Source: Flavobacteriales bacterium
Lineage (GTDB): Bacteria > Bacteroidota > Bacteroidia > Flavobacteriales > CAJXXR01
Length of the DNA: 64,000 nt
Reading direction: 5' to 3'
Assembly (NCBI GenBank): GCA_025210805.1
Contig: JAOAQX010000005.1
Span: forward strand, 124,001 to 188,000
The position numbers and the translations under genes are program-made. Below the pieces are notes generated by a model. It did no database searches and had not been told where the DNA came from. It saw nothing but the letters and a program-made list of their open reading frames with translations. The first letter of the stretch is position 1. Each line of letters opens with the position of its first letter. Shown one piece after another: positions 1-64,000 of this stretch.

Positions 1-255
1 TAAAAGAATATAGATCTTAGAATATGAAAAAATTGCAACTTAAATTTTTGTCATAGCATTGTACTTTGATACAGGGCGAAAAAAGGGGAATGTTGTTTTG
101 TTACCATTCTAATAGCCTTTTTAAAAAGAAAAAAGCAATTGAAAAATGCTAAGAAGACCAAGTTCTACAGCCTCAAAATCTCAAAAAATATCCTTACATT
201 CGCATATAAATGATTGGAAGAAAAAACAATCATTCAATTATCAAAAAAAAGAACA
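1..255. other. Leading intergenic stretch upstream of lpdA
   Basis: No convincing coding sequence is visible in either strand here. The stretch is AT-rich. A box TACATTCG at 195-202 resembles the Bacteroidota -7 consensus TAnnTTTG with one mismatch and lies at a sensible distance from the lpdA start, but no matching -33 TTG was found 17-23 bases upstream. It is only a weak promoter candidate. Confidence 0.3.
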
Positions 256-1644
256 ATGAAATACGACGTAATAGTTATTGGAAGTGGACCTGGAGGATAT
301 GTAACAGCCATCCGTTCATCTCAATTGGGTCTTAAAACAGCCATTGTAGAAAAAGAAAATCTTGGAGGAGTTTGCTTAAACTGGGGATGTATCCCAACAA
401 AAGCATTATTGAAATCTGCTCAAGTTTTTGAATATATCAAGCACGCATCAGACTATGGAATCAATGTAGCCGATGCTTCACATGATTTTGGTGGAATCAT
501 CCAGCGCTCAAGAAACGTAGCGGATGGAATGAGTAAAGGAATCCAGTTTTTGATGAAAAAGAATAAAATCGATGTCATCAATGGTTTTGGGAAAGTACAA
601 CCGGGAAAAAAAGTTGTAGTGACCGATGCTGATAACAAGGAATCTGAGTACACTGCTGATCATATTATTTTGGCTACAGGAGCTAGATCAAGAGTATTGC
701 CAAACCTTCCTCAAGATGGAAAAAAGGTGATTGGATACCGTGAAGCACTTACTTTACCAGAACAACCAAAGAAGATGGTTATTGTAGGTTCAGGTGCTAT
801 TGGGGTTGAATTTGCATATTTCTACAATGCTATGGGAACCGAAGTAACTGTTGTGGAATATTTGCCAAATATTGTTCCTAATGAAGATATTGATGTTTCA
901 AAACAATTGACCAAAAACTTCAAGAAATCAGGAATAAAAGTAATGACCAATTCAGCTGTGGAATCTGTAGATACTTCAGGTGAAGGATGTAAAGTTTCTG
1001 TAAAAACAAAGAAAGGAGAAGAAATCATTGAATGTGATGTGGTACTTTCTGCTGTAGGAATTGAAACGAACCTAGAAGGAATCGGATTGGAAGAAGTAGG
1101 GATCGCTACAGATAGAGGTCGTGTTTTAGTAAATGATTTCTACCAAACGAATATCCCAGGGTATTACGCTATTGGAGATATTGTTCCAGGACCAGCCTTG
1201 GCTCACGTAGCATCAGCAGAAGGAATTATCTGTGTAGAAAAAATTGCAGGACACCATCCAGAAGCTATGGATTATGGAAACATCCCAGGATGTACTTATA
1301 CTTCACCAGAAATTGCTTCAGTAGGAATGACAGAGGCTCAAGCGAAAGAAGCAGGATATGAAATAAAAGTTGGGAAATTCCCATTCTCTGCTTCAGGAAA
1401 AGCATCAGCTGCAGGGCACAAAGATGGTTTTGTAAAAGTAATCTTCGATGCCAAATATGGTGAATGGTTAGGATGCCACATGATAGGAGCTAACGTAACT
1501 GAAATGATTGCTGAAGCAGTAGTAGCACGTAAGCTAGAAACAACAGGAATGGAAGTACTGAAAGCAGTACACCCTCACCCAACCATGAGTGAAGCCGTAA
1601 TGGAAGCCGTTGCCGCCGCTTATGATGAAGTGATTCATATCTAA
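256..1644 (+). CDS. lpdA: Dihydrolipoyl dehydrogenase (E3)
   Basis: FAD-dependent oxidoreductase that reoxidises dihydrolipoamide with NAD+, serving as the E3 component of pyruvate/2-oxoacid dehydrogenase complexes in the cytoplasm. The 462-residue product has the N-terminal FAD fold (GSGPGG at residues 9-14), the redox disulfide C40/C45 in the GGVCLNWGCIPTK motif, a second nucleotide-binding loop (GSGAIGVEF), and the C-terminal HPHPTMSE motif (H441, E446) that supplies the catalytic base of the partner subunit. Length and motif order are those of the family. The reading frame is open from a TTG at 214, but homology starts at MKYDVIVIG, so the ATG at 256 is chosen. No E1 or E2 gene is adjacent. 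It is followed by family A repeats and a terminator. Confidence 0.96.
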   Translation: MKYDVIVIGSGPGGYVTAIRSSQLGLKTAIVEKENLGGVCLNWGCIPTKALLKSAQVFEYIKHASDYGINVADASHDFGGIIQRSRNVADGMSKGIQFLMKKNKIDVINGFGKVQPGKKVVVTDADNKESEYTADHIILATGARSRVLPNLPQDGKKVIGYREALTLPEQPKKMVIVGSGAIGVEFAYFYNAMGTEVTVVEYLPNIVPNEDIDVSKQLTKNFKKSGIKVMTNSAVESVDTSGEGCKVSVKTKKGEEIIECDVVLSAVGIETNLEGIGLEEVGIATDRGRVLVNDFYQTNIPGYYAIGDIVPGPALAHVASAEGIICVEKIAGHHPEAMDYGNIPGCTYTSPEIASVGMTEAQAKEAGYEIKVGKFPFSASGKASAAGHKDGFVKVIFDAKYGEWLGCHMIGANVTEMIAEAVVARKLETTGMEVLKAVHPHPTMSEAVMEAVAAAYDEVIHI

Positions 1645-1961
1645 GTTCTCAATACAATTTTTATCTACCTGTCAGTTCGAGTAATTTCTTTGTAGAGCAG
1701 CGGAAAAGAAATTTTATCGAAAACCCATTGCATTACATCAAAAATCACTCGAACTGACAGAGGAATACAATTTTACCTTCCTATCAGTTCCGTCCCGATC
1801 CATCGGGAAGTGAATTTGCTGCAGAGCAACGAAAAAGAAGTAGAATCGTTGTTGTCAGTTCGAGTGAATTTACTGTAGAGCAACGGAAGTAAATTTTTAT
1901 CGAGAACCCAACCCTTAACCAATCTGAGTTCCACTTAGGTTGGTTTTTTTTTGTTATTATT
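1645..1961. repeat. Intergenic region with family A hairpin repeats
   Basis: No gene is seen. One compact copy of the family A repeat occupies about 1679-1760: it begins CTGTCAGTTCGAGT and ends ACTCGAACTGACAG, so its ends form an inverted repeat. A rearranged copy covers about 1784-1850, including a CCCGATCCATCGGG hairpin. A half copy runs about 1853-1905, starting TGTCAGTTCGAGTGAA and ending in ATCGAGAACCC. The same sequences recur at 52.5-53.0 kb. Confidence 0.8.
1909..1951 (+). terminator. Rho-independent terminator-like hairpin
   Basis: An imperfect stem (CCAACCCTTAA paired with TTAGGTTGG) is followed by a run of nine T residues. It lies 11 bases before the next start codon and would end transcription coming from lpdA through the repeats. 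Confidence 0.6.
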
Positions 1962-2759
1962 ATGAAAGATTATTATCCAAAAAGGATTGTTTGCCTTACT
2001 GAAGAAACCACCGAAATGCTCTACCTGCTTGGAGAGGAAGAACGCATAGTAGGAATTTCTATATTCACCAAAAGACCAGAAAGAGCTTTAAAAGAAAAAC
2101 CAAAAGTATCTGCTTTTACTGATGCTAAATTGGAAAAAATAAAAGCTTTGAAACCTGATTTGGTTATTGGTTTTTCGGATATTCAAGCAGATATTGCCAA
2201 GGATTTAATCAAGGAAGGAATTACTGTTTGGGTAAACAATCACCGTTCTGTTACGGGTATATTGTCTATGATGATTCAGCTTGGAGCATTGGTAGGGAAA
2301 GAGCAAAAGGCTTTTGAGATTGTGGAAGAAATCAATAAGAATATCAAAAAAATACAAGAGGAAACAAAAACATGGAAGCGAAAACCAACAGTCTATTTTG
2401 AAGAATGGTATGAACCCATGATTTCGGGTATCGGTTGGGTGAGTGAAATCATTCATTTAGCAGGTGGGGAAGATATTTTTCCTGAGCTCGGAAAAGAGTC
2501 CTTGGCTAAAAATAGAATTATAGCAAACCCTGAAAGAGTCATTCAAGCCAACCCAGATATTATTTTAGCCTCTTGGTGTGGGAAAAAATTCAAAAAAGAC
2601 CAAATGATCTCCAGAGATAATTGGGATCAAATTACGGCAATAAAAGAAAACCAAGTTTTCGAAATACCTTCCGAAACAATCCTACAACCTGGTCCTGCTA
2701 GTTTGATGGTGGCTTTGCCAGAACTGTTTGAGATTTTTAGGGAGTGGGGAAAGAAGTAA
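1962..2759 (+). CDS. BtuF-like substrate-binding protein without a signal peptide
   Basis: Protein of 265 residues resembling class III periplasmic binding proteins of vitamin B12/iron-siderophore ABC transporters (COG0614). It opens with RIVCLTEETTEMLYLLG, equivalent to the usual RIVSLSPSATEILFALG. It then has the IKALKPDLVIG and ANPDIILASWCG segments typical of the two lobes, and ends with a helix containing PGPASLMVALPELFEI. Unlike transport partners, it starts MKDYYPKRIV with no signal peptide or lipobox, and no permease or ATPase gene is beside it. A cytoplasmic ligand-binding or sensing role is therefore possible, but this is inference. The start is the ATG just after the upstream terminator. 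Confidence 0.8.
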   Translation: MKDYYPKRIVCLTEETTEMLYLLGEEERIVGISIFTKRPERALKEKPKVSAFTDAKLEKIKALKPDLVIGFSDIQADIAKDLIKEGITVWVNNHRSVTGILSMMIQLGALVGKEQKAFEIVEEINKNIKKIQEETKTWKRKPTVYFEEWYEPMISGIGWVSEIIHLAGGEDIFPELGKESLAKNRIIANPERVIQANPDIILASWCGKKFKKDQMISRDNWDQITAIKENQVFEIPSETILQPGPASLMVALPELFEIFREWGKK

Positions 2760-2771
2760 GATATTTCTCTT

Positions 2772-2836
2772 ATTCCGATTACTTGTTCAATATTCACTTA
2801 TGAATGAAGTGAAATAAGTGAGTATTTACAATTTGT
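2772..2836. repeat. Family B repeat, partial copy
   Basis: The segment starts ATTCCGATTACTTGTTCAAT and continues CACTTATGAATGAAGTGAAA. This matches one half of the family B element seen complete at 37569-37673 and, inverted, at 52297-52404. It is truncated here, without the GGTAT end. Confidence 0.55.
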
Positions 2837-3019
2837 CAACATTGATAAAAAGGAAAGATTAGATTTAACTACTTTCATAGTTGATTTTTAGTTATGTATA
2901 GGTGTAGCGTTTGTGGGTAAAGGATGTTGTTTTTTCTGAAGTGAACATCAATTATTCTTAAATCTTTAAATTAAAAATGGACGAATCTTTTTGTAAATTA
3001 GCTATATAAATTTATTCTA

Positions 3020-3763
3020 ATGAATCAAAATAAATACCAAGAAATAGATCTCTTAAATACTCGATTACAAGAGTATCGAAAAACGGAGCATGAGAAAATA
3101 ACTCAAGCTTTAGAGATAGAATATACCTATGAAAGCAACAGAATAGAAGGGAATACGCTCACACTTCAAGAAACGGCATTAGTCATCGAGAAAGGTCTCA
3201 CTATTGGAGGAAAGACCCTAAATGAATATTTGGAAGCGATTAATCACACACACGCTATTTCATTTATTAAGTCATTGGCAAAGGAAAAAAATCAAATTAC
3301 GGAAAGAGATATTTTGCAAATCCATAGCCTAATTTTACAAGGAATAAACAAGGAAAATGCGGGAGCTTATCGAAAGGTTCAAGTAATAATAAGCGGAGCT
3401 AAACACATTCCTCCACAACCTTTTTTAGTACCTAAGAAAATGGAAGAATTGATGATTTGGTATAACGAAAATAAAAATCTTTTACATCCTATTGACTTAT
3501 CCGCAGAAATGCATGAACGATTGGTAACGATTCACCCTTTTATTGATGGCAACGGAAGAACATCAAGGCTCTTGATGAATTTGATTCTTCTACAACATGG
3601 ATATCCTATTGTTATATTGAAAGGAGATGTTGAAAACCGTTTGAAATATTACCAAGCTTTAGAGTTGGCACAAGTGGAGGGTGATAAGAGTACGTTTATT
3701 CGATTGATTGAAGATAATGTACGCATGAGCATTGAAAGGATATTGCAGATATTTGAGAACTGA
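3020..3763 (+). CDS. Fic family protein (class II, N-terminal inhibitory helix)
   Basis: Probable nucleotidyltransferase that attaches AMP (or another nucleotide) to hydroxyl side chains of target proteins. The 247-residue product has the complete Fic motif HPFIDGNGRTSR at residues 172-183, with catalytic H172 and phosphate-binding GNGR. It also has an N-terminal inhibitory motif SNRIEG at 39-44, the class II arrangement in which the Glu blocks the active site until relieved. The EAINHTHA segment around 72-80 precedes the Fic core as in Fic/DOC enzymes of bacteria. There is no separate antitoxin gene beside it, consistent with intramolecular inhibition. Three palindromic 41-bp repeats follow immediately downstream. 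The target protein cannot be predicted. Confidence 0.9.
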   Translation: MNQNKYQEIDLLNTRLQEYRKTEHEKITQALEIEYTYESNRIEGNTLTLQETALVIEKGLTIGGKTLNEYLEAINHTHAISFIKSLAKEKNQITERDILQIHSLILQGINKENAGAYRKVQVIISGAKHIPPQPFLVPKKMEELMIWYNENKNLLHPIDLSAEMHERLVTIHPFIDGNGRTSRLLMNLILLQHGYPIVILKGDVENRLKYYQALELAQVEGDKSTFIRLIEDNVRMSIERILQIFEN

Positions 3764-3773
3764 GTTACCGAAA

Positions 3774-3880
3774 CACTACGCACGTGCGTACATGAGGAAA
3801 AGGAGTTATTCCACCACTACGCACGTGTGTGCGTGAGGAAAAGGAATTATCCAACCACTACGCACGTACGTGTGAGGAAA
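3774..3880. repeat. Three 41-bp tandem repeats with palindromic cores
   Basis: Units begin CACTACGCACGT at 3774, 3815 and 3856, an exact 41-bp period, and continue with GAGGAAAAGGAGTTATT-like spacer. Unit 1 has the perfect palindrome TACGCACGTGCGTA (3777-3790). Unit 2 has ACGCAC-4-GTGCGT. Unit 3 has CACGTACGTG. The bases differ between units but each keeps a symmetric core. Confidence 0.85.
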
Positions 3881-4167
3881 GTTGTCAAAACTAAAGTTGA
3901 GGTTCTTGCCAACAACGCCGCCAACAACACCAAAAGAAAGCATAGGGCGAATTTTCGTTTTATGCTTTTTGCTTTTGGACACCAAAGCATAATTTTGATT
4001 CTTTAGCTTATGTCTCGTTTTCCGACTTATGGGGAAAAGGGGAATTTAAAGCGATTAAGATTCATTAGTTGATAGCTCGTTTTCTTACTTATGGGAAATG
4101 GAAATTTAAAAGAGGTTTTCGGGTTATAATTTTCTCTTGGTGGACTAATGGTGGACTAAGTGAGTGT
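3881..4167. repeat. Non-coding tract with diverged direct repeats next to tRNA-Arg
   Basis: No gene is supported. The stretch holds GCCAACAAC twice around 3908-3927 and a hairpin AAAGCATA/TATGCTTT at 3937-3968. Two diverged direct repeats of about 52 bp with a period near 61 follow (3999-4051 and 4060-4111), sharing CTCGTTTTC, ACTTATGGG and GAATTTAAA or AAATTTAAA. A short doublet GGTGGACTAATGGTGGACTAA ends near 4160. This looks like a decayed or recombination-associated sequence, but no integrase is present. Confidence 0.5.
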
Positions 4168-4203
4168 ACAAAAAACAAAAAACCCTCTCAAAATGAAAGG
4201 GTT
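4168..4203 (-). terminator. Terminator of the tRNA-Arg transcript
   Basis: On the minus strand, AACCCT pairs with AGGGTT around a loop and is followed by TTTTTTGTTTTTT. It lies 15 bases past the 3' end of the tRNA. Confidence 0.75.
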
Positions 4204-4217
4204 AAGTTTTATTGTAG

Positions 4218-4291
4218 TGACCTCGGCAGGATTCAAACCTGCAACCGCCTGAGCCGTAATCAGGTATTCTATTCAGTTGAACTACGAGGCC
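4218..4291 (-). tRNA. tRNA-Arg (anticodon ACG)
   Basis: Read on the minus strand, the 74-nt gene has acceptor strands GGCCTCG and CGAGGTC with discriminator A. The anticodon stem is CCTGA/TCAGG around loop TTACGGC, giving anticodon ACG for CGN arginine codons. The T arm GCAGG-TTTGAATC-CTGC has the normal TTC-type loop. The CCA end is not encoded. It is the only tRNA recognised in the window. Confidence 0.92.
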
Positions 4292-4401
4292 ATTTAGCTT
4301 GTTTGCGGTTGCAAATGTATTGAGCTTTTTTGAGTATCCAAAGGCTTTTTTGAATAAAATTCAAATTATTTTATATCATTTTGGAAATCAGAGCTTGTTT
4401 T

Positions 4402-4923
4402 TTAGTTTTTTTTATCAAGTTTCTTTAATTTCTTGAGTTTATCGGTCTGGCTAATTCCCACTTTAGATAATTTGGAGAGTTTATCTAAGTCAATAAGTCC
4501 TGAGATAGACATAAGGACGAGGTTTGAATCGCTATTTACAACCATGACAAGTTCACTCACTTTATTATTCTTTTCTTTGATCATAAAATTGATGGTTTCG
4601 TCTTTTTCCTCTACAGTCATCAAGCTTTCATAGCCCTTACGGCTGAGTTTGTTTACTTTGTTTAAAAGTGAATTTGTTTTTAGATCTTCATCTAAAGTAT
4701 ACATGGTGAAATTTGTAATAGTTTTTAACATATCAACCACCTCTTGGTCTTCCTGATCTTCCATTTCTAAATGACTTAAAAGTCCGAAAAGTTTACCAGA
4801 AATATTAACTTTTGTGATTCCTTCAGAAGTGGATAAGTCATCAAAATACTTGGTGAAAATATTGTTTTGAGCAAAGGCGAATGCTCCGATAAAAAGGCTG
4901 AGGATTAATAATTTTGTTTTCAT
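4402..4923 (-). CDS. DUF4252-type exported protein
   Basis: Secreted protein of 173 residues with an N-terminal signal peptide ending AFAFAQ. The body resembles the DUF4252 family common in Bacteroidota: short acidic helices near the start, a central segment with two clusters of charged residues, and the C-terminal hydrophobic strand LVLMSISGLIDLDKLSKL. Function is unknown. It is the last gene of a three-gene operon with an ECF sigma factor and a membrane protein, four bases after the latter, so it is probably a target or modulator of that stress-response unit. The lysine-rich end KKLKKLDKKN is unusual in composition. Confidence 0.75.
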   Translation of the reverse strand: MKTKLLILSLFIGAFAFAQNNIFTKYFDDLSTSEGITKVNISGKLFGLLSHLEMEDQEDQEVVDMLKTITNFTMYTLDEDLKTNSLLNKVNKLSRKGYESLMTVEEKDETINFMIKEKNNKVSELVMVVNSDSNLVLMSISGLIDLDKLSKLSKVGISQTDKLKKLKKLDKKN

Positions 4924-4927
4924 GGTA

Positions 4928-5377
4928 TTATTGGTTTAATGCTTGGTGGTTTTTGGCTCTTACCTGGTTTATTTGCTTTACTGCAGGTTTGTATCTGTTT
5001 AGGTTGATAGAAGCACGCATGAGTTCTGTTTTTACAGTTTCAAATGCCATTAAAGCTTCCTTTCTTTCTTGTTTTTCGTAATAATTTTGAACACCTAAGA
5101 TGGATAAAATCATAAAAATAGAGGCCGCTATCCAAAGGTTGAACTCTTTCTTTTTCTTCTTTTTTATCTGAGCTTCTAAAGGTTTTGTGAGGATAGAATG
5201 AAGTAATTCTTCATCCATCTCTTCATTTGTTTCGTGGCCTTCAAAGTATGCAAAAAGCATGGGGTTTTCATTCCCGAAGTTGTCCTCTTCTTTTAGCCAT
5301 TTTTTAATGATTTTTTCTTCTTCTTCTGTCGTTTTTCCTTCCCAAAAACGGTCGATAAATTTTTGTTTATTGTCCAT
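4928..5377 (-). CDS. Putative anti-sigma-like membrane protein
   Basis: Protein of 149 residues with a charged cytoplasmic N-terminal half. A lysine stretch and one transmembrane helix around residues 80-100 (LWIAASIFMILSILGV) come next, followed by a periplasmic tail of about 45 residues. The N-terminus (FIDRFWEGKTTEEEEKIIKKWL) resembles the start of FecR-type and other Bacteroidota anti-sigma factors. Its start overlaps the end of the sigma factor gene by 11 bases, the usual arrangement for a sigma/anti-sigma pair. I infer that it sequesters the sigma factor at the inner membrane. No FecR or zinc-binding domain is visible. Confidence 0.65.
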   Translation of the reverse strand: MDNKQKFIDRFWEGKTTEEEEKIIKKWLKEEDNFGNENPMLFAYFEGHETNEEMDEELLHSILTKPLEAQIKKKKKKEFNLWIAASIFMILSILGVQNYYEKQERKEALMAFETVKTELMRASINLNRYKPAVKQINQVRAKNHQALNQ

Positions 5378-5876
5378 AACTAGCAGATTTTTTTCGGGCT
5401 AATAAACTGTTTCGTATATTTTTTCTTACACGGTGAATGGTTACTTTTACTTTAGATTCCGAAATATCTAAATAATGTGCCACTTCTTTGATACTAAGTC
5501 CTTCGATTTCCTTGAGTACAAAAATTTCTTTTTGTGAAGCAGGAAGTTGATCAAGTTCATTTAAAACCAATTGATATTCTTCTTTCCAAGAATCCGATTT
5601 GTTTTCTAAGTTTGAAGCTACCTCTGTTCGGTGGTCTAATCTTTCTGCTTGATTATCTTTCTTTCTTAGGAGATCGATATATCTGTTTCGAGCAGATTTT
5701 ATGAGCCAACCTTGGATATTGGTTTTTTCAGGATTTGGTTTCTTTTCCCAAAATTTGAGAAATACATCCTGAACAATATCTTGTGTTAAAGATTTGTTTT
5801 TTGTAAGTTTAAAAACAAATCCAAAAAGTATTGGAGCTTCTTTTTTTACAAGCGATTGATAATCTTCTTGAGTCAT
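5367..5876 (-). CDS. ECF-type RNA polymerase sigma factor
   Basis: Sigma-70 family factor of 169 residues. Region 2 lies around residues 15-75 (LTQDIVQDVFLKFWEK and the RNRYIDLLRKK helix). Region 4 lies around 105-160 (LDQLPASQKEIFVLKEIEGL, then a helix-turn-helix IKEVAHYLDISESKVKVTIHR). There is no region 1.1 or 3, as expected of extracytoplasmic-function factors. It is the first gene of the operon with a membrane protein and a DUF4252 protein, and probably drives its own operon from a promoter in the 85-bp gap upstream, though none could be matched to a consensus. Confidence 0.92.
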   Translation of the reverse strand: MTQEDYQSLVKKEAPILFGFVFKLTKNKSLTQDIVQDVFLKFWEKKPNPEKTNIQGWLIKSARNRYIDLLRKKDNQAERLDHRTEVASNLENKSDSWKEEYQLVLNELDQLPASQKEIFVLKEIEGLSIKEVAHYLDISESKVKVTIHRVRKNIRNSLLARKKSASYGQ

Positions 5877-5960
5877 TCAGGTATTGATTTGTAAGGAAAA
5901 CGAAGGTAAAATAAAAAAGTTACAAGAAAGGGATTTCTGTCACTAAGAAAGGGTTATTAA

Positions 5961-6530
5961 TTAAAGAGATAAAACCCAATTTTCTATGATTTTTAAACCT
6001 TGAGGAGTCATGATTGACTCTGGGTGATATTGTACGCCAGTGAGTGGGAGTTGTTTGTGCTGAAAAGACATGCAGTAATGGTCTATCGTACTGGTGATTT
6101 CAAAGTCTTTTTTGAGTGCTGAAGAAAGTGGGATTCCCCAAGAATGATAACGAGCTACCTCAATGGGGAAATGAAGATGTTGATATAAAAAATGATCATT
6201 TGCTATATTATCAAGTGTTTCAGAAACACCATGTTTCACAAATTCCATATTCTCTAAAGAATGCTGAAAATACATAGCCATACATTGCATACCTAAGCAA
6301 ACTCCTAAAATGGGTTTTTGGAGAGAATATGTTTCTAAGACTTCAAAAAGAATTGGGTAATCAGTAGGGAGTCTTGGTCCAGGAGAAATAATGATTCCGT
6401 CAAATTGTTCTATTTGCGAAAGCGATAATTGATCTACACGTACCACATCCACATGTGCAAATTGTTCTAAATAATGCTTGAGGTTGTAAGTAAAAGAATC
6501 AAAATTATCTATAAGAATCAGTTTCTTCAT
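5961..6530 (-). CDS. Class I glutamine amidotransferase (PabA/TrpG type)
   Basis: Glutaminase subunit that feeds ammonia to a chorismate-using synthase (4-amino-4-deoxychorismate or anthranilate). The 189-residue product has the family opening LILIDNFDSFTYN, the nucleophile in GVCLGMQ (C78 from this start) and the catalytic H169/E171 in QYHPES. An upstream TTG would add one residue; the ATG at 6530 is preferred. No pabB or trpE gene is within the window, so the choice between folate and tryptophan synthesis cannot be made. A standalone copy near no trp genes favours PabA, which is inference. Confidence 0.85.
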   Translation of the reverse strand: MKKLILIDNFDSFTYNLKHYLEQFAHVDVVRVDQLSLSQIEQFDGIIISPGPRLPTDYPILFEVLETYSLQKPILGVCLGMQCMAMYFQHSLENMEFVKHGVSETLDNIANDHFLYQHLHFPIEVARYHSWGIPLSSALKKDFEITSTIDHYCMSFQHKQLPLTGVQYHPESIMTPQGLKIIENWVLSL

Positions 6531-6610
6531 CAAAAATCCTATCTTTGGTTGTCGCTGTTTTTATGCAGTTTCAAAAGTAAGGAATCTAAACTTTGAACCA
6601 ACAATTTTTT

Positions 6611-6991
6611 ATGAAAAAGGCAATTATTTCAGAAAATGCCCCAAAACCAATCGGGCCTTATAATCAAGCAGTCGTAAAGGGAAATCAACTTTTTGTTTCA
6701 GGGCAAATTGCGATACACCCCAAAAGTGGCGAACTGGAAATTAACCAAGGAATCACTCACGAAACCTTTTTGGTACTCAGCAACCTGATGGCATTGGTGG
6801 AAGAAGCAGGTTTTGAAAAAGAGGATATCGTAAAATGCTCCATTTTTCTAAAAGATATGAATGATTTTAACGAAATGAACGAAGCTTATGCTCAGGTTTT
6901 TTCAGAAAACCCACCTGCAAGAGAAGCAGTTCAGGTAGTAAAATTACCCAAAGACGTTCATGTAGAGATTTCTTGTATAGCGGTGAAGTAG
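6611..6991 (+). CDS. ridA: RidA family deaminase
   Basis: Reactive intermediate deaminase A: hydrolyses enamine/imine intermediates such as 2-aminoacrylate, protecting PLP enzymes including branched-chain aminotransferase. At 126 residues from the ATG at 6611 it matches the family length exactly. It carries AIISENAPKPIGPYNQAV at the start, the conserved NQLFVSGQ strand, R104 in PPAREAV that binds the substrate carboxylate, and the VEISCIAV C-terminus. The frame is open from a TTG at 6593, but that would add six residues not seen in the family. It is divergent from the amidotransferase gene and separated by about 80 bp. Confidence 0.93.
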   Translation: MKKAIISENAPKPIGPYNQAVVKGNQLFVSGQIAIHPKSGELEINQGITHETFLVLSNLMALVEEAGFEKEDIVKCSIFLKDMNDFNEMNEAYAQVFSENPPAREAVQVVKLPKDVHVEISCIAVK

Positions 6992-7083
6992 AAAATTCTG
7001 CTTGAGGTTTTTTGTGTATTGAGTTTCCAATATTGCCACCCTTTTCATCAATGAGAATTGAGCGTGTTTACTAAAGTTTGCAA

Positions 7084-7545
7084 TTAATATTGGTAAAGAA
7101 TATTTGCATTTGATTGCGAAAAACGCAAATGCACATCGCTCCCTTCTACTTGAAGATTTGAGATATCAAATGATAATTCTTTTGTAAGGTAAGCCAAACA
7201 AGTTTCATCGTTTTTTAATGAAAGCCTTAAATTTCTTTGTGGTGGGTTTGATTCTAAAATAACACCCGAGTCTATGAGTTTTACTTCCCATGTATCACCA
7301 CTGCAACCGCTGGAGCTAAAATTGATATAAAGACAATTCTCTGTTATTTCTAGATGATTAATTTTTACAAAATCAGAAGGTGCATCAGAATATTCTTCAG
7401 GGCTAACAATTGTATTGAAATCACAATTCATCGGTTCTGAATCCTCGCAGGTACAGCTTATGAGCAAAACACCAACAGCGAAAATAGTAAAGAATCTTTT
7501 GATTTCCGTTTGGAAAAATAATTTGGAATGTCTGAAAAGTTGCAT
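7084..7545 (-). CDS. Hypothetical lipoprotein
   Basis: Protein of 153 residues with a long N-terminal region and a lipobox LLISC at residues 27-31, so probably anchored in the outer or inner membrane after processing at C31. The mature part is Cys- and Ser-rich at the start, then has alternating strand-like segments (CLYINFSSSGCSGDTWEVKLI, NLRLSLKNDETCLAYLTKEL). This pattern of short beta strands with a CSGDTWEVKL motif occurs in small secreted Bacteroidota proteins, but I cannot assign a family. It is downstream of a barrel-like protein gene on the same strand, 168 bp away. Confidence 0.6.
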   Translation of the reverse strand: MQLFRHSKLFFQTEIKRFFTIFAVGVLLISCTCEDSEPMNCDFNTIVSPEEYSDAPSDFVKINHLEITENCLYINFSSSGCSGDTWEVKLIDSGVILESNPPQRNLRLSLKNDETCLAYLTKELSFDISNLQVEGSDVHLRFSQSNANILYQY

Positions 7546-7713
7546 ATCTCGTTAAATTTCCTGTAAAGGTATTGATTTTTAATGAGTTTTGTAAAATATT
7601 CTTTTTGCACCTTCTGATTTATGAATATTTGGTAACTCATTTTTTTACATTTGGAGTGATGATAACCAAAGGTATATTTGGAGTAAATGAGTGCTTTTGG
7701 GAAATTATTGGTA

Positions 7714-8388
7714 TTAAAATCTATGATTAATACCAATATTCACAAAGTATGGGATGAGATAAGGTTTATAGCTTTTGAAGTTACTAGGCATACGATATCC
7801 AACTCTTAAATCCATGTCCCAGTTTTTCGCCATACGTGCTCCGCAGTTGAGTGATAGATTCCAATAATTGTTTTCATAATTATACCAACCATCTTTTACG
7901 TTAGGAAAAATACTTCTATAGTAATCAGTATGTTTAAAATATGCTCCCAAAAGGCGTTTATGCATCAGCTCTATTCCCATATACCATTTGTCTGAAAAAT
8001 ACCCAGGCATCAGACTTACGATGATGTTTTGAATATTGGCTTTGTGCACCGTATTTTTTAAGAATTTGTTTTCAGCCCCAATATTCACAATCATATTAAA
8101 AGATGTATTGTTAAGTACAGTAGTTGATAGGTTTATATTGAAATCTGAATAATTCATTTGGTAGGTTTTCCATCCAATATTTCCAAGAATTTTTTTGCTC
8201 GATTTACCCAAAGAAAGATTCATAACTCTACTGTAGGAAATACCTCCAACCAAAGCTGGATCCATTTCCAGATGAATGCTAACGCTATTTTTGTTGTCAT
8301 TTCTAAAAGCAAAAATATTATTTATTTGTTGAGCAATTACACTGTTTGTAAAGGCTAGGAATACGAAGAATGTTATTGTGTTTTTCAT
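7714..8388 (-). CDS. Exported barrel-like protein, unknown function
   Basis: Protein of 224 residues with a signal peptide ending SVIAQ. The mature part is rich in aromatic residues and alternating strand patterns (VSIHLEMDPALVGGISYS, WNLSLNCGARMAKNWDMDLRVGYR) and ends in NIGINHRF, a terminal Phe typical of outer-membrane beta-barrels. No specific family is recognised. Its start lies 11 bases after the stop of the hydrolase gene, so the two are probably co-transcribed. Confidence 0.65.
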   Translation of the reverse strand: MKNTITFFVFLAFTNSVIAQQINNIFAFRNDNKNSVSIHLEMDPALVGGISYSRVMNLSLGKSSKKILGNIGWKTYQMNYSDFNINLSTTVLNNTSFNMIVNIGAENKFLKNTVHKANIQNIIVSLMPGYFSDKWYMGIELMHKRLLGAYFKHTDYYRSIFPNVKDGWYNYENNYWNLSLNCGARMAKNWDMDLRVGYRMPSNFKSYKPYLIPYFVNIGINHRF

Positions 8389-8399
8389 CGTTTGTTTTT

Positions 8400-9362
8400 T
8401 TAGTTTTGAAAATAATCTCTAATAGAAGGAAGCGTTTTGGAATGAGCTAAAATCTCATAATGACTAGCTCCTTCAATGGTCATAATTTTATTGTTATATA
8501 AATTGAAATATGGAGCTTGATAGTTTTTTTGATAATCTACACCCAATCGTTCTGATGTTCCAGCAATAAAAAGTACATCGTTCTTGAAGTTCTCTTTGAT
8601 TCCTTTTGTAAAATCTGCCGAATAAGATTTATCCCAAAGTCCTCTCCATTCGTTAATAAAGTAGTTACAGCGATATCCTTGTCTAGTGTCTGTATCTTCA
8701 TGTGTTTTTTCTTCAAATTGGCTAGTCATTCTAAAATAGTCTGCTTTTTCATCATTTTGAGGAATTAGGTAATCGGAATTATTAAGAAAAGCTTGTAGTT
8801 CTTTGTCAAAGAAGTTTTTGGCTGTAGGATTTGTGTTTTCCATGGCTACCTTATTAAGTGGTCCAGGCTCAAGAAGTACTGTTTTTTTAACTCTATTTGG
8901 ATATTTTTGAATGTAGTATGATGCATACGCACCACCCCAAGAATGTCCAATAAGATACAGTTTTCTTGAAGGGCTAAAGTGGTTTCCTATCTCGTGTAAA
9001 TCCTTTAGATATTGAGGAGGCGTTAGTTTATCGTTTGCTGAACGTTCTGATAGCCCTGCACCTCTTTGATCCCAAAATACAAGAAAATAATCATCACTCA
9101 GGGATTTCCACCTGAGATAGGGTCGATAACTATTTCCTGGTCCTCCATGTAGAATAATCACAACTGGATTTGAAGGGTTTCCAAAGGTTTCTAAATGGAG
9201 TTTAGTCCCATCAGAAAGTGTAAATGAGGGAAGGCTTAAATCGTCTACAACGGTTTTAGGAACTAGATCACCTACAACAATGTCTTTTTTGTCGCAAGAA
9301 GTCAGTAGTCCTAAAAACAAGAGTGTTAAGACTAATAGTTTTGTTGATTTAATCGTTTTCAT
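8400..9362 (-). CDS. Alpha/beta hydrolase lipoprotein (proline iminopeptidase-like)
   Basis: Hydrolase of 320 residues with a lipoprotein signal (LLTSC, C23), so exported and lipid-anchored. It has the oxyanion motif HGGPG at 72-76, WDQRGAGLS at 97-105, the nucleophile elbow GHSWGG with S141, and a C-terminal catalytic His in EGASHYEIL. HGGPG plus DQRG are features of the S33 family (prolyl aminopeptidase and relatives), which remove N-terminal proline or act on small esters/amides. The exact substrate is unknown. It is the first gene of a likely operon with the barrel-like protein downstream. Confidence 0.85.
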   Translation of the reverse strand: MKTIKSTKLLVLTLLFLGLLTSCDKKDIVVGDLVPKTVVDDLSLPSFTLSDGTKLHLETFGNPSNPVVIILHGGPGNSYRPYLRWKSLSDDYFLVFWDQRGAGLSERSANDKLTPPQYLKDLHEIGNHFSPSRKLYLIGHSWGGAYASYYIQKYPNRVKKTVLLEPGPLNKVAMENTNPTAKNFFDKELQAFLNNSDYLIPQNDEKADYFRMTSQFEEKTHEDTDTRQGYRCNYFINEWRGLWDKSYSADFTKGIKENFKNDVLFIAGTSERLGVDYQKNYQAPYFNLYNNKIMTIEGASHYEILAHSKTLPSIRDYFQN

Positions 9363-9470
9363 CTTTTTTTGAATGCTAATTAATTTATAGCAAAGATGAA
9401 TACTGTTGAGGAATTGATTGTTCTAAATTATAAATTAGAACCTATTGATTCTGTAAATAACTCACACTGA

Positions 9471-10325
9471 TTATTCACTATAAAAATCAGGCTCAAGTCG
9501 TAAAACGGTTGCCTTCATTTCTTGGGCTTTATTTTTATTTCCAGATAATTCTAAGGCCTCGGCGTAGCTGTCATATACATTGGGTTTGTATGGGAATATT
9601 TGGGTGTTTATTTCAAAAATAGTAGTGGCAATGTCTAGTTTTTTTGCAGATAAATAAAGATAGCCAAGTGTGTTGAGTTCTTTTGATGCAGTGCAAATGC
9701 TTCCCAAGTTTTGAATCAAGGTGTCTTTGTATTTTTTGACGTATTCAATGGATTCGTTCTCTATTAAATACATGAGATAGTTTGCAGCACGATAATTGGG
9801 TTTAGAGGGGTAACCTAATGCAATCTGAGCCAAATCTGTTTCCATAGAATTTACTGGGGATTCAACAATTCTTCCTATTTCTTTGTTGTCACGATAGAAG
9901 ATAAAAGTAGGAACTCTATGGATGAGTTTTCCTTTTTCTTCCCCATTGGGTCCCACTTTCTTTTTATTGTCTAAATAGTATAGCCCAGTAAGTTTCAGAT
10001 GATCATTTGGGAGTTGTAAATCATCCCAAAGTTTAATAAACCTTGGCGTGTAGTATTTGCTGTCTCCACACCAAGTGCCGAGGAAAATTTCTACTTGAAC
10101 ATCTTCAAGATTGCTTGCCCAGTCTATTTCCTCGCTTTTTAAAGAAATGGATTCATAATATTTTTGATACCAAGTAGAAAAGCTGGTATCTGTTTTTAAA
10201 GTGGTAATATCAAAGGTTCCGCAAAGATGTTTTTTGCCTTTTTTATCTGTGTAGGTTTGATTTTTTTGAGAATATGAAAATGAAATAGAAAATAGAAAAA
10301 GTGAGAGTAAAAAAAGATTCTTCAT
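9471..10325 (-). CDS. Exported thioredoxin-fold protein with CxxS motif and C-terminal TPR-like region
   Basis: Protein of 284 residues with a signal peptide ending SFSYSQ. Residues about 60-165 form a thioredoxin fold: strand VEIFLGTWCGDS carries the active-site position as Cys-Gly-Asp-Ser instead of CxxC, and the cis-proline strand is VPTFIFYRD. The last 110 residues look helical and TPR-like (ELNTLGYLYLSAKKLDIA, NVYDSYAEALELSGNKNKA). With only one active-site Cys it cannot do simple dithiol exchange; isomerase, mixed-disulfide or non-redox roles are possible. It stands alone on the minus strand. Confidence 0.75.
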   Translation of the reverse strand: MKNLFLLSLFLFSISFSYSQKNQTYTDKKGKKHLCGTFDITTLKTDTSFSTWYQKYYESISLKSEEIDWASNLEDVQVEIFLGTWCGDSKYYTPRFIKLWDDLQLPNDHLKLTGLYYLDNKKKVGPNGEEKGKLIHRVPTFIFYRDNKEIGRIVESPVNSMETDLAQIALGYPSKPNYRAANYLMYLIENESIEYVKKYKDTLIQNLGSICTASKELNTLGYLYLSAKKLDIATTIFEINTQIFPYKPNVYDSYAEALELSGNKNKAQEMKATVLRLEPDFYSE

Positions 10326-10417
10326 ATATCGATTTGATTAGTTTGAGCATCAAGATAAGAAAACCATTTTTTCCATGCAAAATATTTACACTCTTTTAGC
10401 ATATTTTTAAGTGAGTT

Positions 10418-10548
10418 ATACCATTTACGGTGTTGCCCACATTGAAGAACTTGTCCCGATTTTTCGGGAGAGGAAGAGGGATGTTCTATAACGAATACTT
10501 CTAGAAATAAACGAAAACCTATGGGTAAATTAATACAATAAATGGTAT
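10418..10548. repeat. Family B repeat with perfect 10-bp terminal inverted repeats
   Basis: The element starts ATACCATTTA (10418-10427) and ends TAAATGGTAT (10539-10548), which are exact inverted copies. Inside are a CCCGA-4-TCGGG hairpin and a segment TTCTATAACGAATACTTC related to sequences near 30810 and 49800. It has no ORF. It sits between the thioredoxin-like gene and mutS2. Confidence 0.75.
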
Positions 10549-10593
10549 AACCTACAAAAGTTGGTACTTTTGTAATGCATTTTGAACAAGGAG

Positions 10594-12675
10594 ATGAAAA
10601 AGATAAAGAACTCAGTAAAAGAAGAATTAGAATTTAGTAAAGTTTTGGATTGGCTCAAAGAGCATTCGGAAAGCGAAAAAAACAAGACATATTTCCAAAA
10701 TATTCAACCTTATTCCACTATTAGGAATTTAGGTGGGCATTTTTGTGTTTTGGAGGAATTTTCTCATCTTCAGGAAGATACTGTTTTTCCTAGTTTTCAG
10801 TACAAAGACTTAATTAAAATCAATAAGGTGCTGCGAATTGAAAATGCCATTCTGCAAATAGATGACTTTTTTGATCTACTGACCACGATAGATTGGGCGA
10901 ATAAAGTCATAAGATATTTTAAGAATAATGTGGAAGGCAGTCCTATGCTCAGGAAAATGTTTGAGGTTTTGGGCCTTGAAAAAGTCTTGGTAAAGGAAAT
11001 TCTAAAAGTGTTTAATGCACAAAAAGAAGTAAAATCCACTGCTAGTAATGCTTTACAGGAAATAAGAATAAAAAAAGAACAAGTAAGGCGTTCGAGTGCC
11101 AAAAAATTTCAATCTGCCGTTACCCGCTATGGGAAAAACGGCTTTCTTGCCGAAACGGTGGAAACCTATATGGACAATACAAGGCTTCTGGCAGTACTTG
11201 CAGAACATAAGAAAAAAGTATCGGGTAGGCGTTTTGGAGAGAGTAAATCGGGTAATGTGGTATATATAGAGCCACAGGAATGTAGCTCTTATAATCGAGA
11301 TTTTTTCAACCTTTTGGAAGAAGAAAAAGAAGAAATAAGAAAGATTTTGCTGGAGCTTACTCAGGTTTTTCGAGAAAGAAAAGACTTTGTAAAAGAGCAA
11401 AGTATCATCCAAGAAAAACTGGATAGATTACACGCTATTATCCGTGTTGGGAAATTGTATTCTGGAGTCATTCCAAAGATTTCTAAACAAAGAAAAATGG
11501 TTTGGAAAGATGCTTTTCATCCGCTTTTGGTAGTGAACTACAAAGATAAAGGAAGAAAGGTTTTTCCACAAAATATCGAGCTGAGTGATTATCAAAATAT
11601 GATTGTTATTTCGGGACCGAATGCTGGAGGGAAATCTATAAGTTTGAAAACAGTTGGACTGCTCCAATTGATGTTCCAGTGCGGAATAAAAGTCCCTGTT
11701 CATAGCGATAGTACTTTTTGTATGATCGAAGAGATTTTTACGGATATTGGAGATAATCAATCTATAGAAAATGAGTTGAGTACTTATAGTCATAGACTCA
11801 AGAAAATGAAAGAGATTTTGGAGTTTTCAACACCCAATTCCATGATTCTCATTGATGAATTTGGGTCGGGGTCAGATCCTATTTTGGGAGGGGCTTTGGC
11901 TTCTGTTTTCTTTGAAGAACTGTATAAAAAAGGAAGTTTTTCTGTACTTACTACGCATTATGGTGTCATTAAACTGATGGCAGAAGAAATGAGTGGTGTG
12001 CAAAATGCTTCTATGCTTTTTGATGAGAAAAAACTAAAACCACTTTACCAGCTTCATGTGGGGAGACCGGGGAGTTCTTTTACTTTTGAGGTGGCTCAAA
12101 ATATCGGAATTCCCGAAGAAATCATCAGAAAAGGAAAGGAAAAAGTGAGTGATGAGAATATGAAATACGAAGAACTCGTCAATCAATACCAAAAACTCAA
12201 TACGGCTTTAGAATTCGAAAAACAGAACCTCAGAAAAAAAACGAAAAGAACGCATACACTCAAAAAAGAGTTTGATAAAAAACTGGAATATTTAGATCAG
12301 AAAGAGAAGAATTTAATCGGTAGAGTTGAGGAAAATGACCGCCAACTCAATCTTGGGAAAAAACTCGAAAAAATTATCATTCAATACAAAAGAGGAAGGA
12401 AAACAAGAGAGGTTTTCCAGCAGTTTAAAAAATTGGTAGAAACCGAATCCAGAGTAGAAGTTACTACGAAAAAACGCCCTCCTGTTTTTAAAGAAAGAAA
12501 AAGCGAGGAAATGCCCGATTTCAAAGAAGGAGATTTGGTAAGGCTCGTAGGAGGTTCTGATGCAGGACAGATTATTGAATTAAAAAGAACCAAAGCCACG
12601 GTCTTGTTTGGAAATCTAAAAACACAAATTGATTTGAATAAAATTGAAAAAATTCGGAAGGATTATCGGAAGTGA
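10594..12675 (+). CDS. MutS2 family ATPase lacking an Smr domain
   Basis: DNA-binding ABC-type ATPase of the MutS2 family (recombination control or ribosome-collision handling in other bacteria). From the ATG at 10594, preceded by AAGGAG, the product has 693 residues. It has MutS-like core and lever helices (residues about 1-330), Walker A GPNAGGKS near 340-347, Walker B ILIDEFGSGSDP near 418-429, a long coiled coil (about 530-620) and a KOW-like strand region ending LFGNLKTQIDLNKIEKI. There is no C-terminal Smr nuclease domain, so the protein is roughly 90 residues shorter than Smr-bearing MutS2. Short forms may be normal for this clade. The last 70 bases of conserved 3' sequence are duplicated 720 bp downstream. 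Confidence 0.88.
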   Translation: MKKIKNSVKEELEFSKVLDWLKEHSESEKNKTYFQNIQPYSTIRNLGGHFCVLEEFSHLQEDTVFPSFQYKDLIKINKVLRIENAILQIDDFFDLLTTIDWANKVIRYFKNNVEGSPMLRKMFEVLGLEKVLVKEILKVFNAQKEVKSTASNALQEIRIKKEQVRRSSAKKFQSAVTRYGKNGFLAETVETYMDNTRLLAVLAEHKKKVSGRRFGESKSGNVVYIEPQECSSYNRDFFNLLEEEKEEIRKILLELTQVFRERKDFVKEQSIIQEKLDRLHAIIRVGKLYSGVIPKISKQRKMVWKDAFHPLLVVNYKDKGRKVFPQNIELSDYQNMIVISGPNAGGKSISLKTVGLLQLMFQCGIKVPVHSDSTFCMIEEIFTDIGDNQSIENELSTYSHRLKKMKEILEFSTPNSMILIDEFGSGSDPILGGALASVFFEELYKKGSFSVLTTHYGVIKLMAEEMSGVQNASMLFDEKKLKPLYQLHVGRPGSSFTFEVAQNIGIPEEIIRKGKEKVSDENMKYEELVNQYQKLNTALEFEKQNLRKKTKRTHTLKKEFDKKLEYLDQKEKNLIGRVEENDRQLNLGKKLEKIIIQYKRGRKTREVFQQFKKLVETESRVEVTTKKRPPVFKERKSEEMPDFKEGDLVRLVGGSDAGQIIELKRTKATVLFGNLKTQIDLNKIEKIRKDYRK
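12582..12651 (+). repeat. Direct repeat copy 1 (inside the mutS2 3' end)
   Basis: These 70 bases, coding for the last strand region of MutS2, recur at 13302-13371 with a single mismatch (12640 A versus G). The offset is exactly 720 bp. Confidence 0.95.
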
Positions 12676-12717
12676 TTTTTTATATTTGAGTGTTTTGCAA
12701 TTGTTTAACTGGTGTTT

Positions 12718-13284
12718 ATGAGGGCTGTATTTGTTTTTTTGTTAGGACTTGTTTTGTTTCAAATCAATATTTCTTGTGGTAATCATAATGAAAAGTTGGA
12801 TAGACAGTATTCTTATCAAGATTATAATTTTCAGGACTATGATGGAGTAGTTATTCGCTCTTTTAGAGTTCATTTTAGTATGGAAATACGAGATAGCGTT
12901 CATAAGCTTAGATATATTTATGAAGACACTGAAAAACAAGATACGATAACATTTAGATTAAGTGAAAATTCAGATTTTTTGCCAGAGTATTTTTCAAATG
13001 GTAAAAAATCTAATAAAGTGTTTGATTTTGTTTCAAGTAAAAATTATACTTTTAATGGGCAGTCTTATCAGGTCTATAAATATGCAAGGAACTATTTAGC
13101 TGTAGATGGATGTGTTATCTATTTTTGGTGCCCCAATTTTGGAATTATTTTAAAAAGATCTGCTACTTGGAGAAATTATCAAAAATTACAGATGAATCAG
13201 CCTGCTGAAAATGAGAAGCTCAACATTCTTGTGGAGTTGTTATATCAAGATTCAGAGTTTTATAAAGGTTGTTTGCCTAGGTGA
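12718..13284 (+). CDS. Hypothetical lipoprotein inside the mutS2-tail duplication
   Basis: Protein of 188 residues with a signal sequence ending in lipobox NISC (about residue 20), so probably a lipoprotein. The mature part has alternating charged and aromatic strands (DYDGVVIRSFRVHFSMEI, TITFRLSENSDFLPEYF, CVIYFWCPNFGIILKRS). No family is recognised. A GTG at 12712 is possible but the ATG at 12718 gives a cleaner signal peptide. The gene lies exactly between mutS2 and a second, partial copy of the mutS2 3' end, so it probably arrived with that duplication. Confidence 0.65.
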   Translation: MRAVFVFLLGLVLFQINISCGNHNEKLDRQYSYQDYNFQDYDGVVIRSFRVHFSMEIRDSVHKLRYIYEDTEKQDTITFRLSENSDFLPEYFSNGKKSNKVFDFVSSKNYTFNGQSYQVYKYARNYLAVDGCVIYFWCPNFGIILKRSATWRNYQKLQMNQPAENEKLNILVELLYQDSEFYKGCLPR

Positions 13285-13301
13285 TTATTTCGACAATTTG
13301 A

Positions 13302-13371
13302 AAAAAGAACCAAAGCCACGGTCTTGTTTGGAAATCTAAAAACACAAATTGATTTGAATGAAATTGAAAAA
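13302..13371 (+). pseudogene. Direct repeat copy 2: detached mutS2 3' fragment
   Basis: Copy of 12582-12651 with one mismatch, lying 18 bases after the stop of the intervening lipoprotein gene. It has no start and is not a gene on its own. After 13371 the match to mutS2 stops abruptly, two codons before the mutS2 end region diverges. Confidence 0.9.
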
Positions 13372-13401
13372 GTAATAATGTTGAATTAATAAAATCGATA
13401 T

Positions 13402-14193
13402 ATGAGATCAGTACTTGTCGTGATAATTTTTTCAGTTTTCCTAAGCTCTTGTGATATGGAAGTACATTCTGCGAAGCGTTGTAAGGATGAATTTAAGGTG
13501 CCCATTCTTCTTGATAATAGAGCTAATGAAAGTTTACCAAAACTAAATTCGAAGAAATTCGGGAATGCATATTACCCTATTGTTTATGTAGGTGATTATG
13601 AAGATTCTATAAGTGTCAGTTATTTGTATTCTTATATTCCTGCAAAATTACCTCCGCCAGCAATAGTGGTGCTTTCTGATTCTACATTGAAATACAAGAA
13701 GTCTAAAAGAATTGATGAAGAAAGAGCAAAGCGTTTAGAGCATTTGGAGTTGGTAAATCCTTACTTCACTGATGATTATTCTTTTGATTGTCAACAGTAC
13801 TCGGTATTTGATTCTCTTCAATTGATAGTTGATACCAGTCAGACTGTAGGTAATTGGAGTTTAGATTATCAAATACCCGTGTTGGGATATCCTGTATTGA
13901 TTAATAATAGTAGTAAGGATACTGTTTGTGTAGGTTTTGGAGAATTGAGTATAAGACTGCAAGCACAAGATACTTTAGGGTATTGGCAAGATATTGAAAA
14001 AGGAAGAATGATAGGTTTTGGTACAGGAGTTCCTTGGCTTTTTATTCCTTCTCAAAAATGTTTGGTTACTTTGGTTTCTGTTTATAATGGAGTATTTGAA
14101 ACTAAACTGAGATTAAGGATTGGTAACAAGTACTCAAATGAGTTTAGAGGAAATATTAATTTGTCACAGTTTATTCAAAAGGAGAGGAGTTAG
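13402..14193 (+). CDS. Hypothetical lipoprotein
   Basis: Protein of 263 residues with signal peptide and lipobox LSSC at about residue 17. The middle contains a KKSKRIDEERAKRLEHLELVNPYF segment and DSLQLIVDTSQTVGNWSLDYQIP. The C-terminal half has strand-like repeats (YPVLINNSSKDTVCVGFGELSIRL, CLVTLVSVYNGVFETKLRLRI). No family is recognised. It lies 31 bp after the detached mutS2 fragment. The two neighbouring lipoproteins do not look like copies of each other. No terminator is clear downstream. Confidence 0.65.
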   Translation: MRSVLVVIIFSVFLSSCDMEVHSAKRCKDEFKVPILLDNRANESLPKLNSKKFGNAYYPIVYVGDYEDSISVSYLYSYIPAKLPPPAIVVLSDSTLKYKKSKRIDEERAKRLEHLELVNPYFTDDYSFDCQQYSVFDSLQLIVDTSQTVGNWSLDYQIPVLGYPVLINNSSKDTVCVGFGELSIRLQAQDTLGYWQDIEKGRMIGFGTGVPWLFIPSQKCLVTLVSVYNGVFETKLRLRIGNKYSNEFRGNINLSQFIQKERS

Positions 14194-14230
14194 TTGTCCG
14201 ATAATTGGTGTTTTTTATTTAATGATAGTG

Positions 14231-15859
14231 TTATCTAATCTTAATAATTTTTTTCGAAACAAATGATTCATCTGAAATAATATTTAGAAAATAAATTGAT
14301 GGAGGATAGTTTGATAAGTCGAATTGTATAAAATTTTCTTTTGTCGTTTTGGAAAGGATAACTTTACCTTTTAAGTCATATATTTTAATTTTGATAACAT
14401 CTGCAATCGATTTTAAATGCAGGTTAAAAATACCGGTTGAAGGATTTGGAGAGACGCTAATTTGAGATGAGCTTATGTTGTTTTCAAAAATAGATATTGG
14501 ATTTGTTAAAATATCAAAATTTGAATAACGAGCTATAAATATATCTTCGAGATAATCTGTTGTCAACGAGTGGTCTGAGTTGTTTAGGTCAAGGTTGATC
14601 GTATTAAGAAAATGACCGCAAATAATCGCTGTGTCGTTATAAATCTTGAAGCCGCTAATGAAATCATTATAGCTTCCGCCCAAGAATTGTGAAGAAGCAC
14701 AATATTTAAAATTGCTGTCATATTTCGCAATATAATTACCAAATCCAGCATTAGTTAGAGTTAGATAATCATCTGGGTCGAAATTAGCTTTGAAGTTTAT
14801 AAATCCTACAGTATAAATATTTCCATTATTATCAGTTTCAATAAGGTATGGTTCTGGACTTTTGCCATTAAAGTTTTTTGCCCAATGAATATTATCTAGG
14901 GTATCAAACATTGCTATAAAATCTCTTTCTATTGGATACTTCCCGTGTGGAGAATTTCCATACTCCAAATTTGAAATCGAAATAGTGTCGTTATTTCCAT
15001 AAAGCGACATAGTTCCCCAAAATTTCCCATATATAATTAACTTATTATTCTTAGTTCTTTTAATGAACCCACCACTAACAGAACCACTAGAAAGCCCATA
15101 TAGTTTATTGGAAATCAAATCTCCATTCATAAGGTCATGTTTTTCTACCAGAAGTTTTTTCTCACTAAATGTAGATGAATAAAAGGGGGTTTTGAAATTT
15201 TTTATTGCATAAAATACAGATTTGTTGAGTAGTTCAGGATTACCATTTATCTTTTTTGTCCAGATTAATTGTAGTGTAGAATTGAATTTAGACAAATAAT
15301 CGTTGGAGTATGTGAAAATATTATTCTGATGATCGATAAAGATCTTAGTATTTATATTATCGGTTGCAATTGAAGGAAGACGATTAACAGCTTTGAAAGT
15401 ACCATTTTCATTGTATTTTGCTATAAATCCATTTGATGGAGAACAATCAAAACTGTAAACTCCGTTTGAAGGATCGAAATCAATATTACCAACGCTTTTA
15501 CCTATTATATATACATTTAGGGAATCGTCAACTAGTAATTTAGCCCCTTTTTCCCATGCTTGACCTCCTAATGCAAATGACCAAATGTGATGTAGGCTTT
15601 CATCATACTTTGCAACAAAAATATCATTTGAATTTACTCCTTGTGCCTGATGGTAATTGGGATTTCCATTAGGATTAAAATCAACTGAATTTGAAAATCC
15701 ACCAGTGATATATATATTCCCTAAATTGTCTTTAACGATATCCCAAGCTTTGTCTTCATAAGATCCTCCAATTTTTAAACTAGATTCAATGGTTTGCGAA
15801 AAACTTGATGAATATAAAAAGATAAAAGCAAGTGTCAAAGAGGAAATTATATTTCTCAT
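14231..15859 (-). CDS. T9SS type A-sorted secreted protein with beta-propeller-like repeats
   Basis: Protein of 542 residues with a signal peptide ending SSSFSQ. The body has repeated segments such as GGSYEDKAWDIVKDNLGNIYITGGF, ILVDDSLNVYIIGKSVGNIDFDP and ETDNNGNIYTVGFINFKANFDP: the D-x-x-G-N-I-Y-x-x-G pattern of SBBP-type propeller blades. The last 75 residues (SVSPNPSTGIFNL, IKIYDLKGKVIL, ending KKIIKIR) match the Por secretion-system C-terminal sorting domain, so it should be exported by the PorP/GldKLMN machine and attached to the cell surface or released. Ligand or activity is unknown. Confidence 0.88.
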   Translation of the reverse strand: MRNIISSLTLAFIFLYSSSFSQTIESSLKIGGSYEDKAWDIVKDNLGNIYITGGFSNSVDFNPNGNPNYHQAQGVNSNDIFVAKYDESLHHIWSFALGGQAWEKGAKLLVDDSLNVYIIGKSVGNIDFDPSNGVYSFDCSPSNGFIAKYNENGTFKAVNRLPSIATDNINTKIFIDHQNNIFTYSNDYLSKFNSTLQLIWTKKINGNPELLNKSVFYAIKNFKTPFYSSTFSEKKLLVEKHDLMNGDLISNKLYGLSSGSVSGGFIKRTKNNKLIIYGKFWGTMSLYGNNDTISISNLEYGNSPHGKYPIERDFIAMFDTLDNIHWAKNFNGKSPEPYLIETDNNGNIYTVGFINFKANFDPDDYLTLTNAGFGNYIAKYDSNFKYCASSQFLGGSYNDFISGFKIYNDTAIICGHFLNTINLDLNNSDHSLTTDYLEDIFIARYSNFDILTNPISIFENNISSSQISVSPNPSTGIFNLHLKSIADVIKIKIYDLKGKVILSKTTKENFIQFDLSNYPPSIYFLNIISDESFVSKKIIKIR

Positions 15860-16159
15860 TTTTACAATATTTGAGGTGAAGATTTTAAGAATTTTACTTC
15901 TTATTGTTGTAATAAGCGTTATGGTTCTATAACTGTTTTCTTGAGGTTAGGTAAAAAAGTATATCAATTTACGAAATTTATTGGTATTAAGGGAGTTAGT
16001 TTTGATTGTTTTTCTGCTAGAGAGCTATTGATATTAAAAGTGAATGGGTCGGTAGTAGTGTTTTGGGGGTTCTTGTTTAATTCTAACTTAACTTGACAAA
16101 AGAATCTCTTGACGAACTATTTGACCTTTATTTAGTGAACTAAAGTTGCGATGAGCGAA
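15860..16159. other. Intergenic region, possible decayed reading frame
   Basis: About 300 bases without a supported gene. On the plus strand one frame is open for about 70 codons up to a TGA at 16094-16096 but contains no ATG. Another frame just upstream encodes a short hydrophobic peptide beginning at a GTG near 15888. They could be pieces of one frameshifted small exported protein, or chance. Confidence 0.25.
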
Positions 16160-16588
16160 TTAATGCTTTCTATAAAATTTTGGTAACAACTTCCGTCCTA
16201 TAAGCATCTGTGAAAAATGAATCAAAATAGAGACCAAGAAACCTATTGTTACAAAAAATGATACTTCATAAGTTAATCTTTCCCAACCAATGTGATTCTT
16301 ATTATAGAGAAAATAAAGAATGCTAATAGAAATATTGAGAGCTAAAAAGACTACCCAATGATATTGGTATTTTTTAAAAACTCGAATAGTCAGTGGTGAT
16401 AAAAGCAGAAAGAAAAATCTGTAAAAAAAATACGTCAGACTTAAATCTGAAATAACAGTCAATTTTCCTAAAAGTTTTGAGTGGGCATTATACATCAAGA
16501 AAGATTCTATCAAAAATTCCAACAAAACAAAGCTTGAAAAAATTAATACGGTGTTGATTACTATAGATGTTAAATAAAATCGAAACAT
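16160..16588 (-). CDS. Small integral membrane protein
   Basis: Protein of 142 residues, strongly hydrophobic, with about four membrane segments: IVINTVLIFSSFVLLEFLI near the start, a central aromatic FFYRFFFLLLSPLTI, VVFLALNISISILYFLY, and VSFFVTIGFLVSILIHF. It ends with a basic tail IGRKLLPKFYRKH. No family is recognised. Its ATG overlaps the stop codon of a decayed upstream frame (TAATG), showing that it was once, and may still be, the second gene of an operon whose first gene has been inactivated. Confidence 0.6.
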   Translation of the reverse strand: MFRFYLTSIVINTVLIFSSFVLLEFLIESFLMYNAHSKLLGKLTVISDLSLTYFFYRFFFLLLSPLTIRVFKKYQYHWVVFLALNISISILYFLYNKNHIGWERLTYEVSFFVTIGFLVSILIHFSQMLIGRKLLPKFYRKH

Positions 16589-16961
16589 TACAATGAGAAG
16601 TATGAGTTGTTTTTATTAGCTAGTTCTCTTGTGTTATCGGAAAAGAAGCCGTCATTTATTTTTTCGAAAACAGATTTAGATAAGGGCATATTGGACTCAT
16701 AGTCGATTGTTTTAGCCAAAAGGGAAAATATTTTTCGAACCATATCCAAAAACAAAAAATTATCAGCCCAAAATAAGAATCATACCAGTTATCAGCATTC
16801 ATTTCCTGTATTTACAACGGTTTTAATTTTGGTGTTCTTATAGGTTTTGTGCTAAACTTTTCAACAGTTTCGATAAGTGGGTGATAAATATCGTTTGATT
16901 GTAATAAAACACCGATAAGTAAATCTGTTAAGGAGTAAACAACTCTTAAAACTCCCTCCAT
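16588..16961 (-). pseudogene. Decayed small gene upstream of the membrane protein
   Basis: From an ATG at 16961 a frame runs 49 codons (MEGVLRVVYSLTDLLIGVLL..., ...NDIYHPLIETVEKF) to a TAA at 16812-16814. The same frame continues beyond the stop as IQEMNADNWYDSYFG. It then shifts near 16770-16790 into another frame that continues WADNFLFLDMVRKIFSLL and NMPLSKSVFEKINDGFFSD to a TAA at 16588-16590. Together these read as one protein of about 125 residues broken by one stop and one frameshift. The last 51 codons could still be translated from an ATG at 16743. The final stop overlaps the next gene's ATG. The family is not recognised. Confidence 0.55.
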
Positions 16962-16978
16962 ATACGCTTAAAATTTCG

Positions 16979-16986
16979 TAATTTTG
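16979..16986 (+). promoter_or_regulatory. Candidate -7 box for ilvE
   Basis: TAATTTTG fits the Bacteroidota -7 consensus TAnnTTTG and lies 22 bases before the ilvE ATG. No -33 TTG at the preferred spacing was found, so the call is weak. Confidence 0.35.
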
Positions 16987-17007
16987 TGTCCGCAAAATAC
17001 CAACGAT

Positions 17008-18066
17008 ATGGATATAGAATTTATTAAAGAATCGAAGTTGTCAACGTGTAACTACCGTGATTTTCCATTTGGTACCTGTTTTGCAGACCACATGTTCGTT
17101 ATCGAGTTTGAGAATGGGGAATGGAACCAAGGGACAGTAAAACCTTATGGACCGTTAACTATTATGCCATCAATGCAGGCTTTGCATTATGGGCAAGCTT
17201 TTTTCGAAGGAATGAAAGCTTACAGAACCAATGATAACGAAGTAGTCCTTTTCCGTCCGGAAGAGAATGCCAAACGTTTTAACAGAACAGCAAAGAGACT
17301 AGAAATGCCAGAACTCCCTGTGGAGAAATTTATGGAAGGTCTTACTACTTTGCTTGATATTGATAGAGAATGGGTACCAGCAAATGAAGGATCTAGTTTG
17401 TATATTAGACCTGTAATGTATGCTTCAGGAGAAGGTGTAAAAGCCGCTGATAGCTACAAATACACAGTGATAATTATGACTTGTCCTGTAGATGCTTATT
17501 ACCAAAAACCTGTAAGGTTATTAACAGAGTTACATTACTCAAGAGCTGCAGAAGGAGGTACAGGAGATGTTAAGGCTGCTGGAAACTATGCCGGATCTTT
17601 TCATCCTGCAAAATTGGCGATCAACAAAGGATTTGATCAATTGATGTGGACAGACAGCAAGGAACACAAATATGTGGAAGAAGCTGGAACCATGAATATT
17701 TTCTTTGTAATAGGAGAGGAGTTAGTAACACCTGAGCTTTCGGGTTCTATTCTTCCTGGGATTACTAGAGATAGTATAATTATTCTTGCAAAAAGCCTTG
17801 GAATAAAAGTTTCTGAAAGACAAATTTCTTTAGAAGAGTTAAAAGAAGCATCAGCAAGTGGTTTGTTAAAAGAGGCTTTTGGAGCAGGTACTGCCGCTAC
17901 TATTTCAAATATTGCTGAGATAGATATTGAGGGTGCACTCATTAAAACGGATATAGATAAGCATGTTTCAGACCAACTTAAACTAGAGCTAGACGCTATT
18001 AGATCACAAGATAAAGCAGATCCTTTTGGATGGCTTGTTCAAGTTGAAAGAAAAATGGTGAATTAA
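17008..18066 (+). CDS. ilvE: Branched-chain amino acid aminotransferase
   Basis: PLP-dependent transaminase interconverting Leu, Ile or Val and their 2-oxoacids with 2-oxoglutarate/glutamate, in the cytoplasm. The 352-residue protein is the longer, mitochondrial/Bacillus-like type: it has LHYGQAFFEGMKAYR near the start, the PLP lysine K189 in GDVKAAGNYAGS, EEAGTMNIFFV, and ILPGITRDSII. The frame is open from a GTG at 16984, but the ATG at 17008 gives the expected N-terminus and leaves room for the -7 box. It is a single-gene unit ended by a strong hairpin at 18106-18137. RidA at 6.6 kb protects this enzyme class in other bacteria. Confidence 0.94.
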   Translation: MDIEFIKESKLSTCNYRDFPFGTCFADHMFVIEFENGEWNQGTVKPYGPLTIMPSMQALHYGQAFFEGMKAYRTNDNEVVLFRPEENAKRFNRTAKRLEMPELPVEKFMEGLTTLLDIDREWVPANEGSSLYIRPVMYASGEGVKAADSYKYTVIIMTCPVDAYYQKPVRLLTELHYSRAAEGGTGDVKAAGNYAGSFHPAKLAINKGFDQLMWTDSKEHKYVEEAGTMNIFFVIGEELVTPELSGSILPGITRDSIIILAKSLGIKVSERQISLEELKEASASGLLKEAFGAGTAATISNIAEIDIEGALIKTDIDKHVSDQLKLELDAIRSQDKADPFGWLVQVERKMVN

Positions 18067-18105
18067 TGTGTAATTACACTGATTAAGTACATCACTTTAT
18101 ACAAC

Positions 18106-18137
18106 AAAAAAAGTCTCGAGATTTCTCGAGACTTTTT
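18106..18137. terminator. Bidirectional terminator between ilvE and the DUF4249 gene
   Basis: AAGTCTCGAG, a four-base loop ATTT, and CTCGAGACTT form a perfect 10-bp stem flanked by an A run on the left and a T run on the right. It can stop transcription from both convergent genes. Confidence 0.9.
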
Positions 18138-18164
18138 TAGTTATATGATTTAGGGAAATTCTAT

Positions 18165-19088
18165 TTAGAATTTAAAATCTTTTTGTTTTGTACTCATGCT
18201 TCCACACATAAAAACACCCAAAGGAAAACGATCTGGATATGTTTTGTTTTGAATATTTGTGAGAACTTTTGCAGCAGGAGTATCCGTTCCAGATCCAAAA
18301 TTATTGTAGAGTTTATTAAGAATCAACAAAACTTCCTCACTTATCGTATGCATTTTTGCAAAGGCATCTAGTGGTTGTTTCCCTTCATAATAGTATTCTT
18401 CTACATCAAATAGTAAATCGTAATAAGGAGTTCTTTTTACCCCATTTTCCACAATCCAGTTTGAGATATCAGTATCTTTTAACAGATTTCTAAAAAAGGG
18501 TCTTCCTGTTCCTCCTAGTCCAATATCTTGTAGGCTGTCATTAATGAATGTTTCAAAATAGAAGAAGTCATCAACAGCATCGTCATCTCTAAATTTGATA
18601 GAAAGATATCTTACAGTATCATTTCTAAATACATTGAATTGTTTTCTTATATAAAGTGTATCAATAGCAGGAGCTTTAGAATGAATATAATCTTCGGCTA
18701 AAAATTCTTGTTCTTCTCCATCGAGTTCTACATTGATTTTTAACTGATATCTAGTCCCAATTTTTCCCACGAGGTCATTAGTTGTGTACACGCCTTTTTT
18801 GTTGTTTTTTTCTTGTAATAAGTATTCTTTATTATTACTTAGATCTACCACAACAACCTTAGCGTTACTCACAGAGACATCCTGTTTTAAATCAGAAAAA
18901 TAAGGGAGTGATTTTGTTAAGGTGATTTCTTGGTAGCCATCTGTAGGTTTGTTTGTATGATGAAAAATTCCACCTTTAACAACCAGTTTTGTGGCGGCCT
19001 CGTTTTCTATTTCTACATCAATAGGATTATCGCAAGAAAGAAATAACAGAGAAGTGAGTAGAATAAATGGTAAAATGTATTTTTTCAT
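18165..19088 (-). CDS. DUF4249 lipoprotein, partner of a TonB-dependent receptor
   Basis: Lipoprotein of 307 residues (lipobox LFLSC, C19) matching the DUF4249 family of Bacteroidota surface proteins: CDNPIDVEIENEAATKLVVKG at the mature start, EITLTKSLPYFSD, VSNAKVVVVD, and a C-terminal YPDRFPLGVFMCGSMS. The family nearly always sits beside a TonB-dependent receptor, as here (24 bp after the receptor stop), and is thought to act in uptake of an unidentified substrate at the cell surface. The pair forms a two-gene operon read on the minus strand. Confidence 0.85.
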   Translation of the reverse strand: MKKYILPFILLTSLLFLSCDNPIDVEIENEAATKLVVKGGIFHHTNKPTDGYQEITLTKSLPYFSDLKQDVSVSNAKVVVVDLSNNKEYLLQEKNNKKGVYTTNDLVGKIGTRYQLKINVELDGEEQEFLAEDYIHSKAPAIDTLYIRKQFNVFRNDTVRYLSIKFRDDDAVDDFFYFETFINDSLQDIGLGGTGRPFFRNLLKDTDISNWIVENGVKRTPYYDLLFDVEEYYYEGKQPLDAFAKMHTISEEVLLILNKLYNNFGSGTDTPAAKVLTNIQNKTYPDRFPLGVFMCGSMSTKQKDFKF

Positions 19089-19112
19089 GATTTTTTTTTC
19101 TTTTGATATTTT

Positions 19113-21512
19113 TTAGAATTCAAAGTTCCACGTTACCGAAGGAATGATTCCGAAATAGGTTCTTTTTAAAGCTTGATTAATTCCTTTGTCTGCATCGTAC
19201 TGGAAGGTGATTGCAGCAGCATTATATTGGTCATAAACATTGTAAATACTAAAGACTAAATCAGATTTGAATTTCTTTTTCGGGTCTTTGTTTAGTTTAT
19301 ACACAGCACTTAGGTCTAGTCTGTGGTAATTTGGAATTCTACTGGCATTTCTTTTTCCATCATATACAGGGAAGTATTCTCCATTTCTTTCAAAAACAGC
19401 TACAGGATAATTGGTTGGAATCCCTGTGGCAAATACAAAATTGGCAGAAAGCGATAATCTATCCGAAAGGTCGTACATTCCTGTAATTGATAAATCATGT
19501 CTTTTGTCATAAGAGGCATCATACCATTCTCCATTGTTGATTCCAGGTTCTCCTTCGCCCCCAAAACCTTCTATTTTTATTTCGGTTTTACTCAAAGTAT
19601 AAGAAATCCAACCCGTGAATTTTCCACGATTTTTCTTTAAATACACTTCTAATCCATAACTCCTTCCAATTCCTGGAAGCATTTGGTTTTCTATATGATT
19701 GTTGAGTGTTAGATCTGGTAAATCTCTATAGTCAATTACATTTGATAAATGTTTGTAATAGGTTTCTACAGAAAGTTTGTATTTATTGTCATCAAAGTTT
19801 TTAAAGTAACCCAAAGAAATTTGATCAGCAATTTCTGGTTTGATATGCTCACTATTTGGAATCCAAATATTTATTGGAGTAGGAGAAGTGGCATTGGAAA
19901 CTAAATGTAGATTTTGTGACATTCTGTTATAACCCAGTTTTAAAGAAGAGGTTTCATCTAGCGTATAACGAGCTCTTAATCTTGGTAATAAATTAAAATT
20001 GCTTGAGATTATTTCACTTGGGTAGTAATACTTTGAGTTAATAGGTTCACGAGAAACATAATCGTTTATTTCTGGATTCCAATAAATGGGTTCGTTGTTT
20101 TCAAAAATTCCTACTTTTTGCCTACCTGTATTCATATAAACACTGGCTCGAATTCCGTATTCTAGTAACCAAAGCGGTGAAGGCTCTATTTCATGAGAAA
20201 TATATGCAGCACTTTCTATTCCATATTTTTTATCTAAAACGGCATTAAACCCTTCTGTGTTGTTTGAGGTGAATTTTCCAGGATTAAAGAAATATCTGGT
20301 TGCGTTTAAACCTGCTTTCAACTTGTTTTCTGTGTTCAAGAAAAAAGTATGATCTGTTTTCAAATTGGTGGTTTCTATATCTGCATCCCAATTAAATTGC
20401 GTTGCTCCAGATTTTACTTCAAGGTTATAGTTATATTTTGAATACACTAAAGAATAGTTAGAAAACCATTTTGGGTTCACAATTCTGCTCCATCTAATGG
20501 CGAAATTGCTAGATCCCCAATCGAAACCAAAGTCTGAGCTTAAATCAAAAACATCTCTTCCTAAATAACCTGAAAGAAAAATACGGTTGTTATCATCTAT
20601 TTTATAGTTTGCTTTTAAGTTTAAATCATAAAAATATAGCGCAGCATCGCTAATTCCCTCATTCCCCACAAGCGGTAGGAATAAGTCTGCATAAGAACGT
20701 CTTCCTGCAATCATAAAAGAACCTTTTTCTTTTACAATAGGCCCTTCTAACATCAGTCTAGAGGCTAATAGTCCTACACCACCTTTTCCGTGGTATTCTT
20801 TCATATTTCCTTCTTTTTGTTTGATGTCTAAAACAGAAGATAATCTCCCTCCAAACTCAGCAGGGATTCCTCCTTTGTGCAGGGTTGCATCCTTAATGGC
20901 ATCTGCGTTAATAACAGAGAAGAATCCAAATAAATGAGAAGAATTAAAAACCACCGTTTCATCTAGTAAAATAAGGTTTTGATCCACTTTTCCTCCTCGA
21001 ACATTAAAACCACTAGCACCTTCTCTAGGTGTGGTGATTCCTGGTAGAAGGGTTAATGATTTTATCAAATCTTGTTCTCCCAATACTACAGGAACTTTTT
21101 TGAGGACTTTTGCAGAGATTTTTACCGTTCCTATTTCGGCATTCTTTACATTGGCATTTTCTTTTTCATCGGTTACTTCTACTTCTCCAATGATATTAGC
21201 ACTTTCGCTCAGGCTAAAGTTTCTAGTTTTCGATGAGCTTAAATCAATCTTTTCGGTATAAGTATCATATCCTATAAAACTTACTTCTATGGTGTAGTTG
21301 CCAGGTTTTAGATCAATCGCATAATATCCATAAGCATTGGTAGAAATACCTTTACCAATTTCTTTGATGACAATATTCGCACCTATAAGCTCTTCTGAGG
21401 AACTTTTGTCTTTGACATATCCACTTAGGGTAATCTTAGATTGAGCTAAAGATTGAGTGGCAAAAATCATTGAAATGATCAATGAAATATAAACTAAAGC
21501 TTTTTGTTTCAT
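19113..21512 (-). CDS. TonB-dependent outer-membrane receptor with carboxypeptidase-like N-domain
   Basis: Outer-membrane active transporter of 799 residues. A signal peptide (1-23) is followed by a CarboxypepD_reg-like beta-sandwich (about 27-112, SGYVKDKSSSEELIGANIVI ... GNYTIEVSFIGYDTY). The plug domain (about 135-235) contains PGITTPREGASGFNVRGGK and LDETVVFNSSHLFGFF. The remaining residues are barrel strands ending VTWNFEF with terminal Phe. The substrate is not evident. It is co-directional with and just upstream of the DUF4249 lipoprotein gene. Energy would come from a TonB/ExbBD complex, such as the one encoded at 47.4-49.6 kb. Confidence 0.93.
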   Translation of the reverse strand: MKQKALVYISLIISMIFATQSLAQSKITLSGYVKDKSSSEELIGANIVIKEIGKGISTNAYGYYAIDLKPGNYTIEVSFIGYDTYTEKIDLSSSKTRNFSLSESANIIGEVEVTDEKENANVKNAEIGTVKISAKVLKKVPVVLGEQDLIKSLTLLPGITTPREGASGFNVRGGKVDQNLILLDETVVFNSSHLFGFFSVINADAIKDATLHKGGIPAEFGGRLSSVLDIKQKEGNMKEYHGKGGVGLLASRLMLEGPIVKEKGSFMIAGRRSYADLFLPLVGNEGISDAALYFYDLNLKANYKIDDNNRIFLSGYLGRDVFDLSSDFGFDWGSSNFAIRWSRIVNPKWFSNYSLVYSKYNYNLEVKSGATQFNWDADIETTNLKTDHTFFLNTENKLKAGLNATRYFFNPGKFTSNNTEGFNAVLDKKYGIESAAYISHEIEPSPLWLLEYGIRASVYMNTGRQKVGIFENNEPIYWNPEINDYVSREPINSKYYYPSEIISSNFNLLPRLRARYTLDETSSLKLGYNRMSQNLHLVSNATSPTPINIWIPNSEHIKPEIADQISLGYFKNFDDNKYKLSVETYYKHLSNVIDYRDLPDLTLNNHIENQMLPGIGRSYGLEVYLKKNRGKFTGWISYTLSKTEIKIEGFGGEGEPGINNGEWYDASYDKRHDLSITGMYDLSDRLSLSANFVFATGIPTNYPVAVFERNGEYFPVYDGKRNASRIPNYHRLDLSAVYKLNKDPKKKFKSDLVFSIYNVYDQYNAAAITFQYDADKGINQALKRTYFGIIPSVTWNFEF

Positions 21513-21884
21513 CTGATTAAATTAACAGGATTTTGTAATGCAAATGCAAGTTTAAGTGTAATTCCTTAATTAATTAGGTATTTAATGTTAATATCTACTA
21601 AAGAATTAATTTCTTCGATAAACTCCTAAAAAATAATGGAATCATCTTGTGAACGTAATTTGTGAATAACTATTGTTTGATTTCTTTTGGAAGTGTTTTG
21701 AAACATAGATTTAGCCAGTGTGACTGATTTTAATGTTTAGAAAATGTTAATTCCATGAAAAATAGTGAGCATTTGGCATTAGAAAACACAAAATAGGATT
21801 AAAATTGCTTGTCCAAAATGCCCTTTTTTTGTTATTAAATTTTATATTTGCACGTTCAGAAAAAAGAATAAAATTCAGAGATAA
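21513..21884. other. Divergent intergenic region between the TonB receptor and secDF
   Basis: About 370 AT-rich bases without a gene; it must hold promoters for both directions. On the plus strand a TATATTTG box at 21843-21850 fits the -7 consensus and lies 34 bases before the secDF start. No equally good box was found for the receptor. Confidence 0.4.
21843..21850 (+). promoter_or_regulatory. Candidate -7 box for secDF
   Basis: TATATTTG matches TAnnTTTG exactly. A TTTG lies only 11 bases upstream, too close to be a standard -33 element. Confidence 0.4.
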
Positions 21885-24800
21885 ATGCAAAACAGAGGAA
21901 TTATTAGAGCTTTTGCAATTATTTTCGCGCTTATTTGTCTATACGAGTTATCGTTTACATATTTGGCAAAAAGTGTTGAAAATGAAGCAGAAGCAGTATT
22001 TCAAGCACAAGAGACTACATCAGTACAAGCTTATTTAGATTCTGTCGCTCATCAACCCGTTTCGTCTATCTTACCAAACTCTTTGACTTACAAAGTGGTA
22101 AAAGAAAACGAGCTAAATCTAGGACTTGACCTTAAAGGGGGAATCAACGTAATCTTAGAAGTATCTGTTGCCGACCTTATCGAAAACATGGTTGGAGACA
22201 AAAATGATGCAGTTTTTCAAGCGGCAATTGCTAAGGCAAAAGAATTTGAAAAAGATTCACAGGATGATTTCTTGACACTTTTTTACAAAGCTTTTCAAGA
22301 AGTAGGAAATGGAGCGAAACTTCATGATCCAAAATATTTTGGAACACAAACTTTAAGTTCAAAGTTTTCTGCTTTCAGTGCACCAGATGAAGAGGTACTG
22401 GAAATTGTGAAGAAAGAAGTTGATGCTTCTGTAGAAAATGCCTTTGTTATTCTACGTGCACGTATTGATAAATTTGGGGTAACACAACCGAATATTCAAC
22501 AATTAGCTCAGTCGGGTCGTATTCTTATCGAGCTTCCTGGGGTAAAAGATGTTGAGCGTGTAAAAGATTTGATCACCACAGCGGCACATCTAGAATTTTG
22601 GGAAACAAGAGATGCGTCTGAAATAATGCCTTTTATTTTCAAGGCTAATGAAAGACTGCAACAAACCGAAAAACGAGCTGAAACTCCTGAGGTAAATATT
22701 GCAGGAGGAGAGAATTCTGAAGCAACAGAAAAAACGTCTAATTTGTTAGACGATCTTGTAAAAGAAGCGGAAACTACAGATTCTTCAGTTGCTGATGCAA
22801 AAGAAGAAATAGAGAAAGCACTAGACAGTAACGCTACGGCTGCTGCTCAAACAGATTCTCTTAAGAATATGTTTAATCCTCTTTTCGAAGTTCTTTTCCC
22901 AGCAGTAAATGAGCAAGGACAAGTACAAGGAGGTCCAATTGTAGGTTATGCCAAAGAGCAAGATCGTGAAAAAGTAATGAATTTCCTAAACAGACCAGAC
23001 GTAAAGCGTTTGATGCCTGCAGGAATGAAATATACAAAATTCGCATGGTCTGTTAAGCCAATGAATAAAGAAGCGAATGTTTATACTCTTTTGGCACTAA
23101 GAGGTCAAAGAAATGGAGAGCCAGCGCTTTCTGGAGATGTAATTACAGAAGCTTCTTCACACACAGATCCATCAGGACAAGTAATCGTATCGATGCGTAT
23201 GAACTCAATAGGAGCTCAAAAATGGCGTCGTATTACAAAAAATAATATCGGAAAATCTGTTGCTGTTGTATTAGACGGATTGGTTTATTCATTCCCAACA
23301 GTAAACTCTGAAATTCCAAGTGGATCTTCACAAATTTCTGGAGATTTCACGATAGAAGAAGGAGATGACCTTGCAAACGTATTAAAGGCAGGTAAACTTC
23401 CAGCAAAAGCAAGAATTATTCAAGCAGAAGAAGTAGGAGCATCATTAGGACAAAGAGCAATTGAGTCTGGAATGCTTTCTTTCGTTATTGCTTTATTAGT
23501 CGTACTTGCCTATATGGTATTCTATTACTCAAAAGCTGGAATCTCTGCAGATATCGCTTTAGTATTGAATATGCTTTTCATCTTTGGTGTACTTGCAGCT
23601 ATGGGAGCCGTTCTAACACTTCCAGGTATAGCCGGTATTGTACTTACCATAGGTATGGCAGTAGATGCAAACGTTCTTATATTTGAGCGTATAAAAGAAG
23701 AATTAAAACTTGGAAAAGGAATTAAGCAAGCAATTAAAGATGGTTACCGTCATGCTTATGCCGCAATCTTGGATGCCAATATCACTACTTTGTTAACGGC
23801 TATTGTACTATATGTATTCGGAACAGGTCCTATTAGAGGTTTTGCCACTACTTTAATTATCGGTATTCTTACCTCTCTATTTGCAGCCATCTTTATTACA
23901 AGACTCATTTTGGAAAAAAGTATGGATAAAGGAAAGTCTGTTTCTTTCTATACTTCGATCACTAAAAATCTTTTCCAAAACAATAATGTTGATTTCCTAT
24001 CAAAAAGAAAAATTGCTTATGCCATTTCTACTTTGATTATTATTGGAGGACTTGCATCAATCTTTACAAAAGGATTTGACCGTGGGGTTGACTTTACAGG
24101 AGGTCGTTCTTATGTAGTAAGTTTCAGTGAAAACGTAAAAACAGATGACGTTCGTAATGAGCTTTCCAATGTATTTATAGACGAAAAAGGAAATAAACAA
24201 GCTCCAATCGTTAAAACATTTGGAAAAGACAACCAAGTAAAGATTACCACAAAATATAGAATCAACGATGTAGATGTTGATAAAGAAGTAAGAGAAACGC
24301 TTTCAAATGGATTATCTAAGCTAGGAGCCGATTATAATATCGAAAGTTCACAACTAGTAGGTCCAACGATTGCTGATGATATCGAAAAATCAGCACTTTG
24401 GTCAGTTGTAGGTTCATTAATCGTAATCTTCTTGTATATTTTCTTCCGATTCGGAAAATGGCAATATTCACTTGGAGCGGTTGCAGCCGTATTCCACGAT
24501 GTATTAATCGTGCTTTCTATCTTCTCAATTTTCTGGGGAATGCTCCCATTCTCATTAGAGATTGATCAGGCATTTATTGCAGCCATACTTACCGTAATTG
24601 GATACTCTCTAAATGATACCGTAGTTGTATTTGATAGAATCCGTGAGCGTATTGCAGGAAGAGATGAGAAATATGGAGACACGGCCATTGTAAACAAAGC
24701 CTTGAACAGTACACTTAGTAGAACCATGAACACTTCTATGACTACTTTAGTGGTATTATTGATTATCTTCTTTATAGGAGGAGAGGTAATTCAAGGATTC

Positions 24801-24893
24801 ATGTTTGCCTTATTGATCGGGGTAATTGTAGGAACCTACTCGTCATTGTTTATTGCAACACCAGTGATGCTCGATACAATGTCTAAGAAATAA
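21885..24893 (+). CDS. secDF: Fused protein translocase subunit SecDF
   Basis: Inner-membrane proton-driven accessory of the Sec translocase that pulls exported proteins into the periplasm, with SecD and SecF in one chain of 1002 residues as usual in Bacteroidota. The SecD half has the first membrane helix near residue 10, LNLGLDLKGGINVILEV (SecD P1 start), an acidic low-complexity insert at about 265-325, the P1 head and the membrane block with GIVLTIGMAVDANVLIFERIKEE. The SecF half starts near 700 and has FTGGRSYVVSF, SLNDTVVVFDRIRER and NTSMTTL. It feeds Sec substrates to type IX export and precedes the porP-gldKLMN set, separated by a terminator. Confidence 0.96.
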   Translation: MQNRGIIRAFAIIFALICLYELSFTYLAKSVENEAEAVFQAQETTSVQAYLDSVAHQPVSSILPNSLTYKVVKENELNLGLDLKGGINVILEVSVADLIENMVGDKNDAVFQAAIAKAKEFEKDSQDDFLTLFYKAFQEVGNGAKLHDPKYFGTQTLSSKFSAFSAPDEEVLEIVKKEVDASVENAFVILRARIDKFGVTQPNIQQLAQSGRILIELPGVKDVERVKDLITTAAHLEFWETRDASEIMPFIFKANERLQQTEKRAETPEVNIAGGENSEATEKTSNLLDDLVKEAETTDSSVADAKEEIEKALDSNATAAAQTDSLKNMFNPLFEVLFPAVNEQGQVQGGPIVGYAKEQDREKVMNFLNRPDVKRLMPAGMKYTKFAWSVKPMNKEANVYTLLALRGQRNGEPALSGDVITEASSHTDPSGQVIVSMRMNSIGAQKWRRITKNNIGKSVAVVLDGLVYSFPTVNSEIPSGSSQISGDFTIEEGDDLANVLKAGKLPAKARIIQAEEVGASLGQRAIESGMLSFVIALLVVLAYMVFYYSKAGISADIALVLNMLFIFGVLAAMGAVLTLPGIAGIVLTIGMAVDANVLIFERIKEELKLGKGIKQAIKDGYRHAYAAILDANITTLLTAIVLYVFGTGPIRGFATTLIIGILTSLFAAIFITRLILEKSMDKGKSVSFYTSITKNLFQNNNVDFLSKRKIAYAISTLIIIGGLASIFTKGFDRGVDFTGGRSYVVSFSENVKTDDVRNELSNVFIDEKGNKQAPIVKTFGKDNQVKITTKYRINDVDVDKEVRETLSNGLSKLGADYNIESSQLVGPTIADDIEKSALWSVVGSLIVIFLYIFFRFGKWQYSLGAVAAVFHDVLIVLSIFSIFWGMLPFSLEIDQAFIAAILTVIGYSLNDTVVVFDRIRERIAGRDEKYGDTAIVNKALNSTLSRTMNTSMTTLVVLLIIFFIGGEVIQGFMFALLIGVIVGTYSSLFIATPVMLDTMSKK

Positions 24894-24916
24894 TATTTTT
24901 TTAAAAAATATTTTAC

Positions 24917-24953
24917 AAATAGGCTCTGTTGGATTTTCAGCAGAGCCTATTTC
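24917..24953 (+). terminator. Terminator after secDF
   Basis: AAATAGGCTCTG pairs with CAGAGCCTATTT around a 12-base loop and is followed by TTCGTTT. It separates secDF from the type IX operon. Confidence 0.7.
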
Positions 24954-25061
24954 GTTTAAAGAATTGAAAGAGAAGTAATATATGGTTTTAAATTTAGTGT
25001 AATTTCACACTTTAATAACCTAACAGAAGTGACAAAATTTGTTTTTTTGTTTTTCATTTCA

Positions 25062-25092
25062 TTTGTAAGCTTCTTTTTTTTTTATATATTAG
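25062..25092 (+). promoter_or_regulatory. Candidate promoter of the porP-gldKLMN operon
   Basis: TTTG at 25062-25065 and TATATTAG at 25085-25092 are separated by 19 bases, the spacing of Bacteroidota promoters (TTTG-N19-TAnnTTTG), with one deviation in the -7 box. It lies 38 bases before the porP start. Confidence 0.5.
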
Positions 25093-25130
25093 CCAATCAA
25101 CTGAATGTACTAGGGTAAACCTAATTTTCT

Positions 25131-26078
25131 ATGAAGAGATTATTCTTGTTTAGTTTTGTGATTTTGAGCTGTTCGTCTATGTTTGCGCAACAAGATGCCC
25201 AGTTAACACAAAACATGTTTAACAAATTTGTTTTTAACCCAGCTTACGCTGGAGCAACTGGTAATATGAATGTCAGTTTGCTTCACCGTTCTCAATGGGT
25301 AGGTTTTGAAGGAGCGCCAAACACGCAGGTACTTTCGTTTGAAATGCCAGTACACGCCTTATCAGGAGGAATTGGAGCCACAATTATCAACGACGTAACA
25401 GGTGGAGGACTTGCTTACCGACAATTTAATGCGAGCTATGCTTTTAAGGCTGATTTAAGCCAAGATGCACACTTGTCTTTAGGTTTGAATGCAGGTCTGT
25501 ATAATATCGCATTTGATTATAGCGAATGGAAGACACCAAGTGGCGGATCGGGATTTGAGGATAATAAAATCCCAGATCAAGATGCTAGTGCGATTATTCC
25601 AGATATCGGTATTGGATTGGCTCTTACCTATCGCAATTACCGTATAGGTTTATCTTCAACTCACTTTGCAGAGTTTGAAGCCGAGCTACCATCAGGGAAT
25701 AATAGTGTTGCCTTTAATACAAAACGTCATTACTACGTTTTAGCAGAAGCAAACTATGAATTAAACAGAAGTTGGCAAATCTACCCTTCCTTTTTCTTAA
25801 AAACGGATCAGGTACAAACACAAATAGATTTTGCAGCCAATTTTATGTATGAAAATAAAATAACGGCAGGTATGGCTTATAGAGTAGATGATGCATTAGC
25901 ATTCATGTTTTCTTATAAACTACCACAAGGATTACAGTTTGGTTATTCTTATGACTTAACTATTTCTCAACTGAGTAGCTACCAAGCAGGCTCACATGAG
26001 GTCTTTATCCGTTATAGTAAGGCAATTGATGCACCGAGAAAAGGGAAATTCCGTTATAGAAATAACAGATTCCTTTAG
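25131..26078 (+). CDS. porP: Type IX secretion membrane protein PorP/SprF family
   Basis: Outer-membrane beta-barrel of 315 residues. A signal peptide (about 1-20, ending FAQQ) is followed by the family opening DAQLTQNMFNKFVFNPAYAGA and many amphipathic strands. A SPRF-type C-terminus follows (LPQGLQFGYSYDLTISQLSSYQAGSHEVFIRY). PorP/SprF proteins assist export of specific type IX substrates or surface adhesins. It is the first gene before gldK, the order porP-K-L-M-N known from Porphyromonas gingivalis, and it carries the likely operon promoter. Confidence 0.92.
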   Translation: MKRLFLFSFVILSCSSMFAQQDAQLTQNMFNKFVFNPAYAGATGNMNVSLLHRSQWVGFEGAPNTQVLSFEMPVHALSGGIGATIINDVTGGGLAYRQFNASYAFKADLSQDAHLSLGLNAGLYNIAFDYSEWKTPSGGSGFEDNKIPDQDASAIIPDIGIGLALTYRNYRIGLSSTHFAEFEAELPSGNNSVAFNTKRHYYVLAEANYELNRSWQIYPSFFLKTDQVQTQIDFAANFMYENKITAGMAYRVDDALAFMFSYKLPQGLQFGYSYDLTISQLSSYQAGSHEVFIRYSKAIDAPRKGKFRYRNNRFL

Positions 26079-26120
26079 TAGATTAGTAAACACAACACAG
26101 AAGATATAATTTTCGATAGT

Positions 26121-27452
26121 ATGAAACGAATATTTTTTCTTGGATTAATAGGAGCAGGGATTTTAAGCTGCTCATCGCCGCAGACAGAACTAGTAGGATC
26201 TTCTGCAGGAATCAATCCAAATTATGAACAACCTTTAGGAATGACGAAAGTAGGTGGAGGATCCTTCACTACAGGACCTAATGATGATGATGTACCTTAT
26301 GCACAAACTATGCCAGTAAAAACGGTTACGATGCATAGTTTCTACATGGATCAAACTGAAATTACCAATTCTGAGTATCGCCAGTTTGTACATTGGGTTC
26401 GTGACTCCATCGTAAGAAAAGCACTTGCAGAAGCTGGTGTAGAAGGTTATGAGTTAGTTGAGGAAGATTCGGAAGGAGAACCTATCGATGAACCATTCTT
26501 GAATTGGGATGTTGAAATAGACTGGTCTTCAGATGATGAAGCATTTGTAGATGCCTTGAAAGAGCTTTCTTATGACCCAGATCAAACAGTTACAGGAAAT
26601 CAAAATGCTGGTTTAGATGTTAGAAATTGGACTTATGAATATAAGTATATCAACAATAAAGCATTAGGAAATCCGTTAAACAGATATAATAGAGAAGACG
26701 GAACATACGGAAATAACTTCGAAAGTGCTCAATTATACAAAACGGCAAAAGCACCTGTTTATCCAGATACAACAGTTTGGTTAAAAGATTTTGCTTATGC
26801 TTATACATTCAATGAGCCTATCTTTTCAAACTATTTCTCTCACCCAGGATATGACCAATACCCTGTTGTAGGAGTTTCTTGGGAACAAGCAAACGCATTC
26901 TGTGCTTGGAGAACAAATGTAAGACAAAGTCAAAAGTCTGGTATGGAGAAGACGTTTGATACGCCTTTCCGTTTGCCTACTGAAATGGAATGGGAATATG
27001 CTGCTAGAGGAAATAAAGCGAAAGCTGTTTACCCTTGGGGAACACCATATCCAGCAACAAGACAAGGATGTTATCTTGCTAACTTTAAGCCAAGAAGAGG
27101 TGAGTATGGGGTAGATCAGTATGTGTTTACTGCACCAGCTAATGCTTATCATCCAAATGGATTTGGTTTATTTAATATGAGTGGAAACGTTTCAGAATGG
27201 ACCGCTACACCATTTGAACAAACACAATACTCTTTCTATCATGACTTAAACCCTGATTACCGCTATAATGCAGAAAAAGGAGATAGTAAGAAATTGAAAA
27301 GAAAAGTTATCAAAGGTGGGTCTTGGAAAGATGTAGCTGCATTTATCCAAATTTCTGCAAGAGATTATCAGTACCAAAATGAAGCGAGTTCATTCATCGG
27401 ATTTAGATGTGTGAAAACTTTCGAAAATGTACGTTCTGACTACGAAAAATAG
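26121..27452 (+). CDS. gldK: Type IX secretion/gliding lipoprotein GldK (PorK)
   Basis: Outer-membrane lipoprotein of 443 residues that with GldN forms the periplasmic ring of type IX secretion. It has a lipoprotein signal (GILSC, C17) and a formylglycine-generating-enzyme-like fold: GGGSFTTGPNDDD, MDQTEITNSEYRQFVHWV, YPVVGVSWEQANAFCAWR, RLPTEMEWEYAARG, GNVSEW and GFRCVK. The catalytic cysteines of true formylglycine enzymes are not expected in GldK and it acts structurally. It is the second gene of the operon, 42 bp after porP and 33 bp before gldL. Confidence 0.95.
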   Translation: MKRIFFLGLIGAGILSCSSPQTELVGSSAGINPNYEQPLGMTKVGGGSFTTGPNDDDVPYAQTMPVKTVTMHSFYMDQTEITNSEYRQFVHWVRDSIVRKALAEAGVEGYELVEEDSEGEPIDEPFLNWDVEIDWSSDDEAFVDALKELSYDPDQTVTGNQNAGLDVRNWTYEYKYINNKALGNPLNRYNREDGTYGNNFESAQLYKTAKAPVYPDTTVWLKDFAYAYTFNEPIFSNYFSHPGYDQYPVVGVSWEQANAFCAWRTNVRQSQKSGMEKTFDTPFRLPTEMEWEYAARGNKAKAVYPWGTPYPATRQGCYLANFKPRRGEYGVDQYVFTAPANAYHPNGFGLFNMSGNVSEWTATPFEQTQYSFYHDLNPDYRYNAEKGDSKKLKRKVIKGGSWKDVAAFIQISARDYQYQNEASSFIGFRCVKTFENVRSDYEK

Positions 27453-27485
27453 TAATAACAAAAACAAAAAAAACACAACCTAGTT

Positions 27486-28139
27486 ATGGGATTCTTACAA
27501 AGTAAAAAAGGAAAAAACTTTATGGCTAAGCTCTATGGTATTGGAGCAGCTGTAGTAATTTTGGGAGCACTATTTAAAATTCAGCACTGGCCTTATGCAA
27601 ATGCAATGCTTATAGCTGGTTTGGGTACGGAAGCGATTATCTTTTTTGTATCTGCTTTTGAAAAACCACCAAAAGAATATGATTGGTCTTTAGTATATCC
27701 TGAATTAGCAGGAATGGAAGTTGAGGACGATCCAAAAGATGGTCTTACAGCTGCTCAAAGACTTGATAATATGTTAGAAAAGGCAAAAGTAGATCAAGAT
27801 TTGGTATCTTCATTAGGAGATGGTCTTAGAAAAGTAAGCGATGCTGCCAATGGACTTGGAGAAGCTGTTTCTATTGCCGAATCTACTTCTAACTATTCTA
27901 CAGAAGTTGTGAAAGCTTCAAAGAGTTTAGAGGCTATTAATGCAATGTATGAGTCACAAATTGAGTCAAACAAGCAATATACAGAGTCTACTCAAATGCT
28001 TGCTAGTAATATGCAAGCGGCTATGAAAACATCAGCAGACATGCAAAACGAATTAAACAGCTTAACGAAGAACCTGAGTTCTTTAAACTCTGTTTATGGA
28101 AACATGCTTACTGCGATGAATTTTAATAACAAAAACTAA
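27486..28139 (+). CDS. gldL: Type IX secretion motor protein GldL (PorL)
   Basis: Inner-membrane stator-like subunit of the proton-driven motor that powers type IX secretion and gliding. The 217-residue protein has two membrane helices near its N-terminus (about 13-30 and 38-57). The motor glutamate is at position 49 in AGLGTEAIIFF, and a lysine (K31) lies at the end of helix 1, matching the residues reported as essential in Flavobacterium johnsoniae GldL. The rest is a cytoplasmic helical tail. It assembles as a ring with GldM, encoded 10 bp downstream. Confidence 0.96.
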   Translation: MGFLQSKKGKNFMAKLYGIGAAVVILGALFKIQHWPYANAMLIAGLGTEAIIFFVSAFEKPPKEYDWSLVYPELAGMEVEDDPKDGLTAAQRLDNMLEKAKVDQDLVSSLGDGLRKVSDAANGLGEAVSIAESTSNYSTEVVKASKSLEAINAMYESQIESNKQYTESTQMLASNMQAAMKTSADMQNELNSLTKNLSSLNSVYGNMLTAMNFNNKN

Positions 28140-28149
28140 TTGATTTACT

Positions 28150-29733
28150 ATGGCGAGTGGTAAATTATCCCCAAGGCAAAAAATGATCAACATGATGTAT
28201 CTCGTGTTGACAGCTCTTCTTGCCTTGAATGTATCTAAAGACATATTACATGCTTTCGCAAAAGTAGAAGATGGTTTTGCAACCACTGTTTCTGCTATGG
28301 AGAGTAATAACACGGAATTGTATAAATCATTTGCGGCTTTGGCCGAAAAAAAGGTTTCTGCTAAGGAAAACCAAGTAATTGCTGAAGAAGTTCGATCAAG
28401 AGCAAAGCAATTAAATGATCATATACAAACATTGCATAAAGACATTACTAATTTGAACGGAGAACCAGAACTAGATGAAGATCTAGGAATGAAACTCCCA
28501 GAAAAAATGGATGATCTTGATAAAGTTGCAAATTTATTATTGAAAAAACCTAAAAGAGCGGAGAAATTACGTATTGAAATAGAAAAATACCGTGATTATT
28601 TATTGGGTTTAAGTGAAGTAACAAAAAATCCAAGTATTCGTGCAGATATCGAAAGAGCTTTTAATACTAAAGATAGAAAAGTAGGTGCTGTTAATTTAAA
28701 ATGGGAGGATGCAACTTTTGGGCATTATCCGTTAATTGCGATTCTTACATTTCTTAGAAAAATCCAAGCGGATGTAGTAAAAGTTGAATCGGATGTAGTA
28801 GGAAGTTTATATTCTTCAGTGGGGAAATCGGCTTTTAGTTTTGACGAATTAGAAGCGATGATTGTACCTAAATCTTCATCACTGCTTGCAGGAGATAAAT
28901 ACGAAGCGGATGTCTTTGTAACAGCTTTTGATTCTAAACAAAAACCTAAAGTAGAATTTACGAGAAAATTTAGTAATGGAAAACCAAACTTCGATGGATC
29001 TTCTGATCTACCTGTAGAGAATGGAAAAGGAAAACTTTCTTTTGTTGCTTCAGGTGTGGGAGAACACAAAATTGGTGCAAAAATTACGATTGTTAAAACA
29101 GATGGAACTTCTCAAAGCTGGGAAACGCAAAATGCATATAACGTTGCCTCTCCTACAGCAGTAGTTTCACCTACAAAAATGAATGTATTCTACCAAGGGG
29201 TACCAAACCCAATTGAAGTTTCAGTTCCTGGAGTAGATTCTAGAAACGTTAGAATTTCAGTGAGTGGAGCGGCTCAAAAGAATGCAGGAAAAGGAAAATA
29301 CGATATTACGGTAGCAAAAGGAAATAGCAAAAATGTAAATATTTCTGTTACAGCTAACGGGAAAAGAATTGGGAAACCAAAAGAATTCCGTGTAAAACGT
29401 ATTCCGAATCCAGTTTCAAGTGTTGCAGGATTGTCAGAAGGTAGAATTGCAAAAGGATTACTTCTTTCAACAAAAGGAGTAAGAGCTAAGCTAAGAGATT
29501 TCCCATTTGATATTAACTTTAGAGTAAAATCATATACTCTTAGAATCAAAGAGGGAGAATATATCAAAGAGGTTTCGGTAAAAGGAGATTTATTCACTCC
29601 AGCTATCAAAGAAAAACTTAGAAGAGTAAAACCAGGATCAGATGTTTCATTTGTAAGAATTCGTGCAAAAGCGAAAGCATACCCAAGTATTCCTACAAAA
29701 GTATGTCCTCCAGTAGTATTAACAGTTAACTAA
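28150..29733 (+). CDS. gldM: Type IX secretion motor/periplasmic shaft protein GldM (PorM)
   Basis: Inner-membrane protein of 527 residues whose dimer passes through the GldL ring and reaches across the periplasm to the GldK/N ring. The N-terminus MASGKLSPRQKMINMMYLVL holds R9, the conserved arginine that interacts with the GldL glutamate. One membrane helix (about 13-33) is followed by a helical domain and then three immunoglobulin-like domains (from about residue 225 to the end, with AVVSPTKMNVFYQGVPNP and VPGVDSRNVRISVSGA). The length is that of the family. Confidence 0.96.
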   Translation: MASGKLSPRQKMINMMYLVLTALLALNVSKDILHAFAKVEDGFATTVSAMESNNTELYKSFAALAEKKVSAKENQVIAEEVRSRAKQLNDHIQTLHKDITNLNGEPELDEDLGMKLPEKMDDLDKVANLLLKKPKRAEKLRIEIEKYRDYLLGLSEVTKNPSIRADIERAFNTKDRKVGAVNLKWEDATFGHYPLIAILTFLRKIQADVVKVESDVVGSLYSSVGKSAFSFDELEAMIVPKSSSLLAGDKYEADVFVTAFDSKQKPKVEFTRKFSNGKPNFDGSSDLPVENGKGKLSFVASGVGEHKIGAKITIVKTDGTSQSWETQNAYNVASPTAVVSPTKMNVFYQGVPNPIEVSVPGVDSRNVRISVSGAAQKNAGKGKYDITVAKGNSKNVNISVTANGKRIGKPKEFRVKRIPNPVSSVAGLSEGRIAKGLLLSTKGVRAKLRDFPFDINFRVKSYTLRIKEGEYIKEVSVKGDLFTPAIKEKLRRVKPGSDVSFVRIRAKAKAYPSIPTKVCPPVVLTVN

Positions 29734-29740
29734 TCAAAGG

Positions 29741-30604
29741 ATGAAAAGATTATTAACCATATTAACCCTAGGTTTGGCAATGCTAAATGCAGATGCTCAA
29801 ACAACAAAGAAATCAAAGTTTAGTAATAAAATAGGGGCAGATAATCAACACGGAACTTTTATTTTAAGAGATTTCGACTATGACAGTCGTACACTTCCTT
29901 ATGTAGCTGTTGCTGAGGAAGACGTATGGTGGCATAAACAATATGTTTCTTCAATTAATTTGAAGTTACCAACAAATCAACCCTTGTTTTATCCTGTGGA
30001 GCCTACCGCATATCGTAAAAACCTTTTCTCGGTTTTGATGGGAGCTGTAGAGAGTGGAAAAGTACAAGCTTATGATGATGCTTTATTCGAAATCAAAATG
30101 CCACTGGCAAAGATTAAAGAAAAAATGGAGCGTGTTGAAACTATCGAAGATGAAGATTTTGATACAGGTGAAGTGGTGATTCGTAAACAAACGATTCGTG
30201 TACTTCCTAATCAAATTATCGAAATCTTGATTAGAGAAGAGCGTTTCTTCGACAAAAAACGTTCGGTAATGGATTCACGTATTCTTGGAATCTGTCCAGT
30301 TGCTTTGGTAGAGAATCCAGAGACTGCATCTTATGATAAAACACAATTGTTTTGGTTGTATTATCCAGAAGTACGTCAGTTATTGGCTAACTCAAATGTA
30401 TGGAATCCATATAACAACTTTGAGCGTATGACAATGGATGAGTTCTTCCATAAAAGAATGTTTTCTTCAGTAATCCAGTATGAGTCTAATATGCAAAATA
30501 GATATATCTACGATTACAACAAGAAGAAAGTTGATCAACTTCTTGAAGCAGAAAGAATCAAAAATGAAATTAGAAACTTCGAACATGACCTTTGGAGTTA
30601 CTAG
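29741..30604 (+). CDS. gldN: Type IX secretion ring protein GldN (PorN)
   Basis: Periplasmic protein of 287 residues with a signal peptide ending LNADAQ. It has the family features FILRDFDYDSRTLPYVAVAEEDVWWHK, TIRVLPNQIIEILIREERFFDKKRSVMDSRILGICPVA, LFWLYYPEVRQLLA and the C-terminal NRYIYDYNKKKVDQLLEAERIKNEI. It forms the outer-membrane-associated ring with GldK. It is the last gene of the operon, 7 bp after gldM, followed by a terminator. Confidence 0.96.
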   Translation: MKRLLTILTLGLAMLNADAQTTKKSKFSNKIGADNQHGTFILRDFDYDSRTLPYVAVAEEDVWWHKQYVSSINLKLPTNQPLFYPVEPTAYRKNLFSVLMGAVESGKVQAYDDALFEIKMPLAKIKEKMERVETIEDEDFDTGEVVIRKQTIRVLPNQIIEILIREERFFDKKRSVMDSRILGICPVALVENPETASYDKTQLFWLYYPEVRQLLANSNVWNPYNNFERMTMDEFFHKRMFSSVIQYESNMQNRYIYDYNKKKVDQLLEAERIKNEIRNFEHDLWSY

Positions 30605-30628
30605 TAGAACAAAAGAGTTCATATTAAA

Positions 30629-30663
30629 AAAAACCATTCCTAATTTTAGGAATGGTTTTTTGT
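30629..30663 (+). terminator. Terminator of the porP-gldKLMN operon
   Basis: AAACCATTCC and GGAATGGTTT form a 10-bp stem around TAATTTTA with a T tract after it. An A run on the left suggests that it may also act on the other strand. Confidence 0.9.
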
Positions 30664-30691
30664 TTTGGATTAAACCGATTTTTATGAAATT

Positions 30692-30874
30692 ATACCATTT
30701 TTGGTGTTAATTTACCCATAGGTATAATGCCGATACATTGCTAAAAGCCAGTTATGAATGCAGTGAAATAAGTGGGTAATGTTAGCAAGTAATCGGTATT
30801 AGTAGTTATTCTACAACAAAACACCTCGAAAAATAAACTAAACCTATGGGGAAAATTAATATCGTAAACGGCAT
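30692..30874. repeat. Family B repeat, long composite copy
   Basis: The element starts ATACCATTTTTGGTG and ends TAAACGGCAT, a diverged inverted copy of the start. The left part (GCCGATACATTGCTAAAA ... AATGCAGTGAAATAAGTG ... AAGTAATCGGTAT) matches the complete copy at 52297-52404. The right part (TTCTACAACAAAACACCTCG ... ACCTATGGGGAAAATTAAT) matches the copy at 10418-10548. It is therefore a fusion or a full-length form of both. It has no ORF. Confidence 0.7.
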
Positions 30875-30897
30875 GAGTTAATAATCGTAAGCATTAA

Positions 30898-33720
30898 CTA
30901 GTCTATTTCTATATTGACCTTTATGTCATTTTTTTGTATATCTACATGGTTATTTCTTTCCAAGATTTCGGAAGGAAATATTCCGAAACGTTCTTTAAAT
31001 ACTTTTGAGAAATAGGGCGAGGATTTAATTCCAATCTGTTGTTGGATTTCATAAATTTTCGCGTGAGGGTATTGCCTTAATAGACTTTCAGCTCTTAAGA
31101 GTTTTACCTCAAGAATGAGTTTATTGGGAGTAAAACCAGTAAGTTTTTTTACAATTCTTCTTAATTGACTCTCACTATAAAAAACCGATTCTGCTAATTG
31201 TTTGACACCGTATTCTTCAGACGAAATATTTTTTTCAATATCCTTGATCATCCTCTTGACGATATTCATTGGATCCTGTGCTTTAAGCTCAATATGTTGT
31301 TTTTCTGAGAGTACATTATTTTGCGTAGGTATAATCTCTTGATCGATATATTGTAATTTTGAATGATAGTTTTCGATTATATTTCGAACTCGAACTCTAA
31401 GTTCATTGATTTCAAATGGTTTTTGAATATAATCGATCACGCCAATTCTTAATGCTTCTATTTTATTATTAACAATAGATTTTGCCGTTACAAAGACTAC
31501 AGGAATTGTTAGTTTGTTTTTATTCATGGCTTCTTTTAAGTCAAAACCATCCATATTGGGCATCATAACATCTGAAATCACACAATCCACTTTATTCTTT
31601 TCTAAAAAATCTAATGCAGCCAAAGCACCAAATGAAAAAACACAGTTATAATCAAAGAAAATCTCTTGGTAAAAAGCGTGTATAAATTCGTTGTCATCAA
31701 CGATTAATAGTGTAGATTTATTCTCTTTGAAGGTAATTTGTTGAATGAGCTTTTGGGTCTCATAGAAAGTATAAGAGCTTTTTTCTGATAGTTCTTCTCC
31801 AAATTTTGTTGGAAAACGAAAAGAAAAGCAAGTTGAAATGTTCGGTTCACTTGTCACATTTACTTTTCCAGATATAGCATCAGAGATGTGTTTTACAATA
31901 GCTAAACCGATGCCTTGCCCTACTTTACTATTACTTGCTTGAAAAAATCTATCAAATACTTTATTTACCTCATTGGCAGGAATTCCTTGTCCAGAATCTG
32001 TAATTTGAAAATAAAACTCCCCTTCATTTACCCAGCATTCTATTTCAACAAGACTTTTCTCTGGACTATACTTCAGTGCGTTGGATATTAAATTATTAAT
32101 GATGATTTGTATTTTTTCATCATCTAGTTGCACCCAAGTATTCAAATCAAAATTATGTTTCCATTTTAGACATACACTCTTGCTACGGAAACCAATTAGG
32201 TTTTCTGTTAATATCTTTTTCATAAAAAAGAGTATAGGAACTCTTTCAGAATTATCTTTTCTTATAAGAGCATGATTGTTCATGTAGGTCATCCCTTTTA
32301 TTTCACGCTTGAGTTTTTTGATATTCACTCTAGCGAGTTCTAAAAGTTCTTTCTTCTTTTCTTTATCTTTTGTTTCATTAATTAATTCTAAAACACCAGA
32401 GACCATAGTAACAGGTGTTTTTATTTCATGAGAAATATTTTCCAAGAACAATGAGCGTTCTTCATTAATAGTCTTTTCCCGATCATAATATTTTGTTAAT
32501 AAACTCAGTTTTTGATTCTTAAATTTTAGTTTTATATATACATATATTGCTAGTAGAGTGAAGATTATCAAAGATACTCCGATAATTAAATCTCGCTGTT
32601 TGGCATTTTTTTGCGCTTCAAAAGATTCAGCCAAAATTTTCAGTTCTAAGTCTTTTGCTTTTAATTCTCGATCCATTTTTACCGCTAAGGAGTCTTGTTT
32701 ACTCCACTCATGATTAATGATATCATTCATATACTTTTCTAAATAAGTAATAGACTGATGAGGCTGCTTTTTTTTGTAGACAAAATAACCCAACATATTA
32801 ATATTGACTTCATTGTTTACTTTATAACCTGAAGCTTTATAGCGTTTTTCAAATAGTTGAAAAACATTTTCAGCCTTTTTATCCTGTCCCGAAAAAACCA
32901 AAGACTGCAAAAGGTAGGGATAGTAAATCCTTTTATGTCTTTTGTCTTTTTCTGGTTCTTGCAAGAGGCTTTCGATATAAATAATAAGTTCAGGATCCGA
33001 GATTCCTTTTATGCCCGTGAGATAGATTATTTTCCATAAATACAAATCGTATTTCAAATAATTATCACCAATACTCATCGTTACTTCAAGTGCTCGATCC
33101 AAAAAATATAATCCTTTGTCCAAATCTGTTGAAGAAACGCCTTTGATCCAATAATAGTCTTTTAACTGAAAGAGTGATAAACTGGTTTCATTTACCTCAA
33201 ATATTTTATCGGCCTCTGCAATATATTCCGCGATCTTTTCTGTATCTGCAGTAACGATATAATGATACATTCCCAAGGCATTATAAATATCAAAACGTAG
33301 ACTAGGTTCTTTTATTTTTTTAAGTAAATTCTGCAGATTAGAATAATATTGCGGAGCTCTTTCTTGTTCATTTATATAAGAACGAATCATTGCAGCGTTA
33401 AACTGTATTTGATAATAATGATGTTGTTGCTTATTGGCAATTCCTAAGCCTTTAACAGCGCTTGCTCTAGAGGCAGTTGTGTATTTTTGATATATATGAT
33501 CGTACCAATACTGATAGAAATACAACTCCATTTTTTCTTTATCACTTAAAGAATATTCACTTAAATTTTTAAGAACAACAGATACGGTATCGGGATATTT
33601 ATAGATATTTTGTTTACAAAAACTAAGTTGATGGCGAATACTGTTCTGTTTTTTCTGCCCGTAGCTCAGTGGAGAGAGTAAAAGAGCCAACAGAAGAAAA
33701 AATGTTTTTTTAACGTTCAT
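30898..33720 (-). CDS. Hybrid two-component sensor/regulator with AraC output domain
   Basis: One-chain signalling protein of 940 residues. A signal peptide (1-21) is followed by a periplasmic helical/TPR-like sensor region (about 25-370) and a membrane helix (about 378-397). Then come a HisKA domain with phospho-acceptor H431 in ENISHEIKTPV and an HATPase domain (NALKYSPEKS, DSGQGIP, GQGIGLAIVKHI). A receiver domain carries D717 in VISDVMMPNMDGFD. An AraC-type helix-turn-helix covers about 830-930. A TPR sensor rather than a YXXQ propeller distinguishes it from sugar-uptake hybrids. It is divergent from the RCC1-like surface protein gene across a 536-bp gap, the usual position of a target. 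The signal is unknown. Confidence 0.93.
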   Translation of the reverse strand: MNVKKTFFLLLALLLSPLSYGQKKQNSIRHQLSFCKQNIYKYPDTVSVVLKNLSEYSLSDKEKMELYFYQYWYDHIYQKYTTASRASAVKGLGIANKQQHHYYQIQFNAAMIRSYINEQERAPQYYSNLQNLLKKIKEPSLRFDIYNALGMYHYIVTADTEKIAEYIAEADKIFEVNETSLSLFQLKDYYWIKGVSSTDLDKGLYFLDRALEVTMSIGDNYLKYDLYLWKIIYLTGIKGISDPELIIYIESLLQEPEKDKRHKRIYYPYLLQSLVFSGQDKKAENVFQLFEKRYKASGYKVNNEVNINMLGYFVYKKKQPHQSITYLEKYMNDIINHEWSKQDSLAVKMDRELKAKDLELKILAESFEAQKNAKQRDLIIGVSLIIFTLLAIYVYIKLKFKNQKLSLLTKYYDREKTINEERSLFLENISHEIKTPVTMVSGVLELINETKDKEKKKELLELARVNIKKLKREIKGMTYMNNHALIRKDNSERVPILFFMKKILTENLIGFRSKSVCLKWKHNFDLNTWVQLDDEKIQIIINNLISNALKYSPEKSLVEIECWVNEGEFYFQITDSGQGIPANEVNKVFDRFFQASNSKVGQGIGLAIVKHISDAISGKVNVTSEPNISTCFSFRFPTKFGEELSEKSSYTFYETQKLIQQITFKENKSTLLIVDDNEFIHAFYQEIFFDYNCVFSFGALAALDFLEKNKVDCVISDVMMPNMDGFDLKEAMNKNKLTIPVVFVTAKSIVNNKIEALRIGVIDYIQKPFEINELRVRVRNIIENYHSKLQYIDQEIIPTQNNVLSEKQHIELKAQDPMNIVKRMIKDIEKNISSEEYGVKQLAESVFYSESQLRRIVKKLTGFTPNKLILEVKLLRAESLLRQYPHAKIYEIQQQIGIKSSPYFSKVFKERFGIFPSEILERNNHVDIQKNDIKVNIEID

Positions 33721-34256
33721 AATGCGTTTATTATCAATTGCGAATTTACGACCATGAGAATAGCTAAAAGGTTCCTATGAATCTTTAAATTCCTCCTTAT
33801 TATTTGATTCTTGAATGGTGTGTTACAAATGTATATGTTTATATTGTTGAAATAACATTTATAATTTCATTTTGTTATCGATAATCAGTCATTATATAAC
33901 TTAATACGATCTTTTATTATTAAATACTATTATCTATTTAAGGTTAATATTTTGTTAGTGAGTTTTTTGCATTAATATTTCTATATGACGGGTGTTTTTA
34001 TATTTATTGATCATTATAATCAAATTTTTATATAACTCCAGAGTTGATCATTATAGTAGAACAATTATAGTTGTTAATTTACTCTGTATTATATATAAGT
34101 AAGGGAACGGCATCATGAAAGTGTAAATAGTAGAAAACAATACCGAAAACTCCATTCTTTATTTCAAAACGTGCAAAAGAGTAATAATGGGAATTTCTTA
34201 ATCAAATCTCATTGTATCATTGCCTCATATTATTAACATCAAACCTCAAATTTGTT
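33721..34256. other. Long AT-rich divergent regulatory region
   Basis: No ORF or stable terminator is visible in 536 bases between the hybrid regulator and the RCC1-like gene. It holds two direct TTGATCATTATA sites (separate entry) and many TA-rich stretches. It must contain both promoters, but none matched the consensus well enough to place. Confidence 0.6.
34007..34055. promoter_or_regulatory. Two direct TTGATCATTATA sites
   Basis: TTGATCATTATA occurs at 34007-34018 and again at 34044-34055, 37 bases apart and in the same orientation. Each includes the palindrome TGATCA. They lie about 200 bases before the RCC1-like gene, suitable for binding by an AraC-type regulator; this is inference. 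Confidence 0.4.
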
Positions 34257-36257
34257 ATGCTACTCAATCGCACTTTACTAGTTGTTTTTGTACTATTAGG
34301 AATGTCTAGTAATCTATTTTCTCAGGTGGGCATAGGGACAAATAGTCCACACGCTTCTTCTGTTTTAGAAGTATCTTCTTCTAACAAAGGTTTTTTACCA
34401 CCCAGACTAACCGAAGCAGAAAGACAGGCTATTACTGATCCTGCAACTGGATTACTTATTTACAACAAAAATATCAATTGTTTAGAGGTCTTTACAGGAT
34501 CCACAGGAAATAGTGATAGTGATTGGAAAAGTCTTTGCTCTTCTGGTGCAGGAACGCCAGGAACAGGAGGAGGAATTGTGACAGATTCACCAGATAGAGA
34601 AAATGGTAGTGTAAGTATTTCTACCCAGACTTGTTTTGATATTGCAGAATCTAATGATTTTGCAAATGGTTGTGGGTCCTTAAGTTCAAGAACAGCAAGC
34701 AAAGCAGATTTTGCCCAGCAAACCACTTACGAACAAACATTAACCATTTCAACAAATACAGCTGTGTCTAATTTAGTTTTGGCTGTTTATAACTCTAATG
34801 GAAATCCTATTACAGCTGTTTCTCAACCTGTTTTGACCAGTCTAGATGCAACAGGAGCAAACTCTTCTACAACGGCTACTATTACCTATAATCAAAACCT
34901 TAATACAGATGCCAATGGATTAAGCACTTCTGATGCTTATACAGCAACCATTTTTTTGACTTACGAAGAGAATGGAAAAACAAAGCGTTCTGAGTTAAAC
35001 ATTACAGTACAGGATTGTGAGTGTTCAAAAGATTTTGCTAGCGATCAAGCAAATTATACTTCTGTTTTTCTAAATAATAAAGGGGAAGTATTTACTGCTG
35101 GGAGAAATGTATCTACTTTAGCTGCAGGTAGAGATATTAGTACGAATGCTTATTTATCTGATTTTGAGAAAATTGACATAAGAGATGAGTTTAATAATAA
35201 AGTATTTATTAGCAATATAGCCACAGGAGCTAATCATTCTATAGCAGTATCCAATAAAGGGAAATTATATGGATTTGGAAGTAATGGAAGTTATAAACTC
35301 GGTCTAGGTGATTTAGCAAATTACCCTATAAAATTATGTGGAATTCCACTAAATGAAAGAGTTGTGGATATTTCTCTCGCACCCTATCACTCCTATGTTC
35401 TTACTCATAACAACAAAATATATAGAACTGGTGGAGTCGGTACATCATCTACAGGAGAAATGAGTAAAGGTGTAAATGTTGGAATCGGTATGTTTAAATA
35501 TTTAGATTTAAGTGACACGGTCTATACTAATCAAAATGGAGGAGTTACTCCAATTCCAATTGATGTGGAAATAGCCGAAAGAAAGTCGTTTTTTATAGAT
35601 TCTAATGGTAAACTTTGGACTACCGGAGAATATAGAAATGGTGCAACAGGTTTAGGATCAATATCAAGTTCTGGAGGTATTAATAATTTCAAAAAGATAA
35701 TGACAGGTTTTCCAGTAAATTATCAAGTTGCTAAAATTGATGCTTCTCGTGCTTTGACCTTGGTAGTATTAACGGATGGAACAATTTATATATCTGGTGA
35801 GGTTGATAGAGGTATACAAAATCATAGTTCTTCTAATTCTTATGTATCTACTTTTGAACCCTTGATTATTGATGGTGATATGGTAGGGAATACTTCTGGA
35901 ATAAAGCTAGTAAGAATTTTAGGTGGTGGAAATTCACATTCAGGAATAATGATTCTTACCAATGATAACAAACTATATGTAAGAGGATATTTTACAGGAT
36001 ATCAATCAGGATATGCAGCACAACAGTTAAATGATTTTAAAGAAGTTGATCTTTCTATATTAAGTGGACGAATTATAAAAACCATTAAAATAACAGCTAG
36101 AACAACTAGTCTTATTACAACAGATGGGAAAATATATACAGCTGGAAGAAATTTGTATTACAATCTACTTAATACAAATACAAATACCAATCTCTATAAT
36201 TACACCTACAAAGAAGCTAATCTTCCCAATGCTTTGAACAACATATGGGTTAATTAA
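34257..36257 (+). CDS. Surface protein with RCC1-like propeller
   Basis: Exported protein of 666 residues. The ATG at 34257 gives a signal peptide ending NLFSQ, whereas the open frame from 34212 would put 15 polar residues before it. The mature N-terminus VGIGTNSPHASSVLEVSS and NKGFLPPRLTEAERQAI is a module common in Bacteroidota surface and tail-fibre-like proteins. It is shared with the protein at 37807-40596. A linker and two Ig-like segments follow. From about residue 280, seven blades with the V/L-Y-x-x-G pattern appear (VFTAGRNVS, LYGFGSNGSYKLGLGD, LWTTGEYRNGATGLGS, IYISGEVD, LYVRGYFTG, IYTAGRN), an RCC1-type propeller. No type IX sorting tail is seen at the end (LPNALNNIWVN). Confidence 0.8.
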   Translation: MLLNRTLLVVFVLLGMSSNLFSQVGIGTNSPHASSVLEVSSSNKGFLPPRLTEAERQAITDPATGLLIYNKNINCLEVFTGSTGNSDSDWKSLCSSGAGTPGTGGGIVTDSPDRENGSVSISTQTCFDIAESNDFANGCGSLSSRTASKADFAQQTTYEQTLTISTNTAVSNLVLAVYNSNGNPITAVSQPVLTSLDATGANSSTTATITYNQNLNTDANGLSTSDAYTATIFLTYEENGKTKRSELNITVQDCECSKDFASDQANYTSVFLNNKGEVFTAGRNVSTLAAGRDISTNAYLSDFEKIDIRDEFNNKVFISNIATGANHSIAVSNKGKLYGFGSNGSYKLGLGDLANYPIKLCGIPLNERVVDISLAPYHSYVLTHNNKIYRTGGVGTSSTGEMSKGVNVGIGMFKYLDLSDTVYTNQNGGVTPIPIDVEIAERKSFFIDSNGKLWTTGEYRNGATGLGSISSSGGINNFKKIMTGFPVNYQVAKIDASRALTLVVLTDGTIYISGEVDRGIQNHSSSNSYVSTFEPLIIDGDMVGNTSGIKLVRILGGGNSHSGIMILTNDNKLYVRGYFTGYQSGYAAQQLNDFKEVDLSILSGRIIKTIKITARTTSLITTDGKIYTAGRNLYYNLLNTNTNTNLYNYTYKEANLPNALNNIWVN

Positions 36258-36286
36258 CACGGTTTACTTTTTATATCAATGCCTAT

Positions 36287-36327
36287 AATCCCTTAGCCTA
36301 TTTTGAATAGGGTAGGGGATTTTTTTT
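36287..36327 (+). terminator. Terminator after the RCC1-like gene
   Basis: AATCCC..GCCTATT and AATAGGGTAGGGGATT form a long stem with small bulges around TTG, followed by eight T residues. Confidence 0.85.
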
Positions 36328-36387
36328 GAGAAATAGTATTGTTTTTTTAAAACCTATAATACTGATTATGCTAAAAACACTAACCTT

Positions 36388-36435
36388 ATACCGCTTACTC
36401 GTTCAATACTCACAAATTCACTTGATTCATAATTG
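36388..36435. repeat. Family B repeat, partial copy upstream of the Rpn-like gene
   Basis: Starts ATACCGCTTACTCGTTCAAT and CTCACAAATTCACTTGATTC, matching the start of the complete copy at 37569-37673 in the same orientation. The two copies bracket the nuclease gene. Confidence 0.5.
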
Positions 36436-36548
36436 ATTTTTAACAAAATAGTGGTATTGCACCAATAAGCAAATCAACAACCATAGACAATACAATCTTC
36501 TTAAAAAGACTTACCTTTGCAATAATAAAATAGATTAGAAGACTCATT

Positions 36549-37442
36549 ATGACAGGATTTGAAGAAAAATATATCAATCCTTTTACAGACTTTGGATTTA
36601 AGAAATTGTTTGGTGAAGAACCCAACAAGGATTTGTTGTTGGATTTTCTGAATGAACTTTTAAAAGAGAAAGAAGGAAATATAAAGTCCATAACGTATTT
36701 AAAAAATGAACATGTGGGACGTCTTGAATCTGATAGACGAGCTATTTTTGATATTTATTGTGAAAATGAAAAAGGGGAGAAATTTATTGTAGAGATTCAA
36801 AAGACAAAACAGAATTTCTTTAAGGATAGAACGGTCTATTATTCCACTTTTCCCATCCAAGAACAAGCCAAGAAATTGACTTGGGATTTTAGTCTAAAAG
36901 GAGTTTATACTATAGCCATTTTAGATTTTATCTTTGATGAGAATAAGAACAACCCAGATAAATATCGCTATGATGTAATGCTCACGGATATAGAAACCAA
37001 GGAGGTGTTTTATGATAAGCTGACTTTTATCTATCTTGAAATGCCCAAGTTCAATAAAACAATTGATGAATTAGAAACGCAATTTGAGAAATGGCTCTAT
37101 GTTTTGAGGAATTTACCGAATCTACAAAAACGCCCTGATAAACTACAAGAAAAAGTTTTTGCTCATCTTTTTGAAGTGGCAGAGGTGGCGAAATTGTCAA
37201 AAAAGGAACTGATGTATTATGAAGATAGCATGAAAGTCTATCGAGATTTAGAAAATTCTTTGGAAACTAAATACATGGAAGGTAAATTGGAGGGTAAGGC
37301 CGAAGGAATTGAACAAGGAATCGAGCAGAAGAATATTGATATTGTTTTAAACTCATTTAAATTAGGTCTTGATATATCAATCATTCAAAAACTAACGGGT
37401 TTGACCGAAGAAGAAATAAAAAGAATTCTAGAAGAACAATAG
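36549..37442 (+). CDS. Rpn family recombination-promoting nuclease / PD-(D/E)XK transposase-like protein
   Basis: Protein of 297 residues of the Rpn (PDDEXK_2) family, DNA endonucleases that promote RecA-independent recombination and are often spread horizontally. It starts INPFTDFGFKKLFGEEPNKDLLLDFLN, the family hallmark. The nuclease core is IFDIYCENEKGEKFIVEIQK, with D and ExQ forming the metal site, followed by RTVYYSTFPI. The C-terminus has a repetitive GKLEGKAEGIEQGIEQKN linker and an HTH-like LDISIIQKLTGLTEEEIKRIL, as in long Rpn proteins. It is flanked by family B repeats. Confidence 0.88.
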   Translation: MTGFEEKYINPFTDFGFKKLFGEEPNKDLLLDFLNELLKEKEGNIKSITYLKNEHVGRLESDRRAIFDIYCENEKGEKFIVEIQKTKQNFFKDRTVYYSTFPIQEQAKKLTWDFSLKGVYTIAILDFIFDENKNNPDKYRYDVMLTDIETKEVFYDKLTFIYLEMPKFNKTIDELETQFEKWLYVLRNLPNLQKRPDKLQEKVFAHLFEVAEVAKLSKKELMYYEDSMKVYRDLENSLETKYMEGKLEGKAEGIEQGIEQKNIDIVLNSFKLGLDISIIQKLTGLTEEEIKRILEEQ

Positions 37443-37493
37443 TATATTCTATTTGATAGCAAGAGAAAAAAAGCAAATTTGTTGGCAATGGTT

Positions 37494-37515
37494 TTGATAA
37501 TCATTGCCCTTTTTG
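37494..37515 (+). terminator. Terminator after the Rpn-like gene
   Basis: GGCAATG and CATTGCC form a 7-bp stem around an 11-base loop, followed by CTTTTTG. Confidence 0.65.
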
Positions 37516-37568
37516 GGTCTTATCACAAGCTATCTCAAACACACCGAAAATCGTTAAAGCTAATTTCT

Positions 37569-37673
37569 ATACCGAATACTTGCTCAATGCGCACTTATAG
37601 CATTTCGTTCATTAGTATGTATTCAAAATGTATCGGAATTATATGGCGAGTAAATTAATACTATAAATGGTAT
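37569..37673. repeat. Family B repeat, complete copy
   Basis: A 105-bp element with ends ATACC and GGTAT. It aligns along its whole length with the reverse complement of 52297-52404 (ACTTG..CACTTAT..TTCAT..ATGTATCGG..ATTA..GAGTAAATTAA..TAAATGGTAT). It is non-coding, lies downstream of the Rpn-like gene, and is in the same orientation as the partial copy upstream of it. Confidence 0.75.
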
Positions 37674-37695
37674 AAAAACTCTTTTGGTTTAAGTC

Positions 37696-37740
37696 AAAAA
37701 AATACCAGAAGAAGAATAAATTAATTCCTCAACTGGTATT
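37696..37740 (-). terminator. Terminator of the 16-residue-repeat protein gene
   Basis: On the minus strand, AATACCAG and CTGGTATT enclose a loop of about 24 bases and are followed by TTTTTG. It lies 67 bases after the stop codon of the gene. Confidence 0.75.
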
Positions 37741-37806
37741 GGGTAGGTTTAATAAATCTATAAGAAGATGTAGTATCTTGTTTTTTACATTTTTAATTAA
37801 GATTTC

Positions 37807-40596
37807 TTATTGATTGATTTTGTACCAAATATTATTATAAAATGCGTAGGTATAGAACTGAAAGGCTACAGGAATAGAATTAGTAGTGGCTCCCCCCTCA
37901 AAGGTGATTCCAGCACCAGACGTTGTAATAGTCACGTTGTTTCCACCTGCAATTTTCTTTATTGTAACAGTCTGTCCGTTTTGTGGAGTTTCAAGTAGGG
38001 TAATGTTTAATGCAGCTGTTGCATCAGCTAGAACTATTTCATCACTTGCGGTCATAGTATAATCAGCTGTTTTGCTAGTAATAGCTTTTACATTCCCAGA
38101 AAATGCTTTGGAAACATTTCCATTTGCGTCAATGGCTAATGTATTTCCTGTTCCAGTTAGATTTCTAATTCTAATATTATCATTATTGGCATCGATATCT
38201 AAAGGTTTTGAAGGAGTTGGTATATTTATACCTGTATTACCATTTTCTAGAACAATGATTCTATTGTTTAGATTGATTTGATTGTTTCCTGCAATGTCAG
38301 GTAGAGTAAGATTTCTTCCAATAATAATATTGTTGTCTCCTGTAAGTGCTTGGTTTAAACCTTCTCCAATAAAAATATTATTATCCCCTTCGTTTTCTTG
38401 CCCAGCACTTTGACCAATAGCAATTACATCATTACCAGTATTATTTTGTGCAGCAAAATATCCTATAGAATTTAAGTATTCACCTTTGTTCTTTTCACCT
38501 GAATGTCCACCAATGGCTATTACATCTCTTGCTGTATTACTATCTGCTGCCAGTTCTCCGAAGGCATTAAGTCTATCACCCGTGTTTCCTCTAGCAGTTT
38601 GATAACCAATTGTTGAAGATTTTACCCCTTGATTACCTTGTCCTGCAAAATATCCCAAAGCAATCAACTGGTGGGCTGTGTTATTCAAAGCTGATGATGC
38701 TCCAATGGCAACAACATTATTCCCTCTATTGTTTTTTGCAGTACTATTACCGAGAGCTGAGACACCAGAACCAATGTTGTTTTGTAGAGCTTCGTATCCT
38801 AGTCCATTTACATTTGTACCTGTATTATTTTGTCCTGCTACTCGCCCAATTAGGTTTGCCATATCACCTGTATTTTCTTTACCTGCTTCCAAACCGATGG
38901 ATGTTACAAAGGATCCTGTATTGTTCTGTCCTGCAAGATTTCCAATGAAATTGCTGTGATTACCTCCATTATTGTTTTCACCAGCTTTAGATCCAAAGGC
39001 ATTTACATAGGAAGAATTTTTGTTATTGGAACCAGCTTCCATCCCAAAAGCATTAAGGTGAGAGCTTCTATTGCTATCGGCAGCATACCTACCAAAGGCA
39101 TTTACATTCTCTCCTGTATTATCCATTGCAGAAAAAGATCCCATAGCATTTAGATAATTTCCTTCATTATTAGAAGCTACAGAATATCCTAAAACATTGA
39201 TATAGTCACCACTATTATTGCCTGCCGAGTTATGACCAATTGTGGTTACGAATTCACCAATATTTGTGTCTCCAGCTTGTCCACCTATAGCATTTAGGTA
39301 GCGTCCAGTATTTCGGTTTGCTGTATAATTACCAATAGCAACCACATCATCCGCTCTATTTACTGATCCTACATTAGCTCCTAATAACACTGTTCGATTT
39401 CCCGTATTCGCTACACCTGCACTTATTCCCATGGCATGGACATATTCGCCTGTATTGTTTTGAAGAGCTCTATATCCTATTCCAACATTATACCCTGTAT
39501 TCGCATATTCACCTGACTGATTTCCCATAAATATATTGTGGGTACCACTATTATTACTTCCTGCTAGCTGTCCTAATGCGATTAAATTTGAACCTCTATT
39601 AGAGTCAGCAGTACTGTTACCAATAGCAATCACTTCATTTTGATTATTCACTAAAGCAGAATTCGTTCCCAATGCAACTACATTATTTCCATTATTATTT
39701 CTAGCAGCAGAAACACCTATTGCAACTATTTTTTCACCAGTTTGGTGCATCCCAGCATATCTACCTAATAAATTTGCATCATCTCCGCTATTGTATTTTC
39801 CTGTCTGATACCCTATCGCTGTTAAATAATTAGCTGAATTATTAATTTTACCAGCTTGCCTACCAATAGCGATTATTCGATCACCAGTATTTGAATCAGC
39901 TGCCTCTATTCCAATTGCGTTAATATAGTCTCCAGTATTGTTTCCAGCGGCTTTGTTTCCAAATGCATTGATATAGTTTCCACTATTGTTTGCAGCTGAA
40001 TAAGCACCCAAGGCATTTACATTATGTCCATTACTATTTTGAACTGCTTGATATCCAAATCCATTTATATGAGTTTGACTGTTGTTTTGACCAGCTTGAT
40101 ATCCTAAGAAATTAACATTATTTTGATCATTTTCTTTTCCAGCTTGATACCCAATATTGATTTGATTACTTCCATCCGAGTTGTTTCCAGCTTCAAAACC
40201 AATGTTTACTTTGTTGTTTCCTGAAGTACCAGGTGTGGTTGTATGTGTATAATAGTTAGGTTGATTTACAGAGCTTCCATCCACATAATTCAAAAATTTT
40301 GTTGAATTACCTGTAGTTATTGGAACCCATTTGCTTCCATCCCAGAAATAGAAGCCTTCTGCTACATCATTTATTGTTTGGGTATTATATATTAATAAAC
40401 TTTTCATTGGAGATGCAACGGGTGCAGCTGTTGTTGTATTTGTTAAAGCAATTCTAGGAATTAAAATACCTTTATCATTGGCAGAAATATCTAATCTCGC
40501 AGATGAGTTTGGTGAAGTTGTTCCTATACCCACTTGAGAAAATGAGTGATACGAATAACTAATCAGTAGTATGGTCAGTAATGCAATTTTTTTCAT
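37807..40596 (-). CDS. Large surface protein with about 40 repeats of 16 residues (beta-solenoid/beta-roll)
   Basis: Exported protein of 929 residues. The ATG at 40596 gives a signal peptide ending HSFSQ; the frame is open 14 codons further up. The N-terminal module VGIGTTSPNSSARLDIS and NDKGILIPRIALT is shared with the protein at 34257. Residues about 127-770 consist of roughly 40 units of 16 residues with pattern N-[YVI]-[VIL]-[NTI]-[AF]-[IFL]-G-x-x-[AS]-[AG]-x-x-N-[TN]-G, for example YINAIGIEAADSNTGD and FVTTIGHNSAGNNSGD. Regular hydrophobic/Gly/Asn positions predict a beta-solenoid or YadA-head-like roll. The end (TADYTMTASDEIVLADATAA, GGNNVTITTSGAGITF, NNIWYKINQ) is like phage tail-fibre C-termini. 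There is no type IX sorting tail. Confidence 0.85.
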   Translation of the reverse strand: MKKIALLTILLISYSYHSFSQVGIGTTSPNSSARLDISANDKGILIPRIALTNTTTAAPVASPMKSLLIYNTQTINDVAEGFYFWDGSKWVPITTGNSTKFLNYVDGSSVNQPNYYTHTTTPGTSGNNKVNIGFEAGNNSDGSNQINIGYQAGKENDQNNVNFLGYQAGQNNSQTHINGFGYQAVQNSNGHNVNALGAYSAANNSGNYINAFGNKAAGNNTGDYINAIGIEAADSNTGDRIIAIGRQAGKINNSANYLTAIGYQTGKYNSGDDANLLGRYAGMHQTGEKIVAIGVSAARNNNGNNVVALGTNSALVNNQNEVIAIGNSTADSNRGSNLIALGQLAGSNNSGTHNIFMGNQSGEYANTGYNVGIGYRALQNNTGEYVHAMGISAGVANTGNRTVLLGANVGSVNRADDVVAIGNYTANRNTGRYLNAIGGQAGDTNIGEFVTTIGHNSAGNNSGDYINVLGYSVASNNEGNYLNAMGSFSAMDNTGENVNAFGRYAADSNRSSHLNAFGMEAGSNNKNSSYVNAFGSKAGENNNGGNHSNFIGNLAGQNNTGSFVTSIGLEAGKENTGDMANLIGRVAGQNNTGTNVNGLGYEALQNNIGSGVSALGNSTAKNNRGNNVVAIGASSALNNTAHQLIALGYFAGQGNQGVKSSTIGYQTARGNTGDRLNAFGELAADSNTARDVIAIGGHSGEKNKGEYLNSIGYFAAQNNTGNDVIAIGQSAGQENEGDNNIFIGEGLNQALTGDNNIIIGRNLTLPDIAGNNQINLNNRIIVLENGNTGINIPTPSKPLDIDANNDNIRIRNLTGTGNTLAIDANGNVSKAFSGNVKAITSKTADYTMTASDEIVLADATAALNITLLETPQNGQTVTIKKIAGGNNVTITTSGAGITFEGGATTNSIPVAFQFYTYAFYNNIWYKINQ
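38290..40220 (-). repeat. Coding array of about 40 units of 48 bp
   Basis: DNA for the 16-residue units, nearly all 48 bp in period, with a few units of 17 residues. Units are strongly diverged from each other at DNA level while the periodic Gly, Ala, Asn and hydrophobic positions are kept. Antisense ORFs in this interval are by-products of the repetitive composition. Confidence 0.85.
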
Positions 40597-40730
40597 GATA
40601 ACATTTGATTTGTTTAAGCGCCAAAAATATTGCATCATGTCTTTGTTTATATATACATAAATTAGGAATGGCTGATTTAAGTATTCGAAAAGTCAAATTA
40701 AGATACAAACAAGTATAGAGTTATTAATCA

Positions 40731-40768
40731 AAAAGAGGTTACCTTTCATAAGAAAAAGATAACCTCTA
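40731..40768 (-). terminator. Terminator upstream of the repeat-protein gene
   Basis: On the minus strand, AGAGGTTA pairs with TAACCTCT (with an inner CTTT/AAAG extension) and is followed by TTTTTG. It lies 135 bases upstream of the repeat-protein start and directly after a 31-codon ORF, so it ends a short transcript or acts as an attenuator. Confidence 0.6.
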
Positions 40769-40787
40769 AACAAAAAATAAAATAGTT

Positions 40788-40883
40788 TTACTCAGGAACC
40801 AATAATAGTATATCGCACAAAAACCGTTTTAGTATCCAAAGTGAGTAAAGTTCTTCAAAGGGTGCAACTATATTCCTCAACAT
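40788..40883 (-). CDS. Possible 31-residue small protein or leader peptide
   Basis: An ATG at 40883 opens 31 codons (MLRNIVAPFEELYSLW..., ending CDILLLVPE) before a TAA at 40788-40790; a terminator follows after 20 bases. The peptide is half hydrophobic and could be a membrane peptide or a leader. There is no homology evidence and no clear ribosome-binding site. The only support is its tight position before the terminator. Confidence 0.25.
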   Translation of the reverse strand: MLRNIVAPFEELYSLWILKRFLCDILLLVPE

Positions 40884-41151
40884 TTATATTCGTTAAATGA
40901 AAATATATCTTTGAATTGTTGTAAAAGTAGTTTTTCAATTTAATATGTGGATATAAATTCTCCTTAAAGATTAAAATGAGTCTTAAACTGGTTTTTAAAA
41001 GCTATCAACTGAACTTTCTGCTCGTAATAGACCAATAAATGACCGATAAGAGTCAGTTTTTTTAATGTATCATAACGCTATATTTTCAGATGTGAAACAA
41101 AAAAGCCTCTAATATATCACGCATCATAGTTCAATACCCTATTTTTGTACC

Positions 41152-42216
41152 ATGAATGCATCCTCAAAAAAATACGATTGCTTGATTATTGGGCAAGGAG
41201 TTGCTGGAACTTTGCTGGCTTTAGAACTCATAAAAAGAAATAAAAAGGTTTTGGTGATTGATCAACCAAGGCTTTCTGTTTCTAGTTCTGTGGCACCAGG
41301 TATGTATAATCCATTGGTCTTAAAAAGGTATACCTTAGCTTGGAAAGCTCCCGAGCTATTGGAAGGACTCGAAACGTATTATAGAGATATTGAAAAACGA
41401 ATATCTGTTCGTTTTTTGGAAGAAAAAAGAATAGCAAGAAAGTTTCATAATACCAAGGAAGCAGAACTTTGGCTTGAAAAATCGGATCAGTTATCTTTAG
41501 AGCCATTTATGCAACCCAATATTGAAACCAACCAGAACAACCAAATTGATGCAGAATTCGGTCTTGGCTTTGTAAAGAAAACAGGAAGAGTGAATTTACC
41601 TAAATTGCTCAGTGCATCAAGATTTTTTTTAAAAGAAAACGAAGCATTGGAAGAACAACAGTTTCATTATGAAAATTTGTTGTGGGAAAATGATTCTTGG
41701 AACTATCAAAATATCTGTGCTCAACACATTATTTTCTCAGAAGGCTACTACCTTTCTAATAATCCTTATTTTAAGGAACTTCCATTAATGGGTACAAAAG
41801 GGGAGTTAATGACAATAAAAGCACCGAACTTACAATTGGATTTCACGATCAAGTCCGGAATATTTTTAATGCCTTTAGGCGAAGATTTATATAGAGTAGG
41901 TGCTACATTTAATTGGGAAGAAAAAGATTTTGTCCCAACAGAGAAAGGGCAAGAAGAACTGCAAACAAAGCTTCAAAAAATTATCAAATGTGATTTTGAG
42001 ATTGTTTCTCAAGAGGCTGGAATTCGTCCTACGGTGAAAGACAGAAGACCTTTATTGGGTTCGCATCAAGAACAAAAAAATATGCATATTCTTAACGGGA
42101 TGGGAACCAGAGGTGTGATGCTTGCTCCCAAAGCAGTAGAAATGCTGATCAATTTTATTTTAGAAGAAAAAGAACTAGACCCTGAGTGGGATATAAAACG
42201 ATTTTACAAATGCTAG
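41152..42216 (+). CDS. FAD-dependent oxidoreductase (D-amino acid oxidase family)
   Basis: Flavoprotein of 354 residues of the DAO superfamily. It has an N-terminal Rossmann motif DCLIIGQGVAGTLLALEL, the acidic end of strand 2 (VLVIDQ), a SSVAPGMYNPLVLKRY segment in place of the usual SxxxxG loop, and the C-terminal FAD site ILNGMGTRGVMLAPKAVEML with the AGIRPTVKDRRPLLG strand typical of the family. Substrate is unknown; a cytoplasmic amine or amino acid oxidase/dehydrogenase is expected. The next gene (ABC-F) begins inside its last codons, so the two are translationally coupled. Confidence 0.85.
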   Translation: MNASSKKYDCLIIGQGVAGTLLALELIKRNKKVLVIDQPRLSVSSSVAPGMYNPLVLKRYTLAWKAPELLEGLETYYRDIEKRISVRFLEEKRIARKFHNTKEAELWLEKSDQLSLEPFMQPNIETNQNNQIDAEFGLGFVKKTGRVNLPKLLSASRFFLKENEALEEQQFHYENLLWENDSWNYQNICAQHIIFSEGYYLSNNPYFKELPLMGTKGELMTIKAPNLQLDFTIKSGIFLMPLGEDLYRVGATFNWEEKDFVPTEKGQEELQTKLQKIIKCDFEIVSQEAGIRPTVKDRRPLLGSHQEQKNMHILNGMGTRGVMLAPKAVEMLINFILEEKELDPEWDIKRFYKC

Positions 42217-44132
42217 ATATACACAAAGTTTCCGTCTATTTTTCGGGTAAATACCTATTTAAAGAAATCAGTTTTCGCTTAGTTGCTGGAGACAGAATAG
42301 GTTTAGTGGGTAAAAACGGAGCAGGAAAATCTACCTTGCTTAAACTCATTTGTGGAGACGAATCCTATGAATCGGGGACAATTTCCTATTCAAAAGAAAC
42401 AGAAATAGCGCTACTTAGACAAGATCTCGATTTTGCAAATGATGGAAACCTTTGGCAAGAATGTGAAAAAGCATTTGAAAAAATCAATCAACTCGAAAAA
42501 AGTGTCGCCAAGTGGAGTGAGGAACTAAGCCATAGAGAAGATTATGAATCTGAAGACTATGCCAAGCTTATTTCAAAAATAAATGATGGAAATGATCGCT
42601 TAAATTTTTTGGGAATTCATCAAAAAGATGCTCAAATAGCCAAAATATTAGAAGGTTTAGGGTTTACCGAAAAAGACTGGACAAAACCCACAACCGAATT
42701 TAGTGGTGGATGGAGAATGCGTATTGAACTAGCAAAATTACTCCTTCAACAGCCCCACATCCTTCTACTGGATGAACCTACCAACCACCTTGATATCGAT
42801 TCAATTGTTTGGTTAGAGAAATTTCTAAAGAACTATCCAGGAGCCGTTATATTGGTATCACACGATAAGACATTCTTAAACCAAGTATGTAATAGAACTG
42901 TGGAAATACAGCACGGAACATTGTATGCCTATAAAGGAAACTACGATAAGTATATTCAACAAAGAGAATTACTTCTAGAGCAACAACTTGCCGCTTTTGA
43001 AAATCAAGCAAAAGAAAAGAAACGATTGGAAGCTTTAGTAGAAAAATTTCGATACAAAAGTTCTAAAGCCGCTTTTGCCCAAACACTCATCAAGAAATTG
43101 GATAAAATGGAAGATATTTCCATAGATGAGCTGGACCAAAAAACCATGAGATTCAAATTTCCCGATGCACCACACTCTGGAAAAGTCGTGCTCAAAATGG
43201 AAGAAGTAGGGAAATCTTTTGGAACAAAGAAAATATTTTCTAAAGTAAATTTTGAGCTAGAAAGAGGACAAAAAGTTGCCTTTGTAGGTCAGAATGGTCA
43301 AGGAAAAACCACGCTGGTAAAATGCATCATGCAGGAGTGGGAAGACTACCGAGGAAAGCTCGATTTAGGTCATCAAGTAGAAATAGGATATTTTGCCCAA
43401 GACCAAGCCAAAAAACTTGATACCACAAAGACCGTTTTAGATACTGTGCTAGATGAAGCTAACGCAGAAACCCGCCCGAAGGTTCGAGGTTTGTTGGGTT
43501 CTTTTTTGTTTGAAGGAGAAGATGTAGAGAAAAAAGTATCGGTTCTTTCAGGAGGTGAACGAGGAAGATTGGCACTTTGTTTACTCTTGCTCAAACCACA
43601 CAATTTGTTAATTCTCGATGAGCCCACAAATCACCTTGATATACAGTCCAAAGAAATTTTAAAACAAGCCGTAGAGGATTATCAAGGATCGGTAATTCTT
43701 ATTTCCCATGATCGAGAATTTTTGGAAGGATTAACGGATAAAGTTCTAGAGTTTAGAGAAGGAAAGGTAAAAGAAATTTTGGGTGGAGTAAAAGAATATT
43801 TAGAACTTCGTTCTTTTGATGATTTTAGACAAGTAGAACAACAAATAAAAGAAGCAGAAGTTCAAGAAAATACTTCTTCTAAAGGACAGAATGACTGGAA
43901 ACTGGAAAAAGAAAAAAAGAAAATTAAAAATAAAATCAATAAATTAGAAAAAGAAATCAACGAATTAGAGTCAAAAATTGAGCAAATGCAAAATGAAATG
44001 GCAGAAGATTCGTTTTATTCACAACCCATTGAAGATCAAACAAAATTTATTCAGGAGGTAAAAGACCGTGAGAAAATTTTGAATGATAAATTAGAAGAAT
44101 GGGAAGAATTAAGTTTAGAAATTGATGATTAG
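42210..44132 (+). CDS. ABC-F family ATPase (Uup/YdiF-like)
   Basis: Soluble duplicated ATP-binding protein of 640 residues, of the ribosome-associated ABC-F type, without membrane domains. Domain 1 has Walker A GKNGAGKST, signature EFSGGWRMRIELA and Walker B ILLLDEPTNHLD. A linker rich in charged residues (about 230-310) is the ribosome-contacting arm. Domain 2 has GQNGQGKTT, VLSGGERGRLALC and LLILDEPTNHLD. The C-terminus is a coiled coil (about 565-640), as in Uup. The ATG at 42210 overlaps the upstream stop (ATGCTAG); a TTG-type start at 42186 is rejected because homology begins at MLDIHKVSVYF. Confidence 0.93.
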   Translation: MLDIHKVSVYFSGKYLFKEISFRLVAGDRIGLVGKNGAGKSTLLKLICGDESYESGTISYSKETEIALLRQDLDFANDGNLWQECEKAFEKINQLEKSVAKWSEELSHREDYESEDYAKLISKINDGNDRLNFLGIHQKDAQIAKILEGLGFTEKDWTKPTTEFSGGWRMRIELAKLLLQQPHILLLDEPTNHLDIDSIVWLEKFLKNYPGAVILVSHDKTFLNQVCNRTVEIQHGTLYAYKGNYDKYIQQRELLLEQQLAAFENQAKEKKRLEALVEKFRYKSSKAAFAQTLIKKLDKMEDISIDELDQKTMRFKFPDAPHSGKVVLKMEEVGKSFGTKKIFSKVNFELERGQKVAFVGQNGQGKTTLVKCIMQEWEDYRGKLDLGHQVEIGYFAQDQAKKLDTTKTVLDTVLDEANAETRPKVRGLLGSFLFEGEDVEKKVSVLSGGERGRLALCLLLLKPHNLLILDEPTNHLDIQSKEILKQAVEDYQGSVILISHDREFLEGLTDKVLEFREGKVKEILGGVKEYLELRSFDDFRQVEQQIKEAEVQENTSSKGQNDWKLEKEKKKIKNKINKLEKEINELESKIEQMQNEMAEDSFYSQPIEDQTKFIQEVKDREKILNDKLEEWEELSLEIDD

Positions 44133-45312
44133 AAAATTAACAATAGGACTACTACTATTGATAAACACCTCGCTTTTTGGACAGTGGAATACCAACAAGG
44201 CAAATCCTTTTTATCCAGATGCAAGCTCAAATACGGGCTATGTTTTTGGAGGATTTATGCGTGCAGCAAATATTCAGGATTATTTTAAATGGCAAGAGAA
44301 TGATCATATTGGGTTGAATTTAGGTCATTTAAGATTGTATTATTTCCAAAAATTTGATCGATATAACAGCCTTTTTGTCAGCTCACAAAATAGATTTTTT
44401 TATGGAAAACAGGGAGAACAGTCAGCATTTATAAAAGATTTAAAAACCAATAATGATTTAATAAATCTGAACTGGGTATTACTAGAAGGAAATAAAACTT
44501 TACTGCATTCCGAAATTGATATTTGGCATTACCAATGGAAAAATGAATTGGTGAGAATCAAAATAGGAAAACAGCGTTTTTGGTGGTCTCAGTCCTATCT
44601 TTGGTCTGCCAATAACTATATGAATACCTATTCTATCCTTGGTTTCGATATCGATAATAGATCTGGAGTAGAGTCGGGTTCTGCAAAATTTCGTTTTGGT
44701 AAAAAAAGTCCGATGAGTTTAGAGGTTGCCGCCGCACCTAGAAGACAAGAAAAGAACTCCGTATATTCAGCAAGATTGCTTTGGGAAAAAGGTGTGAATG
44801 AATTCCAGTTAGTAGGAGGGAAGGTGCTCAATGATTACACCGTTGGTGTAGGATGGACAGGCGACATGGATCGGGGAGCCGAATTCTCTGGAGAAATCAC
44901 CTATTTTCGAGATAGAGATAATGCTCGTGAAGTGATAATTGCTGATCTAGCATATCTAAAAAGAGTCAATAGACATTGGCTTTGGCTAGTGGAAGTTGCT
45001 TATCATTCGAATCCAAAACCACTTAAAAAATCTTTAAATATCTTTACAGAAGCAGGTACAAAGGATCTGATTGTTGATGAACTACAATTTGGAGCTTTGA
45101 TTAAATTTTTTCCCAGTAGAAAGTTTGAATGGGGAGCCGCTTCAAGGTTCTATTGGGATGATAAGACATTGCATGGAAATATTTATGCACAGCTCAATAT
45201 GACCAAAGACTTCTCTCTATATGCAGGTTATAATATTTTTGGAGTCTCCTTTGAGAACTCGAATCTAATTCCCAGAAAACAACTCGTTAGTTATCTAATT
45301 TATCATTTTTAA
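44125..45312 (+). CDS. Outer-membrane beta-barrel protein, unknown function
   Basis: Protein of 395 residues with a signal peptide ending SLFGQ. The mature protein consists of many alternating strands with aromatic girdles (IGLNLGHLRLYYFQKF, LHSEIDIWHYQWKNEL, VRIKIGKQRFWWSQSYLW, AEFSGEITYFRDRDNAREVII). It ends LVSYLIYHF with terminal Phe, so it is an outer-membrane barrel. The IGKQRFWWSQS segment resembles porin-type families. The ATG at 44125 overlaps the ABC-F stop (ATGATTAG), and a TTG one codon earlier is unlikely. Confidence 0.75.
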   Translation: MIRKLTIGLLLLINTSLFGQWNTNKANPFYPDASSNTGYVFGGFMRAANIQDYFKWQENDHIGLNLGHLRLYYFQKFDRYNSLFVSSQNRFFYGKQGEQSAFIKDLKTNNDLINLNWVLLEGNKTLLHSEIDIWHYQWKNELVRIKIGKQRFWWSQSYLWSANNYMNTYSILGFDIDNRSGVESGSAKFRFGKKSPMSLEVAAAPRRQEKNSVYSARLLWEKGVNEFQLVGGKVLNDYTVGVGWTGDMDRGAEFSGEITYFRDRDNAREVIIADLAYLKRVNRHWLWLVEVAYHSNPKPLKKSLNIFTEAGTKDLIVDELQFGALIKFFPSRKFEWGAASRFYWDDKTLHGNIYAQLNMTKDFSLYAGYNIFGVSFENSNLIPRKQLVSYLIYHF

Positions 45313-45324
45313 CTCAGAATTACC

Positions 45325-46101
45325 ATGATTGATACGCATACCCATTTATATAGCTCAAAATTTGATGAAGATCGAGCTGAAGCCATCAATAGAGCCAAAG
45401 AAAATGGTGTAAAACAAATTTACTTACCTTCAATAGATCAAGCTTATTTTGCGTCCATGGAGGCTATGGAAAAAGCAGACCCCGACTGGGTAAAGTTGAT
45501 GATCGGTTTACATCCTTGTTCTGTAACAGCAGATAATGATACAGAAATGGAATTTGTAAAATCTCAATTGGCTTCAAGACCTTTTGCGGCTATTGGAGAA
45601 ATAGGGATTGATTTATATTGGGATAAAACCCACCTAGAAGAACAAAAAGCTGTTTTTCGCCAACATTGTGATTGGGCATTAGCGTATCATCTTCCGATAA
45701 TTATTCATGTTCGTGATGCTTTTGAGGAAGTGTTTGAGGTATTAGAAGAATATAGAAAAACGCCACTCACAGGAATATTTCATTGTTTTACAGGAGGAAA
45801 AGAAGAACTGGATCAAGTTCTTAGTTTAGGGTTTAAAGTGGGTTTAGGTGGAGTTCTTACTTTTAAAAATGGAGGCTTAGATAAAACTTTGGCACTTTAT
45901 GAATCCAAAGAAATACTGTCTCATATTGTCTTAGAAACAGATGCGCCCTATCTTGCTCCACACCCACACAGAGGAAAGAGAAACGAAACATCATATATAT
46001 CTTTGGTAGCTAGTAAATTATCTGAGGTTTTGAATGTGCCTTTAGAAGAAATTCAAGAAAAAACTACTCAAAATGCTTTGGATCTTTTTGTAGCGTACTA
46101 A
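45325..46101 (+). CDS. TatD family metal-dependent hydrolase
   Basis: TIM-barrel metal-dependent nuclease/hydrolase of 258 residues. It has the metal motif IDTHTHLY at the N-terminus, GLHPCSVTADN, AIGEIGIDLYWDK, LPIIIHVRDAFEEV, GIFHCFTGG, and the C-terminal LETDAPYLAPHPHRGKRNE, all family hallmarks with the expected His, Glu and Asp ligands. TatD proteins act in DNA end-processing and oxidative damage repair; some remove D-amino acids from tRNA. It is the last gene of a co-directional run starting at 41152. Confidence 0.93.
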   Translation: MIDTHTHLYSSKFDEDRAEAINRAKENGVKQIYLPSIDQAYFASMEAMEKADPDWVKLMIGLHPCSVTADNDTEMEFVKSQLASRPFAAIGEIGIDLYWDKTHLEEQKAVFRQHCDWALAYHLPIIIHVRDAFEEVFEVLEEYRKTPLTGIFHCFTGGKEELDQVLSLGFKVGLGGVLTFKNGGLDKTLALYESKEILSHIVLETDAPYLAPHPHRGKRNETSYISLVASKLSEVLNVPLEEIQEKTTQNALDLFVAY

Positions 46102-46200
46102 AAATTATGTTTACAAAAAAAACGAGAACCAAGCTTTATTTATTCTAATCTCAAACTCGTATATTTAGGTCTTTAAACTTATTTTTTTTATTAAGAACTC

Positions 46201-47226
46201 ATGCAGGAAAAGCAAAAAGTATTATTGATATATACTGGAGGAACCATTGGGATGAGAAAAAATCCTGAAACAGGAAGTCTGATGCCCGTGAATTTTGAGG
46301 GTATGCAAAACTCAATTCCAGAACTCGGTCAGTTAGAAATATCTTATGATGTAATCTCCACAAAAGAAAGTAAGGACTCATCGGATATGACAGCTGATGA
46401 TTGGGTAGAAATGGCAACAGTTATCCATGAACACTATTCAAGCTATTGTGGCTTTGTGATTCTACATGGGTCAGATACATTGGCATTTACGGCTTCGGCA
46501 TTGAGTTTTATGTTCGAAAATTTAGACAAACCAATAATCCTAACGGGTTCACAATTGCCTATGGGAGTTCCTAGAACAGATGCCAGGGAGAACTTAATTA
46601 CTTCTTTAGAAATAGCTTCTTCTTATGAAAACGGTTTGGCTATGATTCCCGAAGTAGCGGTATATTTTGAATACAAATTATATAGAGGAAATAGAGTCTC
46701 TAAGCTAGACGCAGAACGCTTTGATGCCTTTGGTTCTTATAATTATCCACCATTGGCAGAAGCAGGAGTTAATATGATGTGGAAAAGAGACTTGATACAT
46801 CATCCTTTAACTTTTCAAACAATAAAACTCAATACGGCATTAGAAAAAAATATCATTAGCATAAAACTATTTCCAGGAATAGACGCCCAATTTTATCAGA
46901 ATTTAATTCTTGATGAAAAAATTAAGGGAATCGTTATAGAAACCTTTGGGGCAGGAAATATTGGGAATAAACCAGAATGGACGGCTTTGCTTAAAAAAGC
47001 GATAAATCAAGGTAAAGTTATTGTTAATATTAGCCAATGCTTAGGAGGTTCTGTGGAGCAAGGAAAATATGAAGCCAGTAGAGAATTACAAAAAATAGGT
47101 GTTATTTCAGGTGGCGAAATGTCTTATGAAGCAACCATTTGTAAGCTCATGCACGTACTGGCACAACCCATTTCTCATGAAAGAAAAAAGGAAATAATTC
47201 TAAAAAATATTCGAGGAGAACGCTAA
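46201..47226 (+). CDS. ansA: Type I L-asparaginase
   Basis: Cytoplasmic asparaginase of 341 residues converting asparagine to aspartate and ammonia. It has the catalytic Thr motif YTGGTIGM near the N-terminus and the second motif HGSDTLAFTASALSFM with the T-D-K-like dyad, followed by PIILTGSQLP and the C-terminal GIVIETFGAGN and QCLGGSV. There is no signal peptide, so it is the low-affinity type I form rather than periplasmic type II. It stands 100 bp after tatD on the same strand. Confidence 0.93.
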   Translation: MQEKQKVLLIYTGGTIGMRKNPETGSLMPVNFEGMQNSIPELGQLEISYDVISTKESKDSSDMTADDWVEMATVIHEHYSSYCGFVILHGSDTLAFTASALSFMFENLDKPIILTGSQLPMGVPRTDARENLITSLEIASSYENGLAMIPEVAVYFEYKLYRGNRVSKLDAERFDAFGSYNYPPLAEAGVNMMWKRDLIHHPLTFQTIKLNTALEKNIISIKLFPGIDAQFYQNLILDEKIKGIVIETFGAGNIGNKPEWTALLKKAINQGKVIVNISQCLGGSVEQGKYEASRELQKIGVISGGEMSYEATICKLMHVLAQPISHERKKEIILKNIRGER

Positions 47227-47276
47227 GGGATTTTTTAACATCCATTCACATTTTCCGAAAATTTTGTATTTTGCCA

Positions 47277-47363
47277 TAGATTTTAGGCAAGTTCAAAAAA
47301 TTTGCCCTAGGAAATAATTGCTTTATTAAAAAAGGCAATGATTTTCTAAAATCTACGTTTTAG
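47277..47363 (+). promoter_or_regulatory. Structured leader of the exbB operon with competing pairings
   Basis: TAGATTTTAG (47277-47286) pairs perfectly with CTAAAATCTA (47346-47355). Within this helix are two smaller hairpins: GGCAA/TTGCC (47286-47306) and ATTGCTTT/AAGGCAAT (47317-47339). CTAAAA at 47346-47351 can instead pair with TTTTAG at 47358-47363, breaking the closing helix. The result is a three-way-junction-like fold with an alternative, 47 bases before the exbB start. Confidence 0.45.
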
Positions 47364-47409
47364 AAATAAAAAGAGAACAAGTAAAACAAAAACTAATCGA
47401 AAAAAGAAG

Positions 47410-48105
47410 ATGAAAAAACTATCATTTCTTGCTGTAGCTATGCTAACTTCAGTGCCTACATTTGCTGCTGAAGATCAGAACTTCCACCAAATCTTAAAGG
47501 AGAAGTTTATTGAGGGAGGTCCTATGTTTATGGGAATTGTACTATTGGTACTTATTCTTGGTTTGGCAATTGTCATCGAAAGAATTATTTACCTTAACAT
47601 GGCTACCACAAACACAAACAAATTAATCAAAAATGTAGAAGAAGCGCTAGCATCAGGTGGTGTAGAAGCTGCAAAAGACGTTTGTAAAAACACAAGAGGA
47701 CCCGTTGCTTCTATTTTCTGGCAAGGGCTTGATAGAGCTAGCGAAGGACTTGATGCTGCAGAAAAAGCAGTAATCGCTTATGGAGCTGTTCAAATGGGAC
47801 GTTTGGAAAAAAACATCTCTTGGATTTCATTATTTATCGCTCTAGCTCCAATGCTTGGATTTATGGGAACGGTAATCGGTATGATCGAAGCATTTGATGC
47901 CATCCAAGAAGCAGGAGATATTCAACCTTCATTGGTAGCAGGAGGTATTAAGGTAGCCCTATTAACAACTGTATTCGGTTTGATCGCTGCAATTATCCTT
48001 CAAATTTTCTATAACTACATCCTTTCTAAAGTAGATTCTTTAGTAAATAATATGGAGGATGCTTCAGTTTCTTTGATTGACTTACTAGCTAAGCATAACA
48101 AATAA
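47410..48105 (+). CDS. exbB: MotA/TolQ/ExbB proton channel family protein
   Basis: Inner-membrane proton-channel subunit of 231 residues that energises TonB with ExbD. The N-terminal signal-like segment MKKLSFLAVAMLTSVPTFAA is followed by a membrane helix (GPMFMGIVLLVLILGLAIVIERI) and a cytoplasmic loop. Two further helices close the protein: ISLFIALAPMLGFMGTVIGMIEAF with the family motif LGFMGTV, and GGIKVALLTTVFGLIAAIILQIFYN. It is the first gene of a four-gene operon with a small membrane protein and two ExbD proteins. It probably powers the receptor at 19.1 kb among others; no tonB gene is in the operon. Confidence 0.92.
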   Translation: MKKLSFLAVAMLTSVPTFAAEDQNFHQILKEKFIEGGPMFMGIVLLVLILGLAIVIERIIYLNMATTNTNKLIKNVEEALASGGVEAAKDVCKNTRGPVASIFWQGLDRASEGLDAAEKAVIAYGAVQMGRLEKNISWISLFIALAPMLGFMGTVIGMIEAFDAIQEAGDIQPSLVAGGIKVALLTTVFGLIAAIILQIFYNYILSKVDSLVNNMEDASVSLIDLLAKHNK

Positions 48106-48120
48106 TTCTTAACCAAGACT

Positions 48121-48570
48121 ATGAATAAGAATTTAAGTAAAATATTGATGGTAGTGGTTGCCATTTTGATGCTTGTGGGGGTATATTACTACTTCCAGAT
48201 TGTATCAAATGGAGACGATGCCTTCGATGGAAACACAGACTTACAGGATTCAGTGATCGGTCCTGCACTAAGTTATACACTATGGGTGATTTATATTGCC
48301 GCTGGAATATCATTGGTTTTCTCCGTAGTAAACATGTTGAAACAACCTAAAAACTTGATCCCAATTGGTGGAGCAATTTTAGGATTATTAGTAATTTATT
48401 TCATCGCTTCAGGACAAGCTAGTGATGTGGTAGAAACAAAATGGTTGGAGTTTGATGTAGATGCTGCCGTTTCTAAAAACGTTGGTACAGGATTATTCTC
48501 TTTCTATTGGATTGCCGCCGTAGCTATTGTTGGAGCCATTGTAGGTGAAATTTACAGTGCAATAAAATAA
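48121..48570 (+). CDS. Four-helix membrane protein between exbB and exbD genes
   Basis: Hydrophobic protein of 149 residues with four predicted membrane helices (MVVVAILMLVGVYYYFQIV, LSYTLWVIYIAAGISLVFSVV, GGAILGLLVIYFIAS, SFYWIAAVAIVGAIVGEIY) and a short acidic segment between helices 1 and 2. It has no recognised domain. Its position 15 bp after exbB and 7 bp before exbD, an arrangement found in Bacteroidota exb operons, suggests that it is an accessory subunit of the proton channel. That role is inference. Confidence 0.75.
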   Translation: MNKNLSKILMVVVAILMLVGVYYYFQIVSNGDDAFDGNTDLQDSVIGPALSYTLWVIYIAAGISLVFSVVNMLKQPKNLIPIGGAILGLLVIYFIASGQASDVVETKWLEFDVDAAVSKNVGTGLFSFYWIAAVAIVGAIVGEIYSAIK

Positions 48571-48577
48571 TAGAGTT

Positions 48578-49105
48578 ATGGCCAGAAAAAAAAGAGAACT
48601 ACCTGAAATAAATGCAGGTTCCATGGCGGATATCGCCTTCCTTTTGCTAATCTTCTTTCTGGTAACAACTACTATGGATGTGGATACAGGAATCTTTAGA
48701 AAACTTCCTCCGAAGATGACAGATATTGTTGATCCACCACCAGTAAAAGATAGAAATATCTTTGTAGTATTGATCAACCAAAATAATGACTTACTTGTAG
48801 AGGATAATCCTATGGATATCAACAATCTGACAGCAGAAACTATCAGATTCCTTACCAGTAAAGCAGAGAATATGGCAGAAGATCCTAAAAAAGCAGTTGT
48901 TTCTTTAAGAAATCACCGCTTTACGGACTACCAAACCTACCTTGCAGTTCAAGATAAACTTACAGCGGCTTATACCAAAGTAAGAAACGATGCTGCCCAA
49001 GGTAAATTTGGAAAGAACTATGAAGATCTTGCCAAAGATCAACAAAAGGAAATCAGAAAAGCTTATCCGATGAATATCTCGGAGGCAGAACCAATTAAAG
49101 AATAA
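48578..49105 (+). CDS. ExbD/TolR biopolymer transport protein 1
   Basis: Single-span inner-membrane protein of 175 residues. The motif INAGSMADIAFLLLIFFLVTTTMD places the proton-carrying Asp at position 18 at the start of the helix. The periplasmic domain continues with TGIFRKLPPK and a TolR-like fold (FVVLINQNNDLLVED, AVVSLRNHRFTDYQTYLAVQDKL). It is longer than E. coli ExbD by about 35 residues. It is the third gene of the exb operon, 5 bp before a second exbD. Confidence 0.9.
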   Translation: MARKKRELPEINAGSMADIAFLLLIFFLVTTTMDVDTGIFRKLPPKMTDIVDPPPVKDRNIFVVLINQNNDLLVEDNPMDINNLTAETIRFLTSKAENMAEDPKKAVVSLRNHRFTDYQTYLAVQDKLTAAYTKVRNDAAQGKFGKNYEDLAKDQQKEIRKAYPMNISEAEPIKE

Positions 49106-49110
49106 AGACT

Positions 49111-49584
49111 ATGAGTAAGTTTAAGAAAAAAGGCTCAGGAAAAATGGCTCCGATATCTACGGCATCTTTGCCAGATATCGTATTCATGCTTTTATTCTTC
49201 TTTATGGTTTCTACCGTAATGCGTGAAAATACCCTTTTGGTTCAGAATTCATTACCGGGAGCTTCAGAAGTTTCCAAAATCAAAAGAAAATCATTAGTAG
49301 ATTATATCTATGTGGGTCCACCATCTGCAAAGCTTCAAGCACAGTATGGAAAAACTCCAAAGATTCAACTAAACGATGCTTTTGCCGATGTTGCTGAAAT
49401 CAAAAGTTGGGTACACACCAATAGAGATACTCGTAGAGAAGAAGAAATTCCAGCACTTACTGCTGTAATAAAAGCAGATGAGAAAACAACAATGGGAATT
49501 ATTACCGATATTAAAGAAGAATTACGTGAGGTACAACAATACCGTATCATGTATGCTTCAAAAAGATTGGCAGTAAAGAAATAA
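49111..49584 (+). CDS. ExbD/TolR biopolymer transport protein 2
   Basis: Second ExbD of the operon, 157 residues, with Asp22 in TASLPDIVFMLLFFFMVSTVM and a periplasmic domain (LVQNSLPGASEVSKIKRKS, ALTAVIKADEKTTMGIITDIKEEL, QYRIMYASKR). Two different ExbD proteins with one ExbB are typical of Bacteroidota and may form a heteromeric core. The operon ends here with a strong terminator. Confidence 0.9.
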   Translation: MSKFKKKGSGKMAPISTASLPDIVFMLLFFFMVSTVMRENTLLVQNSLPGASEVSKIKRKSLVDYIYVGPPSAKLQAQYGKTPKIQLNDAFADVAEIKSWVHTNRDTRREEEIPALTAVIKADEKTTMGIITDIKEELREVQQYRIMYASKRLAVKK

Positions 49585-49602
49585 TTACTCATTTCATTTT
49601 TT

Positions 49603-49641
49603 AAAAAGCCTCTTATCAAAACTTGATAAGAGGCTTTTTTA
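49603..49641 (+). terminator. Terminator of the exb operon
   Basis: AAAAAGCCTCTTATCAA and TTGATAAGAGGCTTTTTT form a 14-bp stem with a four-base loop and T tract. The flanking A run makes it potentially bidirectional. Confidence 0.92.
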
Positions 49642-50059
49642 CGTGATAAATATCATGTTTTTGATAGGTTGTTGTGTTTTTTGTTATGATTTTCAATGGA
49701 ATCGAGTAAATTCGTTTGTTTTTAAATATTATATCATTTGTAGTTAAATTTACACACTAGCATAAGTCCTCCCGAAATATAGGGAGGGAAGAAGAGTTCT
49801 ACAACGAAATACTTCGAAAAAGAAAAAACTTACGTGTTAATAAACAAGTTGTTCTAGGCATCGCATCTTAAGGATTACACTTAGATAAAGAATCGTCTGT
49901 CATTACGAAATAGTAGTTAAAAATAGGTAACTACTGTATTTGGGGAAAATGACATGTCTTTTTAGGTTACCTTAACTGTCTAACAACTTGTTTTTTTCAT
50001 GATACGAGCCATCGTATAAATGATAAGCATATTATATTTGCTTAAAAAACACAAAAGGC
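49642..50059. other. Intergenic region with a family B fragment
   Basis: No gene seen. A CCTCCCGAAATATAGGGAGG hairpin at about 49768-49788 is followed by TTCTACAACGAAATACTTCG (near 49797), which matches the internal part of family B copies at 10.5 and 30.8 kb. The end of the region holds the inverted repeat and -7 box listed separately. Confidence 0.5.
50002..50040 (+). promoter_or_regulatory. Inverted repeat and -7 box before the RlmG-like gene
   Basis: ATACGA (50002-50007) and TCGTAT (50012-50017) form an inverted repeat with a four-base centre. 15 bases later TATATTTG (50033-50040) matches the -7 consensus. The palindrome would overlap the promoter spacer, a typical place for a repressor site. 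The -33 box is not clear. Confidence 0.4.
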
Positions 50060-51157
50060 ATGGATCCTCGAGTAAGCTATAAAGATCAAATATTCTCCTT
50101 CCAAAGATATCCAGAAACTACCAATAAGTCTTTAAGAGCTTATTCTACTGCCGATATTCTTATGGCAGAATATGTTAAGGATTTCAAGGAAGCTCGGTAC
50201 GCTATTTTTAATGACAGGATGGGGGTGTTGGGTACTTTAATGAATCAAAGAGATTCTATGAACTATTTACACTATTCCAGCCAAGAAAAAGCATTGGATT
50301 TTCAATATAAAAAACATCAGACAAAAGAAACTTATTCCAGAGCCTATCTCTCACCTGATATAGCCATCCAAGAATCAGATTTTTATTTGGTGAAAATGCC
50401 CAAATCTGTGGACTTTTTGGATTTTATGCTTGATAAAATAGCTCAATCTGCTCCTCAGGAATCACAAGTTGTTTTAGGGTTTATGACCAAATATTTCACC
50501 AAGTCTTGGCTCGAAATTGCCCAAAAATATTTTGACGGAGTGGAACAAACAAAAGCTTGGAAAAAAGCCCGATTAATGATATTGTCTAAGCCTAAGAAAA
50601 ATCTTCCAGCTAAAGAATTTACTCATAATATCGAGTGGCAGGGTACTGTTTTAAAACAATATTACGGAGTGTTTTCGGCAAAGAATATCGATCTTGGCAC
50701 AAGATTTTTGTTGGAAAATTTTACATTAAAGCCAAATGAAGAATTGGTTTTAGATTTGGCTTGTGGTAATGGAATTATCGGACATCATTTATTACAACAA
50801 AACCCAAAAATAGAATTGCATGCTAGCGATGATTTTCTCTTAGCAATAGAATCAGCCAAAATGAATATAAGCTCTAAAAATGCCCATTTTTATTGTGAAA
50901 ATGATTTAAATCAAATCAATCTACCTTCCTTAGATTTAATTATCACAAATCCTCCATTTCATTTTGAAAATGAAAATAATATCGAGGTTTCAATTCAATT
51001 ATTTAGACAAGCAAAGCGCAAATTGAAAGCAGAAGGAAGACTTGTAATTGTGGCAAATAGACACCTGAACTATACCACACATTTAAAGCATATTTTCACT
51101 TCGGTTTCTCAGTTGCTTTGGAATGAAAAATTTGAAATTTTGGAAGCGAAGTATTAA
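50060..51157 (+). CDS. RlmG/RsmC-like rRNA methyltransferase
   Basis: SAM-dependent methyltransferase of 365 residues resembling RlmG (23S rRNA guanine N2, helix of G1835). It has an N-terminal degenerate methyltransferase-like half (AYSTADILMAEYV, FYLVKMPKSVDFLDFML). The C-terminal catalytic half has the SAM motif LVLDLACGNGIIGHHLL, the acidic loop LHASDDF, the active-site motif LIITNPPFHF and the late motif GRLVIVANRHLNY. NPPF is the mark of base-amino methyltransferases. The bipartite layout supports the RlmG/RsmC family over single-domain enzymes; RlmG itself is inferred. Confidence 0.85.
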   Translation: MDPRVSYKDQIFSFQRYPETTNKSLRAYSTADILMAEYVKDFKEARYAIFNDRMGVLGTLMNQRDSMNYLHYSSQEKALDFQYKKHQTKETYSRAYLSPDIAIQESDFYLVKMPKSVDFLDFMLDKIAQSAPQESQVVLGFMTKYFTKSWLEIAQKYFDGVEQTKAWKKARLMILSKPKKNLPAKEFTHNIEWQGTVLKQYYGVFSAKNIDLGTRFLLENFTLKPNEELVLDLACGNGIIGHHLLQQNPKIELHASDDFLLAIESAKMNISSKNAHFYCENDLNQINLPSLDLIITNPPFHFENENNIEVSIQLFRQAKRKLKAEGRLVIVANRHLNYTTHLKHIFTSVSQLLWNEKFEILEAKY

Positions 51158-51322
51158 AGTGAGATATCTAGAGTAATTCATATTAAAAAATTAGACCTTT
51201 TATGGTGACAATTTACTCTTCGGTATTATTTACAGTTTAGTATTATTTCCTCAAAAATGAGGAATAAACCATTTGTTGATAATTAGGAAATTAGCATTAC
51301 TAATTATTAATACATTCTGGTT

Positions 51323-52297
51323 ATGAAGAGATTATTTACTTTATGTTTTTTTGCATTCTTTGCAATACAATCTTACGCTCAATGTTTAAGTTCTGTAAGC
51401 CATTCAAATGTAGGTTCAACCTATACTTTTGAAATGCAATTTTCTGGAAATATTGATAGCTCACTATTTGCTAATTCTACATTTAGCTGGACACTTGATG
51501 GTGTGGCAATTACTCAAAATCCTTACTTAACGTATAGCACAACACTATCACCTGGAACATATACCATTTGTGCAAGTTTTGTGAACGCAAATTGTAATAA
51601 TACACAATGTGTAACCATTACTGTTCCTACAACAAATCCTGGAGGTGGATCGGGTTCTGGTGGATCGTTAGATTCTACCATCCAAATTGGAAATGTTACT
51701 ATAGGTGCTTGGGTTTTAGGTCAGCTAGATAGTATAGCATTAGATTCTACAATTCTGAGTCAATTAACAAACTGGCAGTTTGCTAGTTGGAATGATTCTC
51801 TATTAGATCTCATTTTTGGCGGTACAAATATAGTCTTTGACTCAAATGATTTGGTTCCCGGTGATTCAAGTATCCTTGTGGATCTTTCAGGTACATTAGA
51901 TTCTAATATAATCGCTGTTTTAAACAGTAATGGATTTGGGGTAATTTCCTTGACAGATTTTCAAAATCTATGGAATACTTACTTAAATACTCTGGCTCCT
52001 GGAGCATTTCCATCAGTACAAGATTTTATAAATTCTTTTAATTCTCAAGTTTCACTAAGAGTATCAAATCAGCTATCGATAGAGGAAGTGAATGTCCTTA
52101 ATAATGCATTTTTTGACACAAAATCAAATACGTTGTACCTTGGAACCGATGCTTTAAAAAGTGTATCTGTGTATAGTTTTGATGGAAGGTTAATAGATGC
52201 CCAACGAATAAATGGGAATCAAGTAGGTCTAAATATTGACCATGGAGTGTTTGTTTTACGTTTTGATAATAATCAAAGTATGAAAATTATCAAATAA
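51323..52297 (+). CDS. Secreted protein with probable type IX sorting tail
   Basis: Protein of 324 residues with a signal peptide ending IQSYAQ. Residues about 20-100 look like an Ig/PKD-type domain (STYTFEMQFSGNID ... GTYTICASFVNANCNN) with paired Cys. A Gly/Ser linker (PGGGSGSGGSLDS) follows, then a middle domain with repeated LDS motifs. The last 70 residues (FFDTKSNTLYLGTDALKSV, SVYSFDGRLIDAQRI, VGLNIDHGVFVLRF, MKIIK) match the pattern of the T9SS type A sorting domain, although the usual PNP motif is missing. The function is unknown. Confidence 0.7.
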   Translation: MKRLFTLCFFAFFAIQSYAQCLSSVSHSNVGSTYTFEMQFSGNIDSSLFANSTFSWTLDGVAITQNPYLTYSTTLSPGTYTICASFVNANCNNTQCVTITVPTTNPGGGSGSGGSLDSTIQIGNVTIGAWVLGQLDSIALDSTILSQLTNWQFASWNDSLLDLIFGGTNIVFDSNDLVPGDSSILVDLSGTLDSNIIAVLNSNGFGVISLTDFQNLWNTYLNTLAPGAFPSVQDFINSFNSQVSLRVSNQLSIEEVNVLNNAFFDTKSNTLYLGTDALKSVSVYSFDGRLIDAQRINGNQVGLNIDHGVFVLRFDNNQSMKIIK

Positions 52298-52404
52298 TAC
52301 CATTTATGTTGTTAATTTACTCACTGGTTTAATGCCGATACATCGCTAAAAAATAGCTATGAATGCAGTGAAATAAGTGAGTGATGTAATCAAGTAATCG
52401 GTAT
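52297..52404. repeat. Family B repeat, complete copy, inverted
   Basis: A 108-bp element starting ATACCATTTATGTTGTTAAT, overlapping the last base of the upstream stop codon, and ending AATCGGTAT. It is the reverse complement counterpart of 37569-37673 and shares GCCGATACAT, AATGCAGTGAAATAAGTG and AAGTAATCGGTAT with 30692-30874. Confidence 0.75.
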
Positions 52405-52443
52405 AATACTTGATATAATTTATTCATCAATAAACACAGTTGG

Positions 52444-52475
52444 AGGCTATTCAATATTTGAATAGCCTTTTTGTT
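52444..52475 (+). terminator. Terminator downstream of the secreted protein gene
   Basis: AGGCTATTCA and TGAATAGCCT form a 10-bp stem around a short loop, followed by TTTTTGTTTT. Confidence 0.85.
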
Positions 52476-52524
52476 TTCGAAACAATTTTTGACTCTATTG
52501 CATTCCAAAGAAATTGTATCAATT

Positions 52525-52980
52525 CTGTCAGTTCGAGTGATTTCTTTGGAGAGCAACGGAAGAAAATTTGTATCGAGAACTTTTTTGATTATCGTATGCC
52601 ATTCTCGATACAATTTTTGATTCCATTGTATTCCATCAAAAACCACTCGAATTGACAAGGCTTACTATGTCAGTTCGAGTGAATTTTCTGTAGGGCAACG
52701 GAAGAAAATTTGTATCAATTCTGTCAGTTCGAGTGAATTTTCTGTAGGGCAACGGAAGGAAATTTATATCGAGAACTTTTTTGATTATCGTATGCCATTC
52801 TCGATACAATTTTTGATTCCATTGCATTTCATCAAAAACCACTCGAATTGACAAGGCTTACAATTTGTATCGAGAACTTTTTTGATTATCGTATGCTATT
52901 CTCGATACAATTTTTGATTCCATTGTATTCTATCAAAAACCACTCGAATTGACAAGGCTTACAATATGTATCGAGAACAT
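52525..52980. repeat. Cluster of family A nested-hairpin repeats
   Basis: Two complete copies (52525-52657 and 52722-52853), one 5' half (52668-52721) and one 3' half (52861-52954) lie almost head to tail. A complete copy begins TGTCAGTTCGAGTG, continues GGCAACGGAAG or AGCAACGGAAG and TTTGTATCGAGAAC, turns through TTTTTTGATTATCGTATG, and returns as ATTCTCGATACAATTTTTG and CACTCGAATTGACA. Both the outer ends and the inner TGTATCGAGAA/TTCTCGATACA pair, so each copy can fold into one long hairpin of about 130 bases. There are no credible genes. Confidence 0.85.
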
Positions 52981-52995
52981 CGAGAACATCAAGCA

Positions 52996-53025
52996 CAAAA
53001 AAAGTCACCCAAAATGAGTGACTTT
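52996..53025 (-). terminator. Terminator of purL
   Basis: On the minus strand, AAAGTCAC and GTGACTTT form an 8-bp stem followed by TTTTTTT. It lies 25 bases after the purL stop. Confidence 0.85.
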
Positions 53026-53049
53026 AATAGAGTATTTAAAAGTGAATTA

Positions 53050-56000
53050 TTACTTTTTAGCAATCCAATCATGAGCGTTTTCAAAGGCTCTAATCCAAGG
53101 TGAAACCTCGTCAGTTGCATTTGGATAATGTGCCCAGTTCCATGGGAAGATCGAACGTTCTAAATGTGGCATCATTGCCAATATTCTACCATCTTTGGAG
53201 GCTACTGCCATCGCATTTTCTTCAGAACCATTTGGGTTTGCAGGATAAGTAGAATAAGTATAATTGGAAACTATATTTATTTCCTCTTTATTATCAAACA
53301 CAAATTTACCTTCACCGTGTGCTACCCAAATTCCCATAGAAGTTCCTTCAAGGGAAGAAAGCATCACTGAGTTATTTTCAGGAATATCTACGGATACAAA
53401 TCCCGATTCAAATTTGTGTGAATCATTATGGTGCATTTTTGGATGATTTTCCATTTCTGGATACACCAAATCGAGTTCCATAAATAACTGACAACCATTA
53501 CAAACTCCTAAACTAAGTGTGTCTTCTCTTTTTACGAAGTTTTCTAAAGCTTTTTTAGCATTTTCGTTGTATTTAAACACACCAGCCCATCCTTTTGCAG
53601 AACCTAAAACATCGGAATTTGAGAATCCTCCAACAGCCGCAATAAAATGGACATCCGATAAATCTTCTCTACCCGACATCAAGTCTGTGGTATGGATATC
53701 CTTTACCTCAAACCCTGCTAAATGCATAGCATGAGCCATTTCTCTTTCTGAGTTCGATCCTTTTTCTCGGATAATCGCCGCTTTGATTTTCTTTTTACCT
53801 GCTAGTTCTGGAAGTTTTCCATCAAAACCAGTTGGGAGATTGAATTTCAATTCATGATTTTTATAGTTCTCAAAACGTTCTTTGGCTTTTTCTTCACCAC
53901 TTTGTTTTCTATCTAATAGATAAGAAGTTTTGAACCAAATATCACGGTATTTGTTTACATCAAAATTATAGAGATTCCCTTGAAAATTTACATTGATTTT
54001 TGCTTCTTCATTGGAGTTTCCTAAGTTGATAAAATCAATTCCCGCTTGTTTTGCTTTTTCTTCAAAGGTATAAAGATCTTCTATTTGTAATAAAATTCCT
54101 GCATTTTCTGCAAAGAGAATTTTCATTAAATCTTCTTCTTTTATGGTAGAAAGATCAATATTCAATCCTCTTCCATTTTGTGGGAAACACATTTCTAGTA
54201 ATGCAGTGATCATTCCACCTGCAGAAATATCGTGTCCTGCCAAGATAATTTGGTCATCTACCAAGTCTTGGATAAAGTTGAAGGCGTTTTTAAAATAGCT
54301 TGCATCTTGAATCGTTGGCGTTCCTTTCCCAATAGTATTTAGAGTTTGGGCAAAAGAAGAACCCCCAAGTTTAAAAGTATCTTTTGAGAAATCGATATAG
54401 ATCAAATGATCGTTTTGACTCGGTTTAAGGTTTGGAGTAACCACTTTTTTGATATCTGTACAGTTCCCAATTCCTGAAATGATTACCGTACCTGGAGAAT
54501 AGACTTTTTCGTCGGCATATTTTTGTGTCATTGAAAGAGAATCTTTTCCTGTTGGAATATTTATTCCCAACTGACAAGCAAAATCCGACACACCTTCTAC
54601 AGCATTGTATAATCGGGCATTTTCCCCTTCGTTTTTGGCAGGCCACATCCAGTTTGCAGAAAGCGAAACACCTTTTAAACCATCTTTTATGGGAGCCCAA
54701 ACGATATTGGTTAAAGCTTCGGCAATGGAATTTCGAGATCCTGCTACAGGATCAATCAAAGCACTAATAGGTGCATGACCGATAGAAGTGGCAATTCCAG
54801 CTTTTCCTTCATAATCTTGTGTCATAACCCCTACATTACTCAATGGAATATGCAGTTCACCTACATTCTGTTGTTGAGCAACACGTCCGCTTACACAACG
54901 ATCTACTTTGTTGGTAAGCCAATCTTTACACGCTACGGCTTCTAGTTGTAAAACATTAGAAATGTGCGCTTCAAGGTTTTCTAATTGATAATCTAATTCT
55001 TTAAAGTTCGCTTTTTCTTCTTGATCTTCAAGAATGGTTTTTGGAGAATTTCCAAAGAAATCTTCTAAACCTAATTCAATAGGTGCCTCTCCATTTTCTG
55101 AAGAAACTACAGAGAATCGGTGATCATCTGTAATTTCACCAACCACATAGAAAGGAGCTCGCTCTCTTTCCGATATTTTTCTCATTTGCTCAACATCTTC
55201 GGCTTTTAGGATCAGTCCCATTCTTTCTTGAGATTCGTTTCCGATAATCTCTTTTGCCGATAGTGTTTTATCTCCCACAGGGAGTTTTGCTAAGTCAATT
55301 TTTCCACCAGTTTCTTCCACTAATTCCGAAAGACAGTTCAAATGTCCTCCAGCACCATGATCGTGAATAGAAACAATAGGGTTTTCAGCACATTCAGACA
55401 TGGTACGAATGGCATTGGCTACCCTTTTTTGCATTTCTGGGTTGGATCTTTGGATGGCGTTGAGTTCTATTTGCCCTGCAAATTCTCCTGTATCTACAGA
55501 GGAAACAGCAGATCCACCCATTCCGATACGGTAGTTATCACCACCCATCACTACTATTTTGTCTCCTTTTTCGGGAGTTTCTTTTAAGGCATCTTTCTTT
55601 TTAGCGATTCCTATTCCACCTGCAAGCATGATTACTTTATCAAAACCGAATTTCTTTCCTTCTTCGTGTTCAAAGGTTAGTACAGAACCGGCGATAAGTG
55701 GCTGTCCGAATTTGTTTCCAAAATCTGAAGCTCCGTTAGAAGCTTTTACTAAAATATCCAAAGGTGTTTGGTAAAGCCAAGGTCTGGCATCCATTCCACC
55801 CGAAAGATCACGACCATTTTCTAGTCTTGGATAAGAAGTCATATATACGGCTGTACCTGCCAAAGGAATACTTCCTTTTCCACCTGCCATACGGTCTCTG
55901 ATTTCTCCTCCAGAACCTGTGGCAGCACCATTAAAGGGTTCAACAGTAGTAGGGAAATTATGCGTTTCGGCTTTTAGAGAAAGTACCGAATCATAGTCTG

Positions 56001-56703
56001 TTTTTTGATAAAAATCTGCTTTGTCACCTGTTTTTGGGGCAAATTGTGTTACTTCCATTCCTTCAACGAAGGCCACATTGTCTTTATAAGCAGAAACCAA
56101 ATTATCGGGTGTTTCTTTGGAGGTTTTTCTAATCATAGAAAAAAGCGTGCTTTCTTGCTCTTTTCCATCAATAATAAAAGTACCATTGAAAATCTTATGA
56201 CGACAGTGTTCTGAGTTGATTTGCGAATATCCAAAAACTTCAGAATCTGTCAGTTTTCGTCCTATTTTTTGAGAAACGCTTTCCAAATAAGTTATTTCTT
56301 CCTCAGAAAGAGCCAATCCTTCTTGTTCATTATAAGCTGCTAAATCTTCGATTTCTAAGATTTTTTCTACAGCAATATCAATATCAAATAATTCTTGATT
56401 GAGTTCAGAAAATTTGACTTGCAACATGGGATCAAAATCCATACCTTCCGTAAAAGGAAGATAAATTTCCATTCTTTCGATTCCCGAAATACCCATATTT
56501 TGAGTGATTTCCACAGCATTGGTGCTCCATGGCGAAATCATCTCTTTTCTAGGTCCCAAATAGCTTCCCGTGAGCGATTTTTGGTTCAAAAACTCAGCAT
56601 TTCCTAAGAGCCAAACGAGTTTTTCAATCGTTTCCTTCGTAAGGGATTGGGCACTTTGAAGTGCATAAATTTCTTGAGATTTTCCTTTAAAAAATGACAG
56701 CAT
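53050..56703 (-). CDS. purL: Phosphoribosylformylglycinamidine synthase (large, single-chain)
   Basis: Purine biosynthesis enzyme converting FGAR, ATP and glutamine to FGAM. The chain of 1217 residues carries all functions. The N-terminal PurS-like domain covers about 1-140. The linker domain with LTDSEVFGYSQINSEHCRHKIF follows. Two AIRS-type ATP-binding domains lie at about 215-990, with SLKAETHNFPTTVEPFNGAATG and ISAGGMITALLE. The C-terminal glutaminase covers about 1000-1217, with nucleophile C1068 in GVCNGCQLF and H1180/E1182 in PHLERSIFPWNW. This is the gammaproteobacterial/eukaryotic long form rather than the split PurLQS. It is a monocistronic unit. Confidence 0.95.
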   Translation of the reverse strand: MLSFFKGKSQEIYALQSAQSLTKETIEKLVWLLGNAEFLNQKSLTGSYLGPRKEMISPWSTNAVEITQNMGISGIERMEIYLPFTEGMDFDPMLQVKFSELNQELFDIDIAVEKILEIEDLAAYNEQEGLALSEEEITYLESVSQKIGRKLTDSEVFGYSQINSEHCRHKIFNGTFIIDGKEQESTLFSMIRKTSKETPDNLVSAYKDNVAFVEGMEVTQFAPKTGDKADFYQKTDYDSVLSLKAETHNFPTTVEPFNGAATGSGGEIRDRMAGGKGSIPLAGTAVYMTSYPRLENGRDLSGGMDARPWLYQTPLDILVKASNGASDFGNKFGQPLIAGSVLTFEHEEGKKFGFDKVIMLAGGIGIAKKKDALKETPEKGDKIVVMGGDNYRIGMGGSAVSSVDTGEFAGQIELNAIQRSNPEMQKRVANAIRTMSECAENPIVSIHDHGAGGHLNCLSELVEETGGKIDLAKLPVGDKTLSAKEIIGNESQERMGLILKAEDVEQMRKISERERAPFYVVGEITDDHRFSVVSSENGEAPIELGLEDFFGNSPKTILEDQEEKANFKELDYQLENLEAHISNVLQLEAVACKDWLTNKVDRCVSGRVAQQQNVGELHIPLSNVGVMTQDYEGKAGIATSIGHAPISALIDPVAGSRNSIAEALTNIVWAPIKDGLKGVSLSANWMWPAKNEGENARLYNAVEGVSDFACQLGINIPTGKDSLSMTQKYADEKVYSPGTVIISGIGNCTDIKKVVTPNLKPSQNDHLIYIDFSKDTFKLGGSSFAQTLNTIGKGTPTIQDASYFKNAFNFIQDLVDDQIILAGHDISAGGMITALLEMCFPQNGRGLNIDLSTIKEEDLMKILFAENAGILLQIEDLYTFEEKAKQAGIDFINLGNSNEEAKINVNFQGNLYNFDVNKYRDIWFKTSYLLDRKQSGEEKAKERFENYKNHELKFNLPTGFDGKLPELAGKKKIKAAIIREKGSNSEREMAHAMHLAGFEVKDIHTTDLMSGREDLSDVHFIAAVGGFSNSDVLGSAKGWAGVFKYNENAKKALENFVKREDTLSLGVCNGCQLFMELDLVYPEMENHPKMHHNDSHKFESGFVSVDIPENNSVMLSSLEGTSMGIWVAHGEGKFVFDNKEEINIVSNYTYSTYPANPNGSEENAMAVASKDGRILAMMPHLERSIFPWNWAHYPNATDEVSPWIRAFENAHDWIAKK

Positions 56704-56995
56704 AGGTTCTAAAATTTTATAGCCAGGTTCTTAAACGACAAATTTAATCTAATTTGTGCAGACCATGGCATAGGTCTTTACTGAATTATCATGGCGTTTC
56801 TTGGAATAATATTTAAATAAGGATATGGGCAGAGAATCTTTTTCTTTTTTTAAGAGGATATTTCTCATTCTATTTTATTATTTTAGCTCTTGAATACCAT
56901 TTATATAAAGAACCATCTTAGATTCTCAAAATTGATTAAACTTTTGGATATTTAATTTGGTTATTTCAAGAATATCAAAGACATAAATAAAATCT

Positions 56996-57583
56996 ATGAA
57001 GAATATATTTAAGCTAATACTCATTCTTTTTGTGGGAATGTTAGATACATACGCTCAGAATGGCTATCCAGCAAAAAAATCGGTTACATTTGGGATAGAT
57101 GTAGCAGTAGGAGCAGCAGGTGTTAGAGGTGTAGCAAGTTTAAAACCTAAAGTCGGAATCTTATCAGGTATTACGATAAAAGGTGCTTTAAAACAGAAAG
57201 TGTATCTAAAGTCAGGACTCAATTTGGCTTTTCAAGGATTTGGTGACAATGTTAATGGTGTCAATGCCAATATTAATTTTGGGTATTTCCAAGTTCCTGT
57301 TATGATTCAGTATTATTTAACACGGTCTGTTTATCTTGAGTTGGGTCCACAAGTAGGGTATCTTCTTTTTGCAGAAATAGGAGCAAAGGACTACGATAGT
57401 CAAGATATCTCAGAGTTATTTGATAAATTGGATATCTCTGGAAACGCAGGTGTTGGAATAAAACTGGATCATGAATATAATTTATTTGTGCGTTATTCTT
57501 ATGGTTTTTCAAAGGTGAATAAATATGGAAATGGCCATTTGCAAAATTATTTTATCATGCTGGGGTTGACTCTTGATTTTTAG
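56996..57583 (+). CDS. Small outer-membrane beta-barrel protein
   Basis: Protein of 195 residues with a signal peptide ending TYAQ. It then has about eight alternating strands (VTFGIDVAVGAAGVRGVASL, QKVYLKSGLNLAFQGF, NINFGYFQVPVMIQYYL, VYLELGPQVGYLLFAEIG, NAGVGIKLDHEYNLFVRYSYGFSKV) and a C-terminus MLGLTLDF with terminal Phe. The FQVPVMIQYYL...LGPQVGYLL pattern is that of the PorT-like/OmpW-like beta-barrel family (outer membrane protein beta-barrel domain). Specific function is unknown. It stands alone, divergent from purL by about 290 bp in which no other gene is seen. Confidence 0.8.
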   Translation: MKNIFKLILILFVGMLDTYAQNGYPAKKSVTFGIDVAVGAAGVRGVASLKPKVGILSGITIKGALKQKVYLKSGLNLAFQGFGDNVNGVNANINFGYFQVPVMIQYYLTRSVYLELGPQVGYLLFAEIGAKDYDSQDISELFDKLDISGNAGVGIKLDHEYNLFVRYSYGFSKVNKYGNGHLQNYFIMLGLTLDF

Positions 57584-57585
57584 TT

Positions 57586-57700
57586 TTACCGTTTCTTGTA
57601 TTAGTTTACTCATGGACATCAAGCAAAACAAAGTGAGTAAGCTAATTTCGTTTGCAATTGGATAACACAACGCAAACACCCCGAAAAAGAAACTATAAAA
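57586..57700. repeat. Family B repeat, diverged copy
   Basis: TTACCGTTTCTTGTATTAGTTTACTCAT begins right after the upstream stop codon, followed by GTGAGTAAGCTAA and AACACCCCGAAAAAGAAACT. This matches the start and the internal part of the family B copies at 30.7 kb. The right end is not clear. Confidence 0.45.
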
Positions 57701-57812
57701 AGAAAAGTAATTCGATTATGAAACAGTATGCAATATCCCCCTTCTCCCTTTCGAAGTGGGATTAAATTGCAGCGCTTGTCCTTATTTTTTCGTGAGTAGC
57801 CTTAATACAAAA

Positions 57813-58220
57813 CTATTCCCACTCCTTCCCAGTACGATAAACAGTCCCTTTAAAAAGTGCAACGGTTTCTTCTTTTTCATTTTGGATGATAATTTCGTAG
57901 ATACCAATGCGTTTTGTGAGGTTTTTTTGGAGGGCTTTTGCCGTAATTTTTTCTTGTGGCTTAATAGGTTTAGTATGAGAGATGGAGGTTTCAATAGAAA
58001 CAGATTGGATCCCATGACCATTAGCAGCAAAAGCCAAGCAACTATCGGCAAGGGCATAAGAAATTCCGCCATGTATGATTCCAAAACCGTTGGTCATTTC
58101 TTGACGGGTGGTCATACTAAGTTTTGCAAAACCAGGTTTTATCTCTTCCACTTGGATGCCCAGCCATTGGCTAAAAGCATCGTTTTCCATCATTTTATTT
58201 ACAATTTCTGTTGCTGTCAT
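57813..58220 (-). CDS. PaaI family hotdog thioesterase
   Basis: Acyl-CoA thioesterase of the hotdog fold, 135 residues. It has the family's central motif NGFGIIHGGISYALADSCLAFAAN, in which N, H-G-G and the Asp of ALAD form the active site, preceded by the LGIQVEEIKPGFAKLSM strand. It ends with VALFKGTVYRTGK. PaaI-type enzymes release CoA from aryl- or acyl-CoA, often as part of phenylacetate breakdown, but no paa genes are near. A hypothetical substrate cannot be given. The gene is on the minus strand, 63 bp after the FkbM methyltransferase. Confidence 0.9.
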   Translation of the reverse strand: MTATEIVNKMMENDAFSQWLGIQVEEIKPGFAKLSMTTRQEMTNGFGIIHGGISYALADSCLAFAANGHGIQSVSIETSISHTKPIKPQEKITAKALQKNLTKRIGIYEIIIQNEKEETVALFKGTVYRTGKEWE

Positions 58221-58283
58221 GTCATCGATTTCAGCTAAGGTAGGAAAAACTTTAGGTTTGTGTGTTTTCTGAAGAGAAATGGT

Positions 58284-59132
58284 TTATTTACTCAAAGCAA
58301 AAATATTGATGGTCCCCATTTTAGGAATTTGCTTTTCTATTTGTTGAATGTTTTCGAATTTCTTTTTGAGATTGCTAGAATGAAATTCATATCCAAAGTT
58401 TTGAAGAAAAGTTAATAGCTCTTCTACGGAAGTATGATGCTCTTCTAGAATATATGGACAGAGTTCCAAAAATATTTTTGGTTTCCAATTTTCTAGAGTT
58501 TTTTGAGCGCCCCAAAGAACTTGTTTTTCATAACCATCCACATCAATTTTGATAAAGTTTAATTGTTTTAGTTGTTCTTTTTCCACAAATTGATCGATAC
58601 TCATGGAGATAGCTTTTGAAGTGGGAGTTATCACTCCTTGATGTTTTTCGTGTCTTTCAATTTTGTTTTCCATATTCCATGAGGCATACACTTCTTTTGG
58701 TGTCTCCATAGAAAAATCTTGAATGAAAGCTTGAATTGGAACTATTTTCGATTTTAAATGTGGATTATTATCGATATTTTTTTGCAGTTTTTTAAAAATA
58801 TGTTCACTAGGTTCAAAAGCGTATATTTTACCTTGTCCGTTAAGGTTTTTAGAAAGAGGTAAGGCATAAGAACCCATATTGGCACCAATATCCAAAATGA
58901 CATCTGTAGGCTTGATGTTTTTTTTAGATTGATTGATACTTTCTTTATCAAAAGAACCCATAAAATAGATCATAAAATCAATTACCTCGTTGAGGTCTAG
59001 TGTCCACTTAATTCCTTGTCGTTTGCAGCTAAGGTGGTAAGGTGTTTTAGAGAAAAAACGCCCAATTTTTACAATAAAAAATTGGGTGAACGCCACAATT
59101 CGAAAATTGGTTTTTGTAGAAAACTTAATCAT
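58284..59132 (-). CDS. FkbM family methyltransferase
   Basis: SAM-dependent methyltransferase of 282 residues. The N-terminal 75 residues are basic and precede the SAM motif VILDIGANMGSYALPLS, followed by IYAFEPSEHIFKKLQKNI, SMSIDQFVEKEQLKQLNFIKIDVDGYEKQVLWGAQKTL and PKIFLELCPYIL, which are the FkbM hallmarks. The family methylates hydroxyls of polysaccharides, lipids or secondary metabolites. There is no glycan cluster here, so the target is unknown. A family B repeat lies upstream. Confidence 0.88.
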   Translation of the reverse strand: MIKFSTKTNFRIVAFTQFFIVKIGRFFSKTPYHLSCKRQGIKWTLDLNEVIDFMIYFMGSFDKESINQSKKNIKPTDVILDIGANMGSYALPLSKNLNGQGKIYAFEPSEHIFKKLQKNIDNNPHLKSKIVPIQAFIQDFSMETPKEVYASWNMENKIERHEKHQGVITPTSKAISMSIDQFVEKEQLKQLNFIKIDVDGYEKQVLWGAQKTLENWKPKIFLELCPYILEEHHTSVEELLTFLQNFGYEFHSSNLKKKFENIQQIEKQIPKMGTINIFALSK

Positions 59133-59143
59133 AAATGCACTTT

Positions 59144-59239
59144 ATACCGTTTCAGGTGTTAGTTACCGATGCGCTTTCTATCAATAACCTATTGAAATTC
59201 GATAAACAATGTGAGGCTAATGTGATAAGCAATCGATAT
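59144..59239. repeat. Family B repeat, diverged copy
   Basis: Starts ATACCGTTTCAGGTGTTAGT, continues TACCGATGCG and ends AAGCAATCGATAT. The general layout matches the 108-bp copy at 52297-52404, with the ends diverged. Confidence 0.5.
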
Positions 59240-59299
59240 GATGCACTAATAGTCTGAAGAAAAAGTAAAACCTTTCAAAGACAAAGTTATATATCTTCA

Positions 59300-61429
59300 T
59301 TAAAGTCTTTTGATACTTTTTGGTTTAATATTTAGCAAATTCGCCCCTTCTTCAATAATTAATTTAGAGCCTTTTTCCACAATAATTTTTGAACCACAGC
59401 CAAAATCTATTTGAGCTTTTCTATCAATAAATAATTGACTGCTATCTCTTAAAATTATTTTGGCTCTGTTTTCTAAAACTACATTACCCGTGATATTCAT
59501 TATTGTTTTGGGAGAAAAGGATCCATCATTTTGTTTGATATAAGTGGTAGGAGTGAGCGATTTTTCTAAGAAAATCTTTTTTCCTTTTTTAAGTATGAGA
59601 CTTGGTTCTTTTGTGTTTAGATGATTTTTTGGAACTAAAATAGAACCACACCATCGTTTATTCTTTCGGATTTCAAAATCATCATACCGTACAATAACTT
59701 GCATTTCGCCACCTGTTTTCTCTTTAAAGGAAATATTCATTCCATTTACTTCAAAATTATAGGTTTTGGCATGTTGAGGAAGTCTCAAACTTGTTATTGG
59801 TACAATACCAGACATAGAAATTTCATCTTGATCTTGAAAAAAAGAGTTTCTTAACCCCAGGGAAGAACCTTCGGTATTTCTACCACCGAAAGTGTAAAAA
59901 GTGTACAGAGATTGATCCCCACTTTTTTCCTTAATAAAAGGAACACTCTCAAGTTTTCCTCTATGAGAATTATGACGAAAGGTAATCGCTCCATTTGGCT
60001 TACGATTTTTATCAAATTTTTCTGGAAAATCTCCAATAAATCTCATAAAAGGATTGTGTCCTGCAAGCGGATTATCTTTTCCTTCTTTAAAGGTAAATAC
60101 GGGGTTATACCAATAATAATTCCAGCTTCTTTCAAATTTTTCATCCACAAAATAATCTTTATTTCCTCTAGGGTGAAGCATATAAAAAGCATTGGTATGA
60201 TGGTTATTTCCATAGGAAGGTAAAGCGTGTCGGTCTTTGCTCATTCCCTCTACATACACATAGCAACCCGCATCTAATGGTGGAACTTTTTCACCTGTTA
60301 TATTGGGCGTTTTTTCTGTGAATTGCCCTATCTCAAAAGGAGAATGATTTAAATGATTTTCGATCCATACAAATTGATTTTTTTTACCAGGAATAGGAAG
60401 TCTAATAAGATCTCCCGTAGTCACAAAATCTCTTAGAATGAAGGTATCGGATTTTTGTTTAATTTCCATGGAAATATTTTTTTCGGGGTAGTTTTTATCA
60501 ATATCCAACCACCCTGTTACCCAGCGTTCATAGCCATTGGCACTCATGTTCATCCAGTTTAATGAGTTCATCATTCCATAAGCGCCATTAGGAGCAAAAA
60601 AATATTTACCAATACTTCCGTTTGCACCATTATAGTGTACGCCTTTAAAAAGTTTATGTCCTACTTCGTGAAGAAACATAGACATAAATTTCCTTTTACT
60701 TCCAGATGATTCGTCACTACATGTATAGCCAGCGTTGTCTAGTTGAAGATTTCCTATTTTTTTTCCATGTAGAAAAGACGTTGCTATTCCGCCTCCCCAT
60801 CCCAGCATTCTTTTGTTTGTTTTGGCAATTGTTGCAGGATTATTTCGATAAATAAAGATGATATAATCAGGTTTGCCATCGGGTTTAGAGACACTATTGT
60901 CTGAGAGATATTGTGGGAAATTCGTTCTTTTATCAAACCGAGACCAATCCATATTTGGAAATTTTCTATACACAGAGTCCATCACGGCATGATTCATTTG
61001 ATTGATAGAACTGAGTCGGTTATTGGGAATATCAATTCTTATAGGTTTTCCTGTTTGCTGATCTCGAAGTGTTTCGGCTGTGAATCTAAATTTCCCTAAA
61101 GACATGGTGTAGTAGTAGGAGCTGAGATTATCGAGTTCGTTAAATTTTATTTCTTCTGGAAATTCGTTGAGTAAATTGATGTTTCCATTTTCAGGATCTA
61201 CAAAAAAGGGGAGTTCTTGACCGTTTTTTATATCCCAATTTTTATAATGGATATGATTATAAGGTTTTTGAATTCCATTTTCTGTATAAGAGTCATTGAA
61301 TCCAACAAAGATAATTAAGGAATGTATGTCGCCCTTTGGGGTGAAAACACCACCATGAGGAAGGTAATGCCTTTGTGCAAATGAGTAATAATTTAGAAAT
61401 ACGAATAAGGTAAATAGAATTTGTTTCAT
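59300..61429 (-). CDS. Secreted M6-like metalloprotease
   Basis: Exported protein of 709 residues with a signal peptide ending YYSFAQ. The catalytic zinc motif HEVGHKLFKGVHY (residues 254-266) with MFL before it and a downstream AYGMMNSLNWMNMSANGYERWVTGWLD region fit the M6 (immune inhibitor A-like) peptidases, which follow HExGHxxG with a Met-turn. The middle third carries further domains without a clear name. The last 70 residues (ENRAKIILRDSSQLFIDRKAQIDFGCGSKIIVEKGSKLIIEEGANL) form a short beta-solenoid-like repeat ladder, not a type IX sorting domain. The substrate is unknown. It is a single-gene unit. Confidence 0.82.
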   Translation of the reverse strand: MKQILFTLFVFLNYYSFAQRHYLPHGGVFTPKGDIHSLIIFVGFNDSYTENGIQKPYNHIHYKNWDIKNGQELPFFVDPENGNINLLNEFPEEIKFNELDNLSSYYYTMSLGKFRFTAETLRDQQTGKPIRIDIPNNRLSSINQMNHAVMDSVYRKFPNMDWSRFDKRTNFPQYLSDNSVSKPDGKPDYIIFIYRNNPATIAKTNKRMLGWGGGIATSFLHGKKIGNLQLDNAGYTCSDESSGSKRKFMSMFLHEVGHKLFKGVHYNGANGSIGKYFFAPNGAYGMMNSLNWMNMSANGYERWVTGWLDIDKNYPEKNISMEIKQKSDTFILRDFVTTGDLIRLPIPGKKNQFVWIENHLNHSPFEIGQFTEKTPNITGEKVPPLDAGCYVYVEGMSKDRHALPSYGNNHHTNAFYMLHPRGNKDYFVDEKFERSWNYYWYNPVFTFKEGKDNPLAGHNPFMRFIGDFPEKFDKNRKPNGAITFRHNSHRGKLESVPFIKEKSGDQSLYTFYTFGGRNTEGSSLGLRNSFFQDQDEISMSGIVPITSLRLPQHAKTYNFEVNGMNISFKEKTGGEMQVIVRYDDFEIRKNKRWCGSILVPKNHLNTKEPSLILKKGKKIFLEKSLTPTTYIKQNDGSFSPKTIMNITGNVVLENRAKIILRDSSQLFIDRKAQIDFGCGSKIIVEKGSKLIIEEGANLLNIKPKSIKRL

Positions 61430-61505
61430 TATGATATTTAATTTAAGCCAATTTATAGAAAGTCTTGAGATTTATCAAGTACCATAATAGATACTTGATT
61501 CTTTT

Positions 61506-62432
61506 TTAACGATATAACCAAACATCTTTTAAGACATCCCAGCCAAAGGGTCCCTCGTAGCGTGTCCAAGCAATATGGCTAAAAGATCCTGTTTCTTTAA
61601 AGTAAAAACGAATATGGGGTTGATCTTGATATTTTCTATCATGAAATTCTAATAAAACAGAATTATTGTTATAGTGATGATGTTCTTCTATTGTGGGTGT
61701 GGCAAAAAGATAATTGAGTAGTAAAATGGAGTTAAACCCAAAAGGAATAAGCATGGAACTAATAAACATCCATTGAGATTTCTTTTTCCACCAAAAAAAT
61801 AAAGAAATTAAAGGAGGAATGATAAAAAGACTGGCGAGTAAATAAAAAGGTAGGAATGCTCTTGGAATCATCCATAAAGATAAAAAGAGATTAAAAATAC
61901 CAAAAGTGATGTATTCAAAATGAGTTTCTTGTGCAAGGAAACGATAAGCAGCGTACATGGCTTTGAAATTAAAAAAACCACTTTTATCTTCTTTGTAATC
62001 TCTGTGTAAGAGGTATCCAATGACTATGGGAGGGAAGATGAGCGGTGCTGTTACAATAGCTAAGAGAACCATGATAACAGTAATAAAATTATCTGCAAGA
62101 ACTCCATAAGCAAGTTCTAGTTTATATTCTTTAGAATTACGATAAGCTTCTTTTTTTCTTCGTATTTGCTCTCTTGCGAAGCGTCTTCTTTTGTTTATTT
62201 CAGCTTCTCTGGGAGTTTCGGTTATTATTTGCTCCCAATTGATTTCTTTAAAATCATTGCTTAAAAGTCTATCATAAGCCTCGTTTATTTTCATAAAACG
62301 TTCTTGAGCATCCGCACTAGCATTTCTATCAGGATGCCAAATCATGGCTAATTTTCTATAAGCTTTTTTAATTTCTTTTTCGCTGGCTCCTTCTTTTATT
62401 TGGAGTTCTTGAAGACATTCTTTTTTTGTCAT
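61506..62432 (-). CDS. J-domain membrane protein
   Basis: Protein of 308 residues. The N-terminal J domain (residues about 4-62) has the HPD motif at 33-35 (MIWHPDRN), so it can stimulate a DnaK ATPase. A basic helical linker (INKRRRFAREQIRRKKEAYR) follows. The C-terminal half has several membrane helices (ITVIMVLLAIVTAPLIFPPIVIGYLL, IFNLFLSLWMIPRAFLPFYLLASLFIIPPLISLFFWW, SSMLIPFGFNSILLLNYLF). No zinc-finger or C-terminal substrate domain is present. It probably recruits Hsp70 to the inner membrane. It lies 14 bp after the menA stop and is likely in the same operon. Confidence 0.85.
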   Translation of the reverse strand: MTKKECLQELQIKEGASEKEIKKAYRKLAMIWHPDRNASADAQERFMKINEAYDRLLSNDFKEINWEQIITETPREAEINKRRRFAREQIRRKKEAYRNSKEYKLELAYGVLADNFITVIMVLLAIVTAPLIFPPIVIGYLLHRDYKEDKSGFFNFKAMYAAYRFLAQETHFEYITFGIFNLFLSLWMIPRAFLPFYLLASLFIIPPLISLFFWWKKKSQWMFISSMLIPFGFNSILLLNYLFATPTIEEHHHYNNNSVLLEFHDRKYQDQPHIRFYFKETGSFSHIAWTRYEGPFGWDVLKDVWLYR

Positions 62433-62446
62433 ACACTTTTAATGAA

Positions 62447-63358
62447 TCATAGGGCAATATTAAGCCCAACACCTAGCAAGATACAAAAAATAAGGGTAGT
62501 AATAGCCGTGGGTTTTAGCCACTTGTCATAAGCCGATAATTCTTGAATGATAACGATCTCTTTGGCTTGTTTGAATATGAGTGGTAATGTAAGTAGAAAT
62601 AGCCAAGAAGTCCAGCTATTCGTGGTAAATGCAAAAACAAAAGTAGTGGTGAGTAAATAAGGTGAAAAAAGTAAGAAAAGTTGATAATACTTTGCGTTTC
62701 TTTTTCCTAAAATAATTGCTAAAGTATTTTTTCCAGCTTGTGCATCAGAGTCGGCATCTCTCATATTGTTTAAGTTTAGCACAGCAGTGGATAATAATCC
62801 CACAGCAGATGCAGGAAGAAGTAAGGACCAATCCCAGTAATTTAGATGGATAAAAGCGCTGAGTGCAACTCCAAAAACTCCGAAAAAAATAAAAACGGAA
62901 AGATCTCCAAATGCTTGATAACCATAAGGGTTTTTCCCAGAAGTATAGGTGATAGATGCCCAAACGGCTATAGAAAGTAGGCATACAAAGATTCCGTAAG
63001 ACCAAGATAGAAAAGGAAAGCTTAGATGAATTAATAGGAGTCCTGATAGGGCAGAGAGTACTCCAAATATCCACATTGCATTATACATTTCTTTGGCGGT
63101 AATCAAACCCTGTTGAACGGCTCTTTTAGGTCCTTTTCGGTCTTGATGATCTGCTCCATGCTGGGTATCGCCATAGTCATTTGCAAAATTTGATAAAACT
63201 TGTAAAAAAAGCGTTGTTAGAAAAGCAAGAAGAGATAAATTCCAATTGAATTTCCCCAAGAACATTGCTAGCATCGAACCTAAAAAAATGGTAGCAAAGG
63301 CAAGAGGTAGTGTTCTTAATCGGGCAGCTTTTAGCCATATTTTTATTTTACTTTCCAT
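62447..63358 (-). CDS. menA: 1,4-Dihydroxy-2-naphthoate polyprenyltransferase
   Basis: Integral membrane UbiA-family prenyltransferase that attaches the polyprenyl chain to DHNA in menaquinone synthesis. The 303-residue protein has about eight membrane helices, the first Asp-rich motif NFANDYGDTQHGAD with DHQDRKGPKRAVQQG following (MenA-specific), and the second Asp site LNLNNMRDADSDAQAGK. The frame is open 13 codons above, but the ATG at 63358 gives the expected MESKIKIWLKAARLRTLPLA and overlaps the acetyltransferase stop by 11 bases. Menaquinone is the usual respiratory quinone in this phylum. Confidence 0.92.
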   Translation of the reverse strand: MESKIKIWLKAARLRTLPLAFATIFLGSMLAMFLGKFNWNLSLLAFLTTLFLQVLSNFANDYGDTQHGADHQDRKGPKRAVQQGLITAKEMYNAMWIFGVLSALSGLLLIHLSFPFLSWSYGIFVCLLSIAVWASITYTSGKNPYGYQAFGDLSVFIFFGVFGVALSAFIHLNYWDWSLLLPASAVGLLSTAVLNLNNMRDADSDAQAGKNTLAIILGKRNAKYYQLFLLFSPYLLTTTFVFAFTTNSWTSWLFLLTLPLIFKQAKEIVIIQELSAYDKWLKPTAITTLIFCILLGVGLNIAL

Positions 63359-63812
63359 CTGACAAATACATTTGAATATGTGGTAGATTATCTTCAAGAT
63401 ACTCTTCTCCTTCTATAAGGAATCCTAGAGACTGATAAAAATGGGTCAAATAAGTTTGAGCACTGATTCTAATGGATGGGTGTTTAAAAGTGTTGTGAAT
63501 AACCTCTATAGCTAAAATCATTAAAATACGCCCATAATTATTTTTTCTTTCAGCATCTTTAACAACCACTCTTCCTATTGCTGAGCATTGATACTTATCC
63601 ACATAAGGAAGTAATCTTGCATAAGCGATAATTTCTTTGTTTTTTGTAGCAAAAAGATGCATGCTTTTTTGGTCTTGCCCATCCATATCTTGATAGACAC
63701 AGTCTTGCTCGCATACAAAAACTTCGGTTCTTAGTTGTAAGATTTGATATAATTCTGCGGTGCTTATTTCATCAAATTTTTTGCATTCCCAATGCACAAG
63801 ATGATTTTCCAT
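63348..63812 (-). CDS. GNAT family N-acetyltransferase (ElaA-like)
   Basis: Acetyl-CoA-dependent acetyltransferase of 154 residues. It opens with WECKKFDEISTAELYQILQLRTEVFVCEQ, as in ElaA, and continues with CVYQDMDGQDQKSMHLFA. The acetyl-CoA-binding region IGRVVVKDAERKNNYGRILMILAIEV has the expected R/G-x-x-G/A pattern. It ends HFYQSLGFLIEGEEYLEDNLPHIQM. The acceptor is unknown. It sits between the rsmD-like gene (5 bases before) and menA (11-base overlap), a compact operon. Confidence 0.9.
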   Translation of the reverse strand: MENHLVHWECKKFDEISTAELYQILQLRTEVFVCEQDCVYQDMDGQDQKSMHLFATKNKEIIAYARLLPYVDKYQCSAIGRVVVKDAERKNNYGRILMILAIEVIHNTFKHPSIRISAQTYLTHFYQSLGFLIEGEEYLEDNLPHIQMYLSDGK

Positions 63813-63817
63813 ACAAA

Positions 63818-64000
63818 CTATTGATCAGTCGTTTTTTTGAAAATACTAAAATGTACATTTCCATATTTTCTACGATCCAGAAAATAGGGTTTATCATCAT
63901 AATTAGTATCTCGTGAGTGTTCTATAACTAAAAAACCATTTTCATTGAGAATATCGGCTTCCATAACCCAGTCATATAACCCTTCATATTCTGAAGATTC
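63818..64000 (-). CDS. RsmD-like 16S rRNA methyltransferase, C-terminal part
   Basis: The window edge cuts this gene; its last 60 codons are present, ending at TAG 63818-63820. The translated end ESSEYEGLYDWVMEADIL, GFLVIEHSRD, KPYFLDRRKYGNVHFSIF matches the C-terminus of RsmD (16S rRNA G966 N2-methyltransferase), which ends with VVE-S-R..., a RKYG strand and FSIF. The start and the NPPY motif lie outside. It is the first gene visible of the acetyltransferase-menA-J-domain operon. Confidence 0.8.
   Translation of the reverse strand, partial: ESSEYEGLYDWVMEADILNENGFLVIEHSRDTNYDDKPYFLDRRKYGNVHFSIFKKTTDQ

Follow-up and report, generated by a model that had tools for sequence, protein, structure and literature searches.

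The closest relatives of the repeats considered here lie in viral fibre proteins, to judge from sequence comparison, the best of them in the flavobacterial Tenacibaculum phage pT24 (BAV39263.1, annotated as "chlorovirus glyco repeat domain-containing" and with relatives in phages PTm1 and PTm5), a phage-encoded protein of about 3,200 aa whose 9.7-kb gene carries over 40 NxxIGxxAGxNNTG units at a spacing of 16 residues. The heads of YadA and other trimeric autotransporter adhesins are likewise made of a short G/A/N-rich beta-roll unit, 14 residues long, and form an adhesin-like surface rod held by a C-terminal anchor, and the type A substrates of the T9SS join a Sec/Q-rule start to a C-terminal sorting tail (TIGR04183). 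We analysed a window of 64,000 nucleotides from a Flavobacteriales bacterium (contig JAOAQX010000005.1) that contains a gene with units of the same 16-residue kind as those of pT24. Its product has a signal peptide and an N-terminal module which, as far as the phage protein was read, only the bacterial protein has, and a Pfam scan at E ≤ 10 gave neither the membrane anchor nor the head family (YadA_head, PF05658) of YadA.

The minus-strand open reading frame extends over 37807–40638 and encodes 943 aa counted from its first ATG; judged from the sequence, the ATG at 40596, which gives 929 aa and from which the frame reads MKKIALLTILLISYSYHSFS and then Q, is the natural start of the gene (residue numbers given here, such as Q35, 144–756 and 659–943, are those of the 943-residue frame). 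All parts of the protein lie on the minus strand. The putative Sec signal peptide (40537–40596), read heuristically from an MKK start, a hydrophobic core and the Q after the cleavage site, is the kind of export signal that T9SS substrates carry; the predicted cleavage before Q follows the Q-rule for Bacteroidetes signal peptides (PMC5837995), and this Q is invariant across 28 paralogous modules of the genome. It is followed by a 74-residue module (40315–40536; QVGIGT ... KGxLxPR ... LLIYNT ... W) that in this protein begins at Q35 (QVGIGTTSP...LLIYNT...GFYFWDGSKW) and matches the A1 module profile at E = 3.6e-25, as the earlier note had read the N-terminus. A T/N/S/G-rich linker, delimited from the translation and of low pLDDT (40210–40314), leads to 38 units of a 16-residue beta-solenoid repeat (38371–40209), which are delimited by autocorrelation, the unit table, the AlphaFold2 model of the last units and the viral relatives. 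Behind these the translation gives two degraded units and a solenoid end (38239–38370; NNIFIG..., NNIIIGRNLTLPD...NNQINL), then a second GIGT-like connector (38089–38238; NTGINIPTPSKPLDI...NLTGTGNTLAIDANGNVSK) that is common to two paralogs encoded in the same genome (L017 and L018) and similar in L096, and finally a C-terminal beta domain that resembles the end domain of a phage virion protein (37810–38088). No lipoprotein cysteine was seen in the sequence, and the Pfam scan of the whole protein gave no family at E ≤ 1 and only a chance match (UL40) at E ≤ 10.

The period of the array is unambiguous: at lags of 16, 32 and 48 the self-identity of the protein is 0.31, 0.28 and 0.27, and none of 500 shuffles exceeded 0.145. 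The 38 clear units occupy residues 144–756, 35 of them exactly 16 residues long and three of 17, and the two degraded units come after them, so the estimate in the earlier note of about 40 repeats and roughly 640 residues was right; its description of them as near-exact was not, since two units are on average 33% identical in protein (maximum 69%) and 49% identical in DNA. Only G4 is invariant (38/38); N11 (34/38), G13 (28/38), A7 (24/38) and a hydrophobic residue at position 3 are mostly kept. Where two units have the identical residue its codon is also identical in 48.1% of cases, and the codon use of the array itself predicts 46.3%; synonymous sites are therefore saturated, and adjacent units resemble each other no more than do units far apart. 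The codons are thus randomised, and the repeat array is therefore old and anciently diverged. The divergence of the units and the codon comparison rule out a recent expansion, and the strong DNA divergence is, as had been claimed from the letters alone, the mark of long selection on the fold. A search of 40 relatives found no ortholog at E ≤ 1e-30, scans of genome contigs and viral contigs with the whole protein or with its repeats also found none, and a search with the repeats in 396 genomes of the order returned a single match (L015, 35% identity).

The stretch of residues 659–943 was modelled with AlphaFold2 as a monomer, with other array segments supplied as alignment rows. The prediction is a regular solenoid with one strand per 16 residues, in which 10-residue blocks have pLDDT values of 78–93 over the first 100 residues; the mean pLDDT is 64.6 and pTM 0.48, and the C-terminal domain, at values below 60, is poorly resolved. 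The model thus has the regular coil per repeat of a parallel beta-solenoid. The earlier note's alternative of a beta-solenoid or a YadA-head-like roll holds for the predicted solenoid, and the identity with YadA heads is not borne out by the Pfam scan described above. A separate AlphaFold2 model of the module has blocks of pLDDT 85–90 over module residues 41–70, with three short strands. Against a viral fold library the repeat model matched, each at a probability of 1.00, proteins of Tenacibaculum phage pT24 (E = 5e-4, the best), of Bodo saltans virus (an adhesin, with an rmsd of 1.8 over 107 columns) and of phage PTm5. Foldseek gave no match below 0.001 in the PDB for either AlphaFold2 model, and VIA-align against solved structures gave generic beta-helices only (Z 6.4–8.3, residues 1–170), an arrangement that the tool itself rates as common; YadA-type heads are absent from the matches listed by the two tools, which excludes nothing. 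Sequence searches of solved structures with the whole protein, the module or the C-terminal domain returned nothing above chance.

In the phage collection 11 records match the repeats, with the lowest E-value for pT24 (9e-29). A single blastp run without the low-complexity filter gave 36% identity, 117 bits and E = 3e-30 for pT24 and 37% and 95 bits for a Halorubrum virus, whereas the best bacterial match (L015) reached 69 bits, all others stayed below 43, and a shuffled query gave at most 27 bits. In the other Bacteroidota and phages examined the repeat is mostly a 17-residue version. The chlorovirus glycoprotein repeat has no Pfam match in the protein, although its best relative, that of pT24, bears this annotation. 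The C-terminal domain is shared with the paralogs L017 and L018, whose middle parts differ, and it matches a 137-aa protein in a viral contig (L233; 32% identity, E = 5e-7) and Halorubrum tailed virus 29 (E = 4e-3), in agreement with the earlier suggestion of a C-terminus like that of a phage tail fibre. Repeats, module and C-terminal domain all have relatives among phage virion proteins.

The module is what lifts the protein above a variant of known fibre proteins: it is common and unnamed and was never found together with a T9SS tail. No Pfam family fits it, it has no solved relative, and a literature search found no paper for QVGIGT and none on such fibres. A profile search of the genome gave 41 matches in about 38 frames, and in all 33 of the proteins examined the module adjoins the signal peptide; one locus (L019, G000:C19:51374-54543) has two frames with two copies each. 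The C-terminal parts of these proteins are mutually unrelated (RCC1 propellers, FG-GAP, fibronectin III, FISUMP and calcium-type repeats), and the cargo of 62 named module proteins elsewhere includes FISUMP, Peptidase_S74, Lcl_C, fibrinogen-like, collagen, YadA_head and BppL_N domains, which are kinds found in fibres and heads. The module is present in 90 of 395 sampled Bacteroidota genomes and in hundreds of places in viral contigs, and a consensus-like query retrieves 206 isolated-phage records, mostly of cyanophages. It also occurs on MAG contigs labelled Alphaproteobacteria, Daviesbacteria, Streptomyces, Bifidobacterium or Bdellovibrio (L072, L092, L128, L130 and L139), which are probably binning errors. 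Its position differs between the two settings: it lies directly after a signal peptide in 62/79 named genome loci and in 2/80 viral loci, and within 90 aa of the C-terminus in 68/77 viral proteins and 3/73 genome proteins. The fibre end is nevertheless not its sole position in phages, since in cyanophage Syn33 it lies near the N-terminus. By these sequence comparisons the module proteins are a large, unnamed family of exported Bacteroidota proteins that share their front module; this family, spread through the genome and the phylum, had escaped the earlier note.

In the same genome the T9SS tail model matches 90 times, and SprA is encoded once. The repeat protein has no NCBIfam match at E ≤ 1, so neither TIGR04183 nor another tail, as the earlier note had held, and by any recognised signal of its own in the sequence it is not a T9SS client; NCBIfam tails are likewise absent from the 33 module proteins of this genome and from the 62 named ones elsewhere. 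With a profile made from 40 of the genome's own tails, none of 125 module genes proved to have one. In a matched control, the remaining secreted proteins encoded at the named loci, the figure is 21/61, or 11/51 once the immediate upstream neighbours of module genes are omitted (P = 4e-12 and 5e-7, respectively, both optimistic because the loci are related). In the named loci 12/85 module genes have a T9SS-tailed gene as their immediate upstream neighbour on the same strand (8 within 150 bases), and the comparable figures are 1/80 downstream of module genes and 6/386 for other genes; two further P-values from these counts, 4e-6 and 0.0025, are again optimistic, as clusters and related species make the counts non-independent. 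In different Bacteroidota a tailed secreted gene ends 22–57 bases before a same-strand module gene (L066:3871-4911, L068:3906-4913, L081:2899-4869, L083:826-1842, L094:1882-3822, L098:2953-4896, L131 and L134:3052-4878), and the pair is conserved. Because the tail is excluded from the module genes and is enriched directly upstream of them, these data suggest a cooperation of some module proteins with a tailed partner. The pairing concerns a minority of module genes, 2/27 in this genome, and the repeat protein gene itself is without a T9SS-tailed tandem neighbour.

The genes around the repeat protein gene encode a hybrid histidine kinase, an RCC1-propeller module protein, an Rpn-type nuclease, an FAD oxidase, an ABC-F protein, a TatD nuclease and an asparaginase, and this chromosomal setting also includes gldKLMN, secDF and ExbB. 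The T9SS core operon lies at 25131–30604 (gldK, gldL at 27486 by position, gldM and gldN), and the gene at 25131 is, by position and sequence only, likely of PorP/SprF type. The RCC1-like propeller protein (34257–36254, plus strand) is secreted and carries RCC1 repeats in Pfam and a QVGIGT module (A1 match at G000:C5:158323), and the genome encodes a similar protein in L027. An Rpn family (PDDEXK_2) recombination-promoting nuclease or putative transposase (36549–37442) separates the gene of this propeller protein from the repeat protein gene. Elsewhere in the window, at 52668–52978, two tandem arrays adjoin (a 54-bp unit in 1.9 copies and a 101-bp unit in 2.2 copies, with 94–95% matches) in a stretch that has no convincing gene. 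No phage structural genes were seen among the neighbours of the repeat protein gene, and GC and GC3 are like those of the neighbours (GC3 0.20, compared with 0.18–0.33).

Taken together, we judge it fairly probable that the gene encodes a bacterial surface fibre protein, rod-shaped and exported by Sec, that is built from modules also used in phage tail fibres; an origin as a prophage in place is ruled out by the housekeeping and T9SS neighbours. It is very improbable that the gene is left over from the tail-fibre gene of a prophage: all three parts do have viral relatives, but a signal peptide stands directly before the module, as in 62/79 relatives, the frame of 929 codons is intact, and the two paralogs share both ends, in addition to the neighbours and the GC3 value given above. 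The earlier note had named, as evidence that would speak against a surface protein, homologs that show a phage structural gene located in prophages; the parts are indeed homologous to phage fibre proteins, but the gene is chromosomal and has a signal peptide. Still harder to believe is a trimeric autotransporter adhesin of the YadA type, which the likeness of the NxxIGxxAGxNNTG unit to the YadA head repeat and a weak match of the distant bacterial relative L015 to YadA_head (E = 9e-4) might suggest; the unit has 16 residues and not 14, and the anchor that such a protein needs is refuted by the Pfam scan, as the note, which had seen none, anticipated.

Two other possibilities concern the outer membrane. 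Retention in the periplasm after Sec export, without any outer-membrane route, is unlikely but is the strongest of the alternatives: the protein has no T9SS tail, autotransporter anchor or lipoprotein cysteine, and the periplasm is where a Sec substrate that lacks a second signal is expected to stay by default. However, the cargo domains of the module family (FISUMP, S74, fibrinogen-like and collagen) are typical of heads that are secreted or exposed at the surface, the family is partly paired with T9SS-tailed genes, and there is no obvious use in the periplasm for a rod of 40 coils that is homologous to viral fibres. It is rather improbable that the protein is a T9SS substrate whose sorting signal goes unrecognised, possibly in the N-terminal module or the C-terminal beta domain. 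SprA is found in 90/90 module-bearing genomes of the sample of 395 Bacteroidota (the two genome lists were matched by eye), and about 7 kb separate the gene from the gldKLMN operon, but lineage confounds the former, as SprA occurs in 303/395 genomes, including 213/305 without the module, and SprA-less lineages tend to lack both; moreover, the T9SS signals known so far sit at the C-terminus, a part in which the module proteins are mutually unrelated.

If the protein is such an exported surface fibre, signal peptidase I would expose Q35, and the QVGIGT module would then be the docking or trimerisation end of a fibre that may be a trimer. At a rise of 4.8 angstrom per coil, about 40 coils would make a rod of about 18–19 nm, at whose tip the C-terminal domain could be held off the cell and serve in adhesion or receptor binding; we infer exposure at the surface and, probably, a role as an adhesin. 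Some members of the module family, at least, may get across the outer membrane because a T9SS-tailed partner from a neighbouring gene carries or holds them. A wider and quite doubtful proposal is that the module is an N-terminal surface-assembly signal common to phage fibres and Bacteroidota, which would dock tail-less, phage-fibre-like appendages to a T9SS-tailed partner that takes them to the surface or holds them there; if true, it would be a second, tail-independent way of surface display in Bacteroidota. QVGIGT proteins are many in flavobacteria and their relatives and are unnamed in Pfam and NCBIfam, and if they are exported phage-fibre-like appendages they would make up a large hidden class of surface proteins.

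Compared with the known systems, the protein shares with T9SS type A substrates the genome and the Sec/Q-rule start, and such substrates are sometimes encoded directly upstream of module genes, but they have the sorting tail that is found in none of the 125 module genes. Its secreted relatives in Bacteroidota, L015 and L099 (Peptidase_S74), have related repeats, and L099 also has the N-terminal module, but their units are of 17 residues (NTAIGYxALxxNTTG) and their C-terminus is an S74 chaperone, whereas the units here have 16 residues and another C-terminal domain follows. The protein of Leptolyngbya phage Lbo-JY46 (XAI97394.1), like the bacterial one, unites solenoid-type repeats, a solenoid end (NNIIIGTNISLPNGRSNSINL, very similar to NNIIIGRNLTLPDIAGNNQINL of the bacterial protein) and the QVGIGT module in one chain. 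It has no signal peptide, however, and its module is C-terminal, after the repeats, whereas the bacterial protein has the module first; this reversed order is a concrete case of fibre parts common to viruses and bacteria.
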